Positions 1-64,000 of a stretch of DNA of 64,000 nt are shown here, in pieces; position 1 is the first letter of the stretch, and each line of letters begins with the position of its first letter. Position numbers and translations under genes: made by a program. This DNA is from Candidatus Firestoneibacteriota bacterium. Lineage in GTDB: Bacteria > Oederibacteriota > D2-FULL-39-29. The DNA lies in assembly GCA_903891415.1 (NCBI GenBank), contig CAITEH010000058.1:1-64000 (forward strand). Reading direction: 5' to 3'. The notes beneath the pieces are model-generated. The model had not been told where the DNA came from and ran no database searches. It saw only the letters and a program-made list of their open reading frames with translations.

Positions 1-2091
1 GTCCAGGTCCGCGGCTTCGTACAATTCCTCGGGGATCATTTTCAGGGCCGCGAGATAAAATATGCTTCCCGCACCGACCGCCGCCCAGACTCCCACAACT
101 ATGACGCAGAGCATCGCCATTCTGGGATCCTGCAGCCAGAGCTGGGGCGGGATGTGAAAGAAGGCCAGCACCTGATTAAATAAACCATCCGGCGCGGTAT
201 CATAAAATCTCTTCCAGAGGAGGAGAACCACCAGCGCGCTGGTCACGGCAGGCAGATAAAAACATACCCGGTAAACAACGGTGCCCTTGGGTATTTCATT
301 TAGGAACAGGGCCAGTATTATCGGAGAGACATACCCCAGAAGCAGGGACAGGCCGGCGTAGACAAAGGTATTTTTAAGGGCTATCCAAAAAGTGTCATTG
401 TACAGGACGGACACGAAATTATCAATGCCTATCCATTTGCTCACGCCGATTATCCTGTAATCCTGGAAGGCCATCATCAGGCCCGAAACTATGGGCATAT
501 AACTCCAGACCAGCATGGTCAACACCGCGGGCGCCATCAGCACCCAGCCTAAAAATACCCTGCTCCGGTCTCCCGGTTTCATAGTTATAGTAGTATGGGT
601 CGCCTCTTTTTTCAAAGTAGACATGGTCCCTCTGATATACCTGATAAAGAAGAACCCTATAACGGCAGAAAGAATTACCAGGACAACGGCCACGACCTTT
701 CTCCGGTGCTGCATAACATCTTCCGGAACACTGCCTATGAGCATCTCATTTGTTTTGGCAACAGCTTTATCCAGCTCCTTCTGATAATCTACGTTATCAT
801 ATAGATTGATAGTGGTCAACGGCGGCGACATGAACTTGTAAATATTCTGGCAGTTCCGGCCGTAAGGTTCAGGATGCGCGTAGGTAAGCATCTCCTTATA
901 CATGGAGATCCATTCCTTGGGAACTTCATTAACATATTCATCAAAGCCGAATTTGGTCAGGTAGTCCGGATTAATATATTTTGCGTAGCCGGCCTGAATT
1001 AGCCGGGTTACATTCGTCTTTTTAGCTTCGTCCCCGACCATGTACTGTATATATTTCCAGGCGGCATCCCTGACTCTTTTGTCTTTAGTAGTGGCGCTTA
1101 TGCAATAGGGGCCGGCATTTAATTCGCAGCCACCTATGCCGGTAGGGCCTTTGGGCATGGGCGCTATTCCGGTAACATTAGGATCCAGATCCGTAGGCAC
1201 TATCGTTATGTCTCCGGGCCTGGAGGCGCTGAAGACCATTCCAAGTTTACCTGCTTCAAACTCATCCCATAAGGTCCATAACACGATCTTTGCGACCCCC
1301 TGGTATTCTTTGCCATTTTTTACGAACTTGCCTCTTAAAAGTTTGTGCGCGAACTTCAGGGCCTCAACAGCTTCCTTGCTGTTAAATACAGCTTTCCAAT
1401 TACCGTTTTCATCCTCCTTAACAACATCCCCGCCGGCCTGCCAGAGAATATTAGTCCAGTGCCAGGAAATATCCCCGCCCTGACCGAAAAAGCCGAACCC
1501 TTGAACACCTTGTTCTTTATCGGTCAACTTCACAGCATAGTCATAGAACTCATCCCAGGTTTTTGGAGGCCTGTTAGGATCCAGCCCGGCCTTTTTAAAA
1601 AGGTCCTTCCTGTAGATTAGAGCGGCCACACCCATATCAGAAGGCATGCCCCAGATATGCCCCTTTTGTTTTACCACCGGCCAGACCTGGGGGACGCACC
1701 GGCTGTAGACATCAGTAGTTTTATTCCATTCCTCGAAGTATTCATCCAGGGGATAAACAAAGCCCTGTTCTATAAAAGTGGTGACATTACGGAAAGGAAT
1801 GATCACGACATCCGGCGCTGTGCCTCCCGCGAAAGACATGACCACCGAATCCATCCTCAGCTGATTTTCAAGTTTTACCCCTGAGAGTTCCCGTACTTTA
1901 ATATAAGGATATTTCTTAAGGAAATTTTCAAAAACTTCCCTGCCGATCCTCTCAGTAAGGGACCTGGCGTCTTTTCTCGGGACGTTCATCAATACAATTT
2001 CAACAGGAGCTTCTTTTTCCGCGTGTAAAAAAGTTCCCGGGCAGGTAAGGATCAAAACCGCCAGACAAAATATTGTTACTATTCTTCTCAT
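1..2091 (-). CDS. Extracellular solute-binding protein fused to MalF-type sugar ABC-transporter permease (partial; C-terminus runs off the window start)
   Basis: Missing from the ORF track because it is open at the window edge. Minus-strand reading from ATG at 2091: MRRIVTIFCLAVLILTCPGTFLHAEKEAPVEIVLMNVPRK..., then SBP-type sequence (..FAGGTAPDVVII.., ..LFKKAGLDPNRPPKTWDEFYDYAVKLT..), then in the same frame MalF-like TM segments (..FYLPAVTSALVVLLLWKRFYD..) and the start of an EAA loop (EELYEAADLD) at the window edge. Confidence 0.85.
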   Translation of the reverse strand, partial: MRRIVTIFCLAVLILTCPGTFLHAEKEAPVEIVLMNVPRKDARSLTERIGREVFENFLKKYPYIKVRELSGVKLENQLRMDSVVMSFAGGTAPDVVIIPFRNVTTFIEQGFVYPLDEYFEEWNKTTDVYSRCVPQVWPVVKQKGHIWGMPSDMGVAALIYRKDLFKKAGLDPNRPPKTWDEFYDYAVKLTDKEQGVQGFGFFGQGGDISWHWTNILWQAGGDVVKEDENGNWKAVFNSKEAVEALKFAHKLLRGKFVKNGKEYQGVAKIVLWTLWDEFEAGKLGMVFSASRPGDITIVPTDLDPNVTGIAPMPKGPTGIGGCELNAGPYCISATTKDKRVRDAAWKYIQYMVGDEAKKTNVTRLIQAGYAKYINPDYLTKFGFDEYVNEVPKEWISMYKEMLTYAHPEPYGRNCQNIYKFMSPPLTTINLYDNVDYQKELDKAVAKTNEMLIGSVPEDVMQHRRKVVAVVLVILSAVIGFFFIRYIRGTMSTLKKEATHTTITMKPGDRSRVFLGWVLMAPAVLTMLVWSYMPIVSGLMMAFQDYRIIGVSKWIGIDNFVSVLYNDTFWIALKNTFVYAGLSLLLGYVSPIILALFLNEIPKGTVVYRVCFYLPAVTSALVVLLLWKRFYDTAPDGLFNQVLAFFHIPPQLWLQDPRMAMLCVIVVGVWAAVGAGSIFYLAALKMIPEELYEAADLD

Positions 2092-2174
2092 CTTATGTCT
2101 CCTTTTTGGACACAAACAACAGTTACGCTCCTAACTGCCGCTTAAACTCGCGGATCATTTCAAGACCCCGCCGG

Positions 2175-4070
2175 CTATTGCTCGACCGGCAGTATGATAC
2201 CTTTTATAATTACGTTCTGGAATAGAACAAATACGATCAGTGTCGGCAGAGCGGCCATGACCAGCGCGGTCATTATCAAATATTGCGGCGCCCAGTTTTG
2301 CATGTCATACAACCAGACCATAATGGTCCACATTCTGGGGTCCTGACAGACTATTAAGGCAAAAATAAATGCCCCATAGGCGGCGGTATAAGCCCCCAGA
2401 GCCAAATAGGCCATAACGGGTTTTGTCAACGGCAGTACTATCTTCCAGAAAGTTCCCATTTCAGAAACTCCGTCTATTTTGGCCGCTTCAAACAACTCTT
2501 TAGGCAGGCTGTCGAAAAATCCCTTTAATATAAATATCGAAAATCCGCTCGCAAGCCCCGGTAAGATAAGGGCCCAAAAAGTATTCAAGAAACCCAGTTT
2601 TTTGAGCAGAATAAAATTCGGGATCATCGAAACCTCGCTCGGGAAGGCCATGGTCGCGAGAAAAAACAGCAGGATCTTATAAGAATAGGAAAAATTAAAT
2701 CTTGAAAGCACATAGGCGCAGAGCGGATTAACGGTAAGCACCGTAAGAACCATTATGGTGCAATAAAAAATGGTGTTAAAAACCGCGGGCCCGTGCAGGA
2801 CCACATAATCTGTAACTTCAGAGTAGTTCCGGGTAAAATACTGCCTCCGGATCTTTCCTTCTTCTCTTAATAATTCAAACCAGTCCGTGACCGCGTAGGG
2901 CGGGACCAGGCCGGTAAAGCCTGCATAATTTGAATTATAGACGCGGTTTAAGGCCTCTATATTTTTGTATTTTTCCGAAAGATAATTTTCGTACAGGTTT
3001 TCCGTGGTTTCGGTATAAATATTTTTTAAAGATACCACGGACTTAACAAAAGTGCTCAGATCCCCGAAAGCAACCGGGGTAACCGTGTTAACCGCGTTAG
3101 GAATAGGAATAAGCGAAAAAGAAGTATACCCGGTTCCGTTAAGTTTATTATAAGCAGCTATCGTTTTGTATTTATTTGTGACAAACCGCGCAAACTCCTT
3201 GTTCGCCTCTTTGGTAAACCTGAGATACTGGAGAGGCAGATAAGTCCTTACAAATTGTTCCCATTCAGTTTTGAAACTTTCTTGCGGGACAGTTTTCGCA
3301 AACTTCACCTCATTAAAATCTTTGTAGGCCGTCTTAAATTTATCATTAAATTTTTTGATATCACCGTTATAATCGCCTTTTGTAGACAGGTATCTCCACC
3401 ACATACAGGTGCCGCTGACAGCATAGATAAAACGATCCGGAAGTTTTGACCTGAATTCAAGCCATTCTTTTGTCTTGACCGAATCTTCATTCTGGAAATT
3501 TCTAAGCCATAACTGCTCTCTGGGCACTGTTATAAGCTGGAAATTATCTATAGTTTCAGCATAGGCCGCGTTGAATTTGTCCACATTATTATTGAATCTC
3601 TTCCTGAGCATATCTTGATAAGCTTTCTGAGCTTCACCGATGGTAGGCCGGCCCGTGGTCCGGAGTTCCGTAAAGCCGGTAACCTTATAGGAATCAGGAA
3701 GGCCTTTCTTAAATTCCTCATAATCCCTGACCTGCCGTAAAGTTTCCTTGGATTTGAGATCAACCCGGGGAGCTTTTGCTTCTCTTAACTGATATAAATT
3801 CGTGTACACCTGTTCATTATATCTTTTAGCGTCACCGCCGTACTTCCGGTCAAGGTATTTAACGTAGAGGGCCTCGTTATTATACAGGTATCTGGGGACT
3901 ATTCTCAGCTCGTTCCTGTCAACTTCCGAAGTAACGGACATTCCAAGCATTAAAAGGAAGGGATAGACCATCAGAAGAGCGCCCCCCGTCAGCAAGATAT
4001 ACATTGCCACGATCAACACCCTCATCGAAGTCTTTTTTCTCCCCACTATAGGTATAATCGGCATGACCAA
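2175..4070 (-). CDS. MalG-type carbohydrate ABC-transporter permease with a large repeat-containing insertion after TM1
   Basis: C-terminal ~205 aa is a permease core with EAA loop (EAAKIDGVSEMGTFWKIVLPL); one N-terminal TM; ~375 aa of degenerate repeats between them. Confidence 0.85.
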   Translation of the reverse strand: MVMPIIPIVGRKKTSMRVLIVAMYILLTGGALLMVYPFLLMLGMSVTSEVDRNELRIVPRYLYNNEALYVKYLDRKYGGDAKRYNEQVYTNLYQLREAKAPRVDLKSKETLRQVRDYEEFKKGLPDSYKVTGFTELRTTGRPTIGEAQKAYQDMLRKRFNNNVDKFNAAYAETIDNFQLITVPREQLWLRNFQNEDSVKTKEWLEFRSKLPDRFIYAVSGTCMWWRYLSTKGDYNGDIKKFNDKFKTAYKDFNEVKFAKTVPQESFKTEWEQFVRTYLPLQYLRFTKEANKEFARFVTNKYKTIAAYNKLNGTGYTSFSLIPIPNAVNTVTPVAFGDLSTFVKSVVSLKNIYTETTENLYENYLSEKYKNIEALNRVYNSNYAGFTGLVPPYAVTDWFELLREEGKIRRQYFTRNYSEVTDYVVLHGPAVFNTIFYCTIMVLTVLTVNPLCAYVLSRFNFSYSYKILLFFLATMAFPSEVSMIPNFILLKKLGFLNTFWALILPGLASGFSIFILKGFFDSLPKELFEAAKIDGVSEMGTFWKIVLPLTKPVMAYLALGAYTAAYGAFIFALIVCQDPRMWTIMVWLYDMQNWAPQYLIMTALVMAALPTLIVFVLFQNVIIKGIILPVEQ

Positions 4071-4108
4071 ACCCTCCTTTAAAGGTCTTTTCTCAGACTA
4101 CAAACGGC

Positions 4109-5257
4109 CTATTTGGATAGCTCATATATATGAACGCTCCCCGGTTCAATTACGTCCGCAAAAATGTTATCCTTGTCCAGCACAAGCGTCCGGTTGATCC
4201 CGTAGAGATTAAAAATCGAAGATTTGGCGGTGAACTTTATGCCAACTTTGACTTTCTTACTGTTTTTAGTCGGATTAAGAAAAAAAGCGTAAATATTTTC
4301 AGCAGTTTCTTTCACAAGCAGGTTTTCCTCATCCAGCCCCCCGCTTTGAATTTCAAATCTGCCTTTGAAAACATCTTTGGAAACCAGTACCGGGGCTATT
4401 TCCTGTATTAAGCTATGCTGGCGGTTTAAAAGGCTTTCAACTGAGCTATTCAATTTCGCATTTTTCTTCGCCAAACCGCTCTTCAGTTCCATAAAATAAC
4501 CTAGCCCCCTGGCCCCGTTTATAAGGCCGCTCCATAATTCCACGTTGATATCTTCAGTGGCAGGTTCGTGTCCTTCTTTATTTATTGAAGGGAGCAAACC
4601 GCATTCAAAACATGCCATAACAGGAACTCTATCCTCCGACAGTTCTCTTAACTTTTTCACGCCGGCACCGACCCGTTCAGTGTTTTTACCCCACATACTT
4701 ATGGGATACAAGCTGAAACTCAAGATCTCCGGCAGGCCGCATACTTTTTTATAATAGACGGTACTATTTTTTCCCGGAGCTTCCCCGCCAAAAAAACCCG
4801 AAGAAAGATTTATCCAGTTTAAGATCACGGGATTTATGGATTTTACTTCTTTACACCTTTTCTCCAGTTCTTCCGCGCTCAACCGGGACTCACCGGCATC
4901 AGGTTCATCCGCTATCAGGCAGGCAATAATAGCCGGCTCTGTTTTTAGCAGCTCAAGCTTCTTGCTCTCTTTAAGCCATTCATAGCCAATTACCGCGAAA
5001 CTCCTGGCGGCTTTCACGGCGGCTATATATTTGTCAACCGTCACGCCTTTTTTTGGTTCTTTGCCGGCAACAAAAGTATTTATGCCAAAGGAGGCCTGAT
5101 AACTGATGTACTCCGGAGCCTGGTTCAAAGAAAAAACCGGAAAAAACTGCTTTCCATCAATGGTAAAATCTTTATTTATGCCTATTTGAACGGGCCCGGC
5201 AAAACAATATTCAAAAAGCGGAAGAATAAGACAAACAAACGCTATTTTCTTAAACAT
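4109..5257 (-). CDS. Secreted TIM-barrel/glycoside hydrolase-like protein (paralogue 1 of 3 in window)
   Basis: Signal peptide; VQIGINKDFTIDGKQFFPVFSLNQAP.., LSFSLYPISMWGKN.., C-terminal beta-domain; same layout as 32416-33555 and 44287-45492. Confidence 0.65.
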   Translation of the reverse strand: MFKKIAFVCLILPLFEYCFAGPVQIGINKDFTIDGKQFFPVFSLNQAPEYISYQASFGINTFVAGKEPKKGVTVDKYIAAVKAARSFAVIGYEWLKESKKLELLKTEPAIIACLIADEPDAGESRLSAEELEKRCKEVKSINPVILNWINLSSGFFGGEAPGKNSTVYYKKVCGLPEILSFSLYPISMWGKNTERVGAGVKKLRELSEDRVPVMACFECGLLPSINKEGHEPATEDINVELWSGLINGARGLGYFMELKSGLAKKNAKLNSSVESLLNRQHSLIQEIAPVLVSKDVFKGRFEIQSGGLDEENLLVKETAENIYAFFLNPTKNSKKVKVGIKFTAKSSIFNLYGINRTLVLDKDNIFADVIEPGSVHIYELSK

Positions 5258-5354
5258 ATCTTCCTTTTAAATGACAAAAAAAGCCGGCAAAAGTGTATAT
5301 ATTATAGCATTTAAGGATAATATTGCAACCTTAGAATATGCCAAACCCGGTAAA

Positions 5355-5390
5355 AAAAAGCCCTGCACCGATATGGTACAGGGCTCTCAC
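5355..5390 (-). terminator. Probable rho-independent terminator of the DegT-family gene
   Basis: Minus strand: agccctgtaccatatcggtgcagggct followed by a T-run, just after the stop at 5404. Confidence 0.7.
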
Positions 5391-5403
5391 AATTCAATAA
5401 AAC

Positions 5404-6624
5404 TCAGCTTTTCCAACTTTCTGCCTTTACTCTTATTATCGCGTCCGCGATAGAGTCAATATACTTTTTTCCTTTCCCCAAATGCACGTGATGAAGAGTA
5501 AGCTGCTCCCCGGCACAAGCGCGTTCCGCGTTGGGACAACTGACCTTTTTGTAGTCCATAACCTTGCCATAGTTACCGCATTTAACCGGGCAGGAATTAT
5601 TCCCAAAGTTACCCTCCTGAAATAAAGGTTCTTTATATATGGGTTTTCCGTAGCCCCGTCCCATTACAATGCCCTCTTTCGCCATAGCGGCAAGGAAATC
5701 CGCCCGGGGCATGTTATTAAAATACCTGGCATCATACCTCATAACAAAATAATAATAACCTCTCCGGGTAATTCTTTTATCCTGTTTTAAAGGTTTTACG
5801 CCGCCTATCTCGGAAAGCCGCCCGGCAAGATAGGCCCCGGCCGCGTGTTTTTCTTTTACCATTTTTGTATAGCGCCTTAGCTGGCAGAGGAGCATCGCAC
5901 CCTGGAATTCTGTCAGGCGGTAGTTCCAAGCCGGATAGAAAAAATCATAGAAGCCTTTCTGTTCCAGCCTGCCGATATGATGGTAGGAGTAACATTTGTA
6001 GAACATCTCCCTGGCGTTCATAATAATGGCACCGCCCTCGCCTGAAGTTATACCTTTGCTCATTTGAAAGCTGAAAGTCCCCGCCGCACCGAAGGTACCG
6101 ACATGCTTTCCGCGCCACTGTGTACCGTGGGCATGGGCGCAGTCTTCGATAACGACAAGCTTGTGCTTTTTCGCAAGCGGCATAATGCGGTCCATGTCCG
6201 CCGGGTAGCCCCCGTAATGCACCAGCAGGATGGCTTTCGTTTTTTTGGTTATTTTTCTTTCTATATCGGCAGGATCCATCTGGTAGGTTTCCGGGTCTAT
6301 GTCAACAAAGACCGGGACTGCGTTGACTAAAAGCGGGACCGTGCCGGTAACAACAAAACTTATCGAAGGGACCAGCACTTCATCCCCCGCACCGAGCCCG
6401 GTGGCTTTCAAAGCAAGTTCTGGAGCGGCCGTCCCATTGGACACAGCCAGGCAGAATTTTGCGCCGGTAAATTTTGCATATTCTTTTTCAAACTGCCCTG
6501 TAACCGATTCTTTCATTTCCTGTAAAGTACCGCCCCGCCACCACTTGCCGCTTCTTAAGACCTTTAAGAGCAGTCTTTCTTCCTCTTTCCCGATAACCGG
6601 ATATGTTACTTTACTTTTTTTCAC
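5404..6624 (-). CDS. DegT/DnrJ/EryC1/StrS family PLP-dependent aminotransferase
   Basis: ..KFCLAVSNGTAAPELALKATGLGAGDEVLVPSISFVVTGTVPLLVNAVPVFVDIDPETY.., ..VIEDCAHAHGTQWRGKHVGTFGAAGTFSFQMSKGITSGEGGAI.. Confidence 0.92.
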   Translation of the reverse strand: MKKSKVTYPVIGKEEERLLLKVLRSGKWWRGGTLQEMKESVTGQFEKEYAKFTGAKFCLAVSNGTAAPELALKATGLGAGDEVLVPSISFVVTGTVPLLVNAVPVFVDIDPETYQMDPADIERKITKKTKAILLVHYGGYPADMDRIMPLAKKHKLVVIEDCAHAHGTQWRGKHVGTFGAAGTFSFQMSKGITSGEGGAIIMNAREMFYKCYSYHHIGRLEQKGFYDFFYPAWNYRLTEFQGAMLLCQLRRYTKMVKEKHAAGAYLAGRLSEIGGVKPLKQDKRITRRGYYYFVMRYDARYFNNMPRADFLAAMAKEGIVMGRGYGKPIYKEPLFQEGNFGNNSCPVKCGNYGKVMDYKKVSCPNAERACAGEQLTLHHVHLGKGKKYIDSIADAIIRVKAESWKS

Positions 6625-6688
6625 AATTTTTTCCCCTCTAAACTTTCCCTTTATAGACTTTTACAGACCTTTATGGACTCTTTTTTCT

Positions 6689-8806
6689 TTACCTTGCTAA
6701 ACACACAGTCCCGGTACCTTTTCTCGTGCCGCCGAGTTTTACCTGATAAATATATACGCCGCTTTCTTTTAAGGCCCCGGACTCATCTTTTCCATCCCAG
6801 GCCACGGTTGAATAGACCAGGGCACCGGCATTTCCGGTCAAGGTTTTTACCAGAGAACCGTTAATATCATATATTTTAACTTCAATAGTATCGTTTACGG
6901 CGCTATACAAAGTAAAAGAAACCTTACTGTAAAGCGGGCTATTTGTTGTAGGCGTAAAGGTTGCCATTTTTACGATGAGAGAAGTATAAGGCGTGGCATT
7001 TGCCTCGTTGGAAAAATCGCTTTCCCCCAGCCCGTCAGCGATATTAGCGGAGACCTTGTAGGTATATTGTTTCTGCGTGAAACTCGTCGGATTGGAATAG
7101 GAGGTTTCACCCTTGGCGGTACTGTCAGTATAGGACGCGGATGTCGAAGTGCCTATAAGAGAATAGCCATTAACGCTGTCTTTTCTATAAATATTATAGG
7201 AAAGAACCTCGCCGGCTCTCCCGGCTGATATTGACCAGGTCAGATCAACGGAGTTTTCTTTAGCGGCCGCAGTAAGCCCTAAAGGAGTGGGCAAAACTTT
7301 AACTTGGCCAAAATAAACGATCTTGGTCCCCGGGCCGCCGGCAAAAAGCCCTATCTTTCCGGAAGGAAGAGAGGAAGCATCTGTGGCGTCAATCACAGGA
7401 TTTCCCCAGGTTATCCCGTCGGTTGATATATAGCCCTTTATGTTTGAACCTTTACAGACTGCCCTGAGATAATAATAGGTATTGGTGCTTACCGTCGTTG
7501 CATAGGATGCAAGTGTAGTGAATCCGCCGTCATATTTTTTGAGTTCCAGCTGTCCGGCTGAATTATTCAAATTCAACAGATAATATTTATTTGGAGTAAA
7601 TCTGAAGGCAAGCGCGCCGTAAGTAGCGCCGGAATCAATGATCTTTACTTTGGCCGAATACGTAAAATCCGTATAGTCATTGTAGGCAGAAACACCGTAT
7701 TTACTAAGGACAGTAGGGCTGACCGTCGTATATACTGAAGTGTTCAAAGGTGTACTGCAGTCCCCCAGTTGTGCGTAAACATATTCCGTTCCGTCCTGGA
7801 CTATTTTCCAGACACCCCCGATATCATTCCAGGTGCCGCCGGTCCAGCCATTGGGATCGACCAGGCAGATATCGTCAACTCTAATACCAATGAATGTGGA
7901 AGTTGTTGCGTCAGTCCTTATCCCAAGCTGGTATTGCTTAAACTGTGTATAATCCGGAAAATTAGATTGTGTGATATTGTTGGTAACCGTGATCGTAGAG
8001 GTATGTATGGCGGTAGTTGTTGAAGTATGTGTTCCGGTGGCGGTAACAACAGAGGTAATAGTATATAGCGAATAATCCGGGAAATTTTGCTGCATCTGGG
8101 CCGTTGTGACGGTTTGGGTATAAGTGCCTATGCTGGAAAATACATGAGAAAAAGTAGGATAAGTGGTTATGTAAGTTGTGGAAACCGAGGTATTACCGTC
8201 GGAATAAATACCCGGCAAAAACGGACGCCTGAAAAAATTCCAGCTTCCTGCCGTAATGCCCGTAGTTTGAGTGGCCTGAATACTGTTGGTAGAAACTGTA
8301 CTGGGTGTTCCGGTCAAGGCGCCTGTATCTGTAGAAAGGTACATTTCAACGAGTGTAACACTGGAGGAACTGGAACTGGCCGGAATATAATACCAGAAGG
8401 TTAAATTGCTGTTAAGCCGCCAGTCATAATAATTCCCAATAAGATTCGTAGTTCTGAAACCGCTCCAGGCCGCTATGGTAGTTGTAATGGTGCTTGTATC
8501 CGTTGCCGTACCTGTCTTGTCCCAGACAAAAGATCTTCCTCCTTCTTTTGTATTGGCCATATCATAGCTCATGTAACCCAGGGTCGTAAGAGCCATAACT
8601 GAAGTAGTAATAGAAGTTGTCCTCCCGGAATAAACATAGGTATAGGTATCCAGCCAGGACCCGGGATCGGCGTTACAGTTATCGATCTTTTTTGAATAAG
8701 TGGGCCCGTTCCCTCCGTGATAGGAGGAAAAATCTTCGTAAGCAGAAAAACCCGGCCGGGCTGCTATAAAAAACAAAAAAACCAGCAAAACAAAACATTT
8801 TTTCAT
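6689..8806 (-). CDS. Secreted Thr/Ser-rich protein with lectin-like domain, fibronectin-like segment and FlgD-like C-terminal Ig domain
   Basis: Signal peptide; ..YYLRAVCKGSNIKGYISTDGITWGNP..; C-term ..VEVKIYDINGSLVKTLTG..VAWDGKDESGALKESGVYIYQVKLGG-type motif. Confidence 0.65.
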   Translation of the reverse strand: MKKCFVLLVFLFFIAARPGFSAYEDFSSYHGGNGPTYSKKIDNCNADPGSWLDTYTYVYSGRTTSITTSVMALTTLGYMSYDMANTKEGGRSFVWDKTGTATDTSTITTTIAAWSGFRTTNLIGNYYDWRLNSNLTFWYYIPASSSSSSVTLVEMYLSTDTGALTGTPSTVSTNSIQATQTTGITAGSWNFFRRPFLPGIYSDGNTSVSTTYITTYPTFSHVFSSIGTYTQTVTTAQMQQNFPDYSLYTITSVVTATGTHTSTTTAIHTSTITVTNNITQSNFPDYTQFKQYQLGIRTDATTSTFIGIRVDDICLVDPNGWTGGTWNDIGGVWKIVQDGTEYVYAQLGDCSTPLNTSVYTTVSPTVLSKYGVSAYNDYTDFTYSAKVKIIDSGATYGALAFRFTPNKYYLLNLNNSAGQLELKKYDGGFTTLASYATTVSTNTYYYLRAVCKGSNIKGYISTDGITWGNPVIDATDASSLPSGKIGLFAGGPGTKIVYFGQVKVLPTPLGLTAAAKENSVDLTWSISAGRAGEVLSYNIYRKDSVNGYSLIGTSTSASYTDSTAKGETSYSNPTSFTQKQYTYKVSANIADGLGESDFSNEANATPYTSLIVKMATFTPTTNSPLYSKVSFTLYSAVNDTIEVKIYDINGSLVKTLTGNAGALVYSTVAWDGKDESGALKESGVYIYQVKLGGTRKGTGTVCLAR

Positions 8807-8895
8807 ATAGGCAGTCCTCTCCTAGATCACATTTAATACGATCAAGCCGGGATCAGTACTTTTTGCCGGCTATTCAGGGAAATATACCCCACTCA

Positions 8896-11800
8896 TTATT
8901 CGGCCAGTATCGTGTTCCCTATTTCTTCCCACTTGGAATCGTCTATCACCGTGAGGCCTTTTCGCTTTGCTTTGGGGTCAGTTTCATCAATTGTATCCAG
9001 AAGTTCTCCCAGGTCTTTCAGCATGGTCTCCATTTTTGAAACATCTCCCTCGGCGTAATCCATTGATTTTATCGTCTTGGGTATGCATGCGGGAAGATTA
9101 TATCTGAAGGACTCTTCATAGACACGGGCACTGGCGCTGCCCAAAAGGCCGGAATTACCGCCCATGCCAAAATTCGCGAACCTGGAGACCGGGGCCCTCG
9201 TACTGTCGTCATCCAGAACATTTACCGTATTATAGGTATCGTTTTTTCCGGCGACCAATCCTGTTTTCCTGCCCAAAACAGCAGAACCGTAAATAAAACT
9301 ATGGTTACTTGTAGTCCCATCATAGTAGAAAAGATTATCGGTCTGGGAATAGAAAATAACCTTATTTAGATTCCGGACTACAAACTGCGGGTTGGTGGCC
9401 TGACTAAAGGTAATTTCTGAGGGTGGATGCAAGTCTTTGTTGGTATTCTCCTGAAAAGAAATATAGACCTGCCCCGCTGATATAACGGCTACAGGATTGG
9501 CCCTTTCGTCTCCCATAGTATAGGGGCAGGGAACCCAGACGCTTGAGTTATTCCAGTAACTGTAGTTGATACTCCCCAAATATACATCCTTTGTTGAAAC
9601 TATCGTTATTTTTTTCTTCGGCACGCCTGTAATGAATAACGGCACCTCCGCAAATATCAACCCGTACTTCGGCCAGTTATCCTCATCCAGCTGAGAAAGG
9701 TCCAGTCCCACATAATCCACCCACTGGTCGGTGCAGATAACCTTGTAGGGATTGTTAATGGCCCCACTCACGGATATTATTTCCTTCCTGTTCGATGTGT
9801 AGGTTATATTAACAGACTGAATTCCAATACTCTGCGGATCGCTGTTAATGAACTGAATTGAACCGTAGTCTATTTCTGCGTTTCCTCCGCCCTCAAGTAT
9901 ATAGCTTACTTCCCAGGCAAATGTCCCGCCCGGCCCGCCTATCGCAGGAATACCTGCCCCGGCAAAATCCGTAAAGGTAGTACCGTCCCCTTTTACCCAT
10001 GCTCCGCCGTGCCACCAGCCCTGCGGAACTCCAAGATAATTCACCACCGCGGTTTCACCTATATGCGAAACGGTTGCTGTATCTGTTTTAAAGAAGTTTA
10101 CATACGCTCCGGCAGCGGCTAAAGGCTGGTAATGCAGGCCTGCTGTTGCAGGGTAAGCAACCGGATCACCAACACAACCCATTTCTGGCCTGCCAAACCA
10201 GTACACGGCTCCAGCATGTGTCGTATGATCCCAGCCGGTCGGATTTACACCGGTTACCGTATTTCTTATCATAGGCCTTAGATTGACCTGCGCCCCGCCG
10301 CCGGCTTTTATCAAGCCTGAATGCGGTTCATATTGGGCAGTTCCCAAAGGGGCAGTGCGTTGCTCCCACTCAATCCAGCGCGAGTCATAGCCGGAAGCGC
10401 TTATCCCGTTCACTCCCCATTGCGGGCTCATATCAACCCCGTTGCCGTCTTTCGGCCCGGTAACAGGGATTGGGCTTGTTGTTATATCTTCCCGCCAGCC
10501 GGTACCAAAAGGCATCCCGTTATATTTTGAAAACCAGTGCCGGTTGCTATAGCCGTACTCATTCCCCGGATTAAGCGAGTAGTCATAAGTATTTATTACA
10601 GTGGCCGAGATCCCTCCCGGATTCATAAAAGAGGCCGTCTGATAGTACCTCCCCCACCCGTACTCCGCGTCAAGAGGGATCTCATTACTGAGAAAGTTCT
10701 TCATCACTACCGTGCCCCCGATTATATCCCAGTTCACAGGGCTTATCTGCGCATCCGGAAAATAATTCGTCGTATCGTTGGTACCGTAAAGCATATGGCA
10801 TTTATTCGCCTTGATAGGCGACCCGGCTCCTAAATTAAACCCCGGCCTGAAAATTATACTCGGATTGTTATACCAGTAACTTTCACCGCTGATTATCTGA
10901 TAATCATCATTATTGACATTCCAGCCCCCGACACTCAGATTTTTACAGGTGGCATAGGTGAAAGGATTATAATACGCAAAATCATAATCAACCATCGGGT
11001 TTAAAACCGTGGGAAAGGTCGCCAGTCCGCCGGGTTTGCCGTGCTGAAGAAAACTGACCACCTCTTCACCATGATTTACAAAAGGAAAAGGCGTTTTCCT
11101 TTTTGCACCCATATTATAAAAACCACCGATCTTGGCCCCGGGTATGGAGGTACTTTTGGTGTTCTTTATATAAAAATTCTCATCAATATACCTGTTGAAA
11201 ACATTATAGACCTCGTCTTTTGTCGGACAGTAGATATTATACGCCCCGTGGAATTTGTCCTGCAGAAGGTGCCTGGTCTTCCCGTCAAGCTGCTGGACAT
11301 CAAAGGTTACGTTGGGAGTGGACTGCGTGGGCACGGGCTGGTAATAGTCAAAATTCGGGTACCAGTAATTATTGTTAGTTATGATAGCATCATTGTACTG
11401 GAAAGCGCCCGGAACGACATTGCTGTCGGTATTGTGCGTAAAGTAATGCTGGTCTGTCGGGATCCCGGTCCAGTCAGGTGTACCCCATTTTACAACTCCT
11501 TCCCCGACCCTTACATCCCCGTCAAAGGGATACGGAACCCAGAAGGTCCCGTTACAGTGTATCGTGGGGCCTTTTAAAGTTTCACTCTTCATAAAATATG
11601 AATGATTAATTACATATCCGCTGGTTGAAGGCGAATCCCTGCTGACTGCCACAAAAAATGACCCGTTGGCGTAGACCGGCCCGATTATCCAATCCGAGTT
11701 TATTTTCATTCCCGAATCCCCGTTCCAGAAAAATAGATAATCCGTCGGTGAATCCATCCGGAGCCGCAGGATAAGGGACACCCTGAAACCGTCCGTCCTT

Positions 11801-12237
11801 TCTTCGGGAAGATATTCGTCCAGCCGTTTGTACTTTTCAATCGGTACGGTTATTCCTTCCGACGCTATAATTATTTCATGCACGCCCGGCCCGTTTATCG
11901 GGGAGATCCCGACTTTATACGAACCGCTGACCGTTCCGTCGCTGTTGGTTCCAAAATTTTTCCCTTTGGCCAGGCCCTTGCAGATGCTGACAATTCCGCT
12001 GTAGCCGTTGTTCTTATCCGGGTCCAATTCGGGATCAAACCAGTTCTTTACCACATAATATTTTGCTTCAGAAAGCCCCGCTTTTGCTATCCAGAAGGCC
12101 TTTTCACTTTCGGAACTTTTTGTTATATGCATGTAGTTGAGGAGGGTAAGCTGCAGGAGAACACCGGCAAGAAAGAGAAGCATTACCATAAGGACTAATG
12201 TCAATACTAAGACCGACCCCTTTTCTTTTCTTCTCAT
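8896..12237 (-). CDS. PilX-type/prepilin-like large surface protein (tandem copy 2)
   Basis: N-term MRRKEKGSVLVLTLVLMVMLLFLAGVLLQLTLLNYMHITKSSESEKAFWIAKAGLSEAKYYV (PilX N-terminal-like). ORF track starts at 12279; the ATG at 12237 matches the start of the neighbouring paralogue. Confidence 0.7.
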   Translation of the reverse strand: MRRKEKGSVLVLTLVLMVMLLFLAGVLLQLTLLNYMHITKSSESEKAFWIAKAGLSEAKYYVVKNWFDPELDPDKNNGYSGIVSICKGLAKGKNFGTNSDGTVSGSYKVGISPINGPGVHEIIIASEGITVPIEKYKRLDEYLPEERTDGFRVSLILRLRMDSPTDYLFFWNGDSGMKINSDWIIGPVYANGSFFVAVSRDSPSTSGYVINHSYFMKSETLKGPTIHCNGTFWVPYPFDGDVRVGEGVVKWGTPDWTGIPTDQHYFTHNTDSNVVPGAFQYNDAIITNNNYWYPNFDYYQPVPTQSTPNVTFDVQQLDGKTRHLLQDKFHGAYNIYCPTKDEVYNVFNRYIDENFYIKNTKSTSIPGAKIGGFYNMGAKRKTPFPFVNHGEEVVSFLQHGKPGGLATFPTVLNPMVDYDFAYYNPFTYATCKNLSVGGWNVNNDDYQIISGESYWYNNPSIIFRPGFNLGAGSPIKANKCHMLYGTNDTTNYFPDAQISPVNWDIIGGTVVMKNFLSNEIPLDAEYGWGRYYQTASFMNPGGISATVINTYDYSLNPGNEYGYSNRHWFSKYNGMPFGTGWREDITTSPIPVTGPKDGNGVDMSPQWGVNGISASGYDSRWIEWEQRTAPLGTAQYEPHSGLIKAGGGAQVNLRPMIRNTVTGVNPTGWDHTTHAGAVYWFGRPEMGCVGDPVAYPATAGLHYQPLAAAGAYVNFFKTDTATVSHIGETAVVNYLGVPQGWWHGGAWVKGDGTTFTDFAGAGIPAIGGPGGTFAWEVSYILEGGGNAEIDYGSIQFINSDPQSIGIQSVNITYTSNRKEIISVSGAINNPYKVICTDQWVDYVGLDLSQLDEDNWPKYGLIFAEVPLFITGVPKKKITIVSTKDVYLGSINYSYWNNSSVWVPCPYTMGDERANPVAVISAGQVYISFQENTNKDLHPPSEITFSQATNPQFVVRNLNKVIFYSQTDNLFYYDGTTSNHSFIYGSAVLGRKTGLVAGKNDTYNTVNVLDDDSTRAPVSRFANFGMGGNSGLLGSASARVYEESFRYNLPACIPKTIKSMDYAEGDVSKMETMLKDLGELLDTIDETDPKAKRKGLTVIDDSKWEEIGNTILAE

Positions 12238-12340
12238 AAAACCCCTCCGAAAACTCTTCCATATTATGTTGCCGGGCATTAAGCCCTGACCCTGTATATA
12301 GTTTAAAATATGATTAGCAGGTTGTCAAGAGAAAATATCC

Positions 12341-15300
12341 CTATTCTGCCAGTATCGTATTCCCTATTTCTTCCCACTTGGAGTCGTCTATCGCCGTCAG
12401 GCCTTTTCTCTTTATTTGCGGGTTAGTTTCATCCAAAGTTCCCAGAAGCACTTCCAATTCCTTCAGCATGGTCTCCATTTTTGAAACATCTCCCTCGGCA
12501 TAATCCATGGACTTTATGGTCTTGGGTATGCATGCGGGAAGATTATACCTGAAAGATTCTTCATAGGCACGGGCACTGTTGCTTCCTAAAAGGCCCGCGT
12601 CACCGCCCATGCCAAAATTCGCAAACCTGGAGAATGGGGCCCTGGTACTATCGCTGTCAAGAACATTTACGGTATTAAAAGTGTCATTTTTACCTGCGAT
12701 CAGCCCGGTTTTTCTCCCCAGGACCGCGGAACCATAAATATAACTATGATTATTTGGTGTTCCGTCACAGTAGAAAAGGTTGTCGGTCTGGGAATAAAAA
12801 ATAACCTTATTTAGATTTCTTACGACCAGCTTTGAATTAGTGCCCTGGCTCCTCATAATTTCCGAGGCCGGATATAGATCTTTGTTCGTATTTTCCTGGA
12901 AAGAAATATAGACCTGCCCCGCCGATATTACCGCCACCGGATTTGCCCGTTCATCACCCATAACATAGGGACAGGGGACCCAGGCGCTTGCATTATTCCA
13001 GTAACTGTAATTGATACTCCCCAGGTAGACATCCTTCGTTGAAACTATCGTAATTTTTTTCTTCGGTACACCCGTAATGAACAACGGCACTTCGGCAAAG
13101 ATCAAGCCGTACTTCGGCCAGTTATCCTCATCCAGCTGGGAAAGGTACAAACCCACATAATCCACCCACTGGTCGGTGCAGACAACCTTGTAGGGATTGT
13201 TAATGGCCCCGCTCACGGAGATTATTTCCTTCCTGTTGGACGTATAGGTAACGGTGACATCCTGAATTCCGATACTCTGCGGATCGCTGTTAATGAATTG
13301 GATCGAACCATAATCGATCTCATGATTTCCACCACCCTCAAGCGTGTAGCTGACTTCCCAGGCAAACGCTCCGCCCGGCCCGCCTATCGCAGGAATTCCA
13401 ACCCCAGGAAAATCAGAAAAAGTAGTACCGTCAGCTTTTACCCATGCTCCGCCGTGCCACCACCCCTGAGGGACTCCAAGATAATTTACAACCGCCTTTT
13501 CTCCCACATGAGAAACAGTAGCTGTATCTGTTTTAAAGAAGTTTACATACGCTCCGGCCGCGGCTAAAGGCTGGTAATGCACGTTTGCTGTTGCAGGATA
13601 GGCAGCCGGATCACTGATACAGCCCATTTCTGGCACGCCGTACCAGTAAACGGCTCCTCCATGCGTCGTGTGCCCCCATCCGGTGGGATTAACCCCGGTT
13701 ACCGTATTTCTTATCATAGGCCTTAGATTGATCTGCGCTCCGCCGCCGGCTTTTATTATTCCGCAATGCGGTTCGTATTCGGCAATACCTTTCGCGGGTG
13801 CCCGGACCTCCCAGTCACTCCAGCGTGAATCGAAACCGGAACTGCTTATTCCGTTTACCCCCCATTGCGGGCTCATGTCAGCACCGTACCCATCTTTAGG
13901 CCCGGTAACAGGTATCGGGCTTGTTGTTATATCTTCCCGCCAGCCGGTCCCGAAAGGCATCCCGTTATATTTTGACAGCCAATGCCGGTTCCTGAAACCA
14001 TACTCATTCCCCGGAGTTGGCGAGTAATCATAGGTGTCTATTACCGTCGCCGCGATCCCCCCGGGATTCATAAAGGAGGCCGTCTGGTAGAACCTGCCCC
14101 ACCCGTACTCAGCATCAAGCGGGATCTCATTACTGATAAAATTCTTCATCACTACCGTGCCCCCGATTATATCCCAGTTCACGGAGCTTATCTGCGCATC
14201 AGGAAAATAATTCGTTGTATCATTCGTTCCGTAGAGCATATGGCATTTATTCGCCTTGACAGGCGACCCGGCTCCCAAATTAAATCCCGGCCTGAAAATT
14301 ATACTTGGATTGCTCCACCAGAAACTTTCACCGCTGATTATCTGGTAATCATCATTATTGACATTCCACCCCCCGACACTCAGATTTTTACAGGTGGCAT
14401 AGGCGAAAGGATTATAATACGCAAAATCATAATCAACCATCGGATTTAGGACCGTGGGAAAGGTCGCCAGGCCTCCGATTTTTCCGTGCTGGAGGAAACT
14501 TACCACCTCTTCACCATGATTCACAAAAGGAAAAGGTGTTTTTCTTTTTGCCGCCATGTTATAAAAGCCCCCCACCTTACCTCCGGGAATGGAGGTACTT
14601 TTTGTGCTCTTTATATGAAAATTCTCGTCAATATACCTGTTGAAAACGCCATAGACTTCGTCTTTTGTCGGGCAGTATATATTATATGCCCCGTGGAATT
14701 TATCCTGGAGCAGATGCCTGGTCTTGCCGTCCAGTTGCTGGACATCAAAGGTTACATTAGGCGTGGACTGCGTGGGCACAGGTTGATAGTAGTCAAAATT
14801 TGGATAGTAATAGTTATTATTAGTAATGATCAAGTCATTGTATTGAAAAGCTGCAGGAACAGCATTGCTGTCGGTATTGTGCGTAAAGTAATGCTGGTCC
14901 GTCGGGATCCCGGTCCAGTCGGCCGCTCCCCATTTTACCACCCCTTCTCCGACCCTTACGTCCCCTTCAAAAGGATACGGCACCCAGAAAGTCCCGTTAC
15001 AGTGTATCGCCGGGCCTTTCAGGGTTTCACTCTTCAGAAAATACGAATGATTAATGACATACCCGGAGGTTGAAGGAGCATCTTTGCCGACAGCGACAAA
15101 AAAAGAGCCATTAGCGTAGACCGGCCCGATTATCCAGTTCGAGTCCATTTTCATCCCCGAATCCCCGTTCCAGAAAAAAAGATAGTCCGTCGGTGAATCC
15201 ATCCGGAGCCGCAGGATAAGGGACACCCTGAAGCCATCCGTCCTTTCTTCGGGAAGATATTCGTCCAGCCACTTGTACTTTTCTATCGGGACCGTAATGC

Positions 15301-15682
15301 CTTCCGACGCGATAATTATTTCATGCACGCCCGGCCCGTTTATCGGGGAGATCCCGACTTTATACGAACCGCTGGCTGTGCCGTCGCTGTTGGTCCCAAA
15401 ATTTTTGCCTTTGGCCAGTCCTTTGCAGATGCTGACAATTCCGTTATAGCCGTTATTTTTATCCGGATCCAATTCGGGATCAAACCAGTTCTTTACCACA
15501 TAATATTTTGCTTCAGAAAGCCCGGCTTTTGCGATCCAGAAGGCCTGTTCACTTTCGGAACTTATTGTGATATGCATGTAATTGAGGAGAGTAAGCTGCA
15601 GAAGAACACCGGCAAGAAAAAGAAGCATGACCATAAGGACCAAAGTTAATACCAGTATTGAACCTTTTTCTTTTTTTCTCAC
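12341..15682 (-). CDS. PilX-type/prepilin-like large surface protein (tandem copy 1)
   Basis: Collinear over its whole length with 8896-12237 and highly similar throughout. Confidence 0.7.
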   Translation of the reverse strand: MRKKEKGSILVLTLVLMVMLLFLAGVLLQLTLLNYMHITISSESEQAFWIAKAGLSEAKYYVVKNWFDPELDPDKNNGYNGIVSICKGLAKGKNFGTNSDGTASGSYKVGISPINGPGVHEIIIASEGITVPIEKYKWLDEYLPEERTDGFRVSLILRLRMDSPTDYLFFWNGDSGMKMDSNWIIGPVYANGSFFVAVGKDAPSTSGYVINHSYFLKSETLKGPAIHCNGTFWVPYPFEGDVRVGEGVVKWGAADWTGIPTDQHYFTHNTDSNAVPAAFQYNDLIITNNNYYYPNFDYYQPVPTQSTPNVTFDVQQLDGKTRHLLQDKFHGAYNIYCPTKDEVYGVFNRYIDENFHIKSTKSTSIPGGKVGGFYNMAAKRKTPFPFVNHGEEVVSFLQHGKIGGLATFPTVLNPMVDYDFAYYNPFAYATCKNLSVGGWNVNNDDYQIISGESFWWSNPSIIFRPGFNLGAGSPVKANKCHMLYGTNDTTNYFPDAQISSVNWDIIGGTVVMKNFISNEIPLDAEYGWGRFYQTASFMNPGGIAATVIDTYDYSPTPGNEYGFRNRHWLSKYNGMPFGTGWREDITTSPIPVTGPKDGYGADMSPQWGVNGISSSGFDSRWSDWEVRAPAKGIAEYEPHCGIIKAGGGAQINLRPMIRNTVTGVNPTGWGHTTHGGAVYWYGVPEMGCISDPAAYPATANVHYQPLAAAGAYVNFFKTDTATVSHVGEKAVVNYLGVPQGWWHGGAWVKADGTTFSDFPGVGIPAIGGPGGAFAWEVSYTLEGGGNHEIDYGSIQFINSDPQSIGIQDVTVTYTSNRKEIISVSGAINNPYKVVCTDQWVDYVGLYLSQLDEDNWPKYGLIFAEVPLFITGVPKKKITIVSTKDVYLGSINYSYWNNASAWVPCPYVMGDERANPVAVISAGQVYISFQENTNKDLYPASEIMRSQGTNSKLVVRNLNKVIFYSQTDNLFYCDGTPNNHSYIYGSAVLGRKTGLIAGKNDTFNTVNVLDSDSTRAPFSRFANFGMGGDAGLLGSNSARAYEESFRYNLPACIPKTIKSMDYAEGDVSKMETMLKELEVLLGTLDETNPQIKRKGLTAIDDSKWEEIGNTILAE

Positions 15683-15758
15683 TGAACCCGCCCAAAAACT
15701 CTTTTACATTTGTGTTGTACTGCCGGCAGCAGCGCGCGCGCTTAAAAAAACCTTATCT

Positions 15759-17210
15759 TCACTCTATTTCCACCGGGCACATTTTGTAACTATCCTTAAA
15801 GGAAAATTTAACCAGGTATCTCCCTTTAAGCTTCTGTTCCGGAACAAGGCTTGTACCGTCCCAGCTTTCACTCATCCCGCCGTTGCTTGCGGTAGTTTTG
15901 CTTAAAATATTACCAAGTAATTTCACCCCGGTTTCATCGAAAAGGTCAACCTGTACATTCCCGGTCCCGAGGCAGCCGGCATAGAATTTCATCCGCTCGC
16001 CTGCCTTTATTTTATCTGGAATACAGACGGCCGCGGTAATGTCTTTCATCGGGTAAACAGGTATGGCAGGTATTTTAACTTCCCCGGCAACATACTTTCT
16101 TTTAAAAGATACGGGTTCTTTCAGGGTAACATTTTTCATATAATCCAGTTCTATCTCGGCAGAGGCCCCGTGCTGTTTTTCAAGCTCGCTTTTTTTAAGC
16201 GCGCGGAGTACAGCGTTAAAATCTACCAGCCCGTCCCACAGGCAGCCGGCCTCCGTATTGCCGTCCGCGCTTTTGAAAACCGGATTTTTTTCGTCCTTGT
16301 TCCACATCCAGAGGTTTGTGTTAATTATCCGCTCCAGATCTTTTTGCTCGAAGACCAGCCCCGAATGATAGGCCTCGGCGATATCATGGATCTCCGCGTA
16401 CTGGTACCCGGACCTGGACGGATGGACGCTGACCCAGTGCTTGGGAATGGAACCGATATCCCAGGGGTTATAAGGTTCCCAGTAATTCCAGACATACCGG
16501 TCTTCATCTTCAAAATATCTGAACCTGCTCTTAAAAATGGCAAATAATTTTTCGGCTTTGGCCCTGTAAAATTCCTCTTTTGTTATCCTGTAGATCCTCA
16601 AGGCAACAAGCGCAACGACATTTTGTTTGTTAAAAGGAAGATTTAATTTTTTTGAAGGAAAAGTTACCCATTCTCTTGTTTTCTGGTCTATGTACCGCTC
16701 CGAAGTTGAATAGCCCGCCCCGGTCAGATATTCATACCAGGTCCCGCGTTTATCCCATTTTTCAATATAATGTTTTTTCGCGAGTTCAATATACTCCCTG
16801 GCTTTATCCTCGTATTTCGCCCTGATGGAACGGTCTTTTAAAACTACCTCCGCAAATCTCAAGAACTCTCTTATCAAGACACCGTCTCCCACATGACAGT
16901 CCGAGTCCACTTTTGCGTCATATTCATACGGGCCGACCCAGCCCTTATAGCCGTCCGGAGAAACCTCCATTTTGGAAATAAGCCAGTCAAAATATTTTAC
17001 GCCCTCATCAAGCCATTTTGTATCCTTGTAGGCCTGGTAAGCCGTGACATAAGCGGTTATACCGTAAGCCGCGTGCCAGCAGAAGTCCTCACCCCGGGGA
17101 TTTATTTTAAGCTGCCCGTTATTTTGCATATCATTGCGATAGGCAGCCGGATCCGGAGCGGAAAAACACAGGCAGGGTATAAACAGGAAAGCAAGAAAAT
17201 ATTTAGGCAT
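15759..17210 (-). CDS. Secreted protein, possibly alpha/alpha-barrel (glycan-processing-like), with C-terminal FlgD-like Ig segment
   Basis: Signal peptide; helical W/Y-rich central region (..FCWHAAYGITAYVTAYQAYKDTKWLDEGVKYFDWLISKM..); C-term ..VQVDLFDETGVKLLG..SWDGTS..GRYLVKFSF. Confidence 0.5.
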   Translation of the reverse strand: MPKYFLAFLFIPCLCFSAPDPAAYRNDMQNNGQLKINPRGEDFCWHAAYGITAYVTAYQAYKDTKWLDEGVKYFDWLISKMEVSPDGYKGWVGPYEYDAKVDSDCHVGDGVLIREFLRFAEVVLKDRSIRAKYEDKAREYIELAKKHYIEKWDKRGTWYEYLTGAGYSTSERYIDQKTREWVTFPSKKLNLPFNKQNVVALVALRIYRITKEEFYRAKAEKLFAIFKSRFRYFEDEDRYVWNYWEPYNPWDIGSIPKHWVSVHPSRSGYQYAEIHDIAEAYHSGLVFEQKDLERIINTNLWMWNKDEKNPVFKSADGNTEAGCLWDGLVDFNAVLRALKKSELEKQHGASAEIELDYMKNVTLKEPVSFKRKYVAGEVKIPAIPVYPMKDITAAVCIPDKIKAGERMKFYAGCLGTGNVQVDLFDETGVKLLGNILSKTTASNGGMSESWDGTSLVPEQKLKGRYLVKFSFKDSYKMCPVEIE

Positions 17211-17665
17211 AAGTCAGGCCTCCTTTTTTCCAATAGCATTGTCTTATAACCTATTTATTCAAGTTTTGCAAGTAATTTTCCAACTCAACTCCAACTCAGC
17301 CACATATCGGGGATTGTCCTTATCGGCAATCAGTGTTTTACTTTCCTAAATAGATTGCCGGAAATCCCTCGTCTATGTAAAAAGGTAGCTGCATCCCTTC
17401 AAGGTGTGAAAAATGCTTTAAAACACGCAACTTAAAAACTGAAAACATCATTTTATCATACTGAGCTGCTCTTTGCGAAGTATCCTTGCCTTTCATTAAA
17501 GAACAGAGATCCTTCGCATCATACCACTCAGGATGACAAGAAAGTGGGAAACTCCTGATACCATACTTTTCCAAAGCATTTCAGGGGGGTACTATCTGCC
17601 TTCCCATTCCCACTCCTGAGGCGGTAATTATTGCTTCTATTTTAAAAAAGTGTTAGAATCTTTTT

Positions 17666-18994
17666 ATGAAACTGATAAATATTTACCCGGAAATTTCCGC
17701 GGGCAAAATAAAGCCCGTGCACGGCATAAATAACGGGCCTGTCTCTTACGGGGCTATGGTAGATGTTTCAAGCTATTACAAAGAGATCCGCTTCCCCTTT
17801 ATCCGCCTGCATGATACCAACTGGCCGTATCCGAGAGAAGTTGACATTTACACTATTTTTCCTGACTTTTCTAAAAACCCTGCAGATACAAAGAGCTATG
17901 ATTTCTCAAGAACGGACACCTATATCAGCTCCATCCTTACGGCAGGGTCAAAGATCGTATTCCGGCTCGGAGTAAGTATTGAACACACAAAGAAAAAGTA
18001 TTACGTGCACCCTCCCGAAGATCCCGATAAATGGGCAAAGATCTGCCTCGGAATAATAAAGCATTACAATGACGGCTGGGCAAAGGGCTTCAAATATAAT
18101 ATCAAATACTGGGAGATCTGGAACGAGCCGGACAATCCTGATAAGAACTGTATGTGGACCGGCACCGTGAAAGCTTACCTGGAGCTTTACAAGGCGGCCT
18201 CAAGAGCAATAAAAAAATACGACCCGGAATTAAAAGTAGGCGGCTTTTCCGCGACCATGGTTAACCCGGAATTTGATGCCCAATTTTTTAAGTTCTGCAG
18301 GAAAAATAAGCTCCCTCTTGATTTTTTTTCCTGGCACACCTACACCGCCGACCCGGAAAAGATCAAAGCCAACGCAAATTATGTAAAAGAAATGCTTGTC
18401 CGGCATGGCTACTTGAAAACAGAAAGCCACTTCAACGAGTGGAACTACTGGCCGCATGAAGCCGCCAGGCCGGCCTTTAGAGCCGGCAATGAATATAATA
18501 CCGAAAGAACTTTTGAGCGGGCAAAAAGCGAGGAAGGCGCCAGCTTTGACGCCGGGATACTTCTCCTGCTTCAGGACCTGCCGGTAGATGTTGCCAACTA
18601 CTATGACGGCCAGCCCACCTCCCTGTGGAGTTTGTTTAACAACTACGGCGTGCCGCAAAAAAATTACTATGCTTTTAAAGCCTTCAAGGAACTTTACAAC
18701 TACCGGGACAGGATCAAAACCGAAATTATTGAGGGCCGGGAGGGATTTTTTTGCTGCGCGGGAATAAAAAGAAAAACCGGTGAAATAGCCGTGTTAATGA
18801 GTAATTTTTCAGAAAAAGAAAGCAATTACAAACTTAATTTTACGGGTAAACCCGGGGAAATATCTTCCTGCAACAAATATGTTCTTGATAGAACAAAAAA
18901 TCTTGAATTTACCGGGAAAAGATATTTTAAGCGCTCAACCGGTCTGCTTATTTCCGTTAAAAAACATTCGGTAGTTTTACTGAAGATCAAATAG
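17666..18994 (+). CDS. GH39-like beta-xylosidase family glycoside hydrolase
   Basis: ..IKYWEIWNEPDNPDKNCMWTGT.. (NEP acid/base motif) and ..ESHFNEWNYWP.. (candidate nucleophile). Confidence 0.75.
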   Translation: MKLINIYPEISAGKIKPVHGINNGPVSYGAMVDVSSYYKEIRFPFIRLHDTNWPYPREVDIYTIFPDFSKNPADTKSYDFSRTDTYISSILTAGSKIVFRLGVSIEHTKKKYYVHPPEDPDKWAKICLGIIKHYNDGWAKGFKYNIKYWEIWNEPDNPDKNCMWTGTVKAYLELYKAASRAIKKYDPELKVGGFSATMVNPEFDAQFFKFCRKNKLPLDFFSWHTYTADPEKIKANANYVKEMLVRHGYLKTESHFNEWNYWPHEAARPAFRAGNEYNTERTFERAKSEEGASFDAGILLLLQDLPVDVANYYDGQPTSLWSLFNNYGVPQKNYYAFKAFKELYNYRDRIKTEIIEGREGFFCCAGIKRKTGEIAVLMSNFSEKESNYKLNFTGKPGEISSCNKYVLDRTKNLEFTGKRYFKRSTGLLISVKKHSVVLLKIK

Positions 18995-18999
18995 TGTGA

Positions 19000-19232
19000 A
19001 AAGGCAGTTAAAAAGAACCTTGTAATAGTAGCTCTAGTTATCTGCGCAGCTTTGTCATCCTGAGTCTCTTTTGACGAAGGATCTCTGTATCTTAAGTCTG
19101 AAAAGCAGGGATGTTTCGCCAAAAAAAGGCTCAACATGACAACAAAAAGACTGGATAGGCAATCTAAATCAGAAGAAGTGCTTGTAAAAATAGACGTAAG
19201 CATAAATTTACTAAAAGAAGTTTGACAGTACC
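19000..19232 (-). repeat. ~230-bp interspersed repeat, copy A (inverted relative to B and C)
   Basis: Reverse complement matches 20452-20687 and 31980-32236 (core GGATTTAGATTGCCTATCCAGTC...GGCGAAACATCCCTGCTTTTCAGACTTAA...). Confidence 0.9.
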
Positions 19233-19256
19233 ATAAAAGGCAGAAGGGAGAACCTT

Positions 19257-20378
19257 ATGAAAAAACAAAAAATAATAGACGGCCACATGCATTTTCAGAA
19301 CATAAATAAGATCAACAAGGCCGTGGAAACGATGAACAAGCTGGGGTTTCAAAAAACCTGTTGTATGGCTCTGATCAATACGGACAGAGTGAACTTTAAC
19401 CCGGAAGAACTCTATTTCAAAAGCAAATACCCAAAAAAAGTATATATTTGCGGGGCTCCTGACTATACAAAACTGATAAAAAACAGGAAAGATTCCGCAG
19501 AAGATCAGGAAAAACAGGTAGGCCTTATGCGGGAAGCGGGCTTTGACGGGGTTAAGATAATAACCGGGAAACCCTCCTATTATAAATTTACAGACACGCC
19601 TTTTGATGATAAAAAGTTCTCCGGTTTCTTCCGGCGGCTTGAAGAAACCGGCTTCCCTTTGCTTTTCCACGTCGGAGACCCGGCGGCATACTGGAACCCG
19701 AAGGACGCTTTTTCAAACCTGAGGGGCTGGAACTATACAAAAGGCGGCTTTGTAAAATTTCCCGAACTTTTAAGACAGGTGGAACAGGTCTTAAGGCGTT
19801 ACCCGAAATTAACGGTGATCTTTGCCCATTTTATGTTCCTGGCCTATGATCTTAAAAGAGTCGAAGGGTATTTTAGAAAATATCCCAATATGTATGTGGA
19901 TGTTACCCCGGGTACGGAACTTTATTATGACCTTTCCAAAGATCCTGCCGGGGCCAGAAAGTTTTTTATAAAATGGCAGGACCGGATCTTATACGGCACC
20001 GATCTTTTCTATACCGGCGGGCCGGTCCCTTCCAAAAAAGAGAAATTTGCAGACCTGACGGAAAGAAATTCCGAAATACTGGAAGGCCTGAAAAAGTTCT
20101 TTACCACGGACCGTGAATTAAAACTCTTCAGGAGTTCGGACCTTAAGGTCTATAACATATCCCTGGACGCTTCCATAAAGGGAATAAAACTTCCCGGGAA
20201 GGTGCTGGATAAGATATTTTACAAGAATTTTGAACGCTTATTTGGAGCTGTTCCGGCAAAGCTCGAGCCCGGTAAAGCGCTCGAAATAATACTTACAGTT
20301 AAAGCAAACGCCAGGAAGACCCCTCTAAACAGAAAAACACTGGACAGGATCATAAGGCATTTTGAAAGAATGGAATAA
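19257..20378 (+). CDS. Amidohydrolase family (amidohydrolase-2-like) protein
   Basis: KIIDGHMHFQN at N-terminus; ..VIFAHFMF..; ..MYVDVTPGTELYYDLS..; ..RILYGTDLFYTGG.. Confidence 0.8.
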   Translation: MKKQKIIDGHMHFQNINKINKAVETMNKLGFQKTCCMALINTDRVNFNPEELYFKSKYPKKVYICGAPDYTKLIKNRKDSAEDQEKQVGLMREAGFDGVKIITGKPSYYKFTDTPFDDKKFSGFFRRLEETGFPLLFHVGDPAAYWNPKDAFSNLRGWNYTKGGFVKFPELLRQVEQVLRRYPKLTVIFAHFMFLAYDLKRVEGYFRKYPNMYVDVTPGTELYYDLSKDPAGARKFFIKWQDRILYGTDLFYTGGPVPSKKEKFADLTERNSEILEGLKKFFTTDRELKLFRSSDLKVYNISLDASIKGIKLPGKVLDKIFYKNFERLFGAVPAKLEPGKALEIILTVKANARKTPLNRKTLDRIIRHFERME

Positions 20379-20451
20379 TATTCGGGGTTTGCTTCGTCAT
20401 ATGCTCCACCACAAAGCGTTGGTGAATCTACGACCTCCCTATCGGTCGATT

Positions 20452-20687
20452 GGTACTGTCAAACTTCTTTTAGTAAATCTCTGCTTACATCTGCTTTTAC
20501 AAACACTTCTTCGGATTTAGATTGCCTATCCAGTCTTTTTCTTGTCATGTTGAGCCTTTTTTTGGCGAAACATCCCTGCTTTTCAGACTTAAGATACAGA
20601 GATCCTTCGTCAAAAGAGACTCAGGATGACAAAACTATTCAGATAACTACTTCTGCTATAACAAGTTTCTTTTTAACTGCCTTTTTC
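20452..20687 (+). repeat. ~230-bp interspersed repeat, copy B
   Basis: Direct match to copy C and inverted match to copy A. Confidence 0.9.
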
Positions 20688-20789
20688 TAAATATCTTTCA
20701 TTCCAAATACGGCTGTCAGCTATATTCGTAGTCTAATCGCGTCCAAGGATGACACATGAAAAAAAGGCCCGCAAAACTTTTCTTGTTTT

Positions 20790-20930
20790 ACAGACCTTAT
20801 AGACTTTATAAACCTTATGAACTTTAGACCTTGAAGACCTTTCTTCTCTTTATAGACCTTATGGACTTTTGACCTTACAGACCCTTTTCCCCTTTATAGA
20901 CCTTACGGACTTTTAGACTTTATGGACATT
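20790..20930 (-). repeat. 9-nt-periodic (GTCCRTAAR)n intergenic repeat
   Basis: + strand: cagaccttatagactttataaaccttatgaactttagacc...tagaccttacggacttttagactttatggacatt; just downstream of the stop at 20959. Confidence 0.85.
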
Positions 20931-20958
20931 TTCTTGAAATTTTTTCAAGAAAATATCT

Positions 20959-23900
20959 TTACTTAACCACCACTTTTTTGACCACATGATGTCCGGCATC
21001 ATCTCTGAATAAAACAAGGTACAAACCTCTGACCACCTTTTCACCGCCCGTGTTAGTGCCGTCCCATTCTGCCACGCCGTTTGCGGCATCGTTGTAGTTT
21101 TTACCGTTGTTAGTACCGGCCGGCAGTGACAGGACAAGTTCGCCGCTTAAGGTATAAATATTTATATTCGTGTTGGCAACCAGTCTTACAAATTTCACCG
21201 TATTATTCACGGCAGCGTCAAAACTCACGGGATTCGGATAACTTTCCACATCACTAAGGTCGGAACCGTACTTGCCCGCGTAGGCCAGCCGGTAGACCGA
21301 GAAATGCACCAGAGAAACACTTACGGTCTTCGCTACCATATCAACCGCCTGGTCTTCAGAAACCAGTTTCCACATACCCCTTGCCGTATCAAGTTCAAAT
21401 ATTCTCAGGTTTTTTTCTATGTTCGGATCATTTATCCCGTTATATTTGATCTTGAAGGTGACCGCGCGGCCGCTGTTAAAACTTACCCCCAATTTGGAAA
21501 GGCTGAGTTCATATATATTGTTCGCAATCGCCGGGTAGATCTTAATAAGATTTCCTTTTATCCCGTTGTTGGCTGTCGCAACCAGGCCGGGATTGCTCAT
21601 GGTCTGTGAAATTATCAGCGCAACATCATCGTTAAATGTGCCTGAAGGGACAATTACTTTTGTATTGTCAATAAAGGTCACAACCTGGTCTGCTCCGAGA
21701 TTTTGCGGTATCAACAGGTCAAAATGCTGCGCGGCAGAGGTATTTGAACCTCCGATCGCGCTTATAATGGGGTCAAATCTGCCTGAATTATTTACAGGAG
21801 GGAAAGTAACGATAAGTTGATTTTCATTGACAGAAATAACAGTTCCCGCAGAACTTGCAGGATCATTAAATTTAACACCCGTAACGCCGATATAATTATC
21901 CCCGACTATCGTCAGGGTATTTGAAGCCGTATTAAGTCCTTCGGCCGCATTTACGGTATTTACCAGCGGTATCCCGTAAACCTTTAAAGCGCCTGTCAAA
22001 TAGGAGGAATTCCCATCGCTATTTATTACATAGGGAGACCACCTGCCCTGCGCAACAGAAGTCAGATCAAAAACACAGGACAAGCTATTTGAGGTATATA
22101 CTTCAAACTCATTAAGTTTAAGGGTACTATTGGTCGAACCGGTTGTAATATTGACGCGGACAAACTGGTACCCCGGCTGGCTGTTAAGGTAATGCGTTAC
22201 CGAACCCCCGGCTGAGAAGGAGACTACAGAAGTGGCGGTAGTCCAGTTATTTATGCCATCAGGGGAAACATCTATTGTGTAGTTTTTGCCAAAAGAAATG
22301 CTATCCCAGTTAAGTACAACTTTCGTTATTGAATAGGCCGCGCCAAGGTCAACTTTCAACCATTGAGGCATGCTGACGCCGGCCCTGGCTTCCCACCAGG
22401 TTGTACCATTCCCGTCAACAGCGAGATTCGGGGTCTGTGTGCCGTAAGTTGAAGACGCGGTGGCAGAGACTGAAAGGGCCTTATTTACAAATGCCACCCC
22501 TGTTCCGTTTATAACGCTGCTTCCTTTAACCAGTTGCGTTGTCAAGCCGGGGAAGAAACCGGTGCCGGTAAGTGTGAAAGTAGCCGGTCCTGTGCTGCCT
22601 GCAATACTGGGCTGCATATCCGACAGGATGGGGCTGTCACTTGTTATGGTGAAACCTGCAGCCAGTCTCCCTGTTTTACTGTCATCATTATGCGTATAAA
22701 CAACATCCCAGGTTCCCGGACCCATGCCGTTGAGATTAAAAACACACCTGGCAGTTGTTGAATTCAAGACTGTAAGTGATGTCCCGAGAATATCTACAGG
22801 CTGTCCCACTTTGGATAAAGAAGCGGCGGGAAGCCCTCCTGCTCTAAAAAAAGTACCGTTCAGCGTGACGGTTATGACGGCCGTGTTCGCTCCCGTTGAA
22901 GGTGAAATTGAGGAAACAACGGGAGTGGCGTTTGTTACCAACAAACCGCCGCTGAATGTTTGTGACTGGGCATCCGCTACATTTGTTTCTTTAACATCCC
23001 AGGGCCCGACAGCAACATTCAATAAATTAACGGTGCAAACCACATAGCCGGCCGAACCTGTAACAACTGTGGTCGTGGTCCCTATAACATCCGTTTCCCC
23101 GGCTTTTTTAAGTGTAATAAGAGCGTCCGGCTTAAAGTTTGTGCCGTTTATGGTAAGAGTCTTGACACCGGAATTTTCCAGCGTGCTCGGATTTACCCCT
23201 GTAACTGTCGGGGAGTAGACACTTATGGTAAATCCTGAGGTAAGCGTCGCTGCAAGGGTGTCAGGATTTGTAACTACAACATTCCACAGACCTGCCGGCG
23301 CCCCGGTAGTTGAAAACCCTGCACCCATAAGAGAACTGCTATAAATGGCAGCGCCGTTACTGTGTGAAGCTGCTGTAGATCCATAGATCCCTCTTGCGCC
23401 ATTCCAGAGTTTTAATATATTTTTAGTTGAGGTTTCTGCAAGCATAACTTCACTGTCGATCTTGATGGTCCCAACCTCTACGACCCCGACTTTATTTGAA
23501 ACTACCGTTGAATAAGTCCCGGCAGTTGTCCCGTAGGCACCCCTTGTACAACCGGTCAATCTCAGGGTATTCCCGCTCGCATCTTCAAGCGTATCGGTAT
23601 AACTCACGAGTTCATAGCCCAGCGAGTCGGTTCCTATCTTCACCACCCCGGCTTTAGAAAATTTAGACAACGAATCATAGCCCGTAGTAAAGTTCGAGAA
23701 GGTCAAACCAATAGAAGTTGCAACAGGATATATATCCTCGCGAAGATAAGCGGCATTCACTAAAAATACCCCGGAATTGGTGGCATGCGTTGCCGCTGTG
23801 CTTCCACTTATACCTCTGGTCAAAGACTGAAATTGATATCCGCCGTAAACCTGTCCCACGCGCATTATTTCATCGTCTACTCTAACGGTACAGCCGCCCC

Positions 23901-26900
23901 AGAAACTCCCGGTATTGCTCAAGTTAAAAGAATTTGTGCTTACTGAAGTTACTGAAGTTGTTGAATAAGAGTTTGAATCCGCAAGAAACCCAGCCGTCCC
24001 GCTCCCGCTCGCGAGAGGATTTATTAAGACGCTGGAGACCCCGCTGACATTGAGTACCTGGGCAAGCGACGTTGCACCGCTGGCCCGGTAAACGGTAACA
24101 TAGGAGGCCAAAATATTAGCCCCGTTCGTAACACAGGTTATTTTAAAAGAGGCGGAAGTATTAAAGGTTACGCCTTCGACTTTGGAGTCAACATTTTCAT
24201 CAACGTACGCGCTCGAAGGAATGATCCGGATAAGTTCCGGGGCTCTTGTTATCGTGAACCCGTTCACTATCGTTGCTTTTGAACTGTCAGTGTTGGCAAG
24301 CACCACATTATAGGTACTGGCAGTAGTGCCGGTCAGAGGCAAAGACGCGGTCAAAGTGGTCAGGCTCGTTGCTGAAACGGAGGTCGCATTTATCGTACTC
24401 GCACCGGTCAATTTTAGCGTCACTCCCGGATAAAAATAATTGCCGGTGACCGCAACGGTTATATTCCCCTGATTATTGGGCCCAAAGTTAGGTGTTATGG
24501 TTCCTGCTGTTATCTGCCCGGCGGCAATGACGGTAATACCGCCGGTGTTAGTCGCGCTCTTTGAATCGGTATTGGTAAGAATGATATCCCAGGTGCCCGG
24601 GGCTTTCCCCGTAAGGTCAAAAACAGTTGATGCGCCGGCTCCCGAGGTCCCGGCCGTAAGTACAAGCGTACCCGTACCTGTTATATCGGTGAGGGAGGTT
24701 TTAACCATTCTTATGGAAGCGCCGGGATAAATATTACTCCCGCTTACAGTTACCGTTATACTCCCGGTATTTGTCGCGCTTGAAGGCACGGTAGTCAAAC
24801 CGGAAGGTGCAGTTGCAGTTATAGTAAGCGCGCTTACTTTTGTTCCGAAGATCGTGTCAGGCGCCGGGTTTGTAACTATGAGATCCCAGTTACCGGGTGC
24901 CTTTTTAGTAAGATCAAAAGCGCAGCTTATGGTCGTCACACTGGTAACCGAAACCGAGGTGCCGCCTATGGAAGGTTGTCCCGCCAGAGAAAGGTTTGTG
25001 GTCGAGCCCACCTGGAAATAATTCCCGGATATTGTTACGGTAAGATTTACCGTATTGGTTGAAGTTGAAGGGGAAATCGCCGAAACCACCGGTGCGCCCA
25101 CGCCAAATCCTGCGGAAAGCAGCCCTGTCTGACTGTCATTATTTGTTATGAGCAGATCCCTCCAGCCGGATTGAATTCCGGCCGCGGTTAATGCAAAGGT
25201 TGCGGTCATCTGGGTAGCTGAGTTTATTGAAACACCGGTGCCGTTAATAACCGCAAGCGTTACTGCGGTCAAACTGGTTGTAGCGCCCGGGAAAAAATTG
25301 GACCCTGTTATTGTTACCGTAGCAAGTGAGCCAATCGCGCCCCCTTGCGGGTTAACACTTGTTATCACAGGCGCTGCCGCAACCACAGTAATATTCACCG
25401 CGTCAGTTGAAATACTGCCGTCAGTATTCGTAAGTTTAACACGCCAGTCACTCGCGGGCGCTCTATTTAGAAAATTAAAATTCGCGATCAGCGTGGAAGG
25501 GGGCAATATTGTAACTACTGTCCCGGGGATATTAATATCCTTCCCTGAAAGATTTGTCAGGTAAACCGTCGCGCTGGGACAGACCTGCGAACCGGATATT
25601 GTAACCTGCACAGTACCCGTATTACTGATTTGAGACGGTGAGGTGCTTGTAACTCCGGGAGGATCTACATTTATCGTGAAATTTGTCGCGGCAGTGGAAT
25701 AGTCGCTGTCAACCCCTACGGAACTGGTCACCAGGATCTTCCAGATACCGGGGGAATGGATATTAAGCCCGACTTGAAAATCCGCCGTTATCTTATTGGT
25801 TGCTACTACAGTATTAGTGCCAATTATATCAACGTCCGCTGCATCCTGCCTGCGCAGTTTCGCGGTCGTTCCCGGGAAAAAGTTGGAGCCGTTAATAGTT
25901 ATATTCAGAGTAGAAACCGCCGAAGCGTTCACGCTCGCGGGCGTAAAAGTTGAGATGGCCGGAGCGGGAGCGGTTATGGTAAAGCCGGTTGTCATAACCC
26001 CAAGCTTACCATCAACATTTGTCACGGCAATATTCCTGGCGCCGGGAGCCTGGCCGTCTATATTAAAAGTACAGGTCATAGTATCCGCAAGCGGGCTTGC
26101 AATAGTCAGGACCGTTCCATTTATTGTGGAAAAGCTCGCGCCTGTTAACTGGATCGCCGCCCCCGCCGCAAAATTACCCCCCGACACGGTTACGGTAACA
26201 ACCGAAGTATTAAGAGCTGAGGTAGGCAGGATTCCGGACACGACCGGATTGTCAAGCATCTTAAATTCCACAGAAGGCTGTATATTGGGTAAAGAGATCC
26301 AGGAGACGCCCGTAGTTGTAGTGTTCGTCAGATTAATGTTATGTTCAGCACCGTTACTTAAGTTTTTATAAGAAACCGGCGTGGTTGTGGTTGTGGCATA
26401 TATTCCCTGGGAAGCAGAAAGGCCGTAATAATGCGTAGCATCCCCGGTGCCGGTAATATCGGTCGTGGAAGTTCCCTGATACAGATACATGTAGTACTTT
26501 ACCCCTGCGCTAAAAACTACGGGAGGATAATCAGGGGTATAATTTATTGAAAAAAACGCCCCGTTCTGCCAGTTTACCAAGGCCGCGTAGGATAATTGTT
26601 TACAAAAAACAACAGAACTGTCAGAGGCCTTGATCGCTTTTATAAAACATTCATTTGGGCAGTTCCGCGCCCCGCCGGTACCGCTTGCGGTTAATATCAG
26701 TCCAACGCCCTTTGTAACAAAATTCTTTGAGGGTGTAATTTCATATCCGGTGCGTTGAGCTCCATATACAGTAACCGGTGCTCCGGGATAAGGTGAGGCT
26801 CCCATAACATTCCCGGAAATAGTGCCATCACTATATTTAAGGACATAAGAAGGGATGGCCTGTTCGGGCATGGCCCAGCTTGTGGAAGGAGCCCAGCTTG

Positions 26901-27435
26901 TACCTTTCCATTGCAAAACCTGTTCATCATCACGGGTCGTAAGCGTGGTTGAGTTAAAATAATATTTTCTGGGGCCGCCTCTCACATACATAAAACACCA
27001 GCGATTGGAAGCGTCACCGGTGCCATTCAAAGTATACATAACGAGGTGATAAATATTTCCGGTCGTAAGCGTGACCGTGGGGGAAATTGTTACATTGCTC
27101 CAGCCGGATGCCGAGGGGGTCCAGGTTCCGGTAGCAATTGAAGTTCCGGAGGGTATTCCACTGCTGTCAGTTTGAATATCCATGACATATACAGGAAGAT
27201 TTGTCCCGGCGGTAGAGCCGGTAAACATATGTACTTCCGTTAGCGCGGAAGAGGAATACGTTGCTTTAAATCTTACGGCTATTTTATTTGTTCCATAGAC
27301 AAAATCTGTGTTCCCTGCTACGGCAATCCAGGCATAAGCATCTTTCCAGCCATACATGGTATCTGCTGCGGTTACATAAGCGCCAAGTAAACATGTAAAA
27401 AGCACGCAAATAGCGACTGCCTTTTTAAAAGCCAT
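20959..27435 (-). CDS. 2158-aa secreted multi-IPT/TIG-repeat protein with discoidin (F5/8C)-like domain and FlgD-like C-terminus
   Basis: Signal peptide; many repeats of the type ..SP.......TVTVSG.NF.PGA...L........G.GT.V........C.F.L....PG.WDI.VTN.D....G..F.I; F5/8C-like segment SVSATASSTYGTQTPNLAVDGNGTTWWEA..WLKVDLGAAYSITKVVLNW..; C-term ..YTLSGELVLSLPAGTNNG..AEWDGTNTGGEKVVRGLYLVLF.. Confidence 0.85.
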   Translation of the reverse strand: MAFKKAVAICVLFTCLLGAYVTAADTMYGWKDAYAWIAVAGNTDFVYGTNKIAVRFKATYSSSALTEVHMFTGSTAGTNLPVYVMDIQTDSSGIPSGTSIATGTWTPSASGWSNVTISPTVTLTTGNIYHLVMYTLNGTGDASNRWCFMYVRGGPRKYYFNSTTLTTRDDEQVLQWKGTSWAPSTSWAMPEQAIPSYVLKYSDGTISGNVMGASPYPGAPVTVYGAQRTGYEITPSKNFVTKGVGLILTASGTGGARNCPNECFIKAIKASDSSVVFCKQLSYAALVNWQNGAFFSINYTPDYPPVVFSAGVKYYMYLYQGTSTTDITGTGDATHYYGLSASQGIYATTTTTPVSYKNLSNGAEHNINLTNTTTTGVSWISLPNIQPSVEFKMLDNPVVSGILPTSALNTSVVTVTVSGGNFAAGAAIQLTGASFSTINGTVLTIASPLADTMTCTFNIDGQAPGARNIAVTNVDGKLGVMTTGFTITAPAPAISTFTPASVNASAVSTLNITINGSNFFPGTTAKLRRQDAADVDIIGTNTVVATNKITADFQVGLNIHSPGIWKILVTSSVGVDSDYSTAATNFTINVDPPGVTSTSPSQISNTGTVQVTISGSQVCPSATVYLTNLSGKDINIPGTVVTILPPSTLIANFNFLNRAPASDWRVKLTNTDGSISTDAVNITVVAAAPVITSVNPQGGAIGSLATVTITGSNFFPGATTSLTAVTLAVINGTGVSINSATQMTATFALTAAGIQSGWRDLLITNNDSQTGLLSAGFGVGAPVVSAISPSTSTNTVNLTVTISGNYFQVGSTTNLSLAGQPSIGGTSVSVTSVTTISCAFDLTKKAPGNWDLIVTNPAPDTIFGTKVSALTITATAPSGLTTVPSSATNTGSITVTVSGSNIYPGASIRMVKTSLTDITGTGTLVLTAGTSGAGASTVFDLTGKAPGTWDIILTNTDSKSATNTGGITVIAAGQITAGTITPNFGPNNQGNITVAVTGNYFYPGVTLKLTGASTINATSVSATSLTTLTASLPLTGTTASTYNVVLANTDSSKATIVNGFTITRAPELIRIIPSSAYVDENVDSKVEGVTFNTSASFKITCVTNGANILASYVTVYRASGATSLAQVLNVSGVSSVLINPLASGSGTAGFLADSNSYSTTSVTSVSTNSFNLSNTGSFWGGCTVRVDDEIMRVGQVYGGYQFQSLTRGISGSTAATHATNSGVFLVNAAYLREDIYPVATSIGLTFSNFTTGYDSLSKFSKAGVVKIGTDSLGYELVSYTDTLEDASGNTLRLTGCTRGAYGTTAGTYSTVVSNKVGVVEVGTIKIDSEVMLAETSTKNILKLWNGARGIYGSTAASHSNGAAIYSSSLMGAGFSTTGAPAGLWNVVVTNPDTLAATLTSGFTISVYSPTVTGVNPSTLENSGVKTLTINGTNFKPDALITLKKAGETDVIGTTTTVVTGSAGYVVCTVNLLNVAVGPWDVKETNVADAQSQTFSGGLLVTNATPVVSSISPSTGANTAVITVTLNGTFFRAGGLPAASLSKVGQPVDILGTSLTVLNSTTARCVFNLNGMGPGTWDVVYTHNDDSKTGRLAAGFTITSDSPILSDMQPSIAGSTGPATFTLTGTGFFPGLTTQLVKGSSVINGTGVAFVNKALSVSATASSTYGTQTPNLAVDGNGTTWWEARAGVSMPQWLKVDLGAAYSITKVVLNWDSISFGKNYTIDVSPDGINNWTTATSVVSFSAGGSVTHYLNSQPGYQFVRVNITTGSTNSTLKLNEFEVYTSNSLSCVFDLTSVAQGRWSPYVINSDGNSSYLTGALKVYGIPLVNTVNAAEGLNTASNTLTIVGDNYIGVTGVKFNDPASSAGTVISVNENQLIVTFPPVNNSGRFDPIISAIGGSNTSAAQHFDLLIPQNLGADQVVTFIDNTKVIVPSGTFNDDVALIISQTMSNPGLVATANNGIKGNLIKIYPAIANNIYELSLSKLGVSFNSGRAVTFKIKYNGINDPNIEKNLRIFELDTARGMWKLVSEDQAVDMVAKTVSVSLVHFSVYRLAYAGKYGSDLSDVESYPNPVSFDAAVNNTVKFVRLVANTNINIYTLSGELVLSLPAGTNNGKNYNDAANGVAEWDGTNTGGEKVVRGLYLVLFRDDAGHHVVKKVVVK

Positions 27436-27654
27436 TAGCCTTCCTCCATCATTGCTGCTTGGAAGTATATTATATAGTATAATATCCCATAAATCGGCTC
27501 ATTGTCAAGCCTCGAAAGCGAGGCTGATGTCACAGATGGGTAGTGAGATGGCACAGATAAAAACACAGATAAATAATTTCAGGGACAGGAGAAAACTTAA
27601 TATTTCCGTCAGGTTATTATTAGTAATCAGGTATCAGTTATTAGTTATTGTTTC

Positions 27655-28293
27655 TTACCAGCCGATTTTTTTTAGTATCTCATGGGCTATGACTATATGC
27701 CCGTTTAGATAGGGATGCACCGGTTCCGGGCAGAAATTATCCGCCTGCCTGTATTTTAGTTGTTGCTGAAAGGCCTTATGAAGCTCAACATGGAGCGCGT
27801 TGTATTTTTTAGCAAGGCCTTTTACAACTTCCAGATAAGCAGGCAGGAGATTTAAGACCTCCGACCTGGAACTTCCGCTGTTAAAGTCCGTGCTCATATA
27901 GAAAGGGTCAATCAGGACTATTTTCGGATCAATCTTGGCCCTGGTTTCTTTAAGCAATTTATCATAAATTTGTCTGAATTTTTCCGGCGGGACCGGGACC
28001 ATATCCATTCTTAAGGTCCTGTGCAGGTCGTTTATTCCGATTTTGACAAAAAGCCAGTCAGGCCTCAACTTTGTCATATCATCATACCACCTGGCTTCCA
28101 GGTCTATAACGGTATTGCCGCTGATACCTTTGTTGAAAAATTCTATTTTCCTTTCAGGGTATTTTGCGGTGACCAGATCGATAAGGAGCTTGACATACCC
28201 CCCTCCAAAAGGAAACTGCGCTTCCCTTCTTCCGCAATCCGTGATACTATCCCCGATGAAAATAACTTTTTGACCTGACTTTATCTGCAGCAT
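27655..28293 (-). CDS. SGNH/GDSL-family hydrolase
   Basis: ..KVIFIGDSITDCGRREAQFPFGGGYVKLL.. (GDS block), ..GISGNTVIDLEARW.., ..VKIGINDLHR.., ..PVHPYLNGHIVIA..; start taken at MLQIKSG rather than the ORF-track start at 28344. Confidence 0.88.
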   Translation of the reverse strand: MLQIKSGQKVIFIGDSITDCGRREAQFPFGGGYVKLLIDLVTAKYPERKIEFFNKGISGNTVIDLEARWYDDMTKLRPDWLFVKIGINDLHRTLRMDMVPVPPEKFRQIYDKLLKETRAKIDPKIVLIDPFYMSTDFNSGSSRSEVLNLLPAYLEVVKGLAKKYNALHVELHKAFQQQLKYRQADNFCPEPVHPYLNGHIVIAHEILKKIGW

Positions 28294-28617
28294 AATGCCT
28301 CCTTTTTGTTTTTTTAACGTAACAAGCGCGTTTGTAAAATCCATAACGTCTTAGCCGGCAAACCTCTTCTTTCCATTTTAAACGCAGGGTAGGTATGCGG
28401 AGAATCCGTACAAAGAAGTACTATGTAAATAAAACAGTACCTATCTTTGTAAGAAAAGTTTTTAAAACATTAAGCTTTGTTGATAATATGAACGCGGCAG
28501 ACAGGATAAATGCGAAGTTGTCCAAATACATTTAATTTTCCTTACGTCATTTCAAAAACGCTGCAAAATTTTGAGTTTTTATTAAATTTCACCTTTGAAA
28601 AAAGATATTATGACTTT

Positions 28618-28839
28618 TTACAGCTCCAAAAAATCTTCCGGTTTTATTTCGACATCGTTTAAAATACTTCTTAAAAGCCCCCTACCAAGATCTTCACCCC
28701 TATGCATTGGGACCACAGTACTCCGGCCATCCGGATGCCTCCAGAATGTATGACTTCCTTTTTGCCGAATATATTCAAATCCCGCTTTCTTAAGTTTTCT
28801 ACAAACCTCACGTCCGGGAAGTGAAATAAGCCTTGTCAT
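28618..28839 (-). CDS. hicA: HicA-like toxin (YcfA/HicA family)
   Basis: ..GREVCRKLKKAGFEYIRQKGSHTFWRHPDGRSTVVPMHRGEDLGRGLLRSILNDVEIKPEDFLEL: G-S-H motif and typical size. Confidence 0.9.
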   Translation of the reverse strand: MTRLISLPGREVCRKLKKAGFEYIRQKGSHTFWRHPDGRSTVVPMHRGEDLGRGLLRSILNDVEIKPEDFLEL

Positions 28840-29063
28840 GCTTTAACTTCAATACGCTGAACACCTACAAATTCCGATATATCAATTCTCGTCTTATCAT
28901 GTTTTTTAACTTCAAGACATAACTGAATAGCTTCCTTTATCCTCTTCATAAGCTCTTGCATATTTTTCGCCTGAGAATGACATCCTGGAAGATCCGGTAC
29001 TTTTGCGACATACATATTGTCTTCATCTTTTTCTATCAAAACAGATAACTTATACATTTTCAT
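28836..29063 (-). CDS. hicB: HicB-like antitoxin (short form)
   Basis: MKMYKLSVLIEKDEDNMYVAKVPDLPGCHSQAKNMQELMKRIKEAIQLCLE..: HicB/UPF0150 partial RNase-H-like fold; overlaps hicA by 4 nt. Confidence 0.88.
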   Translation of the reverse strand: MKMYKLSVLIEKDEDNMYVAKVPDLPGCHSQAKNMQELMKRIKEAIQLCLEVKKHDKTRIDISEFVGVQRIEVKA

Positions 29064-29265
29064 ACACTACCTCCGGCTACTGACTCTTGATTTTATCACA
29101 ATATTTCTGCTTTGTAAATAGACCCATTTCAGGATGCCGTTACAAGAGTTTCCCCATTTTCTTGTCATCCTGCCTGTCCACCTGTGAAGGAAGCGTTATT
29201 ATGCGAAAAATCTCTGTTCTTTAATAAAAAGCAAGGATACTTCGCCAAAGAACTTCCTTCAACGA

Positions 29266-29310
29266 TTTTAGACGTTATAGACATTATGGACTTTACTAAC
29301 CTTATGGACA
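29266..29310 (-). repeat. 9-nt-periodic (GTCCRTAAR)n intergenic repeat
   Basis: + strand: ttttagacgttatagacattatggactttactaaccttatggaca; just downstream of the stop at 29317. Confidence 0.75.
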
Positions 29311-29316
29311 ATCGTT

Positions 29317-31956
29317 TCATTTTATCACCTTCACTCCTTTTGGCGCGGTTATCTTTAGCTTGATTATTTTTCCATTCTTTGCCTGCCAGGAAACTTTGAT
29401 ATTTCCCCGGGGGGTCGGGACCTCTCCTTTTGCCCGGTCAAGCTCAAAACATTTGGGACGGACCGTTACTTTTGAAAATCCGGAAGTACCGTCTTCGACC
29501 GGTTTCACACCGAGGATCTCCCTGGAAAATATTGCGGCCGGGTAGCCCGACCAGCCGTGGCACCGGCTGGCAGACTCTCTTGTAAAATCCTCCCAGAAAG
29601 AGGTGGCGCCTTTATCCAGCATATATTTGTACCTTTCCTTAATTTGTGCCAGGACAAAATCCGCCTGCCCGTACCGTAAAAGCGCGTTATATATATAGTA
29701 CTTATGGCTCGGTGACGCCTCCAGAGGAAGCTTACCTTCCATTATTTTTCCCAGAACCATTTTTGCGGCCTTTCCTTTCAGCACCTCAAAAGCCGCCCCC
29801 GCTCCGTTGGAGATCTCCGAACAGGCATTCTTGCCGTCGCCGTAGAGAGTATCATTTAGCATCCCCTTTTCTTTATTCCAGAAATGCTTTAGCGTTTTGA
29901 CGCGGGTCTTTTTCGCGAGCCCCCGCAGTTTTACGGCTTCTTTTTTGTCACCGGTGAGAGCATATATTTTTGCCATCGTATCCAGAAAGTAGCAGAACTT
30001 CGCGTTCATCGCGGAGAAGGAATATTGCAGGCCCATGCCATAAACCGAGGAGAATTTATTATCCACCCACTGCTGGGTCCTGGGCGCGTGGTTCCAAAAT
30101 ACTCCATCTTTATTTATCCTGCTCACCAGCCATTGCACGCAGAGTTTAAGTTTGGGGAGCATTTCGAAAAGCAGCGTTTTATCGCCGGAATGCACGAAAT
30201 AGTCCCAGAGGGCGCAGGCCCATTCAAAAGTTTGAAAAGGGAATTCTTCGTTGAGGGTCATGCAGACCCAGACCCTGCCCCGCGTATCCTGCAAAAACCC
30301 CTGCTGTCTCAGAACGCTTCTTGCGTATTTGTAGTCACAATCCGCGTAATAGCCTGTCATAAGTATCCTTGCCGAATCCTCAATCCAGGGGCGTTTCTCC
30401 CTCCACGGGCAGTCCATCGGAGTATCCCGCATACAAAGGTTAGCTGAATAAGCGGCAACCTCATAGATACGGTTTAAAAGAGGGTCAGAGCATTCAAACT
30501 TCCCTTTTCTTGAAAAGGGATATTCTATATAGTCAACATGAATGCTCTTAATTTTTAAACCCCGGGAAACATTCCTGAAAGTTACCTGCAGGTACCTGAA
30601 CCCCTTCCATTCAAGGGTCTTGACCGTTTCCTCCGTGTCCGCAAGCGTGAAGCGGTCGGTATAATGGACTTCAGATTTTACCGGATCTATCCTTCCGGCG
30701 GTCAGGTGCTCGGCACAGCCGAGGTCAACTACCGTACCTGCCGCGCCTTTTAACCTAACTACGGGGTAACCCGTCACCTCTTTTCCAAAATCCAGGATTA
30801 AGGCATACGAGCTGCCCGGAGAAAGTTTTGGCAGGTTAACCGGTTTTCCTTTCAGCAGGCCTTCAACATTCAGGGCACAGTCCTCTATTTCTTCCGCTGC
30901 CATCTGTTTGGCCGCATTAAAATGAGCAATGTCTTTTGCAGGAAGTTTTATGCCGGAGAGTTCCAGCGCGAACGGTTTTTTAAGCGGGAAAACGGTAAAA
31001 TGCAGAAGAAAAACAGTGAACTGCGGAAAATTATTATGCTTTCCGGAAGCAGGGTCCTCCCGGAATTTCAGTTTTAAAATATTTTTTCCGGCCTTAAGTT
31101 GAAAGTCCGCGCTTTGAAAATTATTCCGGGAAGTACAATCAATAAAACCGCCGCCGTTCAAAGCATAGCAGCATTTCTTGGAGGTTTCCACCAGCAGCCG
31201 GGAGCTCTGCCTGCGTTTTGAGCCGATAACGGCCCGCAATAAAAACTCTTTTGCCGTTGTTTTTGCATAGGCATAGAAAACCGGATAATTTTCCAGGCCT
31301 TCAGGGATAAGATCAGTAACCAGCCCCGTCCTGATCAGCTTTACCGGAAGCAGGGGGGTATGTTTAAGCTGCGCGATACTCCTTTCTTCCGGGTCACCCC
31401 ACTCGCCGTAGGGAGCTTTTCTGAGTTCAGCACTTGCCTGCCAGCAGGCATCATCAAAGCCCGGAGTATTCCAGCCCCGGATACGTTTTCTGAAATCCCT
31501 TACTTCTATATACTCAAGATTCAGCCAGAAGGACCTTCTGGACACATCCTGTTTCCACTCCACGGCTTTCTCGCATTTCCAGGAATTATCGGTCACCACG
31601 ACCTGAGTTCCATTTATTGTCAATTGAGCCATTAACGCCGCCTGTTTCGGGACCGACCAGCCGGAAGGGATGCCGTAGTAATTAACCAGCACTGCAAGAG
31701 TATTTTTTCCTTTCCTAAGGTAGTTCGCGACATCCAGATCATCATAGATCTGCTGTTCGGGGTAGGATACAGAGGTCCCTTTATGGACAAATTTTCCGTT
31801 TATATAGAGTTCGTACCAGCTCTCGGCCGTGATAAGAATACGGGCTTTTTTTACCGCGGCGCCTGTTTCAAAAGTTTTCCTGAAATAGACGAATTCATTG
31901 GGTATCCCGACCAAACTTTTCCAGATCCATTTTGCTTTCCAGACAACTTCCGGCAT
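29317..31956 (-). CDS. GH78-like alpha-L-rhamnosidase
   Basis: N-term ..KAKWIWKS..FRKTFETGAAVKKARILITAESWYELYINGKFVHKG..; ..RDTPMDCPWREKRPWIEDSARI..; ..SFWEDFTRESASRCHGWSGYPAAIFSREILGVKP.. Confidence 0.88.
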   Translation of the reverse strand: MPEVVWKAKWIWKSLVGIPNEFVYFRKTFETGAAVKKARILITAESWYELYINGKFVHKGTSVSYPEQQIYDDLDVANYLRKGKNTLAVLVNYYGIPSGWSVPKQAALMAQLTINGTQVVVTDNSWKCEKAVEWKQDVSRRSFWLNLEYIEVRDFRKRIRGWNTPGFDDACWQASAELRKAPYGEWGDPEERSIAQLKHTPLLPVKLIRTGLVTDLIPEGLENYPVFYAYAKTTAKEFLLRAVIGSKRRQSSRLLVETSKKCCYALNGGGFIDCTSRNNFQSADFQLKAGKNILKLKFREDPASGKHNNFPQFTVFLLHFTVFPLKKPFALELSGIKLPAKDIAHFNAAKQMAAEEIEDCALNVEGLLKGKPVNLPKLSPGSSYALILDFGKEVTGYPVVRLKGAAGTVVDLGCAEHLTAGRIDPVKSEVHYTDRFTLADTEETVKTLEWKGFRYLQVTFRNVSRGLKIKSIHVDYIEYPFSRKGKFECSDPLLNRIYEVAAYSANLCMRDTPMDCPWREKRPWIEDSARILMTGYYADCDYKYARSVLRQQGFLQDTRGRVWVCMTLNEEFPFQTFEWACALWDYFVHSGDKTLLFEMLPKLKLCVQWLVSRINKDGVFWNHAPRTQQWVDNKFSSVYGMGLQYSFSAMNAKFCYFLDTMAKIYALTGDKKEAVKLRGLAKKTRVKTLKHFWNKEKGMLNDTLYGDGKNACSEISNGAGAAFEVLKGKAAKMVLGKIMEGKLPLEASPSHKYYIYNALLRYGQADFVLAQIKERYKYMLDKGATSFWEDFTRESASRCHGWSGYPAAIFSREILGVKPVEDGTSGFSKVTVRPKCFELDRAKGEVPTPRGNIKVSWQAKNGKIIKLKITAPKGVKVIK

Positions 31957-31979
31957 TAAAACCTCCTTGAAGAATGTAA

Positions 31980-32273
31980 GATACTGTCAAACTTCTCTTA
32001 GTAAATCTCTGCTTACATCTACTTTTACAAGCACTTTTTTGGATTTAGATTGCCTATCCAGTCTTTTTCTTGTCATGTTGAGCCATTTTTCTCTTGGCGA
32101 AACATCCCTGCTTTTCAGACTTAAAATACAGAAATCCTTCGTCAAAAGAGACTTCCTCCACAGGCGGACAGGCAGGATGACAAAGCTATTCAGAAACTAC
32201 TTCTACTATAACAAGTTTCTTTTTAACTGCCTTTTCTCCATAGCTTTCATTTACTGTTTGACACTACCGAATA
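31980..32273 (+). repeat. Interspersed repeat, copy C; possibly full length with terminal inverted repeats
   Basis: Begins atactgtcaaac and ends gtttgacactac; body matches copies A and B. Confidence 0.8.
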
Positions 32274-32415
32274 TAAAAAACGTTAGCCGTGAAAATAAAC
32301 ACCTCCCACCACAAAGCGTTGGTGGGTCACGACCCGCCACAAAGATTTGGTGGGTCGAACAGGAGATCCCCGATAAGAACACTCAGGGATTACAGAAAAA
32401 ATGTTTATTTTTCAG

Positions 32416-33555
32416 TCACTTTGAATCTTGTATTGTATAGATATTGACTCCATAGCCCGCGAAGGTGTCTTCAAAATATCCTTCTTCGGAACTGAGTTCC
32501 CTGTTTTCGTTTGCAGTTATTTTGGTATTTTTTTTCAGGCCGGAAACAGCGAACCTGACTTTTTCCCCGTTATTTTTCATATTAACGGCAAAAATATAGC
32601 TCTTGCCCTCAAATTCTTTTACCATAATATCCACCTGCCCGCCGTTTTGTTCTTTTTTCTCAACCTTACCGGCAACCTCCGCCGCACAAAGCACGGGGGT
32701 AAGTTTTGTTATAAGTTCATTGTTGGTTTTCATCGCCTTTTTAATTTCCGCAGTCGAAGAATCCCATCTCCAGGGGCCCCAGGAGACCGTAAAATAACCT
32801 ATGGCCCCGGCTCCGTGGACCAGAGCCTGCCAGACCATATTCGTAAATTCAAAATCCTTCGCGCCGTCCGGATGCCCGAGCTCTTTTAATTTTTCCCGGG
32901 AAATATTCGGTAAAATAGACGTGGCCTCAACAAAAGCCACGATAGGTTTGCTGTTATTGCTGTAGCCCTTTATCAAGTCCACGGATTCCGCGGTCCTCGG
33001 GATCCATTCCGGCCTGCCCCAGGTGGTTATAGGATAAAAAGAAAAACCCAGTATATCCGTGTTCTCTGAATATTTTGCGTAGTTAGAGCGGTCGAACTTT
33101 TCAATTCCCTGCAAAAAACCAAAATTCGCGAAATAGGCAAAAGTCTTGTTGTCAGGGTCTTCTTTTTTTATCTTATCGCATCTTTCCTTCCATTGTTCGG
33201 GAGGTATTATGTTTTCCCTGCCGTGGTCCGGTGAGCCGGCGAGCCAAAAGAGAAGCGCCGGGTGGCCCTTCAAGTCACTGGTTTTATCTTTATATTCAAG
33301 GATACCGTGCATGCCCTGTTCCCCCAGCCCGTCAAGAAAATCCTTTGCCGTGGGGTCTCCGGACCAGACCAGCGTATTCACTCCAAGGTCCTTCCAGTAA
33401 GAGATCATCTTGGGCGGCTGGACCCAGACCAGGAGCGGAATAAAAGGTTTTCCCTCCAGCAAAAACTCTCTATTTTTACCTATTTGAACCTTTGCCGCCG
33501 CGAACTGCAACAGGGCAAGCGATAAAAAAAACACGCACAATAATCTATTTTTCAT
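32416..33555 (-). CDS. Secreted TIM-barrel/glycoside hydrolase-like protein (paralogue 2 of 3)
   Basis: VQIGKNREFLLEGKPFIPLLVWVQPP.., ..DILGFSFYPITTWGRPEW.., ..QVDIMVKEFEGKSYIFAVNMKNNG.. Confidence 0.65.
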   Translation of the reverse strand: MKNRLLCVFFLSLALLQFAAAKVQIGKNREFLLEGKPFIPLLVWVQPPKMISYWKDLGVNTLVWSGDPTAKDFLDGLGEQGMHGILEYKDKTSDLKGHPALLFWLAGSPDHGRENIIPPEQWKERCDKIKKEDPDNKTFAYFANFGFLQGIEKFDRSNYAKYSENTDILGFSFYPITTWGRPEWIPRTAESVDLIKGYSNNSKPIVAFVEATSILPNISREKLKELGHPDGAKDFEFTNMVWQALVHGAGAIGYFTVSWGPWRWDSSTAEIKKAMKTNNELITKLTPVLCAAEVAGKVEKKEQNGGQVDIMVKEFEGKSYIFAVNMKNNGEKVRFAVSGLKKNTKITANENRELSSEEGYFEDTFAGYGVNIYTIQDSK

Positions 33556-33612
33556 TTATTCTCCTCTAATAAAATATTTTCTGCTGTCTTTTAATTTCCC
33601 ATTCCTCTCGCA

Positions 33613-33745
33613 TGTCATTGCGAGGAATCGACCGATAGGGAGGGTTTATGACGAAGCAAACCAGTAAGGACTTTTTTCGATATTATTTTCTCTTTAGTTT
33701 GCTTCGTCATCTAATCACGGCTATCGCCGTATTCCTCGCAATGAC
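33613..33745. mobile_element. MITE-like non-coding element with 16-bp perfect terminal inverted repeats
   Basis: tgtcattgcgaggaat (33613-33628) and attcctcgcaatgaca (33730-33745), with a nested inverted pair atgacgaagcaaac / gtttgcttcgtcat. Confidence 0.75.
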
Positions 33746-33889
33746 AGAAAAACTGTCAGCTATATTTGTCATCTAATCACGGCATATTTTGCAATCCTTC
33801 ATAGCCAGCTTTCAGGCTATTGAAGGAAATAAATATTATTTCTTATCAAAACTAGCTTTGCTTATTTTGCAATACTTCGCTGTCAAATA

Positions 33890-35341
33890 TTATTCTTTCT
33901 TCTCAACATATTTCAGGAACCACTCGTCCTCGGGGTGCCCGTATTGCACTGCCCCGATATCCGGCCGTTTCCCGCCGGGTGAAGTTATTGACGGATCCCC
34001 GGCGCCTATTGCGGGGCTGTCCTTCTGCAGCCGGTAGTCACCGTTCTTTGGATCAACAAACTTCGGATCTGCTCCAAATATAGCGTGCAGGTCAAAAACA
34101 GCAGATTTTGGGGGATACTTAAAATCATAGTTATGAAGATTATAATCCCAAACAGACCCTGGCAGGCTCGTGGGTTCCGAAAACACGGCGCCCGAACGCT
34201 CGCCTTTTTCTTTTTCCCTTCTGTTATTATAGAAAATATTATTCAAAACAACAGCGTGATGGGAACTTTCCCCGAAAGTCATGGGGCCATAGTACGATTC
34301 CGCGACAACATTGTTAATAAAAGTGAAATTGTCGCTGTTGCTTCTTATCTGGATCGCGCAGGCACGGGCACGCCTGAAGATGTTCCCTTTAAAGGTAATA
34401 TGCTGGACCATATTCTCTCCCAATTTACTCTCGTGTTTGTCCTCGCACATGAACATCTGGCCTATATTATCGCAATAATTATTTTCTACCAGGATATTTG
34501 AGGCAAACAATACATACGGCGGGGCCCGCCAGGTTGAAAAGGTCTGAAAAGCATCAAGATGCGGGCCGCTTTTTGGATACTGTTCTTCATCCAAAAAATC
34601 ATGGATATAATTATGCCGGATGATATGCCCGGTACCAAAGAACCGTACCGCGTCTTCCCCTCCCACATTTTCCCCGGTTTTGGTGTTGCAATTGGTCCCG
34701 TGCGACATTTCATTCCCTTCAACCACCCAGTCCAGGCCCATTATATTAATAGAGGTTCCCGCGCAGCGGAAGAGGGTATTGTCTTTGAGCAATATTTTTT
34801 TATTCTCCATACTGAACGAGATTATTCCCCCGGACTGGCCTGCCGGAGGATTAAGGTCATGTAAAAAATTACCGGCTATTTCAATTGCTTCGGCTTTTTC
34901 CAGAAAAACCCCGCCTCTTTTGGGAACTCCGGTTATTTCAAAATTTTCTATCCTGACAAAACCCGCACCGGCAATATCAAAACCCTTTGTAACGGCATTG
35001 AGAACCGGATTACCCGGAAAAGCAGAAGGCTTAAGGGGATCAAACTGTTTGTTCCGGTCAACGTGGGAAAGGTTTGGAATGCTGCTGCCTTTTAAAGTAA
35101 TAAGCTGCCCCGGTTTGCCGCTTTTTTTTACGGTAACTCTTTCATAATTTCCCGGCATTACAATTACGGTATCCCCGGGCCCGGCCGCGTCCAAACCGTG
35201 CTGGATAGATACCCAGGGCAGGGCCTTTGTACCGGGATTTGTTTCTTTCGCTGCCGGATCAGCGCTGTTTACATAGAAAGTTGCAGCGCTTACCTGCAGG
35301 GCAGAAACCAGGATAAAAACCAGGCAAAATTTCTTTTTCAT
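33890..35341 (-). CDS. Secreted right-handed parallel beta-helix (DUF1565/pectate-lyase-like) protein
   Basis: Start taken at MKKKFCLVFILVSALQVSA (35341). ATFYVNSADPAAKETNPGTKALPWVSIQHGLDAAGPGDTVIVMPGNYERVTVKKSG.., then repeated N/I-rich rungs (IRHNYIHDF, NILVENNYCDNIG, ITFKGNIFRRA). Confidence 0.85.
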   Translation of the reverse strand: MKKKFCLVFILVSALQVSAATFYVNSADPAAKETNPGTKALPWVSIQHGLDAAGPGDTVIVMPGNYERVTVKKSGKPGQLITLKGSSIPNLSHVDRNKQFDPLKPSAFPGNPVLNAVTKGFDIAGAGFVRIENFEITGVPKRGGVFLEKAEAIEIAGNFLHDLNPPAGQSGGIISFSMENKKILLKDNTLFRCAGTSINIMGLDWVVEGNEMSHGTNCNTKTGENVGGEDAVRFFGTGHIIRHNYIHDFLDEEQYPKSGPHLDAFQTFSTWRAPPYVLFASNILVENNYCDNIGQMFMCEDKHESKLGENMVQHITFKGNIFRRARACAIQIRSNSDNFTFINNVVAESYYGPMTFGESSHHAVVLNNIFYNNRREKEKGERSGAVFSEPTSLPGSVWDYNLHNYDFKYPPKSAVFDLHAIFGADPKFVDPKNGDYRLQKDSPAIGAGDPSITSPGGKRPDIGAVQYGHPEDEWFLKYVEKKE

Positions 35342-35357
35342 GCAATTGACCCTTTTT

Positions 35358-37700
35358 TTACTTTTTATCGCTTTCAACTTCAACCAGCCAGAAACTGTCA
35401 ATATAGGCCGGGAGCTGCAGCTCTTCGCCTTTTTCATTTTTTGTCTTAAAATTGTCCGGTTTTGTTAGAGCCGCGAACAAAGAACCGCCATTTTCATCGG
35501 GGGACCAGGTACCCATATCGGCGACGTGCCATTTACCATCCATTAACTTAGCGTCAATTTCCGCGCCGCAAGTGCGGTTTTTTCCGGCCGTATATATTGC
35601 GACGGTAAACGACTTGCCGGCAGCGCCGGGAGCCGCCTGGCCTTTATAGCGGAAGTAGCCCTTATATTTTTTTCCGGGAGTGAAATCTTTGGGAGCGATC
35701 AAGGCATTGGTTATGGCCCAGCCGGGGATCGTCACTTTCTGCGCCCAGCCGGAAAGTGCCCCGTCCGCCTTGAACAGGGATTTAGATTTCTGGTCAAACT
35801 GCGCGGAATATAGGAAAAGATATTTTTTTGGGTCTATTTTTTTCAATTCTTCAGGGAGTCCCGCAGCGGGGTCCGTTTCTATAAGCTTCAGGTAGTCCAG
35901 AGCCCAATCATACAAAGGCTGGGCTTTGTCCCCTTCTCTGATTGCGGAAATACCGTTCTCCCTGCCGGTCCGGACAAACTGTTCGACGGTCTCCTTAAAG
36001 GACATTTCCGGATTGAGCTTTTTCGCCGCGTCCCAGTAGACGTAGGGCCGCATCAGGAACATAAGCTGCACAGAAAAATGGGCAACCTGCACCCTTCTTA
36101 ATATATCCGGCTCAGCTTTAGCAAGTTTTTCCGCCTGCCGGAACTTTTGTTCTGCCGCGCTGATAATTTCCGGTGTCAGATGAGGCGCGCTTAAAAAAGT
36201 CCGGTGGGTGGACCAGATAGGCAGATGTTCTTTTATTACTTTGTCTTCGAGCATATTAATATATTCCCAGATGAGCGGCCCCGCTTTTGAGCCGTAATAC
36301 CCCAGGCAAAACTCCTTTACTAGTTCCCGGCCGTCCAGGTCCGGCTCCCACATCGCTTTTGCTTCCAGCCACATGCAGAGTTTTGAAAACTGGCCGTTAT
36401 CCATAGTATGGCTGCCCTGTTCAAATATTCCCCGGATATTTTTTGAAACAAGCCACTTGATATTCGGCTGAATTACAAAAAAATTGGGCCAGGGCATAAC
36501 GTAATTCACAAAATTTGTGGTATAGCCCCAGACATAGAACTTTTTGCAGAGCTTGGACCAGTCTTCGACATCTTTTTTATAATCACTATTTTCCTTGGGA
36601 AAACCTTCTTCAAGGGGCTGCGCGTAATTGCATCTTATCGGCGGGATCGTGATCATCACATTATCTTCGCATTTTATGCCTACCGGCGCGGCCTGGCTCC
36701 AGGAATAGGCGTTTGTATTAAGCCAGACCTCCGGATATTTTTCTTTGACGATCCGCGCGACGCCATTAATAAAATAGACGACCAGAGCCGAACTGTTAAC
36801 GTGTTTTTTTACCAGCGCCGCGCAGGTTTCGCACTGGCAGATCATGGAATCATCTTCCTGTCCGAGGGTAATAAGTTTCCAGCCGGGATGCTGGTCCAAG
36901 ACGGCAAGGGCATTTTTTGCGGCGAGCTTAATGGCTTCTTCATTGGTCCAGCAGGGCTGATTGGCCAGCCGCTTGCCTTTTATCAGGCAGTAATATTCAG
37001 GATGTGTTTCGAAATAGACATCTTTGGGAAGGTATTTAGTGACCCCGTGAGCTATCGCCCGGTCCATGGCTATAGGGGCCAGCTCATCCGGCATCTCGTG
37101 ATAACTTGCGTGTATCCGGTTCCTGGCGCACCACTGCCTTCCTTCATACCATTTTGAAGAAGAGTCCGGGTCCTCTTTCCGGCCCAGCCAGAGATCTCCG
37201 TAAAGCAGGTCGCGGTATTCAAGAACAGGTATCTTTTCCAGGTCAACGGCCGGGAAGACAAGTTTAGCCAGCTGCGGGATCGTGCTTTCTCCGGGAGCCC
37301 ACCACCTGCAGCCCATTTTTTCCAGCAGTTCGTAGACCCCGTACATCGTGCCTCTTACTCTTCCGCCCGCAATAATAACACGGTCCTTTATTTTTTTTAA
37401 AACAAAGCCGTCTGTACCGAGTTTCTTAGCGTCAATATTGACCCCCAGAGCTTTGACGGCAGCGCTGTCACCGATCAAGATCGCCTTTTCGGGGATAGTT
37501 TTTTCTTCGCCTGTAACAGCGAACTCCAGTCCCGTCATTTTGTTCAGATGTTCCGCAAGGTCTTTTGCGGCCCATTTTTCGCTTATGGAGGCCTCTTTAG
37601 AAAGCACTATCACATAAGGAGCAGGGACAGCACTGTTTTCCGCATAGCCCAGGGAACACAAACAAACCAAAAGTGAAAAGACCAAAGCCCTCTTTTTCAT
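35358..37700 (-). CDS. DUF4838-like secreted protein (alpha-glucuronidase-like N-terminal domain) with C-terminal carbohydrate-binding-like domain
   Basis: ..YVIVLSKEASISEKWAAKDLAEHLNKMTGLEFAV..ILIGDSAAVKALG..; ..LGQEDDSMICQCETCAALVKK..; signal peptide. Confidence 0.8.
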   Translation of the reverse strand: MKKRALVFSLLVCLCSLGYAENSAVPAPYVIVLSKEASISEKWAAKDLAEHLNKMTGLEFAVTGEEKTIPEKAILIGDSAAVKALGVNIDAKKLGTDGFVLKKIKDRVIIAGGRVRGTMYGVYELLEKMGCRWWAPGESTIPQLAKLVFPAVDLEKIPVLEYRDLLYGDLWLGRKEDPDSSSKWYEGRQWCARNRIHASYHEMPDELAPIAMDRAIAHGVTKYLPKDVYFETHPEYYCLIKGKRLANQPCWTNEEAIKLAAKNALAVLDQHPGWKLITLGQEDDSMICQCETCAALVKKHVNSSALVVYFINGVARIVKEKYPEVWLNTNAYSWSQAAPVGIKCEDNVMITIPPIRCNYAQPLEEGFPKENSDYKKDVEDWSKLCKKFYVWGYTTNFVNYVMPWPNFFVIQPNIKWLVSKNIRGIFEQGSHTMDNGQFSKLCMWLEAKAMWEPDLDGRELVKEFCLGYYGSKAGPLIWEYINMLEDKVIKEHLPIWSTHRTFLSAPHLTPEIISAAEQKFRQAEKLAKAEPDILRRVQVAHFSVQLMFLMRPYVYWDAAKKLNPEMSFKETVEQFVRTGRENGISAIREGDKAQPLYDWALDYLKLIETDPAAGLPEELKKIDPKKYLFLYSAQFDQKSKSLFKADGALSGWAQKVTIPGWAITNALIAPKDFTPGKKYKGYFRYKGQAAPGAAGKSFTVAIYTAGKNRTCGAEIDAKLMDGKWHVADMGTWSPDENGGSLFAALTKPDNFKTKNEKGEELQLPAYIDSFWLVEVESDKK

Positions 37701-37724
37701 TTTGCTTTTCCCCCGCCGATAATA

Positions 37725-39005
37725 TTACTTAGTTTTCCCGGAGTCATCCACAATAGCCGCGTCCGGGTGGCCCGAGATCCTGTTTTTTACCAGCGTTACC
37801 CGGGCAACACCCGGAGCCAGATAGAACGCGTTCCTCTGATATTTTTTCCCTTTTTTTCTGGTCTCTCTAATAATGTTATTTTCAAACACCAGATCATGGG
37901 TGCTCCCGTTTATATAGACCCCGCAGCTTATCAACTCGCGCCTGGGCAGCGCGGCAAGAAATTCCTGCGGTATTTTTTCTTCCGGGGTGCCGTTATTTTC
38001 GATCAGATTATTCCGGAAGATATTCCGGTGCGCCCCGTTGGCCTCGGTTTTATGCCGGAAAGCAACCCCGTGTTTAGCGTTGCCATAGATATGATTATTT
38101 TCAAAAACATTATCGGTGTCTTTATGCCCTATGGAAATTCCGTTCCGGTACTGCTCCACACCGTTAAAAAAGATCTTGTTCCCTGACATTACGCTTTCTC
38201 TAACGCCCCAGCAAATATACAGCCCATCCGAATAATTATGATGAATAATATTTCCGAGCCCCTGGGACCACGGGCTGTGCCCGCCAAAATGAATTCCATA
38301 CATCGTATTATACGCGGTTTCACATTTTTCCACCGTAATATGCTCGCAGGTGCTCACACAAATCCCGTCCCCCAGGCTGTGTACCACTTTAATGTTTTTT
38401 ATCAGGCAATTTTTACTTTTTGTAAAATAGACCGCAGCGATCCGCAGGCCTTTTAATTCCTCAAACTCTTTTGCTTCCTCGCCCATATCCACCACCAGGT
38501 CCTCTACCGAAGTATTTTCCAAGGCCTCAGCATAGAGCAGCCAGAAATAGGTTACAACAAAGCCCCCGTTTTCGGCGCAGAAATCATTTGCCAGAAAATT
38601 ATCAATATAGAGCTTCCCGCCGGCTATTTTTGTAACGGTAAGCGGCAATCTGACCATATTTGTCACTATGCTGTTGTCTTTTAAAAAAAGGCCCATCCCT
38701 TCGGAAAAACCCCGGGTGCTTTCCGGAGTAATTTCTTTCTGGCCGTAATCGGCATCCACTTTAAGACGGCTTAAGACCGGAACGGTCTTCTTTAGAATTG
38801 TTTTCTTCCCGGAGCCCGCCAGCCTGATATTTGACTTCAAAAAAATGGAATTATTTACCGCATACTTTCCCGGCAGGATCCTGACCGTACCCCCGCCGCG
38901 GACAGACAGCGCGTCAATGGCGAGCTGAATAGCCCTGCCGTCGCTCCCGGTTATGTCGGCATTTTTCGGGCCCACTGTGATCTCATTTATTTTTTTAGCA
39001 GGCAT
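37725..39005 (-). CDS. Right-handed parallel beta-helix protein (pectate-lyase/polygalacturonase-like fold)
   Basis: Start taken at MPAKKINEITVGPKNADITGSDGRAIQLAIDALSVRGGGTVRILPGKYAVNNSIFLKSNIRLAGSG; beta-helix rungs follow (ITVEKCETAYN, NIIHHNYSDG, NVFENNHIYGNAKHG). Confidence 0.85.
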   Translation of the reverse strand: MPAKKINEITVGPKNADITGSDGRAIQLAIDALSVRGGGTVRILPGKYAVNNSIFLKSNIRLAGSGKKTILKKTVPVLSRLKVDADYGQKEITPESTRGFSEGMGLFLKDNSIVTNMVRLPLTVTKIAGGKLYIDNFLANDFCAENGGFVVTYFWLLYAEALENTSVEDLVVDMGEEAKEFEELKGLRIAAVYFTKSKNCLIKNIKVVHSLGDGICVSTCEHITVEKCETAYNTMYGIHFGGHSPWSQGLGNIIHHNYSDGLYICWGVRESVMSGNKIFFNGVEQYRNGISIGHKDTDNVFENNHIYGNAKHGVAFRHKTEANGAHRNIFRNNLIENNGTPEEKIPQEFLAALPRRELISCGVYINGSTHDLVFENNIIRETRKKGKKYQRNAFYLAPGVARVTLVKNRISGHPDAAIVDDSGKTK

Positions 39006-39023
39006 TTTGTTCTCCTTTTCCTC

Positions 39024-39117
39024 TGTCATCCCCGCGAACGCGGGGATCCAGTGTCTTTGCAATTTTCGTTTTTAATACACTAAAGACGCTGGATCCCCGG
39101 TCAAGCCGGGGATGACA
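39024..39117. repeat. Palindromic interspersed repeat, GTCATCCCCGCGAACGCGGGGATCCAG type
   Basis: tgtcatccccgcgaacgcggggatccag ... ctggatccccggtcaagccggggatgaca: inverted ends, each end itself a hairpin. Confidence 0.85.
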
Positions 39118-39144
39118 AAAATAATTTCCTATGAAATATTTTTG

Positions 39145-40776
39145 TCACTTCCAGGTCATGGCTGCAGGCAAAGCCTTTTCTTTGTCATCCCTTCCGGGCA
39201 GGTTATCACGGTATTTCACCCAAAGATCTTTAACCAGAGGGGCCAAGTTTCCGGCAACCGTCCCGCCTTTTGCGGTTCTTGCCATCTGCGCTTTTGCGGC
39301 TTCAAGTTCTTTTTTTTCTTTCTCGTCCTTCGCCGCAGCGAGTTTCTTATCCACATTCTGGTTTATCGCCCCCCAAAACGGGGTATCATCCTCGGTCATC
39401 CACCTGTCCACATAGGCAAAAAAGGCGTCATGGTCCCAGTACCTTTCGGCATGCATCAGGCGGGCAGCCAGAGCTTCGGCCACCCAGGTCCCGCTGTTAC
39501 TGCTCCTTCTGGAACCTTCACTGCCCTGCGACCACGGGGTAGGCCATTCGGCAGGAGGAAAAAGTTCCACCGGGCCGTACGCGTCCATGCTTTTCCTCGG
39601 TTGGTGCGACCCGTTAAGGAATTCCCCTTTATGATAGCCGTAATGCCCCGTCCAGATAACCTTTGCCCCGGTCCAGCCTTTTTCATATTTTTTACCCATA
39701 AATTCCACGGGGCAAAAAACTGTCTGGTCATCCTCCTGAAAAAGCGCGTCAGGAAAGGACCTGGAAACGGCATACATATCTTTTTCATCAAGCATCAGCC
39801 CGGCAAATGTTAGCAGCCATTTCCGGCCGGAACCCACGCCGCCTTCACCGGCCCAGGAGAGCCCGCCGCGGACCAAACCCAGATAATCAATGCCTATCTG
39901 CACCATATTTATAAGGAGAGTTTCTTTCTCCTCCGGCGGGTAATTAAGCAAAAGCAGGAGGCTTGCCTGGCCGCCCTGCACGGAAACATCCGCGCCAAAA
40001 AAAGCCTTTCTGGGCATGGCGCGGCCAAAACCGACGGTATCCAGCCAGACACCTTTAAAATAATCGTTAACCTCCGCCGGCTTCACCTTGGACGCGGTTT
40101 CCGGCAGAGGAAGCTTAAGCAGCAGTTCCCGGCGCAGGTCTCTTGCCAGGTATATTTTTGAAAGGGAAGTTTTACAGTAGGAAGGCCTGAAAGCGTCTGC
40201 CGGCTGGGGTTCCGCCAGGCAGGTCAAAACAGCGAGAGCTTTTATGCAAAACCCTCCCTCCATAGGTTCATTACTGATGCTTGAAAAAAGAGAGTCGCCT
40301 GGTTTCATCGCTACGGGCAGCTTGGTAAACTGATCCCAGTCATAGGCCGCCATATCCATGCGGCTGTCAAAGCCGGACCTTACGGTGCGTTTTGTTATTT
40401 TATTAGGTGGAACAACCGCGGGTAGGTTCAGCGTTGAACCGTTCCTGGCAAATTTCCCCTTAAAAAGGCTTTCTTTAATAGACCTGTCATCAACGGGATT
40501 TTTTACTTCTTCGCCAAAAAGCGGTTTGGGATCTATCATGACGACCGTGACCGGCCCTATTACATAGAAGTCCCCGTTAATAAACTGCCCTACACGGGCG
40601 GGTTTTTCAAAGGTCCAGGTAATGCCGTTTTGGGTAACTTTATCCCTAAGCGGTAAACTCTCCGCCTTAGGCGCCGCCGGCGCGTTAATCTTTGTATAGA
40701 CCACCGCCCCCTGAGCCCCATAAGCAAGAACTGCAAGCATTCCGGAAATCAAAACCGTTCTAAAAAACTTTTTCAT
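39145..40776 (-). CDS. Secreted protein of unknown function, possibly alpha/alpha toroid (tandem copy 2)
   Basis: Signal peptide; collinear homologue of 40909-42528, with shared FEKPARVGQFINGD, YCKT.SKIYLARDLRR and FFAYVDRWMTEDDTPF segments. Confidence 0.7.
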   Translation of the reverse strand: MKKFFRTVLISGMLAVLAYGAQGAVVYTKINAPAAPKAESLPLRDKVTQNGITWTFEKPARVGQFINGDFYVIGPVTVVMIDPKPLFGEEVKNPVDDRSIKESLFKGKFARNGSTLNLPAVVPPNKITKRTVRSGFDSRMDMAAYDWDQFTKLPVAMKPGDSLFSSISNEPMEGGFCIKALAVLTCLAEPQPADAFRPSYCKTSLSKIYLARDLRRELLLKLPLPETASKVKPAEVNDYFKGVWLDTVGFGRAMPRKAFFGADVSVQGGQASLLLLLNYPPEEKETLLINMVQIGIDYLGLVRGGLSWAGEGGVGSGRKWLLTFAGLMLDEKDMYAVSRSFPDALFQEDDQTVFCPVEFMGKKYEKGWTGAKVIWTGHYGYHKGEFLNGSHQPRKSMDAYGPVELFPPAEWPTPWSQGSEGSRRSSNSGTWVAEALAARLMHAERYWDHDAFFAYVDRWMTEDDTPFWGAINQNVDKKLAAAKDEKEKKELEAAKAQMARTAKGGTVAGNLAPLVKDLWVKYRDNLPGRDDKEKALPAAMTWK

Positions 40777-40908
40777 AAAATTACGCTCTCCCCTTAATTA
40801 AAATGATTCCACCTTGCCGGATGTACGGATGGTCAGATGAAGAGAAGTGTAGCAAAAATATTTATATCATCCGTTCTTCCGCTCTTCCGTCCTTCTGTTC
40901 CTCCGTCC

Positions 40909-42528
40909 TTACTTCCAGGTCGCTGCTGCCGGAGGTATTTTTTCCTGGCCGGGGCCGGTAGGCAGGTTATCCCGGTACTTCACCCAAAGTTCCTTGACCA
41001 CGGCAGCCATTCCGCCGCTGCCGGTCACCGTCCCGGATCTGTTGGCGGCGGCGATCTTGGCTTTGGCAGCTTCAAGAAGCTTTTTTTCTTTCTCATCTTT
41101 CGCGGCGGCAAGCTTTGTCTCCGCGTTCTTCATCATTTCCCCCAAAAATGGAGTATCATCTTCCGTCATCCACCTGTCTACATAGGCAAAAAACGCGTCA
41201 TGATCCCAATTTTTTTCAACGTGCAGCAGATGCGCTGCCAGCGCTTCGGCCACCCAGGCGCCGCTGGTAGTTCCTCTGCGGTAACCCTCACTGCCTTCCG
41301 ACCACGGGGTAGGCCAATCCGCAGGATGAAAAAGTTCGACCGGGCCGTAGTGATCCAATTCTTTTTTCTTGGGGAACTCGCCTTTATAGTAGCCATAATG
41401 CCCGGCCCAGATAACCTTGGCCCCCGTCCAGCCTTTTTCATATTTTTTACCCATAAATTCCACGGGACAAAAGACCGTCTGTTCATCTTCATGAAACCGG
41501 CCTTCAGGAAAAGACCTGGTAAGAGAATGCATATCCTTGTCATCAAGCATGAGTCCTGCGAACATTATCAGCCATTTTCTGCCGGCATTTCCGCCGCCTT
41601 CACCGTGCCATTCGGTTCCGCCGCGCAGTAAACCAAAAAGGTCTATACCTACCTGTACCATATTCAGGAGCAAAGGTTCTTTCTCTTCCGGCTTGTAGTT
41701 AAGCAGCAGCAGCAAACTTGCTCCGCCGCCCTGTTCCGCTATCTGCGGCCCGTAAAAGGATTTTCTCGGCATAGCCCGGCCATAGCCGACGGTATCGACC
41801 CAGATCCCTTTAAAATAATCGTTAAGATCCGCCGGTTTTAGCTTTGCGGCAGACTCCGGCACGGGAAGTTTAAGAAAAAGGTCACGTCTGAGATCTCTCG
41901 CCAGATATATTTTCGAGGCGGCTGTTTTGCAATAAGAAGGCCTGAAAGCGTCTGCCGGCTGGGGTTCCGCCAGGCAGGTCAAGACCGCCAGGGCTTTTAT
42001 CGAAAAACCCCTGTCCAGCGGTTCGTTACTGATACTTGAAATAAGTGAATCGCCGGCCTTCATATTAACAGGCAGTTTCGCGAACTGTTCCCAGTCATAA
42101 GCATCCATGTCCATACGGCTGTCAAAACCCGAGCGATGGGTCCTTTTAGTTATTTTATTCGGCTCTACAACTGCGGGGAGATTAAGTGTTGAACCGTTTC
42201 TCGCAAGTTTTCCCTTATAATGGCTCTCTTTAATAGAACCCTGATCTACGGGAGTTTTGACTTCGTCGCCAAAAAGCGGTTTGGGGTCTATGAGCGTAAC
42301 CGTCACGGGGCCTAGCACATAATAATCCCCGTTTATAAACTGTCCGACACGGGCGGGTTTTTCGAAGGTCCAGGTAATACCGTTCTGGGTAACTTTGTCT
42401 TTAAGCGGCAGGCTTTCAAGTTTCGGTGTAACCGGAGCGTTTACTTTTGTATATATTGTAACTTCTCCGGGAAAAAAACAGGCCGGAATAACGCCAAGAA
42501 TTAAGACAGACAAAAATACTTTCCTCAT
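40909..42528 (-). CDS. Secreted protein of unknown function (tandem copy 1)
   Basis: As for 39145-40776. Confidence 0.7.
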   Translation of the reverse strand: MRKVFLSVLILGVIPACFFPGEVTIYTKVNAPVTPKLESLPLKDKVTQNGITWTFEKPARVGQFINGDYYVLGPVTVTLIDPKPLFGDEVKTPVDQGSIKESHYKGKLARNGSTLNLPAVVEPNKITKRTHRSGFDSRMDMDAYDWEQFAKLPVNMKAGDSLISSISNEPLDRGFSIKALAVLTCLAEPQPADAFRPSYCKTAASKIYLARDLRRDLFLKLPVPESAAKLKPADLNDYFKGIWVDTVGYGRAMPRKSFYGPQIAEQGGGASLLLLLNYKPEEKEPLLLNMVQVGIDLFGLLRGGTEWHGEGGGNAGRKWLIMFAGLMLDDKDMHSLTRSFPEGRFHEDEQTVFCPVEFMGKKYEKGWTGAKVIWAGHYGYYKGEFPKKKELDHYGPVELFHPADWPTPWSEGSEGYRRGTTSGAWVAEALAAHLLHVEKNWDHDAFFAYVDRWMTEDDTPFLGEMMKNAETKLAAAKDEKEKKLLEAAKAKIAAANRSGTVTGSGGMAAVVKELWVKYRDNLPTGPGQEKIPPAAATWK

Positions 42529-42538
42529 GCAACCTCCC

Positions 42539-44191
42539 TTAACGGCTGCCCGGAATAACGGGCAGAATTAATTTAGACGGATATTTTTTTGAATGATAAA
42601 CGGCCTGTTTTGCTTTAATAAAAGCAGTTTCCCGGGCGGCATTTCCCCCGGTATTCGGATTTCTGAAATATTCCGGGAAGCTGCTGCTTGTTACCTCCAG
42701 CCTTATCCTGTGCCCGGGAAGAAAAACATTTGAAGTCGGGTCCATTTCCAGTTCCAGTTTATACATCTTACCCGGTTCCAGCATTACTTCCTTATCCAGC
42801 CCTTCCCTGAACCTGGTCCTGAGGATCCCTGCGCAAAGGACAATTGACTTTCCTCCGGGATGAACATCGCAGAGCCGGGCCACAAAATCAGTGTCGAGCG
42901 CGGAAGAGGAGATATATAATTCGGTTTTAATAAAACCCGTAACTTCAACCGGTTTTTTCAATATTTCCGTGGAAAATACCAGGACATCCTTCCTTCTTTC
43001 CATGGGTGTTTGATCAAAGGGCCCCGGAGGCAGGTTGGGAAGCAGAGTGGCTCCTCCGATAGTCATTACGGGATCCAGGGGATCATAGGTATACCGGTCC
43101 GCTTCCCCGGGGCTGTCCATTTTAAAACCAAGCCGCCCGTCGCCGTCCTTGCCGTTGGCACCCTTTCTGCTCCCGAGATAATAAGAGGTATATTCCGTAC
43201 GCTTTAACGGCCAGTCGCCTTCCTCTCTCCATTTATTTATCCCCATAACAAAGATCTTTACAGGCGGTTCTTTGTCAATACCGTTCTTGATCCCTTTAAC
43301 AAAACGGTCCAGCCACCTTTTTTTCTCCCTTTCTATATCCACCAGCGCTTCTTTACCGAAATCAAGTTCCCCCAAAACACCCGGGCCGCCAAGGCCGTGG
43401 GCCCAGGGCCCCATCAATAATTTCACTTTTTTATTTTTCATGGCTTTTTTAAGGCCGCAGAAGTTTTTTATGGTGCCATCACAGGCGTAATCGTACCAGC
43501 CGCCCATTAAATAAGTATGGGTATTAAATTTGTCATAAAAAGCTTCGGTACTTATTTTTTTCCAGAATTCATCATAGCGCTGGTGCCGGAGCCATTCATG
43601 AAAAAAAGGAGTTTCAAACCCCGCCGCGGTATCCATCTTTTCCAGAGGAATAGTATTGAAGATCTTTTTCCAGTCGGCCAAGGGCTGGGGCTTATCCGTC
43701 CTGCCCGTGTTTCCCAAAGCCCAGGAGAGAATTAGAAGTGAAAAAACCCCGTTTTTATACATAATACCCTTGAAAGCATCATGAGCCATTACCGAGGGTG
43801 TGATAGCGAGCAAGGCAGGCGGCGCCATTTTTCCAGCTTCAAGCTGGGTGAACCCGAGATACGAAGCCCCGCTCATTCCGATCTTCCCGTTACACCAGGG
43901 CTGGCGGGCGAGCCATTCTACGGAGTCATAGCCGTCCCCGGACTCATCAAACGGTTTAAAAGTCCCTTCTGAATCATATTTGCCGCGCACATCCTGGGAA
44001 ACATACGCATAGCCGCTCTCCAGGTAAAGTTTTAAAAGGGCCTCGTTTTCCGGAGTCACGGCGATATTGTTATTGTAGGGATTTCTTACCAGAATAGCCG
44101 GGAAAGGGCCTCCGGAATCCGGCATTCTGATATCCGTAGAGAGGGAAACTCCGTCACGCATTTTTACCATAACGTTGATCAACTGCTTCAC
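42539..44191 (-). CDS. CocE/NonD-like (X-Pro dipeptidyl-peptidase S15 family) hydrolase
   Basis: ..VMVKMRDGVSLSTDIRMPDSGGPFPAILVRNPYNN..GYAYVSQDVRGKYDSEGTFKPF..GKIGMSGASYLGFTQ.., ..GPWAHGLGG.., C-term ..FLPGHRIRLEVTSSSFPEYFRNPNTGG.. Confidence 0.92.
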   Translation of the reverse strand: MKQLINVMVKMRDGVSLSTDIRMPDSGGPFPAILVRNPYNNNIAVTPENEALLKLYLESGYAYVSQDVRGKYDSEGTFKPFDESGDGYDSVEWLARQPWCNGKIGMSGASYLGFTQLEAGKMAPPALLAITPSVMAHDAFKGIMYKNGVFSLLILSWALGNTGRTDKPQPLADWKKIFNTIPLEKMDTAAGFETPFFHEWLRHQRYDEFWKKISTEAFYDKFNTHTYLMGGWYDYACDGTIKNFCGLKKAMKNKKVKLLMGPWAHGLGGPGVLGELDFGKEALVDIEREKKRWLDRFVKGIKNGIDKEPPVKIFVMGINKWREEGDWPLKRTEYTSYYLGSRKGANGKDGDGRLGFKMDSPGEADRYTYDPLDPVMTIGGATLLPNLPPGPFDQTPMERRKDVLVFSTEILKKPVEVTGFIKTELYISSSALDTDFVARLCDVHPGGKSIVLCAGILRTRFREGLDKEVMLEPGKMYKLELEMDPTSNVFLPGHRIRLEVTSSSFPEYFRNPNTGGNAARETAFIKAKQAVYHSKKYPSKLILPVIPGSR

Positions 44192-44286
44192 AATATTACC
44201 CCCATCTTAAAAATTAGCTGACAGCAAAATTGGCCTATTTTGTTTCTTATTTATCTTTATGGTTTCCCTTATCTATTCTCAATTTT

Positions 44287-45492
44287 CTATTGTCTATTCT
44301 CTAACACGTAAATGTGTACGGCGTGTTCCGTAAAATTATCGGAGAATTTGCCGTCTTCCACTTTTGACACGCTCCTGTTCTCCTCATCCACATCTATCTT
44401 CGCGGTTTTCTTCATGCCCTGCACGGAGAATTCCGCGTCTATTACCGCTCTCTTCATATTTACGGCAATAATATAGGTTTTACCCTGATATTCTTTTACC
44501 AGCACCTCTATATCTTTGTTATTGGAAGCAACTTTGCCCTTCACGTCCGGAGAATAAATTACAGGCGTCAGGCGGGTTAATTGCATATTAATTTTCTTCA
44601 TCTCCGCTTTATTTCCGGCGGTAACACCGAGCTGGCTGTAGTATTTATCTTTTTTTCCGTCCCATCTCTTATTCGCTTTGGGGCTACCGACATTTTCCGG
44701 AGCTATCCAGCTATGGGTCCACCAGATTAAGCCTTTTGCACCTCTTACTATCGCCATATAGACTTCACATCTTATTTCGTAGGCAAAGGGCTCTCTTGTT
44801 TTAGACGGGGTTATCCATTTACTCCCGGCGCAGGCTTCTATCGCGGGCATGACCGGCCCTTTGTCTTCTATTATGTTCCTGAGTTTTGAAACGCTGTCAG
44901 CGACATACCAAAGGCACTCAGGCCTGTTGTATTGATACAGGGGATAGACATCAAAAGAAAAAATATCCGCGGCTTTTGCGTAGCCCTTATAAAAAGAACG
45001 GTCTTTGAACCCTATCGAACTTTCCGCCAGTACCTCATTGAAACCCGCGGTCAAGCCGATCTCAACAAGATGCCCCGGGTCTTTTGTTTTGATCTTATTA
45101 TGGTCTTCAACTGACTGTGCTACGGGAATTCTCGGCTGGCCTGTTTTCTTATCCAGCATATCCGGCTCATCGGAATGATTCCACCATAACACGGCCGGAT
45201 GGTCCTTGACGGCTTCGCTAAAATCCATAATACCGTAGACGCCTTTGGAGGCGCAAAGATCAAAATATTCTTTCGGATTTTTTACAAAGTTTATACTGGT
45301 TGAAAAAGTATTCACGCCCAGGGAGATATTTTCGTCAAACAATTTTTCGTCCTGAGCCCACTGGACAATGGGAAAGAACAGCTTGCCGTTAACTATTATT
45401 TCATTATTTCTGCCGAGTTCTACTTTCGCGGCAAAACTGAAAGAACCTAAAAGCAGTACGAGGAGTACCGGACAAATCCGCAGCTTTCTCAT
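44287..45492 (-). CDS. Secreted TIM-barrel/glycoside hydrolase-like protein (paralogue 3 of 3)
   Basis: VELGRNNEIIVNGKLFFPIVQWAQDEK.., ..DIFSFDVYPLYQYNRPE.., ..DIEVLVKEYQGKTYIIAVNMKRAV.. Confidence 0.65.
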   Translation of the reverse strand: MRKLRICPVLLVLLLGSFSFAAKVELGRNNEIIVNGKLFFPIVQWAQDEKLFDENISLGVNTFSTSINFVKNPKEYFDLCASKGVYGIMDFSEAVKDHPAVLWWNHSDEPDMLDKKTGQPRIPVAQSVEDHNKIKTKDPGHLVEIGLTAGFNEVLAESSIGFKDRSFYKGYAKAADIFSFDVYPLYQYNRPECLWYVADSVSKLRNIIEDKGPVMPAIEACAGSKWITPSKTREPFAYEIRCEVYMAIVRGAKGLIWWTHSWIAPENVGSPKANKRWDGKKDKYYSQLGVTAGNKAEMKKINMQLTRLTPVIYSPDVKGKVASNNKDIEVLVKEYQGKTYIIAVNMKRAVIDAEFSVQGMKKTAKIDVDEENRSVSKVEDGKFSDNFTEHAVHIYVLENRQ

Positions 45493-45505
45493 AATATTGC
45501 CTCCT

Positions 45506-48313
45506 TTACTTTTCCAGCACCAGCTCGCCGCAGGACTGGGGATCTTTCCAGCCGGTCCAGTAAAGATTCACCGGCCATTCCATTCTTTTTTCCCGCCTCC
45601 AGCCCCAGCTGCCCGAAGATAGCGCCACTTTATCAAATTTCTTTTTATCCATATCCATATCGGTCAGTGAAAGGCGCATCCCGATGCTTTCACCCGGCTG
45701 CAGGCCAATATCGGAAAGTGGAATTGCAATTTCCCCCCGGTAACCTTCAGGAGTTTTTTTAATGACATAGCCCTTGCCTTCCACAGTTTCCCTGTCATAG
45801 GGTATTTTATAATTTATAACCCTGGAATATTTGGCGTCCTGGCTCAAGGTCTTATATTCTTTGCTGAATTGAATATCCAAACTGTCGAGTTTCATCAGGC
45901 GGTCATCCAGGACGTTAAAAGCGATATACAGGTTCTTTCCGTCATGCGCAAGAAAGAATTTGGCGCTCAGGTCTTTTTTTCCGGTCCACCCGTTATAAAG
46001 CCAGTGGTCGCAGGCCAGGTTTTCCGGGGAATCAATATTTAAACTGTTAAAACCTTCCCATTCTAAAATATCCCCGTCAACCGTTATTTTCGTGTCTGTT
46101 TTTTTGCAGCTGAATTTTGGTTTATCCACATTCAAATCCAGCAGCAAAGTAAGCTCGTGACTGAGAGTATTCCCGAGCGCCGCGCCCGCAGCCGCGAAAT
46201 CACCCCGGTCAAAAAGCGCTTTTGACTCTTTATAGACATCAGTATACTTACTTGAGATCTTTATTCCGGCAGCTGCAAGCTTTTCTATTTTTTTACCGAA
46301 CTCTTCTATTTTTTCGCCAAGAAACTCATAGCTGTTCTTTTGCCGCGTTATAACTATATCTATGAGGTTAACTTTCCCGGCAATTATGTAGGTTTGCAGG
46401 TCATAAGGCTTTAAAATAATTTTTACGGCGCCTTTTTCAGCTTTAAGTGCCGTATTATCCGTAAGGTTTGTGACTTCTCCTGCCCCGCCTGTTCCAAGGG
46501 AAACTTCCGCCCCCGCCCAGTGATTGTTCAGGACATAAAAATAGGTTTTATCGTTTAGAATTAAAGTTCTAACGGTTACATTGTTCTCTTTTTTCACCGT
46601 GGCAAACCTGTCCGCAGGCAGAGTCCTGTAAGCAGCGGCAAATTCTTTTACCAGGTCCGCAGACCCGTTTGCAGGATCTATCCAGCTGGCATTAAGCATG
46701 AACGGGCTGTCATCCTGCTCCAGCGGTACGGTATAGCACTCTTTAAAATAAGTTTCAGCCGGATTTATCTGCGGCCCTATCCAGGTCCGGTCCCACCAGA
46801 AATTCTTCCCCGCAAAAAGCGGTGCGGTCATTTCAAAATAGGCTCCGAAGAGGCAGACCCCGTTATTGCTCCCGTTTTGAGTGAGGTCCGCTATTTTTTG
46901 CGAGAAGTTAAAATCCCTGAAGATGGGATAGTGCGCGGTCCTCGAAGGGTAAATTTTAAAACAACGCTGGTCATTAGGATAGTAACTTTTTACCACGACC
47001 AGGCCTTCTTTATTCTTATAATCCTCTATATTTAAATTTATATCCTTATAATATCCGGCAACATTTTCGGACAAAATATCGCTGAAGGCCGCCTGCTTGT
47101 CTTTTTCCCATTTTTCCACTATATCCTTATAAGGCAGATGCCCCGGCTGGTTAAACAGCGGCTGATGCAGGAAGTGGTAGCCAAAAAACACATAAAGTTT
47201 TATATCCGGCCGTTTTTTCCTGAGCATTTCATAAAGGCCGTTCTGGAGCTTGCCAAACTTGGGGCTTTTCATCCGGTTACAGCCGGCAGGGCCGCCGAAG
47301 GAAATTCCCTTTAAGGACGGGTGCTTACCGTAAGTATCCACAAACTGTTCCAACGCTTCAATCCAGCCTTCTATAACCTTATCGTCGGTAAGATCCCCGG
47401 TAGCCAGGCCGTTCACTTTAAAACCTTCCGTGGGATCAAAGACGGCCAGAAAATCTATATTGTTTTTGTCGCAGGCAGCCAGGACTTTATCGGTTTCCTC
47501 GCCGCCGGGATTTCCTTCAAAAGCTTTAACCATGGATTTGGCCCAGGCATATATCACGCAGTCGTAGGAAAGCAGGTTCTGACCGGTAAATTTGAGATAA
47601 GGCATTATGTTCTTGATCCCGGCGTCAACGCCTCCGAAGTTGAATTTAAATATCCGGGAATCCTCAAAGAAGATCCCAATCTGCCTTTTTCCTTTTTCCG
47701 GCTCATTAACCTTTACTGCGGGCATTTCTTTTATTTTATAGACCCATATTTTCGAGATCGCCGCGGGCGTGCCGTGTTCTTCATTCAGGCAAACAACCGC
47801 GGGCCAGCTGCTTTGCGGCCAGAAAAATATATTCTGATAGTTGTATTTTTTTGTATTAGGATATTCAGCTCCGGTATAGTAACCCTCCTCAATATGAAAA
47901 TCCGAATTAAAATCGCCATTCACCCATTCTTCGTGCAAAAAAATAGCTGTAATTCTTTTTTTATCATCCGGGTATTCGACCGCTACCAAAAGCGGCTCAT
48001 TTTTTGCTCCGGTCTTGAACCGGTAGGAAAAAAAACTGTTATCAGCAACGGAAGTTTCCCTGTATTTCCCCATAACACCTTCGGTAATTTTCGAGAAGCC
48101 GTCGGAAGCAAAGGGATGCTTTTCGGCGGGGTTAGTACAGTCAATAAAATCTAGCAGTTCAAGTTTCAGGCCTGCCGGCAATCTGCCGGGCGCCGGCGCA
48201 TTTTTTACTATCGCGGCGATTTCTTCATCTTTTAAAGGCGTGAAAGAAACTTCAGAAAACAAATTATTTACCGCAAAGATCCCCGCCAGTACCAAAACCA
48301 TTCTTTTCAGCAT
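45506..48313 (-). CDS. Secreted multidomain protein with C-terminal CBM9-like domain; TIM-barrel-like middle region
   Basis: C-term ..DTKITVDGDILEWEGFNSLNI..DLSAKFFLAHDGKNLYIAFNVLDDRL..GYRGEIAIPLSDIGLQPGESIGMRLSLTDMD.. Confidence 0.7.
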   Translation of the reverse strand: MLKRMVLVLAGIFAVNNLFSEVSFTPLKDEEIAAIVKNAPAPGRLPAGLKLELLDFIDCTNPAEKHPFASDGFSKITEGVMGKYRETSVADNSFFSYRFKTGAKNEPLLVAVEYPDDKKRITAIFLHEEWVNGDFNSDFHIEEGYYTGAEYPNTKKYNYQNIFFWPQSSWPAVVCLNEEHGTPAAISKIWVYKIKEMPAVKVNEPEKGKRQIGIFFEDSRIFKFNFGGVDAGIKNIMPYLKFTGQNLLSYDCVIYAWAKSMVKAFEGNPGGEETDKVLAACDKNNIDFLAVFDPTEGFKVNGLATGDLTDDKVIEGWIEALEQFVDTYGKHPSLKGISFGGPAGCNRMKSPKFGKLQNGLYEMLRKKRPDIKLYVFFGYHFLHQPLFNQPGHLPYKDIVEKWEKDKQAAFSDILSENVAGYYKDINLNIEDYKNKEGLVVVKSYYPNDQRCFKIYPSRTAHYPIFRDFNFSQKIADLTQNGSNNGVCLFGAYFEMTAPLFAGKNFWWDRTWIGPQINPAETYFKECYTVPLEQDDSPFMLNASWIDPANGSADLVKEFAAAYRTLPADRFATVKKENNVTVRTLILNDKTYFYVLNNHWAGAEVSLGTGGAGEVTNLTDNTALKAEKGAVKIILKPYDLQTYIIAGKVNLIDIVITRQKNSYEFLGEKIEEFGKKIEKLAAAGIKISSKYTDVYKESKALFDRGDFAAAGAALGNTLSHELTLLLDLNVDKPKFSCKKTDTKITVDGDILEWEGFNSLNIDSPENLACDHWLYNGWTGKKDLSAKFFLAHDGKNLYIAFNVLDDRLMKLDSLDIQFSKEYKTLSQDAKYSRVINYKIPYDRETVEGKGYVIKKTPEGYRGEIAIPLSDIGLQPGESIGMRLSLTDMDMDKKKFDKVALSSGSWGWRREKRMEWPVNLYWTGWKDPQSCGELVLEK

Positions 48314-48437
48314 TTGATCTTCTCCTTATGCCGGCAAGCTGCCTAATTCTTTAATGCCCTGCTGTTTTTTAGCAGCTTTTTCATGATATAATTATAACAA
48401 AATAAAAGTACCAAGTGCTAAATAAAAAGGCGGCCAA

Positions 48438-49736
48438 ATGCAAACCATTACCTTGAGAAAAAAAATACCTGTACATGCCAGTGTTGACGTGCTTGTTATC
48501 GGAGCCGGGCCCTCGGGTTTTGCGGCAGCAGTCCGCGCCGGCAGGCTGGGAGCCAAGACCATGCTGGTGGAAAGATCCGGCTTTACGGGCGGAATGTGGA
48601 CCGCCGGACTGGTCGGGCCCTATTTTGACGGAGAAAATAAAGGCGGCCTTAACCTGGAATTAAAAAATACCCTGCTTAAGAAACATGCCTGGGGCGGGCT
48701 CTGGAATATCTGCCCTGATGCCGCAGAAATGATACTGGTGCTGGACGATAAATTAAGGGAGGCCGGGGTACACCTGCTCCTTTACGCGCTCGGGACCCAG
48801 CCTATTATGAAGAACAACACCCTACAAGGAGCCGTAATAGAAACAAAAAGCGGCCCGCTGGCGGTCAAAGCAAAAATAGTGATAGATTGTACCGGAGACG
48901 GCGATATCGCGGCGGCGGCCGGGGCGCCCTTTTTAACGGGCCGGCCCAAAGACGGCCTGATGCAGCCGATGACCATGATGTTTAAGATCGGCGGGCTCAA
49001 AGACAGTTACAAACGTGATGATATTCAAAGCTGGTACCGGGAACTTAAAACAAAGATCCCGGAAAAAGAGATCTCCAAAAAACTTTCCTACACCCATCCG
49101 TGCGTTATCCGGCTGCCCCGGAAAGGCGAAGCCGCCGTGCAGTGGATCCATATCACAAATGTTTCCGGTGTAAACGCAGAAGACCTTACCCGGGCGACGC
49201 TTGAAGGCAGAAGACAGGTCCGGTACGCGCTGGAATTTTTTAAGAAGGCAAGGAATATTCTCGGCGACGTTTACCTCCTGGCACTTCCAGCGGTAATAGG
49301 AGTCAGGGAAACAAGAAGAATACAGGGTGAATATGTAATAAGTTTCGAAGATATAAAGAACGGCACGCAGTTTAAAGACGCGGTCGGTGCCTCCAGATTA
49401 AATGTGGATATTCACGAACCTGACGGCGCCGGCCAGACCCTCATCAGGGGGAGATCCTACCAGTTCCCTTACAGATCCCTGGTGCCCCTGAAGATAGATA
49501 ACCTGCTGGTCGCGGGCAGATGCATAAGCGGGAGTTACGAAGCGCACGCAAATTACAGATTGACCGGCAACTGCGTGACGACCGGTGAAGCCGCCGGCAC
49601 CGCGGCTTTTCTGGCTATAAAAGAGAGAAAAACCCCGCGGGAATTAGACGGCGCAAAAGTGGGAAAACTTTTAAGAAAAGCAGGCATCAAAATGGACGAT
49701 CCAAAACCGGCGTATATTTATAAGCCGTGCAATTGA
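48438..49736 (+). CDS. FAD-dependent oxidoreductase (FAD_oxidored-type)
   Basis: ..VDVLVIGAGPSGFAAAVRAGRLGAKTMLVERSGFTGGMWTAG..; ..DNLLVAGRCISGSYEAHANYRLTGNCVTTGEAAGTAAFLAI.. Confidence 0.92.
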   Translation: MQTITLRKKIPVHASVDVLVIGAGPSGFAAAVRAGRLGAKTMLVERSGFTGGMWTAGLVGPYFDGENKGGLNLELKNTLLKKHAWGGLWNICPDAAEMILVLDDKLREAGVHLLLYALGTQPIMKNNTLQGAVIETKSGPLAVKAKIVIDCTGDGDIAAAAGAPFLTGRPKDGLMQPMTMMFKIGGLKDSYKRDDIQSWYRELKTKIPEKEISKKLSYTHPCVIRLPRKGEAAVQWIHITNVSGVNAEDLTRATLEGRRQVRYALEFFKKARNILGDVYLLALPAVIGVRETRRIQGEYVISFEDIKNGTQFKDAVGASRLNVDIHEPDGAGQTLIRGRSYQFPYRSLVPLKIDNLLVAGRCISGSYEAHANYRLTGNCVTTGEAAGTAAFLAIKERKTPRELDGAKVGKLLRKAGIKMDDPKPAYIYKPCN

Positions 49737-49752
49737 TTAACAATCAATTGCA

Positions 49753-49795
49753 GTCCGTAAAGGTCCATAAAGTCCGTAAGGTCTGTAAAGGTCTA
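49753..49795 (+). repeat. 9/10-nt-periodic (G)GTCCRTAAR repeat
   Basis: gtccgtaaaggtccataaagtccgtaaggtctgtaaaggtc, just after the stop of the preceding + gene. Confidence 0.85.
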
Positions 49796-49882
49796 AAATC
49801 ATTGAGGGATGTTTATGTAAGTACAAAGTTTTAGACTTGTTCTCTTGTCTTTTTTACCTATTAAGAATTCCGGGAGGAATAA

Positions 49883-49996
49883 ATGAAGTACATCACCGAA
49901 CCTAAGAGAAAGCTGAAAATCTACGGCAAATACGCTGTTGTTGTCTGCGGCGGCTGGCTGCCCGGGATAGTATGCGCAATTAATTCTTATCTGTAA
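49883..49996 (+). pseudogene. 5' remnant of a second FAD-dependent oxidoreductase gene
   Basis: RBS-like ggagg then ATG: MKYITEPKRKLKIYGKYAVVVCGGWLPGIVCAINSYL*. Resembles the FAD-oxidoreductase N-terminus ..YDVVVCGGGPAGI.AAI..; terminates where the minus-strand RelE-like gene ends (49987). Confidence 0.7.
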
Positions 49997-50241
49997 ATTT
50001 CCCGTCTGTGTCCGATCTTTAGTATTTCCACTTTACTGTTTTTGTCATCTATTGAATATATGACTCTATAGTCACCTACCCTGACGCGATAAAAATTATA
50101 CCCTTCAAGTTTCACGGTTTTAAAAGTCCTCGGGGTATGCTGCAAACTAAGGATGATAGGATCTATTTTGCGTAAAAGTTGTTTTGGAAGACTTAACAAC
50201 TCTTTCTTTGCGGAAGGTTTTATAAATAGAGAATACTTCAT
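49987..50241 (-). CDS. RelE/ParE-superfamily toxin
   Basis: MKYSLFIKPSAKKELLSLPKQLLRKIDPIILSL..KLEGYNFYRVRVGDYRVIYSIDDKNSKVEILKIGHRREIYR. Confidence 0.92.
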   Translation of the reverse strand: MKYSLFIKPSAKKELLSLPKQLLRKIDPIILSLQHTPRTFKTVKLEGYNFYRVRVGDYRVIYSIDDKNSKVEILKIGHRREIYR

Positions 50242-50450
50242 AATCTTTTGGTTTTTTTGAGTTCTTCATGCACCTTCATATATGGAACTGACTTCTCTTC
50301 TACTCTTTCCAGCACAGTTAAAATATCTTTCATGTCTTCACGAAATTTCAAATCTTTCAGGAGTTTTTCAACAACCATTTCTTTTTCATTCTTACTGAGT
50401 GATTTAAACGCCGTGAAAAATACCTCTGCAACAGCCTCTGTTTTACTCAT
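50238..50450 (-). CDS. Probable cognate antitoxin
   Basis: Start taken at MSKTEAVAEVFFTAFKSLSKNEKEMVVEKLLKDLKF..; overlaps the toxin start by 4 nt; small charged helical protein. ORF track start is 50528. Confidence 0.75.
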   Translation of the reverse strand: MSKTEAVAEVFFTAFKSLSKNEKEMVVEKLLKDLKFREDMKDILTVLERVEEKSVPYMKVHEELKKTKRL

Positions 50451-50752
50451 TTTTTTACCCTCTGCGTGTATTATAGTATCGTTTTTTTGATTTTTCAAGT
50501 TAAATTGACCGCAATATATTTTTCTCATATTAATACATAAGGTGGATTTAGAGTAGAGAAACTTTGACTTTTTCTGATATAATATCTCTTATAAAATCTA
50601 AAAGATGTACTATTATGAAGTAAAGTGAAATTTTGAAGGCAGTAAACATAAAAATACACAGAATTTTTAGCAAGGAATTATTTTCTGCTTTAACTTTTTT
50701 AATTATTAATCAGCAATTAGTAATCAGCAATCACTAATTAAAAGGAGGAACC

Positions 50753-51796
50753 ATGAACAAATTAAGGTTTGCAATCATAGGCTGCGGTGATATCGCAGGC
50801 CAGGAGGCGGAAGGCATAACAAAATCCAAAAGCGGGGAACTGAAACTCGTGATGGATGTAAACAAGGAAAATGCCGAAAAACTGGCAACGAAATACAAGG
50901 TCCCGTTTGTAACTTCAACAGCGGAGGTTTTGAGCAGGCAAGATATTGACGCGGTAATAATCTGCGTTCCCCACTTCCTTCACAAACAGATAACTCTTGA
51001 TGCTGCAAAAGCGGGTAAGCACATCATAATAGAAAAGCCCATAGCTACAAACACACAGGACGCGCTGGAAATGATAGCGGCCTGTAAAAAAGCTAATGTT
51101 AAACTTTCTGTGGCTTATATTTTAAGATACCAGCCCATGGTCGCGAAAGCCCGGGAACTACTCAAGAAGGGCGCAATTGGAAAAGTAATAAACATAACCA
51201 TCCAGCAGGTCGGTTACAAACCCGAATCCTACTGGACCCAGGGCTGGACCAAGGCAGTAACGACCGACTGGCGGACCAGCAAGGCAAAAAGCGGCGGCGG
51301 CATCCTGATCATGAATGTCAGCCACTTTATTGATATGATGTATGCCATAACGGATATGGAACCGGAAAGAGTTTATTCAGAATACGATACCTTTGCCACC
51401 AAGGTAGAGGTCGAAGATATGCTGGTTGCGACCTTAAGATATAAGAACGGCGCGGTCGGCCTGATGCAGACCAGTTCAACCGCTTTCGGCGGCGGCGACA
51501 ACCTTAACAGGATCTACGGCTCTGAAGGACAGATAATTATGGGCGACCCGCTTAAAATATATGTTTCAAAACCTTTCGAAGGGCTGGAAGTCAACAAATG
51601 GAACGATATACCTCTTGAACAGATGGAAAATGTCTGGATCACGCCAAGAGTAAATTATGTGGAAGCTTTCGCAGACGCGGTCTTAAATAACAAGCCCGTG
51701 CCGATACCCGGTGAAGAAGGCATTAAAGCCATGCTGGTCTGCAACGCGACCTATGAGTCAGGGCTCAAACACTCCCCGGTAAATATAAAATTTTAA
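50753..51796 (+). CDS. Gfo/Idh/MocA family oxidoreductase
   Basis: LRFAIIGCGDIAGQEAEGITKS..; ..DAVIICVPHFLHKQITLDAAKAGKHIIIEKPIATNTQDALEMIAACKKA.. Confidence 0.93.
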   Translation: MNKLRFAIIGCGDIAGQEAEGITKSKSGELKLVMDVNKENAEKLATKYKVPFVTSTAEVLSRQDIDAVIICVPHFLHKQITLDAAKAGKHIIIEKPIATNTQDALEMIAACKKANVKLSVAYILRYQPMVAKARELLKKGAIGKVINITIQQVGYKPESYWTQGWTKAVTTDWRTSKAKSGGGILIMNVSHFIDMMYAITDMEPERVYSEYDTFATKVEVEDMLVATLRYKNGAVGLMQTSSTAFGGGDNLNRIYGSEGQIIMGDPLKIYVSKPFEGLEVNKWNDIPLEQMENVWITPRVNYVEAFADAVLNNKPVPIPGEEGIKAMLVCNATYESGLKHSPVNIKF

Positions 51797-51826
51797 CAAT
51801 TTAGATCAAACTGGAGGATAAATTTT

Positions 51827-52741
51827 ATGGGTGACATCAAAGTAGCAATAATCGGGCTGGATACGAGTCACGGGGTGGAATTTGCCAGAAGAATAGCCGC
51901 TCCTGACTGCGCGCCCGAGTTAAAGGTTCCCGGACTGAAAGCGACTATGGCCTACAGGTTCAAATCCAAGTTCCAGACCGAAGAAGGCCAGGATAAAAGA
52001 GAAAAACAGGTCGGTGAATGGGGTATTAAGACCACCCGTGACCTTAAAGAAGCGGTAAAGGACGCGGACGCGCTTTTACTGGAGGTTAACGACCCGGAAC
52101 TGCATCTGGAGATCTTTGAGCAATGCGCGGCTTTCGGCAAGCCGATGTTCCTGGACAAGCCGCCTGCCGATACTTACACGAACTACCTGAAGATCTGCAA
52201 GATAGCGAAAGATAAAAATATAAGGTTCTTCACTGCCTCCGGTATGCGTTTTGTCCCCCCCGTTTTGAATGCCTGCAAAGCTGTTCCCAAACCCTTATAC
52301 GCCACCATCTATGGGGCTGTCGGACTGCCTTACCCGGAATATCCTTTTCCTAAAGCCGCTGTTTTCTACGGGATCCACACCTTTGAGATACTCAACAGGA
52401 TAATGGGAAGAGGCGCTCTAAGGATATTTGCCAAGCAGGACCATTTGGGTGCTATTGCCCACATAGAGTATCCTGATAACCGGAGGGGTATTGTAGAACT
52501 TACGGTCTCTGGCTGGCTCTACGGCGGTTCTTTAAGAATGTCCGATACGGCAGAATATTTTACGCTTCCCATCCCTTACATGGTGCATAACCAGGTAACC
52601 GATATTCTAAAGGAAATTGAAAAGTTCTTCAGAGGCGGGCCCGCTCCTGTTGCCCCGGAAGATTCGCTGGAAATTATGAACATGATAGACACAGTGAAAA
52701 GATCCCTGGAATCCGGAAAAACAGAAGCTCTGAACAAGTAA
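51827..52741 (+). CDS. Gfo/Idh/MocA-like oxidoreductase
   Basis: IKVAIIGLDTSHGVEFARRIAAPD..; ..DADALLLEVNDPELHLEIFEQCAAFGKPMFLDKPPADTYTNYLKICKIAKD.. Confidence 0.88.
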   Translation: MGDIKVAIIGLDTSHGVEFARRIAAPDCAPELKVPGLKATMAYRFKSKFQTEEGQDKREKQVGEWGIKTTRDLKEAVKDADALLLEVNDPELHLEIFEQCAAFGKPMFLDKPPADTYTNYLKICKIAKDKNIRFFTASGMRFVPPVLNACKAVPKPLYATIYGAVGLPYPEYPFPKAAVFYGIHTFEILNRIMGRGALRIFAKQDHLGAIAHIEYPDNRRGIVELTVSGWLYGGSLRMSDTAEYFTLPIPYMVHNQVTDILKEIEKFFRGGPAPVAPEDSLEIMNMIDTVKRSLESGKTEALNK

Positions 52742-52749
52742 GGACTACC

Positions 52750-52795
52750 CACAGGGACAGTCTCGGACAATACGGGCTGTCCCTGTTTTATTTTA
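52750..52795 (+). terminator. Rho-independent terminator
   Basis: acagggacag..ctgtccctgttttatttt immediately after the stop at 52741. Confidence 0.85.
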
Positions 52796-52820
52796 CAACT
52801 TCTCTCTTCCGCGCAAGATA

Positions 52821-52880
52821 GTCCGTAAGGTCTTCAAGGTCCATAAAGTCCATAAGGTCTGTAAGGTCCGTAAAGTCTTA
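52821..52880 (+). repeat. 9-nt tandem repeat, near-perfect (GTCCRTAAR)6
   Basis: gtccgtaag gtcttcaag gtccataaa gtccataag gtctgtaag gtccgtaaa gtc. Confidence 0.95.
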
Positions 52881-52930
52881 CATTAAGGTATTATTATTTA
52901 TATATATACTCATATCCCTCATCTATTTTA

Positions 52931-53170
52931 GACCTTACAGACTTTTGACATTTTAGACTTTATAGACCTGTTTCTTTTGACCTTACAGACTTTTGACATT
53001 TTAGACTTTATAGACCTGTTTCTTTTGACCTTACAGACTTTCGACCTTTTAGACTTTATAGACCTGTTTCTTTTGACCTTACAGACTTTTGACATTTTAG
53101 ACTTTATAGACCTGTTTCTTTTGACCTTACAGACTTTCGACCTTATGGACTTTATGTACCTTTTACTTTA
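52931..53170. repeat. 48-bp tandem repeat, about five units
   Basis: gaccttacagacttttgacattttagactttatagacctgtttctttt starting at 52931, 52979, 53027, 53075 and 53123 (exact 48-bp spacing; last unit diverged). Confidence 0.95.
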
Positions 53171-53226
53171 GACTTTAAGATATTATTTCTATATACCTAC
53201 CCTTCAAAATAGGTTATACTTGTTGT

Positions 53227-55227
53227 ATGTCCACCGAACAATTCACCTTTCATAATCTTGGTATTGATATTCGTATTCTCGAGCTTCTCGATAAATTGGG
53301 TTTTGTTATCCCCACGCCGATCCAGCGAAAAGCTATACCGGCAGCGGTTGCAGGCAAAGATATTATTGGAGTAGCCCAGACAGGCACAGGTAAAACCCTG
53401 GCATTTGGAATTCCAATGCTGCAGCAGCTTGCTTTGCACGGAGGCAAGGGGCTGGTGCTGGTGCCTACCCGGGAACTCGCCATTCAGGTCAATGAAACCC
53501 TGGAAAAATTGGCGCCTGCTTTTGGCTTTAATAGCGCGGTACTTATAGGCGGAGTTTCCGTTTATTCCCAGATAAAAGACCTTAAAAAAACCCCAGCGAT
53601 AATAATTGCCACACCCGGAAGATTAAACGACCTGCTGAACAGGAACCTTATTCACCTTAACGAATTTAAAATGCTGATACTTGATGAAGCTGACAGGATG
53701 CTGGATATGGGTTTTCTGCCCCAAATCGAGATCATTATCAGGCGCATTCCCAAAGAACGGCATACTATGCTTTTTTCCGCAACGATACCGCAGGGAATAA
53801 TTGAGATCGCGGCTAATTACATGAAAAACCCGGTTCATATAGAAGTAGCCCCCTCCGGCACGGCAGCGGCCAACGTAACCCAGGAATTGTTCGTAGTAAA
53901 AAGAGAACATAAAGGAAAACTCCTGACGGAACTGCTGAAAAAATACACGGGTTCCATTCTTATTTTTACCCGGACCAAAAGGGGCGCGAGCAAAGTCACA
54001 AAATTATTGAAGTCTTTCGACCACAAAGCAGCAGAGATCCATTCCGACAGGAGCCAGTCCCAGCGAAAAGAAGCGCTGGACCGTTTTAAAAATGGCAGGT
54101 ACAGGATACTAACGGCCACCGACATCGCTTCCCGCGGAATTGATGTTTCGGGTATTGAACTTGTTATCAATTATGACATTCCAGAGGATCCCGAAAATTA
54201 TATACACAGGATCGGCCGCACCGGCAGAGCGGGAAAAACTGGCCATGCAATATCTTTCGCTACCCCGGAACAGGGCGCGGACATTAAAAACATTGAAAAG
54301 ATAATGCGGCATTCCATCCCTCTTGCCACACATCCTAATGTACCGGCAGAGAAGCTTTCCGGTTCGCACCCCGCGCCGGTGTCAGGAAAACCGCAGCACA
54401 AAATTTGGAATAATAATAAATTCGCGCAGAAAAAAGAATTAAGGCCTTTACACGGGAGCAGGAACGTTTCTATCGTCCTTCCGGGTGCTTCCGTACCGGC
54501 AGCTCTTTCCGCAAACAATACTGTTTTGGCGGCGAAAAAGATATCTAAAAGTAAATACAACACAAAATCCTGGAAAGATTATCAAAGCAAACCTTTTATA
54601 GAATCCCCCTCGCGCCGCGGCAGGACTCAACGGAGCGAAGATAAAACGGCTTTTCCGCACAAGCCGGCATCAGAAAACCGGCAAGCAAAGCCTCATACAG
54701 AAAGCAGAGAAGCCAGGCCCGGGTTCCCGCATAAAACTTTCGATAAACCTTACACAAAATCTCACACCGGAAGAAGAGAAGACAGGCCTTCTTTTTCGCA
54801 CAAAACTTTCGACAGAAACAGTCAAAAACCCCGGTCAGGAAACAGGTTTGAAAGCAACGAAGGCTGGAAAAGTTCCGGCAACGAAAACAGATTTACACGG
54901 AGCAAGGATAACCACTTTAAAGGCAAACCTTCGTTTCATAGCAGTAAGTTCCAAAACAGCGAAAGCAAATCTTTTCACGACAGGCCTTCCCGGGGCACAG
55001 AAGTTAGAAAAGACACAAAACCTTATCAGTCAGGGAACAGGTTTGAAAGTAACGAGGGCTGGAAAAGGCCGGCACCGGAAAACAAATACGCGCGCCGTGA
55101 ACATAGACCTTTCAAAGGCAAAGCCGCGTTTGGTAAAAGCAGGTACCACAGCGTTGAACGCAGGCCCTTTTACGGTAAACGGAATAACACCAGCGGAGTA
55201 AAAAGAGACGACAACAAGGATCTGTAG
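53227..55227 (+). CDS. DEAD-box RNA helicase (RhlE-like) with long basic disordered C-terminus
   Basis: Q motif and AQTGTGKTLAF, PTRELAIQV, ATPGRLNDLL, LDEADRMLDMGF, FSATIPQ, ATDIASRGIDV, YIHRIGRTGRAG. Confidence 0.96.
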   Translation: MSTEQFTFHNLGIDIRILELLDKLGFVIPTPIQRKAIPAAVAGKDIIGVAQTGTGKTLAFGIPMLQQLALHGGKGLVLVPTRELAIQVNETLEKLAPAFGFNSAVLIGGVSVYSQIKDLKKTPAIIIATPGRLNDLLNRNLIHLNEFKMLILDEADRMLDMGFLPQIEIIIRRIPKERHTMLFSATIPQGIIEIAANYMKNPVHIEVAPSGTAAANVTQELFVVKREHKGKLLTELLKKYTGSILIFTRTKRGASKVTKLLKSFDHKAAEIHSDRSQSQRKEALDRFKNGRYRILTATDIASRGIDVSGIELVINYDIPEDPENYIHRIGRTGRAGKTGHAISFATPEQGADIKNIEKIMRHSIPLATHPNVPAEKLSGSHPAPVSGKPQHKIWNNNKFAQKKELRPLHGSRNVSIVLPGASVPAALSANNTVLAAKKISKSKYNTKSWKDYQSKPFIESPSRRGRTQRSEDKTAFPHKPASENRQAKPHTESREARPGFPHKTFDKPYTKSHTGRREDRPSFSHKTFDRNSQKPRSGNRFESNEGWKSSGNENRFTRSKDNHFKGKPSFHSSKFQNSESKSFHDRPSRGTEVRKDTKPYQSGNRFESNEGWKRPAPENKYARREHRPFKGKAAFGKSRYHSVERRPFYGKRNNTSGVKRDDNKDL

Positions 55228-55490
55228 AAAGATTCCACTGATTGCAATGCTTTTGGATTCCACTGATGTGAGCTTACAAATTATGGAAGCCTAAGACCAT
55301 TACCTGCCAATTCACAAAAACCTGCTATTCCCCCTAATACCTTAAATACTTTCTAAATATATATTTTCTCTATTTTAACTTCCCCCGACAAATCCTGGGA
55401 TATATTATCACATAACACGGACTATTTATAAGGAGAATAGTAATGAGAATTCCAATGATATTTGGTATAATATCTCTTTGTATTTGGACA

Positions 55491-55511
55491 GGAGAAGTCG
55501 CCTAGTTGGTC
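55491..55511 (+). repeat. Duplicated 5' end of tRNA-Ser (21 bp)
   Basis: ggagaagtcgcctagttggtc, identical to 55657-55677. Confidence 0.95.
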
Positions 55512-55523
55512 ATACTTTGCGTT

Positions 55524-55610
55524 CATATCCTAAGGATATGAGATAATGTCTTTCCTCCCAAAGGAGGGTGCCCAGGGAGGATACTCCTTGGGTCTCAAAC
55601 TGGTTTGAGA
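55524..55610. other. Cluster of four consecutive short hairpins
   Basis: catatcc-taa-ggatatg; cctcc-caaa-ggagg; cccagggag-gata-ctccttggg (one G-U); tctcaaac-tg-gtttgaga. Confidence 0.8.
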
Positions 55611-55656
55611 TTGCCTGCACTTTGGGAAACGATATTTGATAATACTGGTTGAGCAC

Positions 55657-55745
55657 GGAGAAGTCGCCTAGTTGGTCTATGGCGCACGCCTGGAAAGCGT
55701 GTAAACCTCACGGTTTCGAGGGTTCGAATCCCTCCTTCTCCGCCA
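55657..55745 (+). tRNA. tRNA-Ser (anticodon GGA)
   Basis: GGAGAAG acceptor paired with CTTCTCC, anticodon stem-loop CGCACGC-CTGGAAA-GCGTG.., long variable arm, TTCGAAT T-loop, encoded GCCA end. Confidence 0.95.
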
Positions 55746-55971
55746 AAATTTGGCCCAGGCGAAATTTTGGCGAGATCTCGCCCGTCTATAGCGAGGCGGA
55801 TCCGCCACCTTAATGTATGTTTTATGTTAATATATTACCATTCACTTCGTTCAGATTTGTGACGGCGCAATTGGGCGATCGAGAATAGATAATAGATAAA
55901 ACTGTCCAATTGCGGTCTATTATCTATTGTTCTATTTTCAAGGTGTCTTGTTGAGAAAGGGTATATCCGTA

Positions 55972-56289
55972 ATGAAAATAACCGGCTCAAGAATAGGTCT
56001 GACATTAGTTTTAGTATATCTGGGGCTTTTCTTTCTATTTTCCTATTACGCAGCACAAAATAGTCACGACGCATTTTGCGGTCTGCCTGCAGTTGTTATC
56101 ACTCTTCCCTGGAGTGCTATGCTTATTCCTCTCTATTTAATATCAGGATACATTCCGTGGTATGAGAAATTCGCCGGCACCCCTGTCATTTATATTTTTT
56201 TTGCCATGCTGGGACTTCTCCCGGCAGCATTAATTAACACCTGGATCATTTATAAATTTGCAAAGCGTATAGGGAGGCATTCAAAATAA
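55972..56289 (+). CDS. Small membrane protein of unknown function
   Basis: MKITGSRIGLTLVLVYLGLFFLFSYYAAQNSHDAFCGLPAVVITLPWSAMLIPLYLI..; three TM-like segments. ORF-track start is 55927. Confidence 0.6.
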   Translation: MKITGSRIGLTLVLVYLGLFFLFSYYAAQNSHDAFCGLPAVVITLPWSAMLIPLYLISGYIPWYEKFAGTPVIYIFFAMLGLLPAALINTWIIYKFAKRIGRHSK

Positions 56290-56290
56290 T

Positions 56291-57040
56291 ATGAAAAAAC
56301 TTCTCAACTGGCAAATCCTGCTTTCTCTGCTTCTGATAACACTTGCTTTCGGCTTTTACGCTTTGGATTATTTTTTGTTCGGACAGCTGAAAGATATAAT
56401 TTTTTACAGTCTCATTGACATTGCCTTCCTTTTCTTAAGCGGACTGATCGTAATGCTCTTCCTGCACCGCCTGCTGGAATACAGGGAAAAGCAGTCCCTT
56501 TTCAAAAAGCTGAATATGGTGATCGGCGCTTTCTTCAGCGAGGCAGGGATAGAACTCCTCAGGCAATGTTCCGGCTATGAATGCGCTCAGGAGAATATTT
56601 ACCGGGAGCTCCTGATCACGGGCGGGTGGACGGAAAAAGATTTTCTGGCCGCAAAAAAGAAAATTTCAGGTTCAGCGCTGCAGGTAAAATGCGGGCCGGA
56701 AGACCTTGAGAAACTTAAAGTTCTGCTTATGTCAAAACAAGCTTTCCTTATAGGACTTCTCGGGAACCCGAATCTGCTTGAACATGAAGCCTTCACGGAC
56801 CTGCTCTGGGCGGTCTTTCATCTGGCTGATGAGCTGGCGCATAGAAACACACTTAGAGACCTGCCCGGGAGCGATTACAAACATCTATTTGGCGATATAG
56901 ACAGGGCGTACAGCCGTCTGATAATACAATGGCTTGATCATATGAACCATCTAAAAAATGATTACCCTTACCTGTTTTCCCTGGCTTTGAGGACAAATCC
57001 GTTCGATAAGAAAGCCGAGGTCACTATTTATAAAAATTAA
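56291..57040 (+). CDS. Membrane protein of unknown function (two N-terminal TM segments, soluble helical C-terminus)
   Basis: MKKLLNWQILLSLLLITLAFGFYALDYFLFGQLKDIIFYSLIDIAFLFLSGLIVMLFLHRLLEYREK.. Confidence 0.65.
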   Translation: MKKLLNWQILLSLLLITLAFGFYALDYFLFGQLKDIIFYSLIDIAFLFLSGLIVMLFLHRLLEYREKQSLFKKLNMVIGAFFSEAGIELLRQCSGYECAQENIYRELLITGGWTEKDFLAAKKKISGSALQVKCGPEDLEKLKVLLMSKQAFLIGLLGNPNLLEHEAFTDLLWAVFHLADELAHRNTLRDLPGSDYKHLFGDIDRAYSRLIIQWLDHMNHLKNDYPYLFSLALRTNPFDKKAEVTIYKN

Positions 57041-57735
57041 TTGTCCGGGAATTGCGAAAGAGTATTTGTTTCGGCTATGCAGAAAGCTTCAAAAGTTTTC
57101 TTTCTGTTCTTCTTTATTGTCTCCACCTCTTTTCTAAAATCCTCCGCCGTTTTTCTAAAGACGGTATACTGCGATCTCTGGGTGGCCCAGGCTTCAATTT
57201 CTTTTTCCGCGTGCTCCGTCACGTCAAAGAGCACATACGGCAGGTCATAAATCACCGGCTTAAAATCATAAGCATGCGCTTTAAAGTAATATAGATGGGG
57301 CTTGGCACAGGGCGTTCCCAGCTCGGCGGCAACGGGCTCGCAGGCATGAAAATAGGCATCCCGTACCAGTCTGTGGGTGTTCCGGTGATCCCTGTGCACA
57401 TCTCTGGGGCCGTGAGTAAAGATAGCTTCCGGCCTGTATTTTCTGATAAATCTTATGCACTTCTTAAGGTTTTCCTTTGTATTGACCAGATCCATATCCC
57501 GGGCTCCCAGGTATTCCCGCTTCTTTATCCCGAGCAGCCTGTCGCAAGCTTTGGCTTCTTTTTTTCTTATTGCAACAATTTTGTTCTTTAGTTTCGGGTC
57601 CGGGTAGCCTTCCGAACCGTCGGTCATGGTGACCAGGGTAACTTCAACGCCCATTGAGGATAATTTTGCTATAGTCCGGGCCATTTCCATTTCATCGTCG
57701 GGATGAGACCCGAAAACCATTATTCTTTTATACAT
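57037..57735 (-). CDS. PIG-L/LmbE family deacetylase
   Basis: ..RIMVFGSHPDDEMEMARTIAKLSSMGVEVTLVTMTDGSEG.., ..THGPRDVHRDHRNTHRLVRDA.. Confidence 0.95.
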   Translation of the reverse strand: MYKRIMVFGSHPDDEMEMARTIAKLSSMGVEVTLVTMTDGSEGYPDPKLKNKIVAIRKKEAKACDRLLGIKKREYLGARDMDLVNTKENLKKCIRFIRKYRPEAIFTHGPRDVHRDHRNTHRLVRDAYFHACEPVAAELGTPCAKPHLYYFKAHAYDFKPVIYDLPYVLFDVTEHAEKEIEAWATQRSQYTVFRKTAEDFRKEVETIKKNRKKTFEAFCIAETNTLSQFPDN

Positions 57736-57823
57736 AACAACCTCCGATTATAATCAAACAACAAATAATGACAACTCTTTTCCGCCGTTATTATACATTA
57801 TTAATTATCTATCATCCATTATT

Positions 57824-58885
57824 TTATTTACCAAATCCGTACTCTAATCCCGCTTCATATAGCGCCAGGATATTTTCCACGGGAGACACCGTCTGTATGT
57901 TATGGCAGGGGCCTAAAATATAGCCGCCATTTTTTCCCAGTATTTCGATATTCTCTCTGACTTCTTTTTTTACCTCGGCGGCAGTGCCAAAAGGCAGGGT
58001 TTGCTGGTTATCAACACCGCTATGGAACACGAGTTTATCTCCAAAATCCTTTTTCAGGCCTTCTCTTGCCATCCCGTTACAGCGCCATTGAATGGGATTT
58101 AGTATATCTATACCGATCTCTATCAAGCCGGGAATTATTTTTCTGATTCCGCCGTCGGAGTGATGAAAAGCGTAAGCACCCGCCCCGTGGACCAGGGTTA
58201 TCATCTTTGTCATGTAAGGAAAGAAATACTCCCTGATGTGCGCCGGAGAATACATCAGGTCTTCCTGGCTGCCCATATCTTCAGCCACATAGCTGTAAAA
58301 TACTTTACCGGGAATTGCCTCATAGATCCTTTTTGTATTTTCGTATGCCAAATTGTATAACTTGCCCAGTATATAATGCACCATCTCCGGATTAGCGGCC
58401 AGATCTATAAACGCCTGTTCGTCTCCCCTCAAATTTTTGTAGGTTAGGAACGGCTCACTCCCTCCTCCGCAAATAGGACGGTCTTCCTTTCCTTTCAATT
58501 GGCTCAGAATGCCTGAATAGTCATACCAATCAGCGCTGGGCCACTTGTAATTCTTTTCTATCTCTTCGACAGTTTCGTACTTTGCCAGGGGCGAAGAGGT
58601 TATCTCTTCGTAGGAACCTGTACCATAGCCGACTGTCCTGTAGGTAATTCCGAATATATCGGTACCCTGCGGAGGTTTTGGCCCCGTATATTCTGGCCCA
58701 ACGCCGTGCGGGCGGTCTATGTGTAATTTCTTAAACACCTCGTCCATATTTGCCAGCCCCAGGTGTTTCATTAATTTTTCATTTACCTCCGGTGTTGCCC
58801 AGTAATCCATAGGAATACGGTCAGGTTTCTGTCTTTTTAAAACCGCCAGCCAGCGTTCTTTAGAGGTCATAGTTTCTTTCGGCAT
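57824..58885 (-). CDS. Uroporphyrinogen decarboxylase (URO-D)/MtaA-like family protein
   Basis: MTSKERWLAVLKRQKPDRIPMDYWATPEVNEKLMKHLG..; ..GAYAFHHSDGGIRKIIPGLIEIGIDILNPIQWRCNGM..; ..GGYILGPCHNIQTVSPVENILALYEA.. Confidence 0.88.
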   Translation of the reverse strand: MPKETMTSKERWLAVLKRQKPDRIPMDYWATPEVNEKLMKHLGLANMDEVFKKLHIDRPHGVGPEYTGPKPPQGTDIFGITYRTVGYGTGSYEEITSSPLAKYETVEEIEKNYKWPSADWYDYSGILSQLKGKEDRPICGGGSEPFLTYKNLRGDEQAFIDLAANPEMVHYILGKLYNLAYENTKRIYEAIPGKVFYSYVAEDMGSQEDLMYSPAHIREYFFPYMTKMITLVHGAGAYAFHHSDGGIRKIIPGLIEIGIDILNPIQWRCNGMAREGLKKDFGDKLVFHSGVDNQQTLPFGTAAEVKKEVRENIEILGKNGGYILGPCHNIQTVSPVENILALYEAGLEYGFGK

Positions 58886-59071
58886 ACTTTCTCCTTTTGA
58901 AACAGATTAAGAAAACCAGCTAACGGATATACGGAAGTACAGCTAGCAACTTTTCACTTTGGTTGTCTGCCGTCATCTGCACATCTGTTCCTCTTTTTTC
59001 CGGGACCCGGTACCTGGTCCGCCAAAGCTTATCTTTGGCGAGATCTCGCCTTACGGAGAAAACCTGTTTTT

Positions 59072-60433
59072 CTAGTACTTCAACCTATAATTTTTAAATT
59101 GCGGCAGATAGGCCTTAGAAGCCATGAAGAGTTCATAAACCATCCGGTTTATTTCCTCCAGGCTCAAGACCGCCGAAGTCAAAGGATCAAAATATACGGC
59201 CTGGTAAACTTTATTCGGTTCACCTGAAAGCGCGCCCTCGACTGCCAGTTCCTCGCACCGCGCGCTTATATTGTTAAGCAGGGCCAGATGCGCCGGAAGC
59301 GCCCCGACGTGAACCGGCCTTAACCCGTTCCTTGAAGCTTCTACGGGAACTTCCACACAGCAGCCATAGGGAAGGTTATCTATCAGATTGAAGTTACGGA
59401 CATTCCCGTTAAATTCAAAGATATTGTTGTCGCCGAATACCGCGTTGAAGATATTGGCCGCGTACTCCAGCTTTCCGCCGAGTTTGGAGACCTTATCGCT
59501 TTTAATCCAATCGATGACCTCTTTTTTCCAAAGAGGCATGCCGTTAACTCTCTTTTCCCTGCCCAAATACATTTTTAAAATGAAAGCATACGCGCCGGGA
59601 TTCCAGCTTCCCGCCTTGCCTCCGCAATATTTTTTTATCAGCTCCGGCCGTTTTCTGAACCAGGCCACATACTCGGAATTATGCCCCGAGGATTCGGTCA
59701 CATAGTAGCCCATATGTCTGAACATTTCTATCCTCACCACATCCGAGTAGTAGTTCTTCTTTTCTTCCACGGCTTTGCGAAGGAGCGGATAGGCATCTTT
59801 TCCTTTCCAGTCAAAGGTCAGGAACCAGGACTGGTGGTTAATTCCGGCACACAAATAGGTGATCTCGTTGTAGGGCGCGTGTATCAGCTCCGCCATTTCC
59901 CGTGAAGTCCCCTGAACACTGTGGCAAAGCCCGGTAATGTTGAGTTTCGGGTAGGCGGCCTGCATCGCGCGACAGAGCATCGCCATCGGGTTGGTGTAAT
60001 TAAGAACTATCGCCTCCGGGCAGTATCTTGCAATATCTTTACAGATATCAAGCATCACCGGAATGGTTCGAAGCGCCCGGAACACCCCGGAACCCCCCCG
60101 TGTATCACCCACATTGATATCTACCCCGTATTTTTTGGGAATTTCTATATCATGCCGCCAGACCTGTACCCCGCCGGCGAGAATGGTTATCAAAACACCG
60201 TCGGCGCCCTGTAATGCTTCCTTCCTGCTTGTTGTTGCCACTATCTTTACGGGTTTATTAAAATACTCAACTATCCTTTCCACCGACTTCTTTGCCATAT
60301 CCAACCGTTCTTTATTTACATCCATAAGTGCTATCGTCGCATCCTCAAACGCGGGATAAGAAATAATATCAGCGACCAGGCCTCTGGTAAAACCCACACT
60401 TCCGGCACCTAGGAATGCAATTTTTTTGGACAT
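59072..60433 (-). CDS. Glycoside hydrolase family 4 (alpha-glucosidase/alpha-galactosidase-like, NAD-dependent)
   Basis: KIAFLGAGSVGFTRGLVADIISYPAFEDATIALMDVNKERL..; ..NYTNPMAMLCRAM..ITGLCHSVQGT..; ..AGINHQSWFL.. Confidence 0.93.
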   Translation of the reverse strand: MSKKIAFLGAGSVGFTRGLVADIISYPAFEDATIALMDVNKERLDMAKKSVERIVEYFNKPVKIVATTSRKEALQGADGVLITILAGGVQVWRHDIEIPKKYGVDINVGDTRGGSGVFRALRTIPVMLDICKDIARYCPEAIVLNYTNPMAMLCRAMQAAYPKLNITGLCHSVQGTSREMAELIHAPYNEITYLCAGINHQSWFLTFDWKGKDAYPLLRKAVEEKKNYYSDVVRIEMFRHMGYYVTESSGHNSEYVAWFRKRPELIKKYCGGKAGSWNPGAYAFILKMYLGREKRVNGMPLWKKEVIDWIKSDKVSKLGGKLEYAANIFNAVFGDNNIFEFNGNVRNFNLIDNLPYGCCVEVPVEASRNGLRPVHVGALPAHLALLNNISARCEELAVEGALSGEPNKVYQAVYFDPLTSAVLSLEEINRMVYELFMASKAYLPQFKNYRLKY

Positions 60434-60482
60434 GCTTTCTTCCTCACGGACCTAAATTATTTACCATGCTATGAACAAAATT

Positions 60483-61529
60483 TTAATTATATTTTTCAGC
60501 AAGTTTGACCAGTTCGTTGGCTTCTTCAACAGTTTCAACCTGAGTATCTATCCAGAGTCCTTCCCTTGGAAGAGTTTTAAGTGCCTCTTCTACTTCATTT
60601 GCCGGCATTGAAGCAAAAGCGCTTTTTCCTCCTTCAAGTATTTGCCTATAAACATCTTTCCAGTACATCCCGTCAGGTTTTCCCGCTCCGGGCACCCATT
60701 GAATAGCATCAATTTTTTTAAATTTCAGCAGCCGCGGCAGATGATGAAGAGCCCCGGTCCCGTCCAGGTGATAAATAGAATTATCCAGAAAATTTGTCAG
60801 GTCTTCAAGTTCAGGAGTTACAAATTTCTCAAACATATCCACCGAGATCATGCAGGAAAAATCACACTGCACGGGAAAATACTTTCCGGGAGACCAGACC
60901 GGAAGCCAGCCTGTTGACCCGCTGTACTTTGTATTCAAAAGCGCGTAACTTTCTTCAAACATCTTTTTGAAAGTCAGAGTCAGCTTGTTACGGCAGTACT
61001 CTACCAGTTCCGGCCTTTCCAGTAACTCAAAGCAGGTCTTTTCCGCACCAAGTACCATACTGATAACATCCATGGGTTGGATAAAGACCGGCATACCCGG
61101 CATTGAGATTTCAAGTAACGCTTTTTCAACTCTTAGCAGATTCTGCCACAGGCTGTTTTTGGGATCAAAATCTAAAGACATATTCTCAAGAGCATCGGTG
61201 CTATTATTAAACCAAACGGTATCGTAGTCCATGACCGGTTTCTGGCCCATAAAAACTCCCGGAAAAGCGTAGCCCAGCATAAAGCTATATTTAGGAATAG
61301 TTTCTGCGATAAAGTAAGAGTTCTTATAACGGTTTTTCAGTTCCTCCGTTAAGAATTCCGGATCACAATACATTGTTTCCGGATCCTTAGCTTTAAGAGC
61401 CGGCGCGGCACCGGGTTTTGGTTTGCTCACTCCAATGCTCATAGGTATTCTTTTGATATTCTTTCTTCCCCACCAGGCGCGCATCCTGGCTTCTGTTTCT
61501 TCCCAGTTATCTTTATATGGAACAAACAT
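60483..61529 (-). CDS. URO-D-like family protein (divergent paralogue)
   Basis: ..WEETEARMRAWWGRKNIKRIPMSIGVSKPKPG..; ..FEKFVTPELEDLTNFLDNSIYHLDGTGALHHLPRLLKFKKIDAIQWVPGAGKPDG.. Confidence 0.75.
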   Translation of the reverse strand: MFVPYKDNWEETEARMRAWWGRKNIKRIPMSIGVSKPKPGAAPALKAKDPETMYCDPEFLTEELKNRYKNSYFIAETIPKYSFMLGYAFPGVFMGQKPVMDYDTVWFNNSTDALENMSLDFDPKNSLWQNLLRVEKALLEISMPGMPVFIQPMDVISMVLGAEKTCFELLERPELVEYCRNKLTLTFKKMFEESYALLNTKYSGSTGWLPVWSPGKYFPVQCDFSCMISVDMFEKFVTPELEDLTNFLDNSIYHLDGTGALHHLPRLLKFKKIDAIQWVPGAGKPDGMYWKDVYRQILEGGKSAFASMPANEVEEALKTLPREGLWIDTQVETVEEANELVKLAEKYN

Positions 61530-61610
61530 CCTTGCCCCCTATTTTTGACAGCCACTCCAGACACCATACTTTTTTTTAATTTTCAGGCGGAAACACTCTA
61601 CAGTTTACAG

Positions 61611-61658
61611 GCACTTTAGACTTTAAGACCTTACGGACTTTACCGACCTTATTGACCA
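61611..61658 (-). repeat. 9-nt-periodic (GTCCRTAAR)n intergenic repeat
   Basis: Minus strand: ggtcaataa ggtcggtaa agtccgtaa ggtcttaaagtctaaagtgc, just downstream of the proA stop. Confidence 0.85.
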
Positions 61659-61664
61659 TTCTTG

Positions 61665-62921
61665 TTATTTTCGTATCTGCCCCTTCCCTGACACTATAAA
61701 CTTCGAACTCGTAAGTTCCGTCAGGCCCATGGGGCCTCTGGCGTGGAGTTTTTGGGTGCTTATCCCTATTTCGGCGCCAAGGCCCAGTTCAAAACCATCA
61801 TTGAACCTGGTGGAAGTATTGGAAAATACGGCGGCGGAATCAACTTCACGCAGGAACTTCGCACAGGCAGCTTTATTTTTTGAAACGATAGCATCACTAT
61901 GATGCGAGCCGTAAGTATTAATATGTTTAATGGCCGCTTCCAGTGAAGCTACGACCTTAACTCCGATAACCAGGCTGTGATATTCTTTATACCAGTCCGC
62001 TTCCGCGGCAAGTTTCGCGTTTTTATAAAGGGCCCGGCTATATTCATCCGCCCTTATCTCCACTCCGTGTTCAGCAAGGCGTTTTAACATTCCCGGCAGG
62101 AATTTTTTGGCCACTTCCTTTGCCACAAGCAATTTCTCCAGGGCATTGCAGACCGAAGGCCTCGAGGTTTTAGCGTTGAACACGATCTCTTCAGCCGCTT
62201 TCAAATCCGCTGTTTTTTCCACAAAAACATGGCAATTCCCTTCCCCGTGAGCGATCACCGGGACCGAGGAATTTTCCATTATCGCTCTTATCATAGCCTG
62301 GCTTCCCCGGGGAATTATCACATCAAGGTATTTGTCCTGTTTGACCATGGCTGAAACGGCTCCGCGATCGGTCGTATCTATAAATTCCACGCAAGCCAAA
62401 GGAAGCGCTTCCGCTTTTAGCGCTTGTTTTAATATCCTTACCAGTTCACGATTGGAATTCAGCGCTTCCGAGCCCCCGCGCAGCAGTACCGCATTGCCCG
62501 ATTTCAGGCACAAAGCCGCCGCGTCAATAGTTACATTGGGCCGGGACTCATAAATTATCCCGACGGCTCCCAGCGGGACCCGCATCCGCGCGACCTTAAG
62601 CCCGTTAGGCCGGCAGCTTTTGTCATGCAGCGTGCCAACGGGATCCTTGAGTTTAATGATGTCTTTTATTCCGTAAACCATCGCTCCTATTCTTTTTTCA
62701 TTAAGAAGGAGCCGATCCAGCAAAGAATTAGAAAGGCCGGACTTTTTTCCGTTATTCATATCTATGGAATTGGCTTTAAGAATGCTTTTTGTATTCGCGA
62801 CAAGCTCCGAGGCAATACGCCTAAGTAATTTATTCTTCGTCGCGGCAGAAAGGTTATACAAAACCCAGCTCGCGGCCTTAACTGCTTTAGACTTATTTTC
62901 AACGAGGTTTTTTATGTTCAT
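61665..62921 (-). CDS. proA: Glutamate-5-semialdehyde dehydrogenase
   Basis: ..MRVPLGAVGIIYESRPNVTIDAAALCLKSGNAVLLRGGSEALNSN..; ..VIPRGSQAMIRAIMENSSVPVIAHGEGNCHVFV..; ..LGLGAEIGISTQKLHARGPMGLTELTSSKF.. Confidence 0.97.
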   Translation of the reverse strand: MNIKNLVENKSKAVKAASWVLYNLSAATKNKLLRRIASELVANTKSILKANSIDMNNGKKSGLSNSLLDRLLLNEKRIGAMVYGIKDIIKLKDPVGTLHDKSCRPNGLKVARMRVPLGAVGIIYESRPNVTIDAAALCLKSGNAVLLRGGSEALNSNRELVRILKQALKAEALPLACVEFIDTTDRGAVSAMVKQDKYLDVIIPRGSQAMIRAIMENSSVPVIAHGEGNCHVFVEKTADLKAAEEIVFNAKTSRPSVCNALEKLLVAKEVAKKFLPGMLKRLAEHGVEIRADEYSRALYKNAKLAAEADWYKEYHSLVIGVKVVASLEAAIKHINTYGSHHSDAIVSKNKAACAKFLREVDSAAVFSNTSTRFNDGFELGLGAEIGISTQKLHARGPMGLTELTSSKFIVSGKGQIRK

Positions 62922-62966
62922 ATGTCATTGTAGCAGAATTTAAGCATTGTTTTCCATAGGATTATT

Positions 62967-63015
62967 TAAATTAGGGACAGCGACCAATTATTAATTGGTC
63001 GCTGTCCCTAATTTA
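62967..63015. repeat. Near-perfect palindrome, 24-bp arms, 1-nt centre
   Basis: taaattagggacagcgaccaatta t taattggtcgctgtccctaattta. Confidence 0.97.
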
Positions 63016-63037
63016 TTTGTGAAAGAAATAAGTTTTG

Positions 63038-64000
63038 CTACAAGATGACCAGGTTATCCCTGTGAATGATCTCATCAGAGCCCCGACGGCCCAGCGTCCC
63101 GGTCAGGTCCGCGCTCTTTTTACCTTTAATTTTTTCCGCATCAAAAGAGGAATATTCCGTTACACCCTTGGCTATCTCATTATCCGCACCATCAGCAATT
63201 ATTACCACATCCCCCGCTTCGAACTTTCCGGTCACAGCTTTAACGCCGGAAGGAAGAAGGGACTTTCCTTTTTTTTGCAGGGCTTCCAGCGCACCGGGAT
63301 CGACTGTTATTCTTCCGGCGGCCTGGGCAATATACGCTATCCAGATCTGCCGCTGGGTCAGCTTGCTGTCACAGGGAATGAACAGGGTCCCTCTCGGCTC
63401 CCCCGCTATAAGCTCTCCAATAATTGAGGGCTCCCTGCCGTCGGCAATTACCATGGCGATACCCGCGGCAACACATTTTTTTGCCGCCTGGATCTTGGTG
63501 GCCATGCCTCCGGACGCAAGCTCCCCTTTGCTGTTCTTGACCAGTCTTTCAATTTCCGGGGTTATTTTTCTAACCACGGGCACAAGTTCTGCGGAAGCAT
63601 CTTTGGCCGGATCACCTTTGCACAAGCCCTTTATATTTGAAAGATTTATCAGGATATCCGCTTCTATCAGGTTCGCGACCATCGCGGAAATATTATCATT
63701 ATCCCCCACTTTTATTTCTTCAACGGCCACGGTATCATTCTCGTTTACAACAGGCACGACCCCTTTTTTGAGCAGCACATCAAAGGTATTCCTGGCGTTA
63801 AGATAGCGTTTTCTGCCCGCAAAATCGTCTTTCGTCAGCAGAAGCTGGCCTATCAGCACGCCCTGTTTTCTAAAAGCATGTTCATAGGCCTCCATAAGCA
63901 GGGGCTGCCCTATGGCCGCAGTCGCCTGTTTTTCCGGAATAGTGACAGGCCTTTCTTTAAGTTTAAGAGCCGCAATACCGGCCCCTATAGCTCCGGAGGT
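63038..64000 (-). CDS. proB: Glutamate 5-kinase with C-terminal PUA domain (partial; N-terminus off the window end)
   Basis: Frame stays open from 63895 to 64000 (..TSGAIGAGIAALKLKERPVTIPEKQATAAIGQPLLMEAYEHAF..); ..VVPVVNENDTVAVEEIKVGDNDNISAMVANLIEADILINLSN..; PUA-like C-terminus. Confidence 0.96.
   Translation of the reverse strand, partial: TSGAIGAGIAALKLKERPVTIPEKQATAAIGQPLLMEAYEHAFRKQGVLIGQLLLTKDDFAGRKRYLNARNTFDVLLKKGVVPVVNENDTVAVEEIKVGDNDNISAMVANLIEADILINLSNIKGLCKGDPAKDASAELVPVVRKITPEIERLVKNSKGELASGGMATKIQAAKKCVAAGIAMVIADGREPSIIGELIAGEPRGTLFIPCDSKLTQRQIWIAYIAQAAGRITVDPGALEALQKKGKSLLPSGVKAVTGKFEAGDVVIIADGADNEIAKGVTEYSSFDAEKIKGKKSADLTGTLGRRGSDEIIHRDNLVIL

Follow-up and report, generated by a model that had tools for sequence, protein, structure and literature searches.

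Maltose-type importers are textbook systems whose binding protein is not attached but has to find the permease, and in the E. coli system the permease subunit MalF carries a large periplasmic loop (P2) near the face on which the substrate-binding protein (SBP) docks. Importers in which the SBP is joined to the permease also exist, GlnPQ being one. In OpuA, the SBP domain is joined to the TMD through a linker and a membrane anchor (PMC11065425). Here we describe a locus in which a MalG-type permease with five repeats inserted in its TM1-TM2 loop (hereafter the solenoid MalG) lies beside an SBP-MalF fusion. It occupies one end of a 64,000-nucleotide stretch of contig CAITEH010000058.1 (the window), from a Candidatus Firestoneibacteriota bacterium.

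The permease gene lies on the minus strand, where its reading frame, stop included, covers positions 2175-4070. The ORF tool placed the start at TTG 4070 (a 631-aa reading, to which all residue numbers refer). Translation probably begins with the ATG at 4064, which has AGGAGG ahead of it and which we prefer because M3 is conserved across the family, giving a protein of 629 aa (2175-4064). The C-terminal part holds a BPD_transp_1 permease core (aa 457-623, 2202-2702; Pfam, E = 3e-18) with an EAA-type coupling loop, EAAKIDG (aa 528-534), that is conserved in the family, and this core alone is matched by the UgpE (2.5e-22) and MalG (1.6e-17) models, both below their equivalog cut-offs. Searching the PDB with the family profile recovered E. 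coli MalG of MalFGK2 (2r6g, 5e-18), SugB (7cad, 5e-18) and AlgM2 (4tqu, 1e-20), which share with it the permease core, the EAA-type loop and the arrangement of TM1; in the same sequence search MalF was matched over the permease core only. TM1 corresponds to aa 14-45 (3936-4031), which form a helix in the model, align to ordinary MalG and, by MalG topology, would span the membrane.

The same genome encodes an ordinary MalG of 271 aa, which aligns on both sides of an insert of ~360 aa (aa 52-414), and the TM1-TM2 (P1) loop, which is short in ordinary MalG, accounts for nearly all of the added length. The sequence-only reading had described a MalG-type permease with repeats after TM1, which this comparison bears out, and its span of 2793-3923 came close to the boundaries now set at 2829-3917 from the repeats, the fold model and the alignment. 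MalG topology would place the insert on the periplasmic side, in agreement with the extracytoplasmic domain proposed there. Nonsynonymous divergence is higher in the insert than in the permease core (dN 0.20 versus 0.04), with synonymous sites saturated; because dN is low while synonymous change is saturated, the insert is under purifying selection, less strongly so than the core.

The insert consists of five divergent repeats of ~70 aa each, R1 (aa 56-126, 3693-3905), R2 (aa 127-211, 3438-3692), R3 (aa 212-280, 3231-3437), R4 (aa 281-345, 3036-3230) and R5 (aa 346-412, 2835-3035), all on the minus strand and delimited by profile-profile comparison and a unit HMM, with R5 additionally holding a Pfam GH42 match. 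About five related segments had been noticed by eye between TM1 and the EAA-bearing core, and the self-comparison leaves little doubt that they are real: when repeat segments from 89 homologues were compared as profiles, all ten pairs were significant (E from 8e-12 to 3e-24, scores 52-105), and column-shuffled controls (30 per pair) scored no higher than 21, which rules out chance. The unit HMM (67 positions, built with R3-R5 of the window protein and without its R1 and R2) finds five matches in the window protein, at aa 58-123, 146-186, 211-279, 282-346 and 348-406, each with an i-E of at most 8e-9 in a one-sequence search. In most family members four or five units lie above threshold, and the insert keeps its length from one phylum to another. 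A branch of shorter proteins (506-543 aa, locus L037) has about three units and probably lost the others, since it nests within Armatimonadota that have the full insert. The most conserved position of the unit is a structural-looking Asn. The same repeats were looked for inside SBP-MalF and none was found.

An earlier full-length model, built from 12 sequences, gave a poor membrane part, and for this reason the insert was folded separately, from an alignment of 78 sequences. The resulting model is confident (pLDDT 94, pTM 0.91) and repeats a helix-helix-helix-short-strand unit; in a structure search of the PDB, no entry matched the fold of the whole insert.

The partner gene (1-2115, minus strand) encodes the SBP-MalF fusion and is cut by the contig end within its MalF part. 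In complete homologues SBP_bac_1 and BPD_transp_1 occur in one ORF, the SBP being covalently joined to the permease subunit, as in other SBP-permease fusion importers, via a hydrophobic helix. The fusion predicted earlier beside the MalG-type gene is thereby confirmed, and the neighbourhood search shows that the two genes are nearly always paired: among 75 loci with enough upstream sequence, a same-strand fusion of at least 780 aa adjoins the solenoid MalG in at least 66, and of 98 genomes, the 11 that encode a solenoid MalG all encode an SBP-MalF fusion as well. An adjacent fusion was not seen at eight or nine of the 75 loci, although one of these, L039, does carry a fusion in an overlapping reading frame. 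The genome G048 encodes a shortened solenoid MalG of about three units (L037, 8972-10483) and an SBP-MalF fusion on another contig (L153, 7354-9813), each standing alone. In G056, a distant SBP-MalF fusion is paired with a MalG without solenoid. On this account we reject the idea that fusion and solenoid strictly depend on each other, and tethering does not require the solenoid. At locus L163 (1489-4692), the gene after an SBP-MalF fusion of 751 aa encodes an ordinary MalG of 315 aa that has no solenoid.

In almost all other loci SBP-MalF precedes MalG, whereas MalG comes first in the window (1-4070) and in the sister genome (L043, 2330-6711). In six loci from Lentisphaerota, Planctomycetota and Verrucomicrobiota (L071, L097, L100, L116, L117 and L122), the MalF part of the fusion has, in a periplasmic loop, ~100 extra residues that include two hydrophobic stretches. 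The window's contig (C58) starts within the SBP-MalF gene with a 94-bp stretch (window 1-94) that is identical to the ends of contigs C2 and C6, and contig C11 breaks off at that position in the gene as well. Three SBP-MalF genes were found in the genome versus one detected solenoid MalG. Judged by the gene order of the sister genome, two of the three probably follow MalG in tandem; a further MalG could be missing, because the assembly is ~87% complete.

The solenoid MalG is an old multi-phylum family, a known type of transporter in a widely distributed variant form. The best 80 of 432 confirmed loci come from Armatimonadota, Lentisphaerota (including the cultured Lentisphaera marina), Kiritimatiellota, Verrucomicrobiota, Planctomycetota, Cloacimonadota, Latescibacterota and others. 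Members also occur in Candidatus Firestonebacteria, to which the genome of the window is assigned through its nearest named relative, KR_bin-0439 (80% identical). The insert is present in 30 of 61 sampled genomes of the phylum of G048, which groups among Armatimonadota in the tree. A search for phage or viral relatives returned none, and in the full text of open-access papers we found no description of this design.

One OB_MalK ATPase was found in each of the 13 genomes searched, unlinked to the solenoid MalG; at one locus (L123), a MalK gene lies beside the importer. Multitask ATPases that serve several sugar importers are known elsewhere (PMC7658222). In some loci, genes for GH127, sulfatase and alpha-L-fucosidase are found near the importer, which suggests a carbohydrate as the substrate. 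The idea of an unusual glycan importer therefore survives in part: the context and the fusion partner fit it, but the design is spread over many phyla rather than peculiar to the window, and any direct role of the repeats in glycan handling is conjectural. Upstream of the permease gene is a 382-aa secreted-looking protein (4109-5257, minus strand) with a counterpart in the sister genome (L043, 1160-2308); searches of Pfam and of PDB sequences gave no match to it, and it is possibly a new glycan-active protein. Farther away (8896-12279, minus strand), a 1127-aa ORF begins with a type IV pilin/PilX-like signal (GSVLVLTLVLMVMLLFLAG...) and is unusually large for a minor pilin.

The repeats had been likened by eye to a stretch of GH42 beta-galactosidases. 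This likeness is real, and local. The repeat-unit profile matches residues 149-217 of the GH42 enzyme 1kwg at E = 3.6e-12, followed by many GH42, GH50, GH14 and GH167 enzymes, and composition is not the cause, as a reversed-unit profile hits no glycosidase and gives one unrelated match (E = 0.098). Foldseek recovers mostly the same glycosidases, none of them significant overall; in the GH42 enzyme 6ptm, 41 positions superpose at 1.5 Å. The shared segment starts just past the N-E strand bearing the acid/base, and nothing in the repeats corresponds to the second catalytic region, leaving the insert without the catalytic Glu pair. Of 30 family members, 29 give a Pfam GH42 match (best 1.4e-17), from which the insert might be taken for a glycoside hydrolase of family GH42 joined to the permease. 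We consider this almost certainly wrong and reject it on profile coverage, the model and the absent catalytic residues: the window protein matches over aa 349-382 only (E = 2.6e-4, 20.9 bits, just under the 21-bit cut-off), which is 34 of 376 profile positions, its model shows five helix-rich repeats in place of a complete catalytic barrel, and a true GH42 of the same genome (on contig C4) spans positions 2-374 of 376. In the latter, the shared segment occurs in a single copy and has a loop of five residues that is missing from the permease units. Likewise, GH42 (1kwg), GH50, GH14 and GH167 enzymes contain the unit once, within a TIM barrel and with catalytic residues, whereas the solenoid has five copies and neither barrel nor catalytic residues. 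Judged from the profiles, the repeat unit is related to the segment after the acid/base of GH42 and similar glycosidases, without their catalytic residues; the repeats may have come from a glycosidase, the glycosidase from the repeats, or both from an older common element. Given matches down to 1e-17, automatic counts may list these permeases as beta-galactosidases.

By its BPD_transp_1 core, its EAA-type loop, its MalF and family-1 SBP partner and the MalK-type ATPase of the genome, the protein classes on sequence grounds as a CUT1 permease of the MalG type. At a probability of about 0.5, we favour the reading that it supplies the MalG half to a CUT1 importer with an SBP tethered to MalF, and that the solenoid is a periplasmic docking and guiding scaffold, because a tethered SBP is expected at the same face and because, in the surveyed genomes, the solenoid occurs only alongside a tethered SBP. 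Such an importer, of the maltose/oligosaccharide family, would be built from two genes, SBP-MalF and a MalG in which a helical solenoid of five units has developed from the first periplasmic loop; this solenoid would stand over the periplasmic mouth, where it would dock and guide the SBP, and ATP hydrolysis would be supplied by the single MalK-type ATPase encoded elsewhere and probably common to several importers. Counted against docking are the G056 fusion that lacks a solenoid, the eight or nine loci without an adjacent fusion and the unlinked genes of G048. The solenoid might instead bind or thread glycans, holding an oligo- or polysaccharide near the SBP through surfaces inherited from a GH42-like enzyme, a rather unlikely alternative to which the relation to GH42, GH50 and GH14 enzymes and the nearby glycan-degradation genes lend some weight; however, the common segment lies beside the catalytic residues without including them, its most conserved position looks structural, and the loop missing from the units follows GT in GH42 enzymes (FWSQR-like), where we take it to be near the active site. 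That the solenoid serves as a spacer or envelope-contact domain, making contact with a partner in the outer membrane or S-layer, or crowding the mouth, rather than docking the SBP, would suit its occurrence mainly in bacteria with complex envelopes and its constant length across phyla, yet a pure spacer would not need a conserved unit pattern, and we regard it as improbable.

Taken more broadly, the docking scaffold leads to a tentative, somewhat doubtful proposal, that of a distinct class of sugar importers, spread over many phyla, in whose permease loop a glycosidase element repeated five times became a solenoid that acts as a built-in docking or selection platform for tethered SBPs, with several SBP-MalF proteins able to share one solenoid MalG. 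Many poorly studied bacteria (Armatimonadota, the PVC phyla, Cloacimonadota) tether the SBP and add a repeat domain at what, by MalG topology, would be its docking face. This arrangement could be used to ask experimentally why certain importers have a tethered SBP, and it is a case of a glycosidase element that occurs as a non-enzymatic repeat. OpuA and GlnPQ import glycine betaine or amino acids, whereas the SBP described here is of the CUT1 sugar type and is joined to MalF alone, with the solenoid on the other permease subunit. The role that we propose for the solenoid is comparable to that of MalF P2, but P2 belongs to MalF and the solenoid to MalG. Finally, MalG, SugB and AlgM2 have a short first periplasmic loop and work with a separate SBP, while the solenoid MalG has ~360 aa of repeats at this position and an SBP that is fused to MalF.
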